Of a stretch of 28,218 bases of DNA, positions 1-28,218 are shown one piece after another; position 1 is the stretch's first letter; each line of letters begins with the position of its first letter. Source of the stretch: a virus; the IMG/VR virus record IMGVR_UViG_3300012936_000124, positions 1 through 28,218 of that record; one strand, written 5' to 3'. The notes beneath the pieces were generated by a model. The model had not been told where the DNA came from. It saw only the letters and a list, made by a program, of their open reading frames with translations, and did no database searches. The position numbers were made by a program, and so were the translations under genes.

Positions 1-2442
1 AGTAGGTGCAAGCACGGCTTTAACATCTAATTCGAAGATGTTCGGAGTGACGTTAGTGTTATTAGCGAAAGATAAAAATGTGGCTGCGTTGCCAAAAACA
101 AAACTACCAGAGCTGAGATCTACGAATGTACCTGACTCGTTTCCAGTTGGTATATTGCGATTAGAGGATCTAGTAAAAATGTTAGAAGGGATCGCATCGG
201 ACCCACTATTTTGTAACGTCCCCGCAGTTATAGCGCCTAAGTCTGCGGTAATAGCAGAAAGCTCATTTACGGTAATTTTGTTGGCAGTTACCGCACCGTT
301 TGCAATTTTTACCTGTGTGACAGCGCTGTCTTCGATCTTCCCTGTAGTAACTTCTCCATCGGCAATGTCGTTTTCTTTGGTTCTAACGGATGTGCCAGTA
401 AAGCTGTTCGTTTTGGCTGACTCATTACCTGAAGAGTCCATTGAGCTTAACCAAAAATATTTGGTTTTCGGGCTAGCCTCGCCGTCCGTAAGCGTATAAA
501 CGAATGTTTCGGCCCTAGTTTTTACTCTTGTCGCTGTGCTTAGGTTGTCAGTGTCATTGTAATAAACGAGTGTGAGTGCTAAATCTGGATCAGGAGCTTC
601 GTCCCACTCAACTGTTATGTTGCGAATTCCGCCTGTTGTTGTTGGGTTAGTGGGCACTGACGGAGCAGTATCGTCACCATCAACTTGCTTGCTAGTTGTA
701 ACGAAGTTACTTGCTACATCAGCACTATTGATGGCCCGCACTCGTATGTCATAAGTAATCGGGTTTGTGTAATTAATTTGTACAGGACTGATCGCATATT
801 CAACCTCTGTTGTAAACGCGACCTGATAAGCAGTATCTGTGGTTTTTTTCCATTGCACCTCATATTCTTTAACAAACTCATCGTCAGAAGCCGTCCAAGT
901 TACAATTACGCTTGGCTGCAAAATACCGTCACCACCTACTATCGTGTTTTCAGCGGCGCTCAAATTTGTTGGCGCGTCAATTTCGAAGATCCCAGAAAAT
1001 GTTGACTCAAGATTGTCTGGCTCTTCTGAGCCTTGCTGAAACGTATAAATGGAGTTGTTATGCTCAACTAATGATAATCCTACTTCGCCATCATCTTGCA
1101 TTTGCAAATTAGACACGCGCATTAGCTGTCGAGCGGCACCAGTCCATCCTAAAGAAGGGTGCTCAAGACGCAAAACATCACCTACGGCAATATTAAGGGC
1201 TTCAGAGGTAGCTGTTAGTTTTACCGCGTTGACGTTCTTGCGGCTTGCCAAACAGATAACTCGAGCAAGCTCACGCGCCGCATAATGGCTTGTGATCGTG
1301 TTGCACTGAACCTCTTTTATTAACTCCTCGTCATTGTCCTCTGCTAAGAAGGTGAGGTAATCGCTTGTCGATACGGTGCTTTTTTCTGGGAACATGACGC
1401 TATCTTGTTGCCAGTTTGCATTAGGGTTGGGAAAGTTGACTATTACTCTATTGAAACGCTTGCCTTTACCTGACTGTTGGACCGTTATGTCTGATGTGAT
1501 GTTGTCAGGGGCTAGGTCAAAGGTTGAGGAGTCGACGGTGTATGCCTCATCGATGATCAACCCATATTTGCCCTCAGAGTACGGCATGAGGCCGCGCATG
1601 CCTTGCAGCATTTCTTTTACGTTGCTAAATATTGTTTTATTAGTATCAAGCCGTGCATTGCATTCAAGTAAGTGAACCGTAGTTCCCGCGCCGAAAAATG
1701 GGGTGACGGTATAGGAAGCGTCATCGCAAGAGTCAGCCGCCGTCTGGAAGCCGGCCCTTCCGGTTGTGTCATCAATCGCTGATGTAGGCAGACCTTTACC
1801 ATATCGCGTGTTAGTAAGGTAATCGCGCAGACACAACGCTGGGTTGTTTGAGAATGCAGTTGTTGAATCACGCGGGTCAAAAACTTTGCGCCCCTTGACA
1901 ATACATTTAATGTCAGGAATACCACCATGCTTATCTTTGTCATGCTGAATGCGCAGTGCAAGATATGCGACGCCCTTTAGCTTATGACTAGTAGTCCATT
2001 CAGACTGCTCTGCCAAGATAGTTGAGTAAGTATGGCTTGCTCCCTCAACTTGACCCGTGTCTTTACCGAGAAATTTTTGAACCTTTATTTTGTTACCGTA
2101 AAAGCTGTCGCTGCGACTCGTCAGCACTGAGCCATTGCTGTCAAACTGTATGAGGCGATCATTGATGTAAATGCTTTCGATGGCCTCAATCTCTCCTTCG
2201 CAAAGCGCAAGAGCAATATACAAATATTTGTTTTTATTGCCGCCCGTCGCAATGTAAACGCGAACGCCGCCAACCTTGCGACGACCATAAACAACGGGCA
2301 GTGCTGCTACGTTAGACTGCTTATTAACGAGTACAGCGGGGGCTTGGTTTTCAATATCGTCAAAGTCAACGCCCGTTAAGAAACCAATCATGTCTCCTAA
2401 AAAATCAGTGATCGGCTTGAATAGTTTGCTTAAAAAGCCCAT
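1..2442 (-). CDS. Tail tip (J-like central fibre) protein, C-terminus beyond the left edge
   Basis: The reading frame opens with ATG at 2442, overlapping the TAA of the preceding gene by one base, and stays open for 814 codons to the window edge. The N-terminal ~480 residues resemble the lambda J / TipJ tail-tip attachment proteins, including the ALPVVYGRRKVGG and YLALRI segments typical of that family. Two fibronectin-III-like domains follow: about residues 485-576 (VIVTWTASDDEFVKEYEVQW) and 590-677 (NITVEWDEAPDPDL). After them come short repeats with a VT..KI pattern. The position as last tail gene after the tape measure and hub-type proteins fits. It would sit at the tail tip and contact the host receptor. 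The family call is from memory of motifs; the C-terminal receptor-binding part is not visible. Confidence 0.88.
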   Translation of the reverse strand, partial: MGFLSKLFKPITDFLGDMIGFLTGVDFDDIENQAPAVLVNKQSNVAALPVVYGRRKVGGVRVYIATGGNKNKYLYIALALCEGEIEAIESIYINDRLIQFDSNGSVLTSRSDSFYGNKIKVQKFLGKDTGQVEGASHTYSTILAEQSEWTTSHKLKGVAYLALRIQHDKDKHGGIPDIKCIVKGRKVFDPRDSTTAFSNNPALCLRDYLTNTRYGKGLPTSAIDDTTGRAGFQTAADSCDDASYTVTPFFGAGTTVHLLECNARLDTNKTIFSNVKEMLQGMRGLMPYSEGKYGLIIDEAYTVDSSTFDLAPDNITSDITVQQSGKGKRFNRVIVNFPNPNANWQQDSVMFPEKSTVSTSDYLTFLAEDNDEELIKEVQCNTITSHYAARELARVICLASRKNVNAVKLTATSEALNIAVGDVLRLEHPSLGWTGAARQLMRVSNLQMQDDGEVGLSLVEHNNSIYTFQQGSEEPDNLESTFSGIFEIDAPTNLSAAENTIVGGDGILQPSVIVTWTASDDEFVKEYEVQWKKTTDTAYQVAFTTEVEYAISPVQINYTNPITYDIRVRAINSADVASNFVTTSKQVDGDDTAPSVPTNPTTTGGIRNITVEWDEAPDPDLALTLVYYNDTDNLSTATRVKTRAETFVYTLTDGEASPKTKYFWLSSMDSSGNESAKTNSFTGTSVRTKENDIADGEVTTGKIEDSAVTQVKIANGAVTANKITVNELSAITADLGAITAGTLQNSGSDAIPSNIFTRSSNRNIPTGNESGTFVDLSSGSFVFGNAATFLSFANNTNVTPNIFELDVKAVLAPT
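217..370 (-). repeat. Short tandem repeats in the tail-tip protein (VT..KI pattern)
   Basis: The translated frame carries successive units of about ten residues: IADGEVTTGK, IEDSAVTQVK, IANGAVTANK, followed by looser copies (LSAITADLGAITAG). Such repeats are common in trimeric phage fibres and spikes just after fibronectin-type domains and are thought to form a shaft or linker. This is a protein-level repeat; the DNA copies have diverged. Confidence 0.6.
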
Positions 2443-2996
2443 TACTTTTTACCCCATCGCAAATCGCGCACTGTCTTAGCGGCAAAATCAAAGCCCTTGT
2501 CACTTGGGAAAAAGCGTTGATGTGAGTTTGTGTTTGTGCGTCTGCCGGCTTTTTTTTCAAAGTCCGCCCAATGGCTTGCCACTTCAATAGACACCTCTGA
2601 TGTGCTGCTTGATTCTCTTATTTCAAAGCGCGTCATTCGACCGTCAAATGCCAACATAGGCGAACCTATAATTGATCCACTTGCGCTGATGGCGGCCTTA
2701 TAAAATTGCACTGATCTGTTGACATAGTCATTAGTCAGCATCAGCGTTATGTAGGTCTGTTCAACGCCTGACAAAGTAATCGTAAGAGTGTTTACTCGTA
2801 GATCCCTAGTTTCCTTGGGTGCGCCTATGCTAAGTAAGTGATCACTAGCGCTATAAGTGTTGGAGCTGTAAACAATATCGTGAGCATAATCGGTGAGACG
2901 AATGCCGCTTCCAATATCCATAAACAGTAGGCTGCAGAGATTAAAATCATCTTTCGCAAGCTCCGTTATGAGCGATGAGTCTAAACCTCTAGGCAT
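2442..2996 (-). CDS. Minor tail protein, DUF2163-like (tail hub/tip assembly)
   Basis: 184 residues. The C-terminal half holds the pattern HWADFEKKAGRRTN then FPSDKGFDFA, which I associate with tail-hub/tip-assembly proteins that lie between the tape measure and the J-like protein in siphoviruses. It overlaps the upstream gene by one base (stop 2996, start 2996) and the downstream tail-tip gene by one base, so the three are likely translationally coupled. It probably takes part in building the tail tip, in the position of lambda gpL/gpM. There is no C-terminal cysteine cluster of the lambda gpL type, so the exact equivalence is uncertain. Confidence 0.7.
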   Translation of the reverse strand: MPRGLDSSLITELAKDDFNLCSLLFMDIGSGIRLTDYAHDIVYSSNTYSASDHLLSIGAPKETRDLRVNTLTITLSGVEQTYITLMLTNDYVNRSVQFYKAAISASGSIIGSPMLAFDGRMTRFEIRESSSTSEVSIEVASHWADFEKKAGRRTNTNSHQRFFPSDKGFDFAAKTVRDLRWGKK

Positions 2997-3568
2997 CAGA
3001 GCACCTCAATAAAGTCCACTTCAAAATTGTATCTATCAAATCCTGACAGCGCCCATTCTTGAGCGTCACTTTCAAGTCTGACCTTAAACGGCACATTGTT
3101 ATACGTAACGGCATTATTATCAGAGACCGCGCTTACGAGGCTTGGCTGTATGTTGAGCGTGCCCGCTCCATTGAGATCAGCCGTCACCATGTAAACCTTG
3201 TCATGGCTGGCAAACTTTACAAAGTCACCTGCTTTTATAATTCCGGTACTGCCATCCACTGCAATCGTGTTGTCGCCCGCCGAGTGCGCACCGTTTACGA
3301 GCATCGTTCCGGTTGCTGTGCCTCTGGTATCGCTAATGACTGGAGGCACTACCGTAAAATCCTCTTTTGAGCCGCCCTGCTGTATAACAAAAGCGTACAC
3401 AGTAGAAAATTCATCACGGGTGAGATCGTTGTACTTGCCTTTGAGCGCCCATCGTTGCGCCCCTAAGCTGCGCACTTGAGTACGACCGTTGCGCGTTTCT
3501 GTGCGAAAATTACTGTAGCGAGCGGTTACCTCGACATTTGCAAATTCTGGATCAGTTGGATAACTCAT
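2996..3568 (-). CDS. Minor tail protein with an inserted beta domain shared with the coat protein
   Basis: 190 residues, starting in an ATGA overlap with the tape-measure stop. Residues 1-82 and 162-190 look like a distal-tail/tip-type protein (ends YNFEVDFIEVL). Residues about 83-161 form an inserted domain (LVNGAHSAGDNTIAVDGSTG, AGDFVKFA, DNNAVT) that closely matches residues about 228-307 of the major coat protein in this same window. Its place between tape measure and hub-type genes supports a role in the distal tail. The inserted domain probably projects from the particle surface; that is inference. Confidence 0.72.
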   Translation of the reverse strand: MSYPTDPEFANVEVTARYSNFRTETRNGRTQVRSLGAQRWALKGKYNDLTRDEFSTVYAFVIQQGGSKEDFTVVPPVISDTRGTATGTMLVNGAHSAGDNTIAVDGSTGIIKAGDFVKFASHDKVYMVTADLNGAGTLNIQPSLVSAVSDNNAVTYNNVPFKVRLESDAQEWALSGFDRYNFEVDFIEVL

Positions 3569-5658
3569 ACTAACGAAGTCCTCCCGCTGTCATTAAGGGC
3601 ATCATTGATGACGCTAATTATTAGCGATCTACGCTCTACTAATAACTCATCAAAGCCTCTTGTGTCATTAGCTTGGATAGCAAAATTTACGTTGGCTGTT
3701 CGGCTGACCATTTGAGGCTGCTGATTGCCCCGCAACGCCTCATTAGGCGTGATCTTGCCAGCCATGCTACCCATGGTTAAAACCTCTGGCCCTCTTTCAC
3801 CCACTACGTAACTTTCTCCTGCCCGCACCTGTCCACCCAGCGCACGTCCGGAAAGCGACTGAGCGGCCATTTGTACGCCCTGAGCAAGGATTGCGGCGGC
3901 GGCGGCTGCACCAAGGGCGGGGCCAACAATAGGAATTGACGCAAGAGACTCATAAGCGCCCATTGCCGCGCTGTATGATTTGCTGACAATTTCCTTGGCG
4001 CGGTCACGCTTCTCTTGATCCATTAAGCCCGTTGTGACGCGGTAGGCTGCTTTCTCTTTTTCGCTCCTGCCTTTGAGGAACTGGTCTTCGATCGCGGCGA
4101 GGCCTTCGCGCTGGGCTTTGCGGCGCTCTGCTTCTTCGGCGTCACGGGTTTCTTGGTCGAGGGCTTCGATTGCCCTTTGATCTTCTTCAGCTTGATAAGC
4201 CGCTTCATTTTCCTGATGAATTCGCTCACGCTCCGCTTCAGCCATATCACGGCGTATCTGAGCCCTCTCTTCTTCACCTGCCCTTTCGATTGCTGTTTTT
4301 GCATCTTGAAACTCCTGTTCAGTAATAAGTTTTGCGGCAAGATCGGCCTTTATCTGTGCTAAACGATCCGCCTCACGATTACGTGATTGTGCTAAGGCGT
4401 CATCATCTAACCTTGCCATCTGCTCTGCGTTAGCCTGTGCAGCGGCTTTATCTCGCTCCCGCTGTTTTTCTTGACGTTTTGCCTCAGCTGCCTCTGCCTT
4501 TTGACGTGCTTCATCTAGCTTCGCTTGTTTAGCAGCCTCAATGCGGGCTGATTCTTCTGCCGCAGCCTCCTCCCGAGCCAGTCTATCTGCTTCCTGCTGC
4601 GCACTAACCGCCTCAGCCTCATCATGAATTTGCTTCACAATGCCGCGCTGTCGCTCTTCTTCGGCTGCTATTTTGTCAAGAATTTCTTTGCGTTGATCTA
4701 CAAAAATTTCAGGAGTCAGCGCAAGCTGTTGCTGTAACCTCAACAACTCTTCATTACTGGCCTCAAGCTGTAGGTCAAGACCGGCTGTACCGTTTAACAG
4801 GTTGATGGAGTCGGCGAGGTCTTGGATGCTGGCTGTAATAGCGCGAGTAACATCGTTAATCAGGCCGCCCGTTTCACCTCTTGTAAGTGATAAGAAAAAC
4901 TGATCTACCGTGTCGCCAAGATTAGAGAAAGCTCCATCAAGCGTTGCAGCACGCTCTGACATTGCTGTAGAAAAATCTGTCTCACCAATAGCTAACAAAA
5001 AGGCTTGTATTTCTTCAGCGCTCTTGCCGATAGTTGTCGTCTTGCCTCTAAAAGTGAGGCTAACGGATTCCGATTCCTGCCGCGCCTTTATGCCAAAATC
5101 TAATAGGCGCTCAAATTGCATAGTAGAGGCGTCAGCTACCGCCTCAATGAACTGCATTAGGTCTTTACCCATAGCTGATGCGGTATTGCCGTAGGAGCGT
5201 AATGCTCTCTCTGATGGATCTAGTCCAAGCGCTTGCAGCTTCACAAAGGCGTTTGACACCTGCTGCAGATCAAAAGGCGTTGTTGCGGCAAACTGCTGTA
5301 TCTGCGTAAATGCTCGAGCAGCGTTTTCTGTGCTGCCAGTCATTGTGATAAGAGATGCATTAATTACATCAAACTCTCGAGCGACCTCAAGAGTCTTTTG
5401 CGCTCCAGCAATCAAGCCTATCGCGGCTGCGGCACCTCGAGCGGCCTTTGCTAAATTATTGAGGCCTTTCCTGCCCTTTTCATTTTCACGATTATTGCGC
5501 CGTTGCTGCTCTTCTTGATCTTCCTGCTCATCAGTTAGGTATTCATAGTCATTTGCCGCCTCGCGAGAAGCGGCCCCCAAACGCTGCAACATACGCTCTG
5601 CACGAGCTAGATCAGATGTGTCGGCCTTAAATTTAAGGGTTGCTATTTCAGTGGCCAT
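3565..5658 (-). CDS. Tail tape-measure protein
   Basis: 697 residues, the longest complete gene here. The N-terminus (MATEIATLKFKADTSDLARA) matches the usual opening of lambda gpH-like tape measures. Residues about 300-540 are very rich in A, E, K, R and Q and should form a long coiled coil. A hydrophobic glycine/alanine segment lies near 574-600 (IVGPALGAAAAAAILAQ), followed by GERGPEVLTMGS and a terminal FDELLVERRSLIISVINDAL, both common tape-measure endings. The protein sets tail length; at about 1.5 angstrom per residue a tail near 105 nm would be expected. It overlaps the chaperone frame upstream by 16 bases and the next tail gene by 4. Confidence 0.93.
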   Translation of the reverse strand: MATEIATLKFKADTSDLARAERMLQRLGAASREAANDYEYLTDEQEDQEEQQRRNNRENEKGRKGLNNLAKAARGAAAAIGLIAGAQKTLEVAREFDVINASLITMTGSTENAARAFTQIQQFAATTPFDLQQVSNAFVKLQALGLDPSERALRSYGNTASAMGKDLMQFIEAVADASTMQFERLLDFGIKARQESESVSLTFRGKTTTIGKSAEEIQAFLLAIGETDFSTAMSERAATLDGAFSNLGDTVDQFFLSLTRGETGGLINDVTRAITASIQDLADSINLLNGTAGLDLQLEASNEELLRLQQQLALTPEIFVDQRKEILDKIAAEEERQRGIVKQIHDEAEAVSAQQEADRLAREEAAAEESARIEAAKQAKLDEARQKAEAAEAKRQEKQRERDKAAAQANAEQMARLDDDALAQSRNREADRLAQIKADLAAKLITEQEFQDAKTAIERAGEEERAQIRRDMAEAERERIHQENEAAYQAEEDQRAIEALDQETRDAEEAERRKAQREGLAAIEDQFLKGRSEKEKAAYRVTTGLMDQEKRDRAKEIVSKSYSAAMGAYESLASIPIVGPALGAAAAAAILAQGVQMAAQSLSGRALGGQVRAGESYVVGERGPEVLTMGSMAGKITPNEALRGNQQPQMVSRTANVNFAIQANDTRGFDELLVERRSLIISVINDALNDSGRTSLV

Positions 5659-5975
5659 GTCGGAGTCACCTCACGAAATTTCGCTAATTTTACTATAGCT
5701 TCCGTTTCCCAAGGTAACAGATAATCGCCCGTCATGCGGCAGTAGGCGTCTATCTCAGTGAACGTGTACTCCGAAAGCAAGCCATATACATGCCAACAAT
5801 GATCAAACTCAGGACCGGAGGTTGGCGCTGCTAACAAATCAGCGGGGGTTTTGCCGGTCGTCTTTTTTACCTGTTGCCATGTATCCCACCGGCTGACCTT
5901 GGATTTTTCTGGCATTGAGTGCGCCCACATTGACCAGCGCCCAAACTCAACAAACTCCGTAATCAGCCTTTGGTA
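5643..5975 (-). CDS. Tail-assembly chaperone, T-like frame reached by -1 frameshift
   Basis: This frame is open from inside the 3' end of the upstream chaperone gene to TGA/stop at 5643. Independent initiation would use the ATG at 5930 (95 residues). The frame upstream of that ATG reads YQRLITEFVEFGRWS without a stop, back to a slippery heptamer at 5975-5981. Translation by -1 slippage would give a 234-residue fusion (124 + 110), the counterpart of lambda gpGT. Its position immediately before the tape measure is the canonical one. It is likely to bind the tape measure and recruit tail-tube subunits during tail assembly and to be absent from the virion. The sequence itself shows no domain I can name. 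Confidence 0.75.
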   Translation of the reverse strand, partial: YQRLITEFVEFGRWSMWAHSMPEKSKVSRWDTWQQVKKTTGKTPADLLAAPTSGPEFDHCWHVYGLLSEYTFTEIDAYCRMTGDYLLPWETEAIVKLAKFREVTPTWPLK

Positions 5976-6346
5976 AAATTTACCCGCTCACCACAATAAT
6001 CAAGAATACGATCTACGTTGACAGGAGACTGTGACAACAAGTCACGGCACTGCTTTTTACTGTACTTGACTGGCTCACCATCACTAGTTATGCCGCCCCA
6101 ATCTTTAATAAGATCGACCGCCATATCAACATCGAGGGGCAAAAAGTCATAGCTCTCTAGATCCTCGCCCTGCTGTCGTAGTGTTATCAGCTTGTTACGC
6201 TGTGTGCGTTTGGCCAATCGGAATGCGGGGCTGTCTGGACCCTGCACAATGACATACGCATCGGATACTTTGCCATCAGCAGAAAGCAAAAAACACTGAG
6301 AGCCTTCTTCGTGACTCTCAGCGGTCTTGAGATCGTTAATCTCCAT
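5963..6346 (-). CDS. Tail-assembly chaperone, G-like
   Basis: 127 residues between the tail-tube gene (1-base overlap at 6346) and the tape measure. The first chaperone of siphovirus tails is always here and is normally followed by a frameshifted second frame, as is seen in this window. Sequence features are modest: an N-terminal beta-rich part (SADGKVSDAYVIVQGPDSPAF), a central RLAKRTQRNKL and a C-terminal part with LLSQSPVNVDRILDYC. The stop lies 10 bases past an A_AAT_TTT heptamer. Role assigned mainly by position and the frameshift arrangement; sequence alone would not prove it. Confidence 0.75.
   Translation of the reverse strand: MEINDLKTAESHEEGSQCFLLSADGKVSDAYVIVQGPDSPAFRLAKRTQRNKLITLRQQGEDLESYDFLPLDVDMAVDLIKDWGGITSDGEPVKYSKKQCRDLLSQSPVNVDRILDYCGERVNFTKG
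5975..5981 (-). other. Slippery heptamer A_AAT_TTT for -1 programmed frameshift
   Basis: In the G-like frame the codons read GTA AAT TTT ACC AAA GGC TGA. The bases A AAT TTT fit the X_XXY_YYZ rule for simultaneous -1 slippage. A -1 shift here continues into TAC CAA AGG CTG, which is exactly the open T-like frame. No obvious strong downstream stem was found by eye. Confidence 0.7.
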
Positions 6347-7263
6347 TACGCGGTGCTACGAGTAATTTTGATATTGCTTTGATCTGTAGTGTCGTAAAGA
6401 CCCACAAAATCCATAGCTACTGTGATAGCGCCCTCGCCAGCCACATCGGGCTGACCAGAATTGTACTTCACATTGCTTACGTCAATCGTGTAGTCATTGC
6501 CATCCAAGTCCGTCAGGACAAGAGAGATAGAGCTAGACGTTTCATTTACGAACTTCTGAAACAAGGTTTTACTTTCAAAGTAAGTAGTCAATGAGCCTGT
6601 AACTCTTGACTTTCCAATCGCTGGCCGGTTGGTTGTCGCGCTACCTACGCTAAACAGCGGCTCAATGCCGTTTTCAAGCGTAAGCTCTAACGCGGTAACT
6701 GTAGCGATAGTTGATCCGCCCTCACTGATTGACCCAGTAAATGAGTCAAACGGTGTTTCACCAGCGTCAGCAGCGTAAGTTGAGCCAGTTACCTTTGAGG
6801 TATTAAGGCTCATATCTTTGCCGATCCAACCGATTGACAGTGTAACCATTTGATTGGGCGCTACACTCAGTGAAATGCTGTTTACTTCACAGCCGGTAAA
6901 CCTGTGATATTCCACAGTAGCCAAATCACCAAATTCACGCTCAAGTGTAAATGAGCGTCGTGTTGTTCCTGCTTTAAGAACGTCAGTTGCCCAAGAGCCA
7001 CAAAGCGCAGCCTCTAAGATGTCATCAAAAGCGCCGTACTCTAGCTCTGATGTAACGTCACCATTAATTGATTTGTTGCCATGTCTGAAGTCCTCTACCT
7101 GACGATCACCACGCAGCTTTTCACTTTCAATAGCGTCCTTTGTCATGGCGAGCGTTGTGCCTGTATGAGGCAGCGGCTTGTATGAAGGGGTTGATGGGGT
7201 AGTGCCGTATGTAGACTCGGCAACGTAATGAAGGCTGTGCTGAGCACCGTTTGCAATAGTCAT
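6346..7263 (-). CDS. Major tail tube protein
   Basis: 305 residues from the ATG at 7263. This start forms an ATGA overlap with the upstream stop and has AGAGG about 8 bases before it; a longer frame from 7317 would add an unlikely N-terminus buried in the upstream gene. The opening (HSLHYVAESTYGTTPSTPSY) is typical of the phage tail-tube family that begins with a short arm and a beta sandwich. A central Ser/Thr/Gly-rich stretch and the ending FVGLYDTTDQSN also fit. Position between tail terminator and chaperones is canonical. It would polymerise as hexameric rings around the tape measure. Confidence 0.85.
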   Translation of the reverse strand: MTIANGAQHSLHYVAESTYGTTPSTPSYKPLPHTGTTLAMTKDAIESEKLRGDRQVEDFRHGNKSINGDVTSELEYGAFDDILEAALCGSWATDVLKAGTTRRSFTLEREFGDLATVEYHRFTGCEVNSISLSVAPNQMVTLSIGWIGKDMSLNTSKVTGSTYAADAGETPFDSFTGSISEGGSTIATVTALELTLENGIEPLFSVGSATTNRPAIGKSRVTGSLTTYFESKTLFQKFVNETSSSISLVLTDLDGNDYTIDVSNVKYNSGQPDVAGEGAITVAMDFVGLYDTTDQSNIKITRSTA

Positions 7264-7670
7264 GATCGCGCCTCTGTATATGTATAGAAATTTACTGTTA
7301 CCGGAATGGAATACCACGCCGAATCCGTCTCAAGCGGGCTGCCAATACTGACTGCCCTTACTCGCACTTTGACCCCATTGTACGTCAAAGTGGTTCCGCG
7401 TTTGAACAAATCGCCTAGCGTGTCAAGTTGCGATGGCCTACCGCTCCCCTTGGGAACAACAAGCGACAGCCTATATAGGCCGGTTGTTAAGTCTTTACCA
7501 TTGTCACCCATGCTCGCTTGCTGAGTTTCAGAAGGCAAGAAATTTGCACGTATATATGTCGTGCCCGTTTCCGGCTCATACGGGATGTTTGGAAACGCAA
7601 TCGGTGTTCCTGTAAGCGTTGACAGCTTTGTATCAAGCGCTGCTTGTATATCGTTGAAAAACGTAGACAT
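7260..7670 (-). CDS. Tail terminator / tail completion protein (DUF4128-like)
   Basis: 136 residues, sharing one base with the upstream gene and four with the tube gene. The sequence (PYEPETGTTYIRANFLP, then GLYRLSLVVPKGSGR and a terminal VTVNFYT) matches the small alpha/beta proteins encoded directly before the tail tube, equivalent to lambda gpU or the DUF4128 group. It should cap the finished tube and provide the surface that joins to the head. Assigned on pattern and position. Confidence 0.72.
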   Translation of the reverse strand: MSTFFNDIQAALDTKLSTLTGTPIAFPNIPYEPETGTTYIRANFLPSETQQASMGDNGKDLTTGLYRLSLVVPKGSGRPSQLDTLGDLFKRGTTLTYNGVKVRVRAVSIGSPLETDSAWYSIPVTVNFYTYTEARS

Positions 7671-8014
7671 CAGCCAAGCTCCACCAAAAGCGCGTTCACT
7701 GCATTACCAAGCATGCCCTTTCTTTCCTCTTGCTCCTCAGCGTAATCAAGGTTGTTTGAGAAGTAAAAGGTATCCCCAATTTCCATGCTCATGATTTTAG
7801 CATTGGCCTTGCCGATAGGGGTGCTTTCTGAGCTAACACCAAGCTCTCCTTGCGCATAGTCTGTTGTACTCACCTGCCAGTTACTTCTTAGTCGGCCAGT
7901 GTCAACAGGCGTTGCTTGAATAGTTCGTGTTGCTATTCCCAGCAAAGTGCCTCGCATCTTCTTGTCCAGATGTCCAAGCACATTGGTCAGAGCTTGCTCT
8001 ACTGTTTGCGTCAT
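7670..8014 (-). CDS. HK97 gp10-like neck/tail-completion protein
   Basis: 114 residues. The motif TPVDTGRLRSNW at about residues 36-47 is the hallmark of the HK97 gp10 family, and a C-terminal YAEEQEERKGML resembles the usual Y...E.G..... ending. It begins in an ATGA overlap with the preceding connector gene and ends at the start of the tail terminator. Family members sit between head-closure and tail-terminator genes and are needed for tail or neck completion. Confidence 0.82.
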   Translation of the reverse strand: MTQTVEQALTNVLGHLDKKMRGTLLGIATRTIQATPVDTGRLRSNWQVSTTDYAQGELGVSSESTPIGKANAKIMSMEIGDTFYFSNNLDYAEEQEERKGMLGNAVNALLVELG

Positions 8015-8361
8015 TTACGGACCTGCAAATTCACTGCCATGGTTGTGTCAGCCGGTCTAGTTGGCTGCACGGCAATCACCCTATAGGTTTCACTGTCCAG
8101 AACTACAGTATCGCCAACCTCATAGGCATGCCCTTGCGCAAGAAGCCTTCTGTCTGACTGCAGAATGGATTCGCCATTTACTTCGCTTTCGCTGTAATTG
8201 AAAACGCAAGCATACTTATTGAACGTGCTTGTAGTATTTGTGGTTTTACCCGTTGCTGGAGCAAAAGCGCCCTCGTTTGTTCGGGTAAAGGTAAGCTCTA
8301 CGCCAAAACTCTCAATGAGCGCATTAGCACTTTGTTCCAGAGGGGCGTAATCAAAGCTCAT
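8011..8361 (-). CDS. Head-closure (stopper) type connector
   Basis: 116 residues, predicted mostly beta-strand, with the segment EVGDTVVLDSETYRVIAVQPTRPADTTM-like organisation (GDTV...YRVI..QP) that is common in head-closure proteins of the HK97/SPP1 gp16 type. ATGA overlaps tie it to both neighbours. The order adaptor, stopper, gp10-like, terminator, tube is the normal one for siphoviruses, and this gene fills the stopper slot. Function is by position plus weak pattern. Confidence 0.6.
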   Translation of the reverse strand: MSFDYAPLEQSANALIESFGVELTFTRTNEGAFAPATGKTTNTTSTFNKYACVFNYSESEVNGESILQSDRRLLAQGHAYEVGDTVVLDSETYRVIAVQPTRPADTTMAVNLQVRK

Positions 8362-8834
8362 GCTCTATACACTGCGTTCCGCGGTTGTACTAACTTGCGA
8401 ACCGCGTGTGTAAATGCTGGCGTGGTTTTACGCATGCCCGCATTGCTTTTGTAAGAAACTGAAATATCACCAATGGTTTCTGTAACGGTGGCTCTGCCCT
8501 GCTCTTTGATAGGGCTGTTGCCGTCAAGCTCCATTTTGATTGCTTCATATACAGCGGCTTTCACCTCTTTTGGAATGGTGTCTGCCTCTATGTAGTAGCC
8601 ATCTATATACACATAATCACGGGGCCACTGAAGCGCTTGAGTTTCCTCATGCTTTTGCCCAAGAAACACCAAGGACTCAAAAAAATCCATTGCTCTCAGG
8701 ATGCCTTCTTCAATGCGGCTAGTGCTATGTGTGTGTGAGATGCCTCGGTCTGTTGCCCATGTATCCCACTCAGCGGCGGTGACATATGAGTTGGCACCAG
8801 TAACCAATGATCCGTCTTCTATGGTGAGCGCCAT
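8358..8834 (-). CDS. Head-tail adaptor (DnaT-like/gp6-type connector)
   Basis: 158 residues from the ATG at 8834, preceded by GAGG with a 5-6 base gap. A longer frame from 8876 would run through the hairpin behind the coat gene and is rejected. The opening TIEDGSLVTGANSYVTAAEWDTWA and later LQWPRDYVYIDGYYIE with IPKEVKAAVYEA are typical of a helical adaptor family that databases often label DnaT-like ssDNA-binding. Placed directly after the coat gene, it is far more likely a portal-ring adaptor than a DNA-binding primosome protein. Confidence 0.75.
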   Translation of the reverse strand: MALTIEDGSLVTGANSYVTAAEWDTWATDRGISHTHSTSRIEEGILRAMDFFESLVFLGQKHEETQALQWPRDYVYIDGYYIEADTIPKEVKAAVYEAIKMELDGNSPIKEQGRATVTETIGDISVSYKSNAGMRKTTPAFTHAVRKLVQPRNAVYRA

Positions 8835-8850
8835 AATAACCTCGCAAAGG

Positions 8851-8871
8851 AAAAGGGGGGCATAGCCCCCC
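8851..8871 (-). terminator. Terminator-like hairpin after the coat gene
   Basis: On the minus strand a perfect 7-bp stem GGGGGGC / GCCCCCC with a 3-base loop (8855-8871) is followed directly by TTTT. It begins 8 bases after the coat stop codon and lies in front of the adaptor ribosome-binding site. It could reduce read-through so that coat is made in excess over connectors, or stabilise the coat mRNA 3' end. Confidence 0.65.
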
Positions 8872-8878
8872 GACAATC

Positions 8879-10024
8879 TTAGCCCATAACAGTGGCAATG
8901 AAGTCAGGCTTCCACGCCTTGTAACCCCATGCTGTTGCGACCTCGATCATTGTCTTGCGGTATCCCTTATACATACGGATCTCAAAAGTAAGTCCAGATG
9001 TTGGATCAGTTACAGTCTCAGACTCAACTGCCGCGTCACCGCCCTCTGGTACGGCTGGTGCACGAACTGCAAGCTCCATGGCTTGACGGTGCAAAGCAAC
9101 ATTTGCGGTGTAGTTGTTGCCAACAGTAATCGCGTTGTTGTCAGCAATTACAGCTCGCAGACCGGGAGGTCCAATAGCGAAGCTGCCGTTCGCAAGCGCT
9201 GTGTTGACAACGTAGGCGTTGTCCGAGTCAGCCGCGAAAGTTACAACATCACCAGCTAGGATTGTGCCAGAGCCGCCATCAGCAGTAATTGTGGTGTCAC
9301 CGACCGCACCTGCGCCGTTAACCAGCTTTGATGCTCCTGTGCCCTTAGTGTGTGATTGCACCTGTGCAGACTCTTTGATCATCATGCCTTGAAGGTCAAG
9401 GAGCGTTCCTTGTCGGAGCAAGTTGGTGCCGCCCGCTTCGTTCGCCTTTTGAAGCTGCGCAAGTTTACGAAGGTTCGCACCAGCAGCTGTGTCCATGACG
9501 AAAGAACACTGGCCATCATTAGTAGGCATGCCGTTGTCAACGAGAATACGGCGAGCGTCAGCCAGCAAGTCAAAATTACTACCGAAAGGAGTAGTCCCAG
9601 CAGTTCCGACAGCACGTGATGCATTTGTGTATGCCTCTTCAGCCAAATCAGCTTCAATTTCATTTGCGAGGGTACGCATAGCCTGAAGGATTTGGTCGCC
9701 GTAAACAGTCTGGAAGCCAATACCGTTGTTAAGGTGCAATACATCCTCGCCAGTGTATGGAATCTGCACTGATCGGCTGTTGTTGATAGTCAGAGTTTTG
9801 TTATCAACAGTCTGATCTGTACCTTCTGGGATACTCATAGACTCTGATACATTGACGGCTGTTGCTGCGCGAGTAAAGGACGCACGAATCACGTCACCCT
9901 TTGCCACACGCTCTGAGCCGTTTGCGTTGATAGTAATCGATGGGATAAAACCCACCAGCTCACGACCGACTACGTCTGCCGCTTTAAAGGCGTCTGCCGC
10001 CAAGTTAGTGAAGGTGTTAGCCAT
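8879..10024 (-). CDS. Major coat protein, P22 gp5-like with inserted domain
   Basis: 381 residues; strong ribosome-binding site AAGGAG before ATG at 10024. The N-terminal ANTFTNLAADAFKAADVVGRELVGFIPSI pattern and a C-terminal YRKTMIEVATAWGYKAWKPD resemble P22-type coat proteins of the HK97 fold. It follows a scaffold-like gene, as expected. Residues about 228-307 (LVNGAGAVGDTTITADGGSG, AGDVVTFA, DNNAIT) form a domain also present in the minor tail protein at 2996-3568. The coat subunits would build the icosahedral shell around the scaffold. A strong hairpin follows the gene. Confidence 0.9.
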   Translation of the reverse strand: MANTFTNLAADAFKAADVVGRELVGFIPSITINANGSERVAKGDVIRASFTRAATAVNVSESMSIPEGTDQTVDNKTLTINNSRSVQIPYTGEDVLHLNNGIGFQTVYGDQILQAMRTLANEIEADLAEEAYTNASRAVGTAGTTPFGSNFDLLADARRILVDNGMPTNDGQCSFVMDTAAGANLRKLAQLQKANEAGGTNLLRQGTLLDLQGMMIKESAQVQSHTKGTGASKLVNGAGAVGDTTITADGGSGTILAGDVVTFAADSDNAYVVNTALANGSFAIGPPGLRAVIADNNAITVGNNYTANVALHRQAMELAVRAPAVPEGGDAAVESETVTDPTSGLTFEIRMYKGYRKTMIEVATAWGYKAWKPDFIATVMG

Positions 10025-10036
10025 TGCTAATTCTCC

Positions 10037-10690
10037 TTAATCAATAATTGTCCCGCCGTTTTTGAGGAACATGGCTTTATCCATAGAGGACATTGCCCGC
10101 CATTCCTCGCCCGACATTTCGTTTGACCTTTGAGCCTCACCCTCAGTCCTAACAGCCCCACCGCCTTGCGCTTGACTGCCGTCAACAAGGAAATCATAGC
10201 TATCTCTAGCCGATCCCTCAAGCTCATCGAGTGTCTGTGCAGACACCTGACCATTGCTATCTAACACCTTTAACTCGCCCTCGACAAGTGTTAAGCGCCC
10301 AATTAACTCTTTTTGCAGTAACTCCCCTTTGCGAGAGTCTTTTGTGAGCTTCATGGCAATTTTAGCAGCTGCCTCCCGCTTTTTTGCCTCTTCCCCCTGC
10401 TTTACGAAGCTACCAATTTCTGAACGTAACTCCTCAATGCGTTCTGCCATCGCTTTGTTTTCTTGCCGCAGCCTTTCATCGGGATCTTGTGGTTGCTGCT
10501 GCATAGTGGATAGCTCTTCATTCGCCTGTTGTAATGTTTTGACCTTGCCGAGCAGCTCACTATTTTTGTTTTTCAGGCCAGTGACCTCTTGCTCAATAAT
10601 AGGGGCTGCCATTGCTTTGGCTTGATCTTCAATGTGCGCCTGTAATGCTTGACGCGTTTCGTCTGCTAAATCAAGTGTGTCTAAATCCAT
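10037..10690 (-). CDS. Scaffold protein
   Basis: 217 residues, strongly charged and helical. Residues about 35-125 (LKNKNSELLGKVKTLQQANE, then ERIEELRSEIGSFVKQGEEA) predict a coiled coil. The C-terminal part (EMSGEEWRAMSSMDKAMFLK) is a small helix-turn-helix-like end similar to scaffold coat-binding domains. It sits directly before the coat gene with a 12-base gap. It should guide procapsid assembly and leave before packaging. The overall composition rather than a sequence signature supports this. Confidence 0.75.
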   Translation of the reverse strand: MDLDTLDLADETRQALQAHIEDQAKAMAAPIIEQEVTGLKNKNSELLGKVKTLQQANEELSTMQQQPQDPDERLRQENKAMAERIEELRSEIGSFVKQGEEAKKREAAAKIAMKLTKDSRKGELLQKELIGRLTLVEGELKVLDSNGQVSAQTLDELEGSARDSYDFLVDGSQAQGGGAVRTEGEAQRSNEMSGEEWRAMSSMDKAMFLKNGGTIID

Positions 10691-10718
10691 ATTTCGGCCT
10701 CGCCTTACCGCCTAGCGG

Positions 10719-11738
10719 TTATGTAAATAAATCATCATCAATCCCTAGCTCATCAAGGGACAACACATTACCTCTGTCATCAACAAACCTGTCTAATGAC
10801 AACCTACGTGAGCGAAACAGTTTTGCTCTTGCAGGACCCAGCACTCGATCTTGAAATGCTGGACTTTGCTTTCGTAGCCATTGTGCGTATGTGGTATCAC
10901 CAGACACATCCGCTTTGACATCACCCTTTGATGGCCGCGTACCTTTTATATCTTTACCTAAGTCAAACTCAGGGTTTACAACGAAAGTAATCGTTGAGCG
11001 ACAGTTAAAGTGCGCTGGCGGCTTTGGGTTTCTGTCATCAATTTCGTATATTTTGCCATCACGTGAGGCGCAGATCAAAGAGGTTCTGCTATCTAATGTT
11101 GCTACCCATTTGTAGCCTTCTAGAATGTCAGTGTTTTGTTTAATCGTTTCATTGCGAGCAGTGTTTGCTGCGTAATTGGTTACTGTCCGCGCAAGCGTCA
11201 TTGCTCTGCGCTCTTGTGTTGGGGCTATTGCACGTATGGAGTCCGCAATTTCTTCATTAGATGTTCCTAGCAATATACCCTCACGCAACAACGTCTGTAC
11301 CTTTTCCGCATTCATAACCCCGAAGTCCTCAAGGGCATCACGTATTTTGTATCCCCTAATAGGCTCAATATTCATCACATTGCCGAACACCGCTTGATTC
11401 ACTTGCTGCGCGGCTATTTGCTCAAAGCGGCTTTCCACTTTCGCTGACATCATCTTGGCTACATAGTTAGCTTCATACTCAGCGAAGCGCTCAAGTTCTG
11501 AAATTAGATTTTCAGTATGGCCAGTATTTAAAGTGATAAGGTATTGATAAAGCTCTGAAATTAAAGCGGCATTACGCTGCTGGTTGTCACCAAACGGTTC
11601 TGCCTCCATGCGCTCCACCACTGACAAAATGGCGTTACGCACGAACTGAGCGGCCTCATTTTCTCGACCCCTTGCATACCTGAGGACAAAAATCTGGTGT
11701 CGTGTCAGTGCGTCTTGAATATCATCGTTTGCCGACAC
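10719..11738 (-). CDS. Minor head protein (SPP1 gp7 / Mu gpF-like head morphogenesis)
   Basis: 339 residues, with a GTG start at 11738 inside the end of a small basic gene. The C-terminal region holds the family signature: RTVTNYAANTARNE at 184-197, then YKWVATLDSRTSLICASRDG at 209-228 and PPAHFNCRSTITFVV at 240-254, with Cys223, His243 and Cys246. Members bind portal or capsid interior and are ejected or needed for DNA delivery in SPP1. Its position between portal and scaffold is standard. Confidence 0.85.
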   Translation of the reverse strand: MSANDDIQDALTRHQIFVLRYARGRENEAAQFVRNAILSVVERMEAEPFGDNQQRNAALISELYQYLITLNTGHTENLISELERFAEYEANYVAKMMSAKVESRFEQIAAQQVNQAVFGNVMNIEPIRGYKIRDALEDFGVMNAEKVQTLLREGILLGTSNEEIADSIRAIAPTQERRAMTLARTVTNYAANTARNETIKQNTDILEGYKWVATLDSRTSLICASRDGKIYEIDDRNPKPPAHFNCRSTITFVVNPEFDLGKDIKGTRPSKGDVKADVSGDTTYAQWLRKQSPAFQDRVLGPARAKLFRSRRLSLDRFVDDRGNVLSLDELGIDDDLFT

Positions 11739-11826
11739 GCTTTGTCTTCTTGGCCTTTTTAGCTGCTGCCGCCTTTTTCTTGCCCGCCTTCGTGTATGGG
11801 AATTTTTTTCCGTTTACCATTGGCAT
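11722..11826 (-). CDS. 34-residue lysine-rich protein
   Basis: Short frame from ATG at 11826 to TGA at 11722: begins MPMVNGKKFPYTKAGKKK and ends KRVGKR, with 12 Lys and 2 Arg in 34 residues. It starts one base after the upstream stop and overlaps the GTG start of the minor head gene by 17 bases, so it fits the operon. Very small proteins with the opening MPMV(N/G)GKK(F/Y)PYT occur in other phage head operons, to my recollection. Function unknown; nucleic-acid or capsid-interior binding is plausible from charge alone. Confidence 0.7.
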   Translation of the reverse strand: MPMVNGKKFPYTKAGKKKAAAAKKAKKTKRVGKR

Positions 11827-11827
11827 G

Positions 11828-12130
11828 TCATGACCCCTTTTTCCATTTCATTGATTTGCTTTTCGTCTTGCTTGGTGACCACTTTACCTTATCCGCCCAC
11901 CACGCTGGAGACATTTTACCTCGAGCAATGTTTTTTGCGTGACGCGATTTGAACGCTTTACGCTGCCCTACTGTTTGATTTGTTTTGACGCCCTGTTGAC
12001 CGAAACGAATTAGCTTGGTTTTGTCGCCCTCTTTGGCGTAAACCATATGTGATTTAGTTGGATGGTTAGGAGTGCGCTTAGGCTTGTTGTAGCCCGACAA
12101 TCCGTATTTTTTTAGCTTTGGATCAGTCAT
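11828..12130 (-). CDS. Small basic phage head-operon protein, unknown function
   Basis: 100 residues from the ATG at 12130, which makes an ATGA overlap with the preceding stop; the longer frame from 12175 lies inside the upstream gene and is rejected. Contains KKYGLSGYNKPKRTPNHPTK near the start, LIRFGQQGVKT in the middle and RHAKNIARGKMSPAWWADKV near the end. These patterns recur in small phage proteins of unknown function. Rich in Lys and aromatic residues. Encoded among structural genes, so it may be a capsid-internal or DNA-associated protein, but no activity can be stated. Confidence 0.72.
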   Translation of the reverse strand: MTDPKLKKYGLSGYNKPKRTPNHPTKSHMVYAKEGDKTKLIRFGQQGVKTNQTVGQRKAFKSRHAKNIARGKMSPAWWADKVKWSPSKTKSKSMKWKKGS

Positions 12131-12393
12131 TTTTTGGCTCGCTTCTTTTTGCGATGCTCTTGTATTTTTTTCCATTGTGCGGCATCAACGGATCTAGCTT
12201 TGCCGCCTGTAAGCACTGAGTTTACTCGAGCCATAGCCCATGCAGACGGGCTGACCCCTGGTCTGCGACCAGATGTTACAGCCGCGCCCATGCCTTTGAG
12301 GTAAATTGACTTCAACGCGCCGTATGGAGCATTTGCCTCCTTGGCTTTACGCTGTAGCGCTTTTTTTGCCCTATCGTTTATTTTTGCGGCCAT
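12127..12393 (-). CDS. Small basic phage protein with RPGxSPxAWAMARVNS motif
   Basis: 88 residues from the ATG at 12393. A longer frame begins at 12510 but would lie wholly in the upstream gene. The conserved-looking core is GRRPGVSPSAWAMARVNSVL, followed by an extremely basic tail (KKKRAKK). I recognise this core from small uncharacterised phage proteins near portal and capsid genes. It overlaps the upstream stop by 23 bases and the next gene by 4. Function unknown. Confidence 0.72.
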   Translation of the reverse strand: MAAKINDRAKKALQRKAKEANAPYGALKSIYLKGMGAAVTSGRRPGVSPSAWAMARVNSVLTGGKARSVDAAQWKKIQEHRKKKRAKK

Positions 12394-12622
12394 ATCGTTT
12401 CTCGTATGCTTTGGTATGTTTACTTTTCGGCGTTTTTCGTTTCTTGCCTGACGGGGTTTTGTCGCCGGCAAGCGGTCCAGTAACTTGACCTGTTTTTCGC
12501 ATGCGATCAAGCTGTGCTAGCCGTTTGCGTCTTTGCTCGCCCGTAAGCCCTGCAACGTATTTGGCTGGAACCATATTGCCCGCAGGAGTCTTTACCTTTG
12601 CTGGACCACGCTTTTTTTTCAT
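12371..12622 (-). CDS. Small lysine/arginine-rich protein after portal
   Basis: 83 residues; ATGA overlap with the portal stop. It has 18 Lys and 10 Arg, about one residue in three, mostly in the C-terminal half (KKRKTPKSKHTK, EKRYGRKNKR). The N-terminal half has a short helical part (LTGEQRRKRLAQLDRM). Nothing identifies a family. Its composition suggests DNA or RNA contact. It is the first of four consecutive very basic small genes. Confidence 0.65.
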   Translation of the reverse strand: MKKKRGPAKVKTPAGNMVPAKYVAGLTGEQRRKRLAQLDRMRKTGQVTGPLAGDKTPSGKKRKTPKSKHTKAYEKRYGRKNKR

Positions 12623-14013
12623 ACTGGACTTAAATCCTCTAGCTCGTCGCGCACATCATCAAGGGTGCGCTCACCCTCAATAATGCCAGCAGCCCGCAAT
12701 CTGTTAAATATGTCCTGATCGCTTATTATCTGTCTATCCATTAGCTGGACCATAGACATAATAAGCTGCGGATCAACAGACTTATCGTAAAATTCTTTGT
12801 TGATAATTATTTGGACATCATCTGCTACACCCATAAACTCACCGCACCACGAAATACATTTTTTCAGCGCTGAACTAAGGTTGCCGACAATATCACCCAA
12901 TACAGAATTTTCAGATGCGAAGCGTATACGCGCACCCTCAGCTGTTTCATTACTCCCGCGATCCGTGATAATACGAGCGCCAATAGCCACCATCTGCTGT
13001 TCTTTTGCCTTCATCGCTTCTAATACAAGACTGTTCGCGTTTGGCTGAAGCAACGTCGCGGATCCGGTTTCACCTAACAAGTGACCTGCACGTGAACCTA
13101 ATTTGATCCCGTCAGGATTGCTTTCCTCAAACTGCTCTGCGCTAAGGCTGGTGGTCAGAAAAAGTGTAGGCTGCCCAGTGATGAAACAGCTTTCCTCATA
13201 GTCTGCGCTGTTACGGTAATGAGCGATGTTAACCTCGGCTATGTCCGCTAAGGGCGCGTCATCTACGGTTGAGTCATTGTTTTTTGACCCAACGAACAGA
13301 GCAGGAATCTCTGTCCAGCGTGTACCGTCTGATTTAGTAGGGAAAAACTCCTCGGTAAAAGGCATTTCTTCACGGTAGATTTGCTGGCTATAGCCCTCAG
13401 GACGCAACCGCAACACCCTATATTGGACTTCGACATCATGCTCAAACTCGTCTGCTGAAACGCTGTAATTTTCAGCGAGCACAATTTTGGTCAGCAGTTT
13501 CCTGCCATTAACTGCTTCAGTCTTCCAGTTAATGACTTGTTCACAGTCGTAAGGAACGACGTTAGCTTTTAAGCCCAGCGAATTGACTTGCTCTCGCGTC
13601 AGTCCCTCATCTGCCTGTGGGTAGTCAACCAGCAAAAAGGATCGTCCACACTCAAGAAGGTTTGCAAGCTCATCTTTTGCAAGCTGCTCTAAGCTAAGGC
13701 CATCACCTGTAGCATCGTTAATTAAGTAATCAAGCCCGCTGGGAATATCTATAGCTGGCTCTTTTCTAAATGCTGCGCCGACAAGCGCATTTTTGGTTCT
13801 GCCGGTAAAGTTGGCGAACACTGCTCTCGTAATGTATTGGCGGTATCTGAGAGTTCCGGTGCCAAGACGCTCATCTAGCGTATCAGGATCAGGCACGGGC
13901 AGATATATGTGCTTTTTTTCTTTGACAGCTACTGAACCCTTTACGGCGTCGCGAGTACGCGACCATATAGGCTTGTATAGCTCATACTTCGGATGCGGTG
14001 TGCTAACAGGCAT
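12619..14013 (-). CDS. Portal protein (DUF4055-type)
   Basis: 464 residues. The N-terminus (PHPKYELYKPIWSRTRDAVKG, about 4-24) and the segments FTGRTKNALVGAAFRKEP and SFLLVDYPQ match the DUF4055 phage portal group. A helical ETAEGARIRFASENSVL region and C-terminal MDRQIISDQDIFNRLRAAG are also typical. It lies directly after terminase large subunit and before head genes. Twelve copies would form the unique capsid vertex through which DNA enters and leaves. Confidence 0.88.
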   Translation of the reverse strand: MPVSTPHPKYELYKPIWSRTRDAVKGSVAVKEKKHIYLPVPDPDTLDERLGTGTLRYRQYITRAVFANFTGRTKNALVGAAFRKEPAIDIPSGLDYLINDATGDGLSLEQLAKDELANLLECGRSFLLVDYPQADEGLTREQVNSLGLKANVVPYDCEQVINWKTEAVNGRKLLTKIVLAENYSVSADEFEHDVEVQYRVLRLRPEGYSQQIYREEMPFTEEFFPTKSDGTRWTEIPALFVGSKNNDSTVDDAPLADIAEVNIAHYRNSADYEESCFITGQPTLFLTTSLSAEQFEESNPDGIKLGSRAGHLLGETGSATLLQPNANSLVLEAMKAKEQQMVAIGARIITDRGSNETAEGARIRFASENSVLGDIVGNLSSALKKCISWCGEFMGVADDVQIIINKEFYDKSVDPQLIMSMVQLMDRQIISDQDIFNRLRAAGIIEGERTLDDVRDELEDLSPV

Positions 14014-14045
14014 TTTGACAGCCTCACGTAATAATCACCGCTTAA

Positions 14046-15275
14046 TCATACGGCAAAACTAAAGCGGACGTTAGACACTGGCCTCATGATTGGCATTTCA
14101 TAGGCCACCACATACGTTGTAGCATCATTTTGATGGTCGAATCCAGTGGTTTTGTCAGGCTCTCCATTGCGATAGCTTTGCTGCTCAAGGCATTCCGCCA
14201 CCCGTTTACATTTATTTGCGTTAATCCATACGCGCCCCTGCTCTAGCGCTGCGTTCATCGCATGCACTCTGTCCCTGACTGCTGGGTTGGTTTTTTTGAC
14301 CCTTATAGCAAAACCTGCCTGCTCCATTAAGGCTATGTCACTGAGTGCGGCGTTTGTCGTGTTGCGGTTACGGCCTGATGCGTCAGGATACATATAGATC
14401 ATATGATTGCTGTACCTGCTTAGAATAATGTCGATCATGTCCCTTGTGTCTTTCATATCCACAAGCTCATCCACCGCGTGGAGGCCGTCTTCTCGCTGCA
14501 CAAATATGGTCGCGGCTTGTTGCAGCACGTTGAAGTCACAGCCGATGAGCAAAGGCTCGCCATCCTGCACTTCTTCATCACTGCCATTTACGTCACGGTC
14601 ATAGCTGCTATAAACCGTTCCGCTGTTAAGGTTTACGAACTCCCCCTCAAGATAGGCCGCCAGCAAATTGGCTGAGTATGTTTCTTCAAGAGTGGCAATG
14701 TAGTTAGGCGGTAGGTGCTTTTGGTTTGACCTAGTAGGAGCTTTTATCAATTGATAGCTAGGGCTGGGGTTTTTCTTCCATTTCTCATAGACAAACCTAA
14801 ACCCCTCAGGCGTTGTACCTACTGACACACTGTTGATACCCACTGTTTTTTTCTGCCGGTTACGAGCAATTATTTGCTCCCATGCTCGCTTTGCTTTTTC
14901 CATAGGCAGGGTGTCAAGCTCGTCAATGAAGCTATCACTTACCTCGTAGCCTACAATACGGTCAGGGTTATCTAGCGTTCTGAAAATAATTCGCTTGCCG
15001 TTTACGTATACAGCATGCTCGCCACGGTTAATTTTGAAAGGTATACCGATACCGCTCAGTATCTCCTCAAACCGCGGATAACATATGTCGCTGACCAGCC
15101 CATAAGTTGGCATGTAATATGCAAGGTCTCGACCGTCACCAAAAACCTTCGCCAGCGTTCTCAGTATCAAGGCGTGTGTTTTGCCTGATCCAAAGCCCCC
15201 AACAAACGCGGGGAAGGGCGCATCAGAGTTTATGAATTCAGCTTGAGGCTTGCTGGCTGTTGTCTCCAGAATCAT
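14046..15275 (-). CDS. terL: Terminase large subunit
   Basis: 409 residues. Residues 25-33 (VGGFGSGKT) are the Walker A loop and 114-121 (DSFIDELD) the Walker B with the catalytic Glu119. The C-terminal nuclease part shows acidic residues in the expected places: GCDFNV (Asp247), YPDASG (Asp298) and FDHQNDA (Asp380/384). It overlaps the small subunit gene by 38 bases. The protein cuts concatemeric DNA and pumps it into the procapsid. The packaging strategy cannot be read from this sequence with confidence. Confidence 0.94.
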   Translation of the reverse strand: MILETTASKPQAEFINSDAPFPAFVGGFGSGKTHALILRTLAKVFGDGRDLAYYMPTYGLVSDICYPRFEEILSGIGIPFKINRGEHAVYVNGKRIIFRTLDNPDRIVGYEVSDSFIDELDTLPMEKAKRAWEQIIARNRQKKTVGINSVSVGTTPEGFRFVYEKWKKNPSPSYQLIKAPTRSNQKHLPPNYIATLEETYSANLLAAYLEGEFVNLNSGTVYSSYDRDVNGSDEEVQDGEPLLIGCDFNVLQQAATIFVQREDGLHAVDELVDMKDTRDMIDIILSRYSNHMIYMYPDASGRNRNTTNAALSDIALMEQAGFAIRVKKTNPAVRDRVHAMNAALEQGRVWINANKCKRVAECLEQQSYRNGEPDKTTGFDHQNDATTYVVAYEMPIMRPVSNVRFSFAV

Positions 15276-15603
15276 CCTCGACCACCCTAAACCCGCTTAT
15301 CTTGACTGTTCCCTCTAGCACTGATTGATCTTGTTGGCCAAGCCAGTTTTTGCCCAGCCATATCATCATTGAAGGGTTGCCCTCCATAGCTGCCTGATAT
15401 TGCCGGCGTCTAAGTGATATTTTGCCGCTGTGTCTTTTTTGTGCGAAACAGTCCGAAAAACCCTTACCACGTTCACGCTTACATATAGCGTTGAGGGTGT
15501 CGTAGTCGATGTTAAAGAACGCCGCTATCTCTTCTCCGGTGCATTGAATAGCGCATAGCTTTTCAAAGTCATCCCAGTCTATCTCCTTGAGTGGCCTTGC
15601 CAT
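15238..15603 (-). CDS. terS: Terminase small subunit
   Basis: 121 residues. N-terminal helix-turn-helix (FEKLCAIQCTGEEIAAFFNI, then DTLNAICKRE) and the segment GNPSMMIWLGKNWLGQ at about 75-90 are characteristic of phage small terminases. It overlaps the ParB-like gene upstream by 35 bases and terL downstream. It should recognise the packaging site and load the large subunit. Confidence 0.88.
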   Translation of the reverse strand: MARPLKEIDWDDFEKLCAIQCTGEEIAAFFNIDYDTLNAICKRERGKGFSDCFAQKRHSGKISLRRRQYQAAMEGNPSMMIWLGKNWLGQQDQSVLEGTVKISGFRVVEDDSGDNSQQASS

Positions 15604-16258
15604 TTACTGAGTCCTCATATTGCCTAGCAATCTTGATTTGGTTCTTTGTGACCCACGCCTTCTTGTACTCAGCATCCTCAAACAGCTTTGAGAATCCGGT
15701 GATATGCTTCAGCCTCAGTAACTCCTCTGGCTCCATGCCAAGCTCGTTACATATAGCTGCGTCCTCCCATCCGTTATCAAGCATTTTGAACACCATGTTG
15801 CTCATACCGGTTACTGAGTGTTTACCTCTGGCGCGATTATGCCTGACTGTGGAGGCCATGCGATCATTTATTGACTTATTCAGCACAACAATAGGCAGAC
15901 GTCCGTGATTGCGCTCACGAATATCTGCATTGTTTTTGCATGTGTAGTAACGGTGAAAGCCGTCAATAATCACGTATTTATTTAGCTCATCATCGTAAAT
16001 GGTGACCACTGGCTGTGTGTAGCCGTCATTTTTGATTGATGTGTAGAGCAGCTGCATTTCTTTGTTAGCGACACTGTTGGGGTTGTAGTCATTAGGGCTG
16101 ACCATTTCAATCGGAACCCAGTGAATCATGTCTACCGGCTGCTGCTGTGTTGGGCTGTTCTGATGCAGGTACATACGAGCTTCATGCAATGCCTGTACCG
16201 GATCGTCTGCTGCGTTTATGGCATCAACTAGCGATTTTAACTCTGCTTCCATCAGCAT
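15569..16258 (-). CDS. ParB/sulfiredoxin-fold protein, IbrB-like
   Basis: About 229 residues from the ATG at 16258, chosen because GGAG lies 8 bases upstream; a frame from 16303 also exists. The fold signature is clear: VIIDGFHRYYTCK and later TVRHNRARGKH (the ParB box II-like NRARG). A C-terminal helical part resembles a KorB/HTH-like segment (DAAICNELGMEPEELLRLK). It overlaps the PAPS-reductase-like gene by 35 bases. That pairing is the same as IbrA-IbrB in E. coli prophages, where they affect expression of eib genes. ParB-fold proteins can be CTPases, nucleases or DNA-modification partners; which applies here is unknown. Confidence 0.82.
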   Translation of the reverse strand: MLMEAELKSLVDAINAADDPVQALHEARMYLHQNSPTQQQPVDMIHWVPIEMVSPNDYNPNSVANKEMQLLYTSIKNDGYTQPVVTIYDDELNKYVIIDGFHRYYTCKNNADIRERNHGRLPIVVLNKSINDRMASTVRHNRARGKHSVTGMSNMVFKMLDNGWEDAAICNELGMEPEELLRLKHITGFSKLFEDAEYKKAWVTKNQIKIARQYEDSVNGKATQGDRLG

Positions 16259-17417
16259 TGAATTTGCTCCAATCAATATATGGGTTTGTGGCGTTGTTAT
16301 CATGAAGTACGCCTTTCCAGAATTTGAGAAGGTTGTTTATGACAGGACTGCGCTCCCAGTTGTCACACAACACTGATTCTACGTCATTAGCCAGTAACGC
16401 TTTGATGTGTATCTTGTGCATATGCTCTTTAAGCAGCATGTCTGCGAACTTAGCGTCCATCGCGGCAAACTTTTTGGTGAAATATGCCTGTTTGTCTGTG
16501 TCAGTGATGAGATTAGGCACAAGGTAATCGCGGTATTCTTTCCATGAATCAAACATGTACGGAAGCTCTTTGGGGCATTTTGTCATGTCATCCTTGAGGA
16601 CTGCTGCCGTATTAGTACCGTGCAACCGCTGAGTGATTCTGCCCCATGTCTGTGGCTCTATTTCATGAGCTATAAAAAGACTACGGACTGCTGTTTCATG
16701 ATTTAGGTTTGATACCCGCATCTCGCGTATGGGCGTACCGTATTGATAGTAGTAATCATAGATCTCACAGTACGGCCATTTATTGTCATGCAGAGCCTTC
16801 CAAACGTCTGTATATGACCAGTCGTAGATTGGATAAAACGTGTAGTGATTACGTCTTTCATTCAGGCGTTTGCCCCATGTGACTCCGCGGTACGTTTCCG
16901 CGCTAGTGAGCGCAGTGTAGCGAGTGGGACTTTCCTCGCACCGAACCCCTGCCAAGTATGCTGCCGGTTGGTCTGGATACCAATTCGCAAAAAAGGCTTC
17001 AAACATTTTGTGGAAACGGGTTTCATTGAACACGTTCTCCTTGATGCTTATTGGGTCTTTGGGTCGTATCCACTCTTCTTCTTTAATCTCATCCCAGCAG
17101 TCTAGATAAGGCATGTCGGGACTGGTGGCATTACTGATTAAAAACGGTATCTGCATCCATTTTGCGTCAACACGCTCGTCATACATCAGCCCCTTCACAT
17201 GATCTGCGACCATTTGCCATTCAATTTCTTGATCAAGCCATACAACCGGCAACGGCAAGCGCCCTTTCTCTTCAGCCACGATAAGAGCCAGCCGATAAAT
17301 AATGTCGCTGTCCTTACCCCCTGAGCAGGACACCACTACATTCGGGAAGTTGTCAAACACCCAGCGCATGCGATCAAGCGCTGCCTCAAATACGTTTTGC
17401 TTGGTATATATCTTCAC
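16224..17417 (-). CDS. PAPS-reductase-family ATP pyrophosphatase, IbrA/DUF3440-like
   Basis: 397 residues. PP-loop SGGKDS at 32-37 binds ATP; GVRCEESPTR at 157-166 matches the second PAPS-reductase/DndC-type motif, and FYPIYDWSYTDVW at 194-206 is also conserved in this family. The C-terminal half is the IbrA-type (DUF3440) extension. Cysteines at 31, 107, 160, 217, 281 and 351 could include cluster or sulfur-transfer ligands, which cannot be settled here. It begins in an ATGA overlap with the hydroxylase-like gene. Related enzymes adenylate or sulfurate substrates; a nucleic-acid substrate is an attractive guess given the ParB-fold partner. Confidence 0.88.
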   Translation of the reverse strand: MKIYTKQNVFEAALDRMRWVFDNFPNVVVSCSGGKDSDIIYRLALIVAEEKGRLPLPVVWLDQEIEWQMVADHVKGLMYDERVDAKWMQIPFLISNATSPDMPYLDCWDEIKEEEWIRPKDPISIKENVFNETRFHKMFEAFFANWYPDQPAAYLAGVRCEESPTRYTALTSAETYRGVTWGKRLNERRNHYTFYPIYDWSYTDVWKALHDNKWPYCEIYDYYYQYGTPIREMRVSNLNHETAVRSLFIAHEIEPQTWGRITQRLHGTNTAAVLKDDMTKCPKELPYMFDSWKEYRDYLVPNLITDTDKQAYFTKKFAAMDAKFADMLLKEHMHKIHIKALLANDVESVLCDNWERSPVINNLLKFWKGVLHDNNATNPYIDWSKFNADGSRVKIAS

Positions 17418-17947
17418 AGACCCGCCAAAAAATTAGTTGTCATTGCGTACAGCAGACATTGCTGCATCGTCTTCTCTGGTGGTAGCGGCTCATGACTATC
17501 TATTGACACCGCTACGTTCCATGCGTTTTTGTTGTCACCTCGCACCAAAACTTGATGCGGGCTGTGCGTGTCAAGGATATAAAACAGCCCTCTTTGAAGC
17601 ACCAACTCTTGTTTGTCCAGTCCTCTGCAGATGGTCTCTGCGTCTACTCGTATTTTCAGATGATGTGAGTATCTTGGATATTTAGGATCAATGTGCAGCG
17701 GTGTGCCGTTTCTTACCGCTATCCAGTGCGGGTCGTCTATGAGCTTTGCTTTGCCATCTTTATGCTTGGCTCTGTTCCAAGTGGTCAGGAGCTTATTTGA
17801 TTTGCTGAAGTTTTTTTTGTTCCAGACCTTCAGCAGGTCATTATTATCTGGTGACCTTACTGAGTCTGGCAGCTTTACGTGAGCAGCAAATACGGCTGGA
17901 TTGGTTCTTTGATCGCCCGTTATCTGATAGCTCCAAGGCACATCCAT
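17414..17947 (-). CDS. Double-stranded beta-helix (Asp/Asn-hydroxylase-like) protein
   Basis: 177 residues. Residues 83-99 (PLHIDPKYPRYSHHLKI) give an H-x-D pair (His85, Asp87), and LQRGLFYILDTHSPHQV at 117-133 gives a distal His (128 or 131), then NAWNVAVSID. This layout resembles the aspartyl/asparaginyl beta-hydroxylase branch of Fe(II)/2-oxoglutarate dioxygenases. The usual 2-oxoglutarate-binding Arg is not at the expected spot; Arg136 is the nearest candidate. It is 1 base from the glycosyltransferase-like stop and overlaps the PAPS-reductase-like gene by 4. Possible substrate: a DNA base or a protein residue. Recognition is by motif only. Confidence 0.6.
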   Translation of the reverse strand: MDVPWSYQITGDQRTNPAVFAAHVKLPDSVRSPDNNDLLKVWNKKNFSKSNKLLTTWNRAKHKDGKAKLIDDPHWIAVRNGTPLHIDPKYPRYSHHLKIRVDAETICRGLDKQELVLQRGLFYILDTHSPHQVLVRGDNKNAWNVAVSIDSHEPLPPEKTMQQCLLYAMTTNFLAGL

Positions 17948-17948
17948 T

Positions 17949-18506
17949 TTAGTCTGCCTTGTCTTGGAACGTCTTACTCATTCTTTTGCTGCTGCGGCGT
18001 GGGTCAATGACGCTTTTTTGCTGGCGATGGTCAACTAAATTAGGTACGTGTATCCAGTATTTCTCTCTGCGAGCCTTAAGGAAGTCGCAGACCATTTGAT
18101 CTGTGCCGTTAGGATGGTCCTCTTGATTTTGCTCCCACCAGCCATCAAAAAACTCAAGCATGAGGCGTGAATGACCTCTGGGGAAATAAACACACTGATT
18201 CATCAGAAAGTTGTTGTCCCAACGACTGCCAATCTCTAGGTCTTTTTTGCGCATCGAAAAAAATTGAATTACGGCATCAGGGCGCGTGTTTATCTCTTTG
18301 ATTGCCTTTTTGGTGAAGTCTGTGGTCAGCCAAATGTCATCTTCCAGATGAACGCAACGATCATCGCCAGCCATCTCTAGTGAGCGCTTGAAGGTGTCAA
18401 TGGCGCACCGCTTTTCATCCCAGCAGACACGCAGCTTAGGAATGTGTCTTTGTAAATACTCTACGCAATCAGCCCGCTCAGGAACTGCTTTGACTATCCA
18501 CTTCAT
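17949..18506 (-). CDS. GT-A-like glycosyltransferase
   Basis: 185 residues, shorter than many GT-A enzymes. The acidic motif VHLEDDIWLT at 52-61 (Glu55, Asp56, Asp57) fits a nucleotide-sugar/metal site. NGTDQMVCDFL near 133-143 and HVPNLVDHRQQKSVI near 153-167 match the late acceptor/base and PxLVxH regions of GT25 and related phage glycosyltransferases. Starts in an ATGA overlap and is followed 1 base later by the hydroxylase-like gene. It could glycosylate a modified base, or a capsid or tail protein. Confidence 0.65.
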   Translation of the reverse strand: MKWIVKAVPERADCVEYLQRHIPKLRVCWDEKRCAIDTFKRSLEMAGDDRCVHLEDDIWLTTDFTKKAIKEINTRPDAVIQFFSMRKKDLEIGSRWDNNFLMNQCVYFPRGHSRLMLEFFDGWWEQNQEDHPNGTDQMVCDFLKARREKYWIHVPNLVDHRQQKSVIDPRRSSKRMSKTFQDKAD

Positions 18507-18784
18507 AGGGACTCTGGCGCCTCTGCTCTGTTAATCAATATGGCATCTCTTGGGTTTTCGTCCATGACCCAATATTTGTAGCCATCAGCGTAAAAATAAA
18601 CGTAGGTCTTTCTAAAGAACTTTTCATACACCCCATGATATCGAATGCCCTCTGCCACTTGATAGAAAAGCTCTGGATCATCCCATGTATATATCTTGGT
18701 GTAGCTGTGAGGTATCTTTGGCATTGTCTTGGCGAACTTGTACTCTGCATCATAGAGCAGTTGCGCTATTTGATCTTTATCCAT
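18503..18784 (-). CDS. Small protein resembling the N-terminal part of phage methyltransferase-associated proteins
   Basis: 93 residues. The pattern HSYTKIYTWDD, then GYKYWVMDENPRDAILINRAE is one I recall at the start of, or beside, phage class I methyltransferases; here no methyltransferase domain follows, the frame stops and the glycosyltransferase-like gene begins in an ATGA overlap. It starts one base after the ParB-like stop. Either it is a free-standing version of that domain or the remnant of a lost fusion. No catalytic motif visible. Confidence 0.55.
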   Translation of the reverse strand: MDKDQIAQLLYDAEYKFAKTMPKIPHSYTKIYTWDDPELFYQVAEGIRYHGVYEKFFRKTYVYFYADGYKYWVMDENPRDAILINRAEAPESL

Positions 18785-18785
18785 G

Positions 18786-19331
18786 TTAGCTTCCTGATAT
18801 GGCGAACTCTTCTCCGCAATGCGGGCAAAGCACTTCCATTTCTTGTGGAGCGTTGCCCATCACATCCATGCGATCTGCGGTTTTTAATACGTCTGCATCT
18901 GTTATTTCTCTATTTGCTGCGGTTGGTTGAAGCTCAGGCTCAAAAGTGGCGAGCCTTGTTTCAATGTCAAAGCCCGTGAGGCTCATGTCAAAGTCAAAGT
19001 CTCGTAGTGAATCAAATTCAAGTTGCAGCAGCTCTACACTCCATGAGGACTTTTCAGCAAGCCGGTTGTCAGCGATAACATACGCTGCGCGGTCTTCTGG
19101 AGATATAGCGCCCGTCTCTACAACAGGAATAGTTTCTAGCCCCAAGAGCTTCGCGGCTTTAAGTCGACCATGCCCTGATATAACGGTGTTTGTGTCGTCG
19201 ACTAGTATTGGCGCTTTCCAGCCAAAGTGAGTGATGCTGTTCGCTATCTCTTGAACCTGCTCATCAGAATGCTGGCGAGGGTTTCTAGCATACTCCTTGA
19301 TATCCGACACGGGCATTTGGGTCAGTTGCAT
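18786..19331 (-). CDS. ParB-fold protein with a C-terminal CPxCG knuckle
   Basis: 181 residues. N-terminal ParB domain: DIKEYARNPRQHS, then VISGHGRLKAAKLLG at 50-64 and VIADNRLAEKSSW at 85-97. Such domains are often fused to phage DNA methyltransferases; here the protein ends soon after CPHCGEEF (169-176), a single zinc-knuckle half. It overlaps the gene upstream by 47 bases and leads the accessory cassette. A promoter with AAGTGTTGACA lies about 190 bases upstream. Likely binds or nicks DNA as part of the cassette, but activity is not shown. Start at 19331; the Met at residue 6 is an alternative. Confidence 0.8.
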   Translation of the reverse strand: MQLTQMPVSDIKEYARNPRQHSDEQVQEIANSITHFGWKAPILVDDTNTVISGHGRLKAAKLLGLETIPVVETGAISPEDRAAYVIADNRLAEKSSWSVELLQLEFDSLRDFDFDMSLTGFDIETRLATFEPELQPTAANREITDADVLKTADRMDVMGNAPQEMEVLCPHCGEEFAISGS

Positions 19332-19524
19332 TTGATCTCCTAATAATCTCGACGACTTGGTCGTCTGGTGCGTTGCGCAAAAAACAGAGGTCTAGTGACT
19401 TCAGGATTGCAACATCTTCGCCGCTCTCGTCACACAAATCAGAGGCCTCACGTATGGCGGTGAGTATAAGCTCAACCTCAAACTTTGTTGGCCTCCAGAA
19501 AAGTGTAGTCAAAACCGTTGCCAT
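19285..19524 (-). CDS. Hypothetical phage protein
   Basis: 79 residues. Helical middle (KFEVELILTAIREASDLCDE) and acidic segments; no motif recognised. One base after the upstream stop, and overlapping the ParB-fold gene by 47 bases, which is larger than usual for this window. The start codon sits in a TTGACA-type promoter box. Confidence 0.6.
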   Translation of the reverse strand: MATVLTTLFWRPTKFEVELILTAIREASDLCDESGEDVAILKSLDLCFLRNAPDDQVVEIIRRSNATDPNARVGYQGVC

Positions 19525-19529
19525 GTCAA
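19502..19529 (-). promoter_or_regulatory. Candidate sigma70-type promoter ahead of the ParB/glycosyltransferase cassette
   Basis: Minus strand: TTGACA (19529-19524), 16-base spacer, TACACT (19507-19502). The -35 box is embedded in AAGTGTTGACA, the same core as two other promoters in this window. It is inside the start of the gene at 19285-19524, so it would serve the genes from 19331 downward. Confidence 0.4.
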
Positions 19530-19735
19530 CACTTGAGTGTCCAGTGGGCTATCTTGACTATCTCATCAAATCGGTTGCGCACTGGAACCATCTTGGTTTC
19601 TATCTGATGGCCTTTAGCTCTAAGCTCGCTTATCCGCGCTGGCGCTTCCAGTATGCCAAGCTCAGTCCACGAATTCAGGCGGGTTAACACGCGACCATCT
19701 TGCAAATAGGTAAGGATTCGGTCTTGCTGGCTCAT
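19526..19735 (-). CDS. Small winged-helix/HTH-type protein
   Basis: 69 residues, beginning MSQQDRILTYLQDGRVLTRL and continuing LGILEAPARISELRAKGHQI, then TKMVPV. This layout (helix, short turn, helix in RISELRAKG, beta wing) is that of small phage winged-helix proteins. ATGA overlap with the upstream gene. Likely a DNA-binding regulator; target unknown. Confidence 0.65.
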   Translation of the reverse strand: MSQQDRILTYLQDGRVLTRLNSWTELGILEAPARISELRAKGHQIETKMVPVRNRFDEIVKIAHWTLKC

Positions 19736-19971
19736 TGCTTCACCTCCACTATGTCAAGCTTCTCTGCCCAGTTGATATGCAGTCCGACTCTCCAGTAACG
19801 CTCATTAGGAACTATGTAGCCCGCATTCAGCCCTGTGTCATGATCCCAAAGGTAGGTCACACCCCAGCCCGTCACGCTTTCTTTTAGCTGCCCGCTCTGG
19901 ATGAGGGGTAGCACTTTGTCAGCATAGGTCTGACGGTCTATCTCTATCGGATACTCTTTGTCCATCGGCAT
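19732..19971 (-). CDS. Hypothetical phage protein
   Basis: 79 residues from the ATG at 19971, preceded by AAAGGAGG with a 7-base gap and overlapping the upstream stop by one base; a frame from 20034 is rejected. Contains DRQTYADKVLPLIQSGQL and a tryptophan/aspartate-rich middle. No family recognised. Confidence 0.65.
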   Translation of the reverse strand: MPMDKEYPIEIDRQTYADKVLPLIQSGQLKESVTGWGVTYLWDHDTGLNAGYIVPNERYWRVGLHINWAEKLDIVEVKQ

Positions 19972-20282
19972 TACTTTGCCTCCTTTATTTTTAGATACTT
20001 GGTCAAATAGGCTGGTACCTTGGCTCCGCAGCAAAACCGCTCTGGCAATGAGCCGTCTTCATTTACGGTTGCGTAACCACGCTCTTGTAATCCGTTGTCA
20101 TCGCACCAAACGTCACGGCCTAGCTCAATCTCCGTGTACTCCCTTAAATCCATGCCATGCGCGTGAAGCTGGCGCTCCCACTCACGAGCCTCTTTGTAGC
20201 TATCAAACGTGTCAAAGTGCTCAATGTCTCCGTACTCACTGCACTTATTTACGCGCCACTCATAAATTACTTGAGTTCCCAT
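19971..20282 (-). CDS. Hypothetical phage protein
   Basis: 103 residues. First gene after an intrinsic terminator (20294-20321). Begins MGTQVIYEWRVNKCSEYGDI and contains a DSYKEAREWERQLHAHG helix; ends in a Lys-rich tail. A GGGAG ribosome-binding site precedes the ATG. No recognised family. Confidence 0.65.
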   Translation of the reverse strand: MGTQVIYEWRVNKCSEYGDIEHFDTFDSYKEAREWERQLHAHGMDLREYTEIELGRDVWCDDNGLQERGYATVNEDGSLPERFCCGAKVPAYLTKYLKIKEAK

Positions 20283-20293
20283 TTTTTTCTCCC

Positions 20294-20321
20294 AAAAAAA
20301 AGCCGGTCTTAAAAACCGGCT
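20294..20321 (-). terminator. Intrinsic terminator
   Basis: Minus strand: AGCCGGT, 7-base loop, ACCGGCT, then a run of T. The stop codon of the gene at 20309-20521 lies in the loop. A 7-bp perfect stem plus seven or eight U residues is a good rho-independent terminator; since the next genes have no other clear promoter nearby, read-through is probably partial or antiterminated. Confidence 0.75.
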
Positions 20322-20521
20322 GCTTCAACACAACTAGGCGCAGTAAACGCACACCCAGTCTCACACTCAACTTCAACACCACAAACTCTTGCGAAGGTTC
20401 TAACTGTTTTACCCCGTCCAACAAAGGTGCCGTTACTCTCGACAGTATTAACGCTAAAAACCTCAAATTGGTTGCCGCGCTTGCTGGTTCCGGTAAATTT
20501 TTTGGTAGTCAATGTGTTCAT
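20309..20521 (-). CDS. Hypothetical small phage protein
   Basis: 70 residues starting MNTLTTKKFTGTSKRGNQFE, with VECETGCAFTAPSC near the end. Ribosome-binding site GGGAGG before the ATG. It is the only gene between a promoter (20557-20584) and a terminator (20294-20321), so it may be made as its own short transcript. Function unknown. Confidence 0.68.
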   Translation of the reverse strand: MNTLTTKKFTGTSKRGNQFEVFSVNTVESNGTFVGRGKTVRTFARVCGVEVECETGCAFTAPSCVEAAGF

Positions 20522-20556
20522 GTTGGTGGCCTCCCAAGCCGTTTGTTTATGCTCTT

Positions 20557-20584
20557 AGAATAGCAAAACCTCAGAAGATGTCAA
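20557..20584 (-). promoter_or_regulatory. Sigma70-type promoter with shared 19-mer
   Basis: Minus strand: TTGACA (20584-20579), 16-base spacer, TATTCT (20562-20557). The -35 lies in the 19-mer that also forms the promoter at 22231-22259. It overlaps the stop codon of the upstream gene and precedes the 70-residue gene. Confidence 0.6.
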
Positions 20585-20597
20585 CACTTTTGTTTAC
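20579..20597. repeat. 19-base direct repeat, copy 1
   Basis: Plus-strand TGTCAACACTTTTGTTTAC, identical to the copy at 22254-22272. Both copies carry the -35 box of a leftward promoter, so the 13 bases upstream of TTGACA are a candidate regulator site. Confidence 0.8.
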
Positions 20598-20970
20598 TTA
20601 TTTTAAAGGTTTCTAATGAGTTGGCCTTTTTCCACTCTTCCCATTCCTGTAGGTTGTGGACATAGTTGTCCACTTCATCATTGATTATTTGCACTATGTC
20701 AATAACTAGGGGATGGTCATAATAGTAAGAAAACTCAGCGCCGTAGAGATAGCTGTTCCACTCCTCAAGTTTTTTGCGTCTAGCTTTCGCTTGAGCCTCT
20801 GTCTCCTTGGGGTTGTGTCGCAGCTCTGGTGGAACCGCATACTTGACTTTCACAAGGCTTTGCAGAACTTCATCTAATAGTTCTTGAGCGGTGTCTTTCT
20901 TAACCTTTTGGACAATTCTGTCAATTCTGTGTCGGATGTTATCCCTCAAGACTTCTTCCGTATTTTTCAT
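20581..20970 (-). CDS. Hypothetical phage protein
   Basis: 129 residues, charged and mostly helical, for example DRIVQKVKKDTAQELLDEVL and AQAKARRKKLEEWN. Two bases after the upstream stop, with AAGGAAGGG ahead of the ATG. No motif recognised. The last codons overlap a promoter -35 box. Confidence 0.65.
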   Translation of the reverse strand: MKNTEEVLRDNIRHRIDRIVQKVKKDTAQELLDEVLQSLVKVKYAVPPELRHNPKETEAQAKARRKKLEEWNSYLYGAEFSYYYDHPLVIDIVQIINDEVDNYVHNLQEWEEWKKANSLETFKISKQKC

Positions 20971-20972
20971 GT

Positions 20973-21371
20973 CTAACCCTTCCTTGGCCTGTTGCTACCC
21001 AACTGAATCATCAAGCTCTGCAGCTTGCGCTCTTTGACCCTTGGGTGTTCAGGCAGTCCAAATTTAGCTTCAAAATCAGCCATCAACATCTGATAACAAA
21101 ACTGCTCCTGACTACCATCAAAATTAAATCGCGTGGCGGTCACATATAATTCGCCGCCCCTCTGGCTTATGTGATAGTGGTACTCAAGATCCCCATGGTC
21201 TGCTGGGCCAACCGTTAGGACTGCCCGCTGGTTCTTGCGAATAAAATCCTCAGGCGTTCGAACACCCTTCAGAAGCTCTACCGCCCCCTCTGGATATCCG
21301 TCCCAGTGGTTATAAATGTGACAGCATGCAAAGTGCGGTCGCGTGAAAGTGTAAACGGCTCGAGTAGCCAT
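20973..21371 (-). CDS. Conserved phage protein with HWDGYPEG motif
   Basis: 132 residues. The start MATRAVYTF and IYNHWDGYPEGAVELL at about 19-34 match a widespread family of uncharacterised phage and bacterial proteins. An AAGGAG box lies 7 bases before ATG. Activity is not known. Confidence 0.72.
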   Translation of the reverse strand: MATRAVYTFTRPHFACCHIYNHWDGYPEGAVELLKGVRTPEDFIRKNQRAVLTVGPADHGDLEYHYHISQRGGELYVTATRFNFDGSQEQFCYQMLMADFEAKFGLPEHPRVKERKLQSLMIQLGSNRPRKG

Positions 21372-21381
21372 ATCGGTCTCC

Positions 21382-21780
21382 TTAGAAATTGTAGTCGTAA
21401 AATTTGCGAGGGGTTTCGGACATTACAAATCGCACGTCCTTGTACTGCCATCGGCCTTTGGCTTTTGACCACCGTAATCGAACTACCTCGCCTTCTTCGT
21501 CGGACTGTATGTCCCATTTTTGCTCACGCTGGTTAGCACAGTGTCCAGCGAACCCTCCTGAATACCACTCTTGTTTCCAAGGCAGCTTCTGAGCGCTCAT
21601 GCTCCTAACCTCTACGCATTGGTCACTTACAATCCGAATTACCTCAAAAGGCTCAATGTCTGTGTACCCGTGAAGGTTGCAGTATTGTCGAATAACTTTA
21701 CGCTCGGCGTTTTGCTCAGCAATCCAGCGGTCTTGAGCCTCATCAAAGGTCTCATCGTCACGTCTAAACCCAACTCGCAT
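21382..21780 (-). CDS. Hypothetical phage protein
   Basis: 132 residues from the ATG at 21780, preceded by AAGGAGG; a longer frame from 21885 lies in the upstream gene and is rejected. Contains FDEAQDRWIAEQNAERKVI and many Trp and charged residues. It overlaps the upstream gene by 17 bases. No family recognised. Confidence 0.65.
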   Translation of the reverse strand: MRVGFRRDDETFDEAQDRWIAEQNAERKVIRQYCNLHGYTDIEPFEVIRIVSDQCVEVRSMSAQKLPWKQEWYSGGFAGHCANQREQKWDIQSDEEGEVVRLRWSKAKGRWQYKDVRFVMSETPRKFYDYNF

Positions 21781-22009
21781 CACTAGCCTCCTTAAGGTCA
21801 CGTTCTGCATCTTCACAACAGTCCTTGCACATAAACACGCCGGTTCGCCATCCAATGATGACCTCACGAACCCATGTGTCTTCATCAGGCCACACGTCTT
21901 GCACGAACTTACCTGTCAGGTAAAGCCTGAGCTTGTCAGTGTCTACCGTTGCGGAGTCCCATGAGTGGCATGTCATACACTTCACAAAAAGGTTCGCGTA
22001 TTCCATCAC
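21764..22009 (-). CDS. Small zinc-ribbon-like protein
   Basis: 81 residues; ATGA overlap upstream. Two CxxC pairs (CMTC at 11-14 and CKDC at 61-64, with Cys65 next to it) could bind one zinc ion. Between them is a Trp-rich stretch. No known family. Confidence 0.65.
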   Translation of the reverse strand: MMEYANLFVKCMTCHSWDSATVDTDKLRLYLTGKFVQDVWPDEDTWVREVIIGWRTGVFMCKDCCEDAERDLKEASDASWV

Positions 22010-22194
22010 TGGCCCCTCCGTGCTTGAGGGTTGTGGTGGCGTCTGCCCATGGGGTCACGTACCGCCACAATCTGGGCTTGCCCATGGTGTAAGGCGTTAT
22101 TGAATAGGTGGAAATCAGCAAGCCGTTCAACCTGCTTCTCGTTTTTGTACAGCGTACCGTCGCTGCCAAGTACCGTGTATTTAACCTTCCACAT
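22006..22194 (-). CDS. Hypothetical small phage protein
   Basis: 62 residues, first gene after the promoter at 22231-22259; ribosome-binding site GGGAGG. Opening KVKYTVLGSDGTLYKN followed by FHLFNNAL and a basic C-terminus. No recognised domain. Confidence 0.62.
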   Translation of the reverse strand: MWKVKYTVLGSDGTLYKNEKQVERLADFHLFNNALHHGQAQIVAVRDPMGRRHHNPQARRGQ

Positions 22195-22230
22195 AGCGTT
22201 TAACCTCCCAAAGTCATTAGCTATGGTCTA

Positions 22231-22259
22231 AAGATAAGGCATTCTTGATTGCCTGTCAA
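22231..22259 (-). promoter_or_regulatory. Sigma70-type promoter with shared 19-mer
   Basis: Minus strand: TTGACA (22259-22254), 17-base spacer, TATCTT (22236-22231). It lies in the 74-base gap after the NinG-like gene and would transcribe the small-gene block starting at 22194. Confidence 0.6.
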
Positions 22260-22272
22260 CACTTTTGTTTAC
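22254..22272. repeat. 19-base direct repeat, copy 2
   Basis: Identical to the copy at 20579-20597. It overlaps the stop codon of the NinG-like gene. Confidence 0.8.
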
Positions 22273-22679
22273 ATTAATCGACTTTCTTGAAATTTTATTT
22301 GAGCCTTTAGGTCTGATATGTATTCCAGCAGTTCGTGCCTATCAAATTTGACTATCTGCCATTTGGTCTGACTGAGCCATTCCACGTAGTCTGCTCCATA
22401 CATATCCACCATGTACCGGTGATAGTCGTCATGGACTTGGGTCAAAAATCTATTGCAGCGCTTGCACTGCGGATGGACGTTTTCCTCACGCAGCTTGTGA
22501 TACTTGTACGTTCGGCTAATAAAATGACCGCCATCCATTTCCTTCCAGTGCTGTACCCGTCCGCATGTAACGCATTCTGCCAGTCCGTCAGGAGCCGCCG
22601 CTTTCATACGGACAAGCTTTTGAAGTAAGACAGCAGCTTGGTCGGCTACCTGCGATGTGGTCTTGCTTTTTTTTGCCAT
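22269..22679 (-). CDS. ninG: NinG/Rap-like recombination endonuclease
   Basis: 136 residues. Cys36-x2-Cys39, MDGGHFISR (48-56), then NVHPQCKRCN (67-76) with Cys72 and Cys75: the zinc-binding layout of NinG (lambda Rap), a Holliday-junction/D-loop endonuclease. The C-terminal YHRYMVDMYGADYVEWL is also family-like. It follows the NinB-like gene by 3 bases, as in lambdoid nin regions. Likely resolves recombination intermediates made by the Sak3-like annealing protein. Confidence 0.85.
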   Translation of the reverse strand: MAKKSKTTSQVADQAAVLLQKLVRMKAAAPDGLAECVTCGRVQHWKEMDGGHFISRTYKYHKLREENVHPQCKRCNRFLTQVHDDYHRYMVDMYGADYVEWLSQTKWQIVKFDRHELLEYISDLKAQIKFQESRLM

Positions 22680-22682
22680 CTG

Positions 22683-23105
22683 CTAATCCTGTCTTTTAGG
22701 GAAGGGTACGCTCACGCCTGTAGTTTGAGCAAGGTGTCTTGCTATCACTTCTTGTATCTCATTTACCTGCTGGCGCGTCAGGTCAGTGCTTGATGTTTGC
22801 GAGGTAATGATCTGTTGAACGGGATCCCAGAGATGCTGTTTGGCCCGCTCTTTATTCCACGGTATTTCAATGTTTGGCTTGAGCGTTTTCTTCATGTCAT
22901 AGCCCGCGTCATTGAGGGCTTGCGCTATTCGTGACAGCCAAAGCCACATCGCATTGTTTTGCTTTTCTGTACGCTGCTCATCTTTATCGCATTTGACGTT
23001 AATGCTTCCATGCTCTTCAAGCATTTGATCACAGTAACGGACAAACAACAGTAGCTGATGTTTATCTTTAATCGCCCACTGGACGCCACTAGCCTTCGAA
23101 GACAT
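22683..23105 (-). CDS. ninB: NinB-like recombination mediator
   Basis: 140 residues. The segment RTEKQNNAMWLWLSRIAQAL followed by WNKERAKQHLWDPVQQ is typical of NinB (lambda Orf) proteins, which bind ssDNA and help load recombinases. Next to NinG-like gene, as in lambda. Overlaps the upstream gene by 17 bases. Confidence 0.75.
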   Translation of the reverse strand: MSSKASGVQWAIKDKHQLLLFVRYCDQMLEEHGSINVKCDKDEQRTEKQNNAMWLWLSRIAQALNDAGYDMKKTLKPNIEIPWNKERAKQHLWDPVQQIITSQTSSTDLTRQQVNEIQEVIARHLAQTTGVSVPFPKRQD

Positions 23106-23460
23106 GGCCGTACTTGTTTAAAAAGACTGCCCGCATTGCATCACGCCGGTCACTTGGAACCCAGCTTATATCGCAAAGCTCGTCATTAGCAGTCATCTGT
23201 TTTGTAGGCGTTGGCCCATCTGTTTTGACATCTTGCGCAAACGGCGATTTGCCGCCTTTATCCTGTGCGCGTTGGAGCCAGCTATTTATAAACCGCGTTA
23301 TGCCGCGCTTCGTCTTACGCTTTTTTGGATTGGCGTGTAACCATCCCGCCATCGCGTTTAGCTCTTGGGTAACATTCACAGCGGGGTACAAGTCGACCCA
23401 CATTGCAATGTCGTTATCAGGTACTTGGTAATCAGTACCGTCATTAAGCTGCATCAACAT
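23089..23460 (-). CDS. Helical phage protein, possible replication accessory
   Basis: 123 residues. The core (MAGWLHANPKKRKTKRGITR, then FINSWLQRAQDKGG) is a pattern I recall at the C-terminal end of phage replication/helicase-loader proteins. Here it stands with only a short N-terminal WVDLYPAVNV part and no initiator or ATPase domain. It sits just before NinB. A primosome accessory role is possible, not shown. Confidence 0.6.
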   Translation of the reverse strand: MLMQLNDGTDYQVPDNDIAMWVDLYPAVNVTQELNAMAGWLHANPKKRKTKRGITRFINSWLQRAQDKGGKSPFAQDVKTDGPTPTKQMTANDELCDISWVPSDRRDAMRAVFLNKYGHVFEG

Positions 23461-23549
23461 TTATCAACCTCCATAGGAAACCTTACTGGTAACAGCATTA
23501 AAAAAATTATCAATAGCGAGCTACGTGGGGTTGTATTGAATCTGGTCAT
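23454..23549 (-). CDS. Possible 31-residue membrane peptide
   Basis: Frame from the ATG at 23549 (directly after the TAG of the previous small frame) to TGA at 23454, overlapping the next gene start by 7 bases. Contains SLLIIFLMLLPV, a short hydrophobic run. Size, tight spacing and hydrophobicity are the only support; a chance frame is a real alternative. Confidence 0.3.
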   Translation of the reverse strand: MTRFNTTPRSSLLIIFLMLLPVRFPMEVDKC

Positions 23550-23687
23550 CTATCCCGCAACCTGCTCTCGGTTTTGGGGGCGCTTGCACTCACAAGTATC
23601 GTCGTCTCCAAGGTTCTCCCGTTCCTTGGCCTCACGCCCAACAGCAACGCAGTTGTCATGCCAGTATATGAAAGGTATGATTAGCAC
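23550..23687 (-). CDS. Possible 45-residue protein with a CxC motif (GTG start)
   Basis: GTG at 23687 opens LIIPFIYWHDNCVAVGREAK, then GDDDTCECKRPQNREQVAG to TAG at 23550. The composition (aromatic/hydrophobic start, charged helix, paired cysteines) is protein-like and fills a region otherwise empty of genes. The weak GGGA ribosome-binding site and non-ATG start lower confidence. An in-frame stop just upstream excludes a longer form. Confidence 0.5.
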   Translation of the reverse strand: MLIIPFIYWHDNCVAVGREAKERENLGDDDTCECKRPQNREQVAG

Positions 23688-23723
23688 GTTGATCCCACGT
23701 CAACACTATGCCACACACTCCCA

Positions 23724-23739
23724 CGAACACAAGTGTTCG
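23724..23739. promoter_or_regulatory. Palindromic operator-like site
   Basis: CGAACAC AA GTGTTCG is a perfect 7-bp inverted repeat with a 2-base centre. It lies 50 bases past the HTH gene and just upstream of the small-gene/recombination block. It could be a binding site for the HTH regulator. A matching hairpin in RNA is the alternative. Confidence 0.4.
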
Positions 23740-23761
23740 GTGCGGCACACACCACTGAAAG

Positions 23762-23788
23762 CCCGAGCCTAAAAACTCGGGTTTTTTT
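23762..23788 (+). terminator. Plus-oriented intrinsic terminator
   Basis: CCCGAG, 8-base loop, CTCGGG, then seven T residues on the plus strand. The T run overlaps the stop codon of the minus-strand HTH gene. There is no T run on the minus side, so it should stop rightward rather than leftward transcription. Confidence 0.55.
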
Positions 23789-24002
23789 ATGCAGCATCAA
23801 GAGCAATAAACTCATTGACGGTCATGTCAAAAATGTCAGCCAAGCTCTGAACGGTGTGTATCTTCAGATTGTCTGAGTTTTTCCATCTGTGCATCTGCTG
23901 TCGAGCCACGCCCATTTGAGCACACAAATCCTTAGTCGACACGCTGCGCACCTCTTGGGCGATGCGTATGCACCTCCCAACATTGCAATGTCTTGTTGAC
24001 AT
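23787..24002 (-). CDS. Cro/CI-type helix-turn-helix regulator
   Basis: 71 residues with TAGGAG before the ATG. The DNA-binding unit covers about residues 22-43 (TKDLCAQMGVARQQMHRWKN), followed by VQSLADIFDMTVNEFI, the standard ending of HTH_3/XRE folds. It has no C-terminal dimerisation or LexA-type peptidase domain, so it resembles Cro rather than a full CI repressor. It is flanked by two plus-oriented terminators and an antisense-type promoter. It likely controls the early promoters here. Confidence 0.82.
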   Translation of the reverse strand: MSTRHCNVGRCIRIAQEVRSVSTKDLCAQMGVARQQMHRWKNSDNLKIHTVQSLADIFDMTVNEFIALDAA

Positions 24003-24024
24003 AAAAACTCCTATTACCTACGAT
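23996..24024 (+). promoter_or_regulatory. Candidate plus-strand promoter
   Basis: TTGACA (23996-24001), 17-base spacer, TACGAT (24019-24024). A consensus -35 with ideal spacing. It overlaps the first codons of the HTH gene on the opposite strand and points to a terminator 37 bases further on. Confidence 0.5.
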
Positions 24025-24030
24025 TTAAGA

Positions 24031-24088
24031 ACCCTTCATATGGGCTCCGTAGAAACATTTCCCCCAGCCTCCACTGGGGGTTTTTTTT
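24031..24088 (+). ncRNA. Candidate OOP-like short plus-strand RNA
   Basis: If the promoter above fires at about 24031, the transcript would end at the hairpin and T run at 24061-24088, giving roughly 55-60 bases. It is antisense to the gap between the SSB-like gene and the HTH gene, that is, the HTH leader on the minus-strand mRNA. The layout recalls lambda OOP RNA. No coding capacity was seen. Confidence 0.4.
24061..24088 (+). terminator. Plus-oriented intrinsic terminator
   Basis: CCCCCAG, 6-base loop, CTGGGGG, then eight T residues on the plus strand. On the minus strand the stem is followed by AAATG, so it does not look like a leftward terminator. Confidence 0.65.
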
Positions 24089-24422
24089 AAAACGGTATAT
24101 CGTCCTCAGGAAAGGTAGCTTCTACCGGCCTGTTTTTTGGTGGCGCGGTGACAGCCGCTTTCGCCTGATCAATACCCTTAGCCGCTCGCTGCCGCTGGCC
24201 TTCCATTTTAAAGTCGTCTATAGCCACAAAAGCGACATTGCCTTTGTCATCTGGCTCCCTAGACCTAAGCACTTGCAGCAGTAGATAAGGCTGGTCACAT
24301 GATTGAAGCTCTTGGATAGCCCTAGCGCAATCAATCTTTATGTTGGCGAACACAAAACTTGGCGTGTCAGGATATCGGTTAGCGTAGATACCCTTCGGGT
24401 AAGTAAGTTTTTTATCACTCAT
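24087..24422 (-). CDS. Single-stranded DNA-binding-like protein
   Basis: 111 residues from the ATG at 24422 (ATGA overlap with the upstream stop); the frame from 24485 is rejected. It ends FPEDDIPF, the acidic Asp/Phe tip of SSB-type proteins that recruits partners. Residues about 20-70 (FVFANIKIDC, then QPYLLLQVLRSREPDDKGNV) are beta-rich and could be an OB-like fold. Its place next to an annealing protein supports an SSB role, though the main fold does not match classic SSB at sight. Confidence 0.62.
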   Translation of the reverse strand: MSDKKLTYPKGIYANRYPDTPSFVFANIKIDCARAIQELQSCDQPYLLLQVLRSREPDDKGNVAFVAIDDFKMEGQRQRAAKGIDQAKAAVTAPPKNRPVEATFPEDDIPF

Positions 24423-25135
24423 GATTTGCTCTCCATAATTATCTTGGTGGCTTCTTGGCGAATGTTCTCTGGCAGTCGGCCCCAAACCATGTTCTTTTCA
24501 AACTGCGACAGGTCTTGAGCGTTCTCCAGTATCTTGCTTGCGTCTTGAGCCTCAACGCCTTCCTGTATTGCAGCAGCAATCTCAAACAGCGTGTCATTAG
24601 CCAAGCCTTCTAGCTCCTTAATGACTCGCTTAAATGCAGCAACTTCACCCTTCGGTGCGCTGTTGTAGATGTCCATCTTCATCTCTTCAGTTTGAGACAT
24701 ATACCAAATACCAGCCTCATACTGTCCAGCCGCGACCCTGTTTCTAAAGTCCTCATACAGCTCATGCGGTGATGAAAGCGGCAAGTCCTCGCCAGCATAG
24801 ATATAAAAACCTAGTCCATGCACAGCAATACCTTTCACAAGACACCTCATACGCGCCTTGTTAATAGCATCTGCCTCTGGGTGCTTAATCGCTTGATTGC
24901 GGTGGTTGGTAACAGCAAGCCACATCACGTGAGATCTGCCATTGATCTTCACGTTCATGCGCACCTCCATCGTGCCGCTTGGGTAATGAACGTCTGGCAG
25001 TATCTCCCAATCAAGATCCATGCCAGCGTCCTTGACTGCAGCAATAGCCCATGTCCACGAAAGGTAGTCAAAGCCACCTTTGTCCTTCTTGTTCTCATTG
25101 ACGTTAATGTCGCTGAGGGTTCTCCACGTACTCAT
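24419..25135 (-). CDS. Sak3/DUF1071-type single-strand annealing protein
   Basis: 238 residues from the ATG at 25135, preceded by GGGAG 8 bases upstream; the frame from 25282 overlaps the neighbouring gene and is rejected. FDYLSWTWAIAAVKDA (22-37) and INKARMRCLVKGIAVHGLG (91-109) with YIYAGEDLP are the signature segments of the DUF1071/Sak3 recombinases. The protein should coat ssDNA and anneal strands, working with the SSB-like, NinB-like and NinG-like proteins encoded next to it. No partner 5'-3' exonuclease was found. Confidence 0.85.
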   Translation of the reverse strand: MSTWRTLSDINVNENKKDKGGFDYLSWTWAIAAVKDAGMDLDWEILPDVHYPSGTMEVRMNVKINGRSHVMWLAVTNHRNQAIKHPEADAINKARMRCLVKGIAVHGLGFYIYAGEDLPLSSPHELYEDFRNRVAAGQYEAGIWYMSQTEEMKMDIYNSAPKGEVAAFKRVIKELEGLANDTLFEIAAAIQEGVEAQDASKILENAQDLSQFEKNMVWGRLPENIRQEATKIIMESKS

Positions 25136-25136
25136 A

Positions 25137-25430
25137 TTAGTCACTCCCATGACTTGGTTGATTTTCATACTCGTAACAATCGCCGTACCCGTTGTCGTAG
25201 GCTTGCGATTGTTTCGCGCTGTGGCGAATGCCTTGCTCACAGTCCGTCCAGCCACGCAGGTAGTCCTGCTCGACAAGCTCAAGATAGTCAGCCAGCCTAT
25301 TCTCCATGTGAATCTGCTGTACTGGCTTAGGTGTTCTTATGCTTAAAGCATGCAGTGCATCTATGCTACCTGCGATTGCGTCCATGTCTTCCTGAGGAAT
25401 TAACTTTGGCTCTACAAAATCCTTCGTCAT
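25137..25430 (-). CDS. Hypothetical phage protein
   Basis: 97 residues from the ATG at 25430 with AAGGGGG before it; the frame from 25466 is rejected. Acidic, with RLADYLELVEQDYLRGWTDC and a Tyr/Asp/Gln-rich end. One base before the annealing gene. No family recognised. Confidence 0.62.
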   Translation of the reverse strand: MTKDFVEPKLIPQEDMDAIAGSIDALHALSIRTPKPVQQIHMENRLADYLELVEQDYLRGWTDCEQGIRHSAKQSQAYDNGYGDCYEYENQPSHGSD

Positions 25431-25440
25431 AGCAGCCCCC

Positions 25441-25632
25441 TTAAAGTGAATCACGCTCAAGATCAAGCAAGTCGCCTGTCATGGCGTCGTAAATCTGCCT
25501 AAGCTGAATCTGCGATTGACCCTGCATGTCAGTCAAGCCAAAGTGCAAATCAGCCTTGTTTAACTCACCAAGCAAGTCATCAAACTTGTCGAGGATTTCA
25601 TGGTACTGCTCAACGTCTGTATTAAAACTCAT
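25441..25632 (-). CDS. Hypothetical small phage protein
   Basis: 63 residues from the ATG at 25632, GGGAGG 8 bases upstream; the frame from 25653 would place its start before this ribosome-binding site. Acidic and helical (EQYHEILDKFDDLLGELNKA). It is the first gene after the promoter and parS-like site. No family recognised. Confidence 0.62.
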   Translation of the reverse strand: MSFNTDVEQYHEILDKFDDLLGELNKADLHFGLTDMQGQSQIQLRQIYDAMTGDLLDLERDSL

Positions 25633-25662
25633 GTAATGGCCTCCCTTTATCATTACACCCTA

Positions 25663-25691
25663 AGCGTAAACAAAAAAGGTTACCATGTCAA
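25663..25691 (-). promoter_or_regulatory. Candidate early promoter with TTGACA
   Basis: Minus strand: TTGACA (25691-25686), 17-base spacer, TACGCT (25668-25663). The -35 is perfect and the -10 weak (3 of 6), which suggests an activator or a different -10. It begins the leftward recombination block. Confidence 0.42.
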
Positions 25692-25710
25692 CATATTGGT
25701 ATGCGGGAAG

Positions 25711-25726
25711 TGTTCTACGTGGAACT
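25711..25726. promoter_or_regulatory. parS-like 16-base site
   Basis: TGTTCTACGTGGAACT matches the gammaproteobacterial parS variant TGTTCCACGTGGAACA at 14 of 16 positions and lies in an intergenic region. It is 19 bases upstream of the TTGACA box. It could bind host ParB or a phage ParB-fold protein. Only one copy was noticed. Confidence 0.4.
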
Positions 25727-25727
25727 T

Positions 25728-26144
25728 TTAAGGGTATTCCCCTGTGCGGATCATGTGGGCTACCTCTAAGGATCGCTGCCCTACTTGACGGCTCCAGCGA
25801 GAGTCAAGGAACTCTTCCGCAGCCTTGTCATAGTCGCCGGTAGCCATCGCGGCCATGGCATTTTTGAAGCCAAGCAGTCTAGTCAGCCCAAGATTAAAAC
25901 AGAGGTTTACTAAGGCGTCTTGCCTTACTGGGTCAAGATCAATAAACCAAGGCAGGGACACAAGCTCTTGCTTGCAGCGTTTGATATCATTTTCTAGCAG
26001 ATAGTCAATTTCGTCGTCAGACAATCCAAGTGAGCCTTGCGCTATGCATCTGCCAACCCCAATAGTCTCGAGGCCGCTGCTGCACTTGTATACATGGGAT
26101 CTTACGCCCTCATGAATGCGCAGCTGGTCAGATAGCTTGCTCAT
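25728..26144 (-). CDS. T4-type lysozyme endolysin (GH24-like)
   Basis: 138 residues. Glu12, Cys21 and Thr27 (HEGVRSHVYKCSSGLETIGVG) match the E-8-D/C-5-T arrangement of T4-type lysozymes, with Cys in the place of the usual Asp. Later, DPVRQDALVNLCFNLG and FLDSRWSRQVGQRS match the rest of the fold. No signal peptide, so release depends on the holin gene with which it overlaps by 4 bases. Cleaves peptidoglycan at lysis. Confidence 0.9.
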   Translation of the reverse strand: MSKLSDQLRIHEGVRSHVYKCSSGLETIGVGRCIAQGSLGLSDDEIDYLLENDIKRCKQELVSLPWFIDLDPVRQDALVNLCFNLGLTRLLGFKNAMAAMATGDYDKAAEEFLDSRWSRQVGQRSLEVAHMIRTGEYP

Positions 26145-26614
26145 TTACTGCCTTTGCTTGCGCCAAAGTAAAAACTTACCACAGAAGACACAATACCCCC
26201 GAGGTAACCAAGCACCAAGTTAACGACGTTGAGGTCGTTTTCATCAGCAGGAATAATGGTAACCAGCAGGATATAAAAACCGAAAAGCAGAACAGACATA
26301 ATCGCGATTGCTCGAGCCGTCCAATCTTCTTTGAAGGATTCTCTTGCATTTTGTACATCTGCCGTTTCTAGTGCAAACACATCAACATCAAGCTCTTTCA
26401 TGCGGGCTTCAAAGTCAAGTTCCGCCTTTTTGATTTCTGCAAGCTGTTCAGGAGTTGCCTGTGAGAGCGCCTTATTTAGCTTCTGAGGCGTTGGATCGCA
26501 ACCCAGTACGTCAGCAAGCATTTGGGCCGCAGCGCCCCCTACGGGGCCTCCAAGGGCCGCTCCGAGAGTTGGAGCAAGGTTTCCCACTAAACCCTTCAGA
26601 TCATCAAGCTTCAT
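26141..26614 (-). CDS. Holin of the 3TM/GTA type
   Basis: 157 residues. The N-terminus has glycine/alanine-rich segments (LGAALGGPVGGAAAQMLADV), a helical amphipathic middle and two clear hydrophobic helices at about 102-121 and 130-150, with DWTAR before the first. This fits the GTA_holin_3TM family. Overlaps the lysozyme by 4 bases. It would permeabilise the inner membrane at lysis time. Confidence 0.82.
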   Translation of the reverse strand: MKLDDLKGLVGNLAPTLGAALGGPVGGAAAQMLADVLGCDPTPQKLNKALSQATPEQLAEIKKAELDFEARMKELDVDVFALETADVQNARESFKEDWTARAIAIMSVLLFGFYILLVTIIPADENDLNVVNLVLGYLGGIVSSVVSFYFGASKGSK

Positions 26615-26838
26615 CTCAAATACTCCGCGACTGCTATCGTCACAACAATGAATGGGTACATTGATATTATCATGGCCTCTACTCGATCAAATCGCTTGCC
26701 GCCATCATCTAGCTGCTTGTTGATCATCTCATAGCGGATAGCGCACTCTCGCTCATGTGATGCAAGATTGCTCTGATTGGTTTCAATGCCAGTTTGATTT
26801 TTATCAATTCGATCTAATAACTGCTTATTCGTTGCCAT
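26611..26838 (-). CDS. Small tail-anchored membrane protein, possible holin accessory
   Basis: 75 residues from the ATG at 26838; a GTG start at 26847 is possible. Charged helical N-terminal part (NKQLLDRIDKNQTGIETN) and one C-terminal membrane helix (about 55-74). The layout is like XhlA-type accessory lysis proteins. ATGA overlap with the holin gene supports a lysis role. Confidence 0.6.
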   Translation of the reverse strand: MATNKQLLDRIDKNQTGIETNQSNLASHERECAIRYEMINKQLDDGGKRFDRVEAMIISMYPFIVVTIAVAEYLR

Positions 26839-26839
26839 G

Positions 26840-27298
26840 CTACCCACTCGCTATGAATATCGCCGTGCCGACCACAATGCCGATCATAAGAAGGATTAGG
26901 ATACCAGAGAGTATTTTCTCACGCATTTCCTCTTGTGCGTATACCAGACGCTGGCGCTCTCTAATAATTTCCTCGCGTATTTCTCTCAACTCTTGAAGGC
27001 CTTGCGCTCCGTACATAATATTGACTAACTCAAATATTTCACGCCTTTGCGCCTCAACCCTTTTTCTTGCGGCTAATGCTTTGACGGCCTCTGCCTCTAC
27101 ACTTTGCGCAAATACGACTTGTTTAAATAGGCTAGGGTTTTGTTTTTTCTTAGTTGCATAGATGCAGTCGCTTGCGTGACCGTACCAAGTACCTATTTGT
27201 CCTAGTACGTCTTCAGCTTGTTTTCCATGCTCTACCATTGCCTTCACCAGTGTGAAAGCTTTCGTCGCTGCTGCCGCTGCTGTGATTGGATCAATCAA
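26840..27298 (-). CDS. C-terminal-anchored membrane protein of the lysis region
   Basis: 152 residues. Soluble, alanine-rich N-terminus, a WYGHASDCIYATKKKQNPSL segment, a coiled-coil middle (LREIREEIIRERQRLVYAQE) and a C-terminal membrane helix (about 129-150). Related proteins occur in other phage lysis regions to my recollection, without assigned function. Spanin-like or inner-membrane role possible, but no lipobox or paired outer-membrane gene was found. Confidence 0.6.
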   Translation of the reverse strand: MIDPITAAAAATKAFTLVKAMVEHGKQAEDVLGQIGTWYGHASDCIYATKKKQNPSLFKQVVFAQSVEAEAVKALAARKRVEAQRREIFELVNIMYGAQGLQELREIREEIIRERQRLVYAQEEMREKILSGILILLMIGIVVGTAIFIASG

Positions 27299-27480
27299 GT
27301 GCCGCCCCTAGTGAGCCAAAGTCTGATGGGGCATTTATAGATTGCTGAAGGTATGTAGTAAACGTATTTTTTTTGGGTGACTACGTCTTTGTAGACGCAC
27401 ATGGTATGAGGGACTAATCGGAAGCCGACGTATTTGACTGTGCTGCTTTCAAGGATTATATAAAGGGCGATGCTGTTCAT
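27295..27480 (-). CDS. Hypothetical small phage protein
   Basis: 61 residues; GGAGG precedes the ATG and ATGA overlaps the next gene. Tyr/Val-rich with two cysteines (ALYIILESSTVKYVGFRLVP, then YKDVVTQKKYVYYIP). No domain recognised. Confidence 0.55.
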   Translation of the reverse strand: MNSIALYIILESSTVKYVGFRLVPHTMCVYKDVVTQKKYVYYIPSAIYKCPIRLWLTRGGT

Positions 27481-27500
27481 GCGCCCTCCACAGACATTAA

Positions 27501-27710
27501 TTAATGTTCAACAAGCTCTAAATCTTCTGAATCGGAATCTGACTCTTCAATAGATTCTGCTGGCGCTTGTTGTGACTTTGCTTGCATTAAAGCAATCTGC
27601 GCTTCCAAATCAGCAATGCGAATTGCTTGCTGCGCATTTTGACGTGCTAATGACTCCATACGCTGACCCAAAACGAACTGCTCTTCAGTTATTTGTTGTT
27701 GCTCTGACAT
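27501..27710 (-). CDS. Small coiled-coil protein with acidic tail
   Basis: 69 residues. Residues about 15-48 predict a coiled coil (RQNAQQAIRIADLEAQIALM) followed by a Ser/Glu/Asp-rich C-terminus. Follows a candidate promoter. Possibly a fibre- or tail-associated or lysis-region protein; nothing specific. Confidence 0.62.
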   Translation of the reverse strand: MSEQQQITEEQFVLGQRMESLARQNAQQAIRIADLEAQIALMQAKSQQAPAESIEESDSDSEDLELVEH

Positions 27711-27740
27711 AAGTCATCCTTTCTTGTTGGTGATGACAGT

Positions 27741-27769
27741 ATTGTGGTGTCAACATAAGTGTTTTTCAA
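27741..27769 (-). promoter_or_regulatory. Candidate promoter upstream of the small genes
   Basis: Minus strand: TTGAAA (27769-27764), 17-base spacer, CACAAT (27746-27741). A TTGACA lies inside the spacer, so the -35 assignment is ambiguous. Confidence 0.35.
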
Positions 27770-27770
27770 G

Positions 27771-28218
27771 TTAGTTGCCGCCAGTATGGTTGATGTAATA
27801 CGTGAACGTCGAACTGGTCGTATACGAGGTTGCTTCAGCGTGTCGAGCCTGTAACGTAATCGTCCCCGCTACGTCGATTTCGCCGTTATTAGACATAGTG
27901 CAGGTCACAGTAATTGCTGACTCACTGCCGCCGTAACTGTCGGTATATGCGAACGTGTGAGAGCTTCTGTTAGCCGCTACCGTCAGATCACGCACTACAC
28001 CGTCGAAGCTAATCTGAAACGTGCTGAGTGTCCCTAGATTGTGCAAAAATGACGTCACTTCATGGGTGATGCGATAGTCAACACCGTCTTCCATATCTGG
28101 CCCGAAGCCCATTTCCCAGTTGTTTCGGCTCCAGTTCAGAACAACTGAGTCGTTGCCAAAGCCAAAGCCCGACAGGTTTGGTGGGGGAGTAGAGAAAAAT
28201 ATTGTGGTGAAAGAGTTG
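27771..28218 (-). CDS. C-terminal end of a structural (fibre- or tail-type) protein, N-terminus beyond the right edge
   Basis: The frame is open from the right edge, so the ATG at 28112 is not the real start. About 148 residues are visible: a Pro/Gly/Phe-rich stretch (PPPNLSGFGFGNDS), then beta-rich Ser/Thr segments (FQISFDGVVRDLTVAANRSS, SAITVTCTMSNNGE). The composition suggests the end of a virion surface protein. If the genome is circular it could follow the tail-tip gene. Confidence 0.6.
   Translation of the reverse strand, partial: NSFTTIFFSTPPPNLSGFGFGNDSVVLNWSRNNWEMGFGPDMEDGVDYRITHEVTSFLHNLGTLSTFQISFDGVVRDLTVAANRSSHTFAYTDSYGGSESAITVTCTMSNNGEIDVAGTITLQARHAEATSYTTSSTFTYYINHTGGN

Follow-up and report, generated by a model that had tools for sequence, protein, structure and literature searches.

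A recurrent phage gene cassette containing the IbrA/IbrB-like pair is a candidate modular DNA-hypermodification system

The adjacent IbrA and IbrB proteins, a PAPS-reductase-like DUF3440 protein and a ParB protein, are described as activating the prophage eib genes in E. coli (Sandt 2002, as cited in PMC10434257). In phages the pair often lies near the terminase, and viromics papers usually count it as sulfur auxiliary metabolism, the label of auxiliary metabolic gene being common for phage PAPS genes (e.g. PMC10434257). ParB folds also accompany the Dnd and Dpd DNA-modification enzymes (PMC12839542): in Dnd phosphorothioation (DndA-E) a PP-loop ATP pyrophosphatase has a ParB-family partner, and in Dpd 7-deazaguanine insertion (DpdA/DpdB) a ParB-like ATPase partners the base-modifying enzyme. 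In phage S-B43, CmoA/CmoX/CmoY form a 5-carboxymethylcytosine pathway of DNA hypermodification in which an ATP-dependent, AMP-forming enzyme joins an amine to the base, and CmoX contigs often hold a ParBc protein (PMC12783734). T4-type hydroxymethylcytosine glucosylation and the TET/JBP systems combine a hydroxyl handle or an oxygenase with a glycosyltransferase.

Here we analysed a window of 28,218 nucleotides, positions 1 to 28,218 of the IMG/VR virus record IMGVR_UViG_3300012936_000124. A preliminary description of this DNA had pointed to six tightly coupled genes followed by the terminase small subunit. All six open reading frames were found on the minus strand (Table 1), tightly packed between 15569 and 19331 and leading into TerS-TerL, confirming that the set as observed is real. 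From ParB1 to ParB2 the intergenic gaps are 1, -4, 1, -4 and -80 bases, the last being the overlap of the ParB2 gene with the pyrophosphatase gene. The gaps between ParB2 and TerS and between TerS and TerL are -35 and -38 bases, respectively. TerS is a conserved downstream neighbour outside the modification machinery. A literature search revealed no description of the cassette, and a PAPS-ParB association may already be mentioned by Iyer et al. 2013 (NAR), who reportedly surveyed DNA base modification systems by computation.

Table 1. Genes of the cassette and the adjoining terminase genes in the window.
Gene product	Position	Strand	Remarks
ParB1 (ParB/Srx fold, 181 aa)	18786..19331	-	GHGR motif, C-terminal CPHC knuckle
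Small domain (small93, 93 aa)	18503..18784	-	motif AKTMP..PH.Y...YW.M...INR
Glycosyltransferase-like protein, 185 aa	17949..18506	-	EDD motif, phrog_854
OG177, oxygenase-like, 177 aa	17414..17947	-	predicted double-stranded beta-helix, HxD...H triad
PAPS-reductase-fold N-type ATP pyrophosphatase (IbrA/DUF3440-like)	16224..17417	-	SGGKDS PP-loop, GTG start
ParB2 (IbrB-like)	15569..16303	-	DGFHR and HNRARGxH motifs; start codon uncertain
TerS, terminase small subunit	15238..15603	-	PHROGs/Pfam
TerL, terminase large subunit (Terminase_6N/6C)	14046..15275	-	PHROGs/Pfam

The pyrophosphatase matches PAPS_reduct PF01507 (3e-12), DUF3440 PF11922 (6e-9) and phrog_2302 (9e-78), and ParB2 matches phrog_2159 (2e-74), so that the preliminary assignments of a PAPS-reductase-like ATP pyrophosphatase and a second ParB-fold protein hold. 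With phrog_2302 and phrog_2159 as the best-scoring families, the two adjacent proteins are, judged by sequence, the known but unexplained IbrA/IbrB pair. The window's pair sits within a larger cassette with ParB1, the small domain and a tailoring slot, whereas elsewhere in phages the pair stands alone or, in distant pairs, carries an SF2 helicase in place of the larger cassette. Clade-1 enzymes seldom occur in cellular genomes (6 among about 1186 sampled, three of the six being the seeds). The nearest PDB profile matches of the pyrophosphatase are FAD synthase and CysD, both adenylating enzymes.

The enzyme had initially been likened to DndC, and a system akin to DNA phosphorothioation could be envisaged, in which a DndC-like enzyme works with a DndB-like ParB, as DndB is a ParB-family protein and the DndC profile gives a weak match (1.5e-6; 9e-10 with PADLOC). 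However, this match reaches 27 bits against a cut-off of 290, and no DndD or DndE is found near the cassette. Among 160 pyrophosphatase homologues no cysteine column exceeds 74%, and cysteine desulfurase PF00266 was not found in 14 cassette-bearing records, a function for which host IscS could substitute. Sulfur chemistry of the DndC or CysH kind was rejected because the cysteines are not conserved and the desulfurase is missing, and phosphorothioation appears highly improbable. Identity with the PAPS reductase CysH was likewise discarded, as its C-terminal catalytic motif (ECG[LMI]H) occurs in 0 of the 160 homologues.

The cassette was found in at least 86 distinct phage sequences besides the phage of the window. 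Searches starting independently from the glycosyltransferase (GT), OG177, the small domain and the PAPS protein converge on the same cassette, and therefore the set is far beyond chance. Lack of co-occurrence elsewhere had been named in advance as an outcome that would refute the grouping, and it clearly does not apply: the small domain and the pyrophosphatase occur together in 63 of 65 distinct small-domain loci, and distinct OG177 loci hold the pyrophosphatase in 21/21 and the GT in 18/21. Over 87 distinct loci the core of ParB1, small domain, pyrophosphatase and ParB2 is nearly constant, with ParB2 in 86 loci (adjacent to the pyrophosphatase in 84 and overlapping it in 81), ParB1 in 81 and the small domain in 71.

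The slot between the core genes is occupied by exchanged glycosyltransferases, amino-methyltransferases, GNATs and the OG177-type oxygenase-like protein. Rare occupants are AdoMet decarboxylase, saccharopine dehydrogenase and PS-decarboxylase (4, 1 and 1 distinct loci, respectively), SET, GalE and UDP-sugar dehydrogenase. The families matched are GT2/GT8, AdoMet_dc, Sacchrp_dh, PS_Dcarbxylase, SET, and GNAT and the weakly matched N6_N4-type methyltransferases, the last two with matches below Pfam cut-offs. In addition, nucleotide-sugar enzymes adjoin the GTs (epimerase, 1.3e-44; UDPG_MGDP_dh, 5e-20). In a subset of 67 loci recruited without GT or OG queries, 66 carry at least one tailoring gene. 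The slot genes are gained and lost along the pyrophosphatase tree, with minimum changes of 14 for OG177 (20 carriers), 24 for the GT (33), 25 for the amino-methyltransferase (34) and 16 for GNAT (29). Based on the full locus set and the tree, the GT tracks OG177 (5.9 same versus 0.4 opposite over 9 independent pairs, median p 0.06), an association that is not significant in the subset without GT/OG-recruited loci (p 0.12). We do not claim that OG177 and GNAT strictly exclude each other (0/20, p 9e-5 in the full set), because this exclusion is not significant without GT/OG177-recruited loci (p 0.26).

Such a locus could also consist of ordinary IbrA/IbrB regulators, or of a cysH sulfur auxiliary gene, together with unrelated morons at a terminase hot spot, a reading in line with the usual labelling of phage PAPS genes and with the pairs found alone or with an SF2 helicase. 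We regard it as unlikely, as OG177 and the small domain are almost confined to the cassette, the CysH cysteine motif is absent from the 160 homologues, and nearly every slot gene encodes a group-transfer or supporting enzyme, unlike random cargo.

The glycosyltransferase, previously called GT-A-like, retains its GT identity through a modest match to the phrog_854 'glucosyltransferase' family (1e-7). Its EDD motif (D57) and D136 are invariant, its profile gives no meaningful match against the PDB, and a GT scan of genome contigs yielded three MAG loci. The structure model of OG177 (pLDDT 93) is a double-stranded beta-helix with a 2-His-1-carboxylate triad, H85-x-D87...H131, which is invariant in 20 sequences. 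The nearest PDB folds of the model are AspH, proline hydroxylases and a nucleoside-antibiotic hydroxylase, all Fe/2OG hydroxylases, at weak scores (best E-value 1.6e-3, TM 0.38-0.48), consistent with the Fe/2OG hydroxylase-like fold predicted earlier. OG177 has no Pfam match, TET/JBP families included. Since the model lies closest to AspH and the proline hydroxylases, it does not point to a TET/JBP enzyme that oxidises a nucleobase. The AspH-like fold, SET, GNAT and GTs are also types that modify proteins, and structural genes lie downstream, so the cassette might instead make or modify a capsid, tail or host protein by lysine-type hydroxylation, glycosylation, methylation or acetylation. This seems quite improbable, as the cassette has no conserved protein-substrate gene, the slot enzymes change often while the terminase and structural genes are of unrelated types, and it is hard to see what two ParB folds and a PP-loop ATPase would do in such a system.

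ParB1 matches PF02195 (1.3e-9), phrog_620 (3e-50) and, in phrog_498, the ParB part of proteins that fuse ParB to a DNA methyltransferase, and the cysteines of its CPxC knuckle, C169 and C172, are kept in 98% and 95% of 87 sequences, in agreement with the ParB fold and CPxCG knuckle noted before. A methyltransferase with DPPW in one locus (L004) matches the methylase half of phrog_498. Other roles of ParB folds are those of regulators, CTPases and nucleases. Neither Pfam nor PHROGs gives a family that passes the threshold for the small domain, and its confident model has no significant PDB match and a single viral match in BFVD (A0A516LRX9, TM 0.88). In several loci, and also in Hendrix gp156, a SAM methyltransferase is fused to it, which bears out the methyltransferase association suggested at the outset.

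Among cultured phages, related cassettes are present in the Microbacterium phages Hendrix and Rasputia, which grow on M. foliorum NRRL B-24224, and Athena has a minimal form with the PAPS protein and two ParBs but no slot enzymes. No tblastn match to OG177 or to the small domain was found in cultured phages, which leaves the exact gene set of the window without a cultured representative. In Hendrix and Rasputia tRNA genes lie just upstream of the cassette, and the PP-loop ATP pyrophosphatases include well-known tRNA-modifying enzymes (TilS, ThiI, MnmA); tRNA modification also uses GNATs, methyltransferases and GTs. The cassette may instead act on RNA, such as the tRNA of the host or the phage, to evade RNA-directed defence or to change decoding. 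However, the pyrophosphatase is framed by two ParB-fold proteins, one corresponding to the ParB half of DNA-methyltransferase fusions, and most loci place the cassette with the terminase rather than with tRNA genes; TerL lies at most 6 genes downstream in 42 of the 59 loci long enough to judge. An RNA substrate is therefore not likely.

Five enzyme families of known modification routes were searched (PF00303, PF00145, PF00733, PF00266 and PF01702), and the markers of the hydroxymethyl-base, CmoX/CmoY and Dpd routes were undetected in the records tested. The thymidylate-synthase-type hydroxymethylase PF00303 was absent from 12 contigs and the complete Hendrix, Rasputia, Athena and LiSara genomes. 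C5-methyltransferase PF00145 (CmoX type) was absent from 14 records, and neither it nor a ThyA/hydroxymethylase was matched in 12 records or the complete genomes of Hendrix and Rasputia, which argues for a post-replicative route. The Asn-synthetase-type ligase PF00733 (CmoY type) and the TGT-family DpdA PF01702 were absent from the 14 records. Unlike the CmoA/CmoX/CmoY enzyme, the ATP enzyme of the cassette has a PAPS-reductase fold, and compared with the T4 and TET/JBP systems a PP-loop enzyme and ParBs are added.

Taken with co-inherited group-transfer enzymes and ParB folds beside the terminase, the modification reading of the preliminary description stands, while its DndC-type chemistry is not supported. 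We consider it rather probable that the cassette is a modular post-replicative hypermodification system, acting on DNA, as we infer, before packaging, and it probably decorates phage DNA to hide the phage from bacterial defences. We propose that the two ParB proteins recruit the machinery to phage DNA, where the pyrophosphatase would use ATP to adenylate a DNA group, a base carbonyl or similar. The activated group would then be joined to a nucleophile, for which the chemistry of the tailoring genes suggests, as a guess, an amine-bearing small molecule. The small domain may position or recognise the adduct for the tailoring enzyme. The slot genes have the predicted chemistry of adduct tailoring: in the window's phage OG177 would hydroxylate the adduct and the GT add a sugar, and related phages would complete it with a GNAT, methyltransferases or decarboxylases instead. 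The finished adduct would shield the DNA from host nucleases, and the terminase would then package it. A more specific and clearly more tentative version is a lysidine-synthetase-like DNA route, in which a base or the backbone is adenylated, an amino acid or polyamine is coupled, and the amine-bearing adduct is acetylated, methylated, decarboxylated, hydroxylated or glycosylated phage by phage, with IbrA/IbrB as the minimal form.

As Hendrix and Rasputia are cultured carriers of related cassettes, the hypothesis is testable. If true, it would assign a role to the widespread, unexplained phage PAPS-reductase/ParB pair and add a DNA-hypermodification route needing neither hydroxymethylated nor carboxymethylated bases, with the exchangeable slot as a naturally occurring collection of DNA side-chain chemistries. 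If the lysidine-like route is also true, this side-chain chemistry would be combinatorial and rest on a common ATP/ParB core, and many of the auxiliary genes called 'cysH' in viruses would in fact serve DNA modification.

In the linear record of 28,218 bases, genes for portal, head morphogenesis, major head, minor tail and tape-measure proteins make up a head-tail block of siphovirus-like type. The six cassette genes share the minus strand with the terminase genes and lie upstream of them. The preliminary description had placed the set at 15569-19331, which matches the open reading frames exactly, with junctions of 1 to 4 bases among the first five genes and overlaps into ParB2, TerS and TerL. 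Base composition did not distinguish the six genes (G+C of 46.5% versus 47.6%).

The six-gene set is real. The preliminary description had called for a survey of other phages, and this revealed that the parts co-occur. An independent scan for the small domain gave 80 loci, of which 65 were distinct and some lay on truncated contigs; the pyrophosphatase was found in 63 of the 65, ParB1 in 60 and ParB2 in 58. The queries with the glycosyltransferase (GT) and with the 177-aa protein OG177 each recovered the cassette from IMG/VR, and all 21 distinct OG177 loci carried the pyrophosphatase, 18 of them together with the GT. Related cassettes were also found at the record ends of the cultured Microbacterium phages Hendrix and Rasputia. 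Hendrix has the order GT, GT, small domain/methyltransferase, N-acyltransferase and pyrophosphatase, and its record starts with ParB2, two further ParBs, a probable TerS and TerL. The richest cassette seen, a single run ahead of the terminase in an integrated Treponema prophage from a MAG (L225:2494-12280), carries small domain, ParB1, UDP-sugar dehydrogenase, GT8, SET, amino-methyltransferase, GT, a gene of the phosphatidylserine-decarboxylase (PS-decarboxylase) family, ParB1, pyrophosphatase, ParB2 and probable TerS/TerL.

Most of the domain assignments of the preliminary description were supported. A ParB/Srx fold was found in ParB1, and its proposed CPxCG knuckle is a conserved terminal CPHC, with C169 in 98% and C172 in 95% of 87 sequences. 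The family phrog_498 is a DNA methyltransferase fused to a ParB domain of the ParB1 type.

Position and assignment of ParB1
Feature	Position	Strand	Assignment
ParB1	18786-19331	-	ParB/Srx-fold protein; phrog_498 among best PHROGs

The 93-aa small domain gave no confident family assignment. Its AlphaFold model is a confident alpha/beta structure (pLDDT 94) with one viral structural relative and no significant match in the PDB. As suggested, it is methyltransferase-associated: L005, L009, L025, several loci of the small-domain scan and Hendrix gp156 have it as the N-terminal part of a class I SAM methyltransferase; in one case (L006) it stands beside a SET domain in a single ORF. The 185-aa protein groups with phrog_854 'glucosyltransferase'; its residues D57, in the EDD motif, and D136 are invariant, consistent with the glycosyltransferase call. 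No sequence family was found for OG177. However, the Fe/2OG hydroxylase-like fold proposed for it agrees with the triad H85xD87...H131, invariant in 20 sequences, and with its model (pLDDT 93), a double-stranded beta-helix. Among solved structures, this model comes closest to AspH, to proline hydroxylases and to a hydroxylase from nucleoside-antibiotic synthesis (E 1.6e-3, probability 1.00, TM 0.38-0.48).

The 397-aa protein is of IbrA type, a PP-loop ATP pyrophosphatase that has the PAPS-reductase fold and DUF3440. Its ParB partner is the 244-aa ParB2, of IbrB type, in which the motifs DGFHR and HNRARGxH are near-invariant across 133 sequences. At the search sensitivity used, 50,697 phage records yielded at least 215 with this pair, which is of the IbrA/IbrB kind and often lies near the terminase. 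The resemblance to DndC-type chemistry in the preliminary description was not supported. Among 160 pyrophosphatase homologues no cysteine column exceeds 74% and the CysH motif is absent throughout. A search of 14 records with the cassette gave no cysteine desulfurase gene, and the closest profile matches in the PDB, FAD synthase and CysD, are both adenylating enzymes; the protein therefore does not read as a sulfur enzyme.

The cassette combines a constant core with an exchangeable slot of tailoring genes. In the closer clade (87 distinct loci), ParB2 is present in 86 (adjacent in 84, overlapping in 81), ParB1 in 81, the small domain in 71, amino-methyltransferase in 34, GT in 33, GNAT in 29, OG177 in 20, SAM-methyltransferase in 19, GT2 in 9 and AdoMet decarboxylase in 4, counts that are biased by the recruiting queries. 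At least one tailoring gene occurs in 66 of the 67 loci recruited only via pyrophosphatase or small domain, and TerL lies at most six genes downstream in 42 of 59 loci of sufficient length. On a maximum-likelihood tree of the 87 pyrophosphatases (quick search), the minimum numbers of gains and losses are 14 for OG177, 24 for GT, 25 for amino-methyltransferase and 16 for GNAT, with GT tending to be gained or lost together with OG177. Rare slot genes include AdoMet_dc (1.5e-10; 4.7e-14 in L006), Sacchrp_dh (1.5e-13), PS_Dcarbxylase (1.9e-40) and SET (1.2e-11), and in L206/L211 a GalE-type epimerase (1.3e-44) sits between GT and OG177. In L184, ParB1-GT-OG177-PAPS-ParB2 is in place and the small domain is separate, downstream of TerL-sized and portal-sized genes. 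L177, L187 and L194-L196 differ in order: SAM methyltransferase, PAPS, small domain and amino-methyltransferase, then ParB2.

On the simplest reading, the ATP pyrophosphatase and its partner ParB2 would make a first adduct, which the slot enzymes would complete; the finishing steps in this phage would be hydroxylation and then glycosylation. The decarboxylases, acetyltransferases, amino-methyltransferases, SET and saccharopine-dehydrogenase relative of the slot suggest that the adduct is an amine or amino-acid-like. For tRNA, the linking of an amine to an adenylated base by PP-loop enzymes has a known example in TilS. The ATP-dependent ligase CmoY was shown to couple glycine to a phage DNA base (PMC12783734). 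Enzymes that provide the established handles of phage hypermodification were also looked for: the records tested, among them the complete genomes of Hendrix and Rasputia, gave no hydroxymethylase of the thymidylate-synthase family, no C5-methyltransferase, no ligase of the asparagine-synthetase type and no TGT. We infer DNA as the target because of the two ParB folds, the kinship of ParB1 with methyltransferases, the position beside the terminase, and precedent: Dnd and Dpd have ParB partners (PMC12839542, PMC10853773), as do CmoX contigs (PMC12783734). An Amidoligase_2 gene (PF12224; 2.5e-34, 3e-36) with a gamma-glutamyl cyclotransferase-like gene (PF06094) flanks the cassette at L004:1247-2702 and L020:6831-8331. 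Of 86 distinct closer-clade loci, 12 have this gene pair next to the cassette, on one side or the other and mostly on the opposite strand; it could act on an amine adduct.

The more distant PAPS-ParB2 pairs, in L076-L118, Streptococcus phage PYS40 (L034) and Flavobacterium phage 23T (L035), are without ParB1 and small domain. In place of the slot, many carry an SF2-helicase-like gene upstream (a cluster in 18 loci) and others genes of ~290 or ~250 aa; they are possibly a different IbrAB-type system. The PAPS neighbours in Pseudoalteromonas phage XCL1123 (L033:5595-6525) are annotated 'ectoine synthase/ParB multidomain'. The cultured Mycobacterium phage Athena (L036, 1-5236) has a minimal form: ParB, two small genes, PAPS, ParB, then terminase. 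The literature lists a PAPS-domain gene of Psychrobacter phage vB_PmaS_Y8A as an auxiliary gene for a thioredoxin-dependent PAPS reductase (PMC10434257), an annotation that may be wrong if the gene is of the kind described here. No description of the larger cassette was found in the literature searched, which did not extend to Iyer et al. 2013. The pair itself is already known as IbrA/IbrB; the cassette is a candidate addition to the phage DNA hypermodification cassettes.
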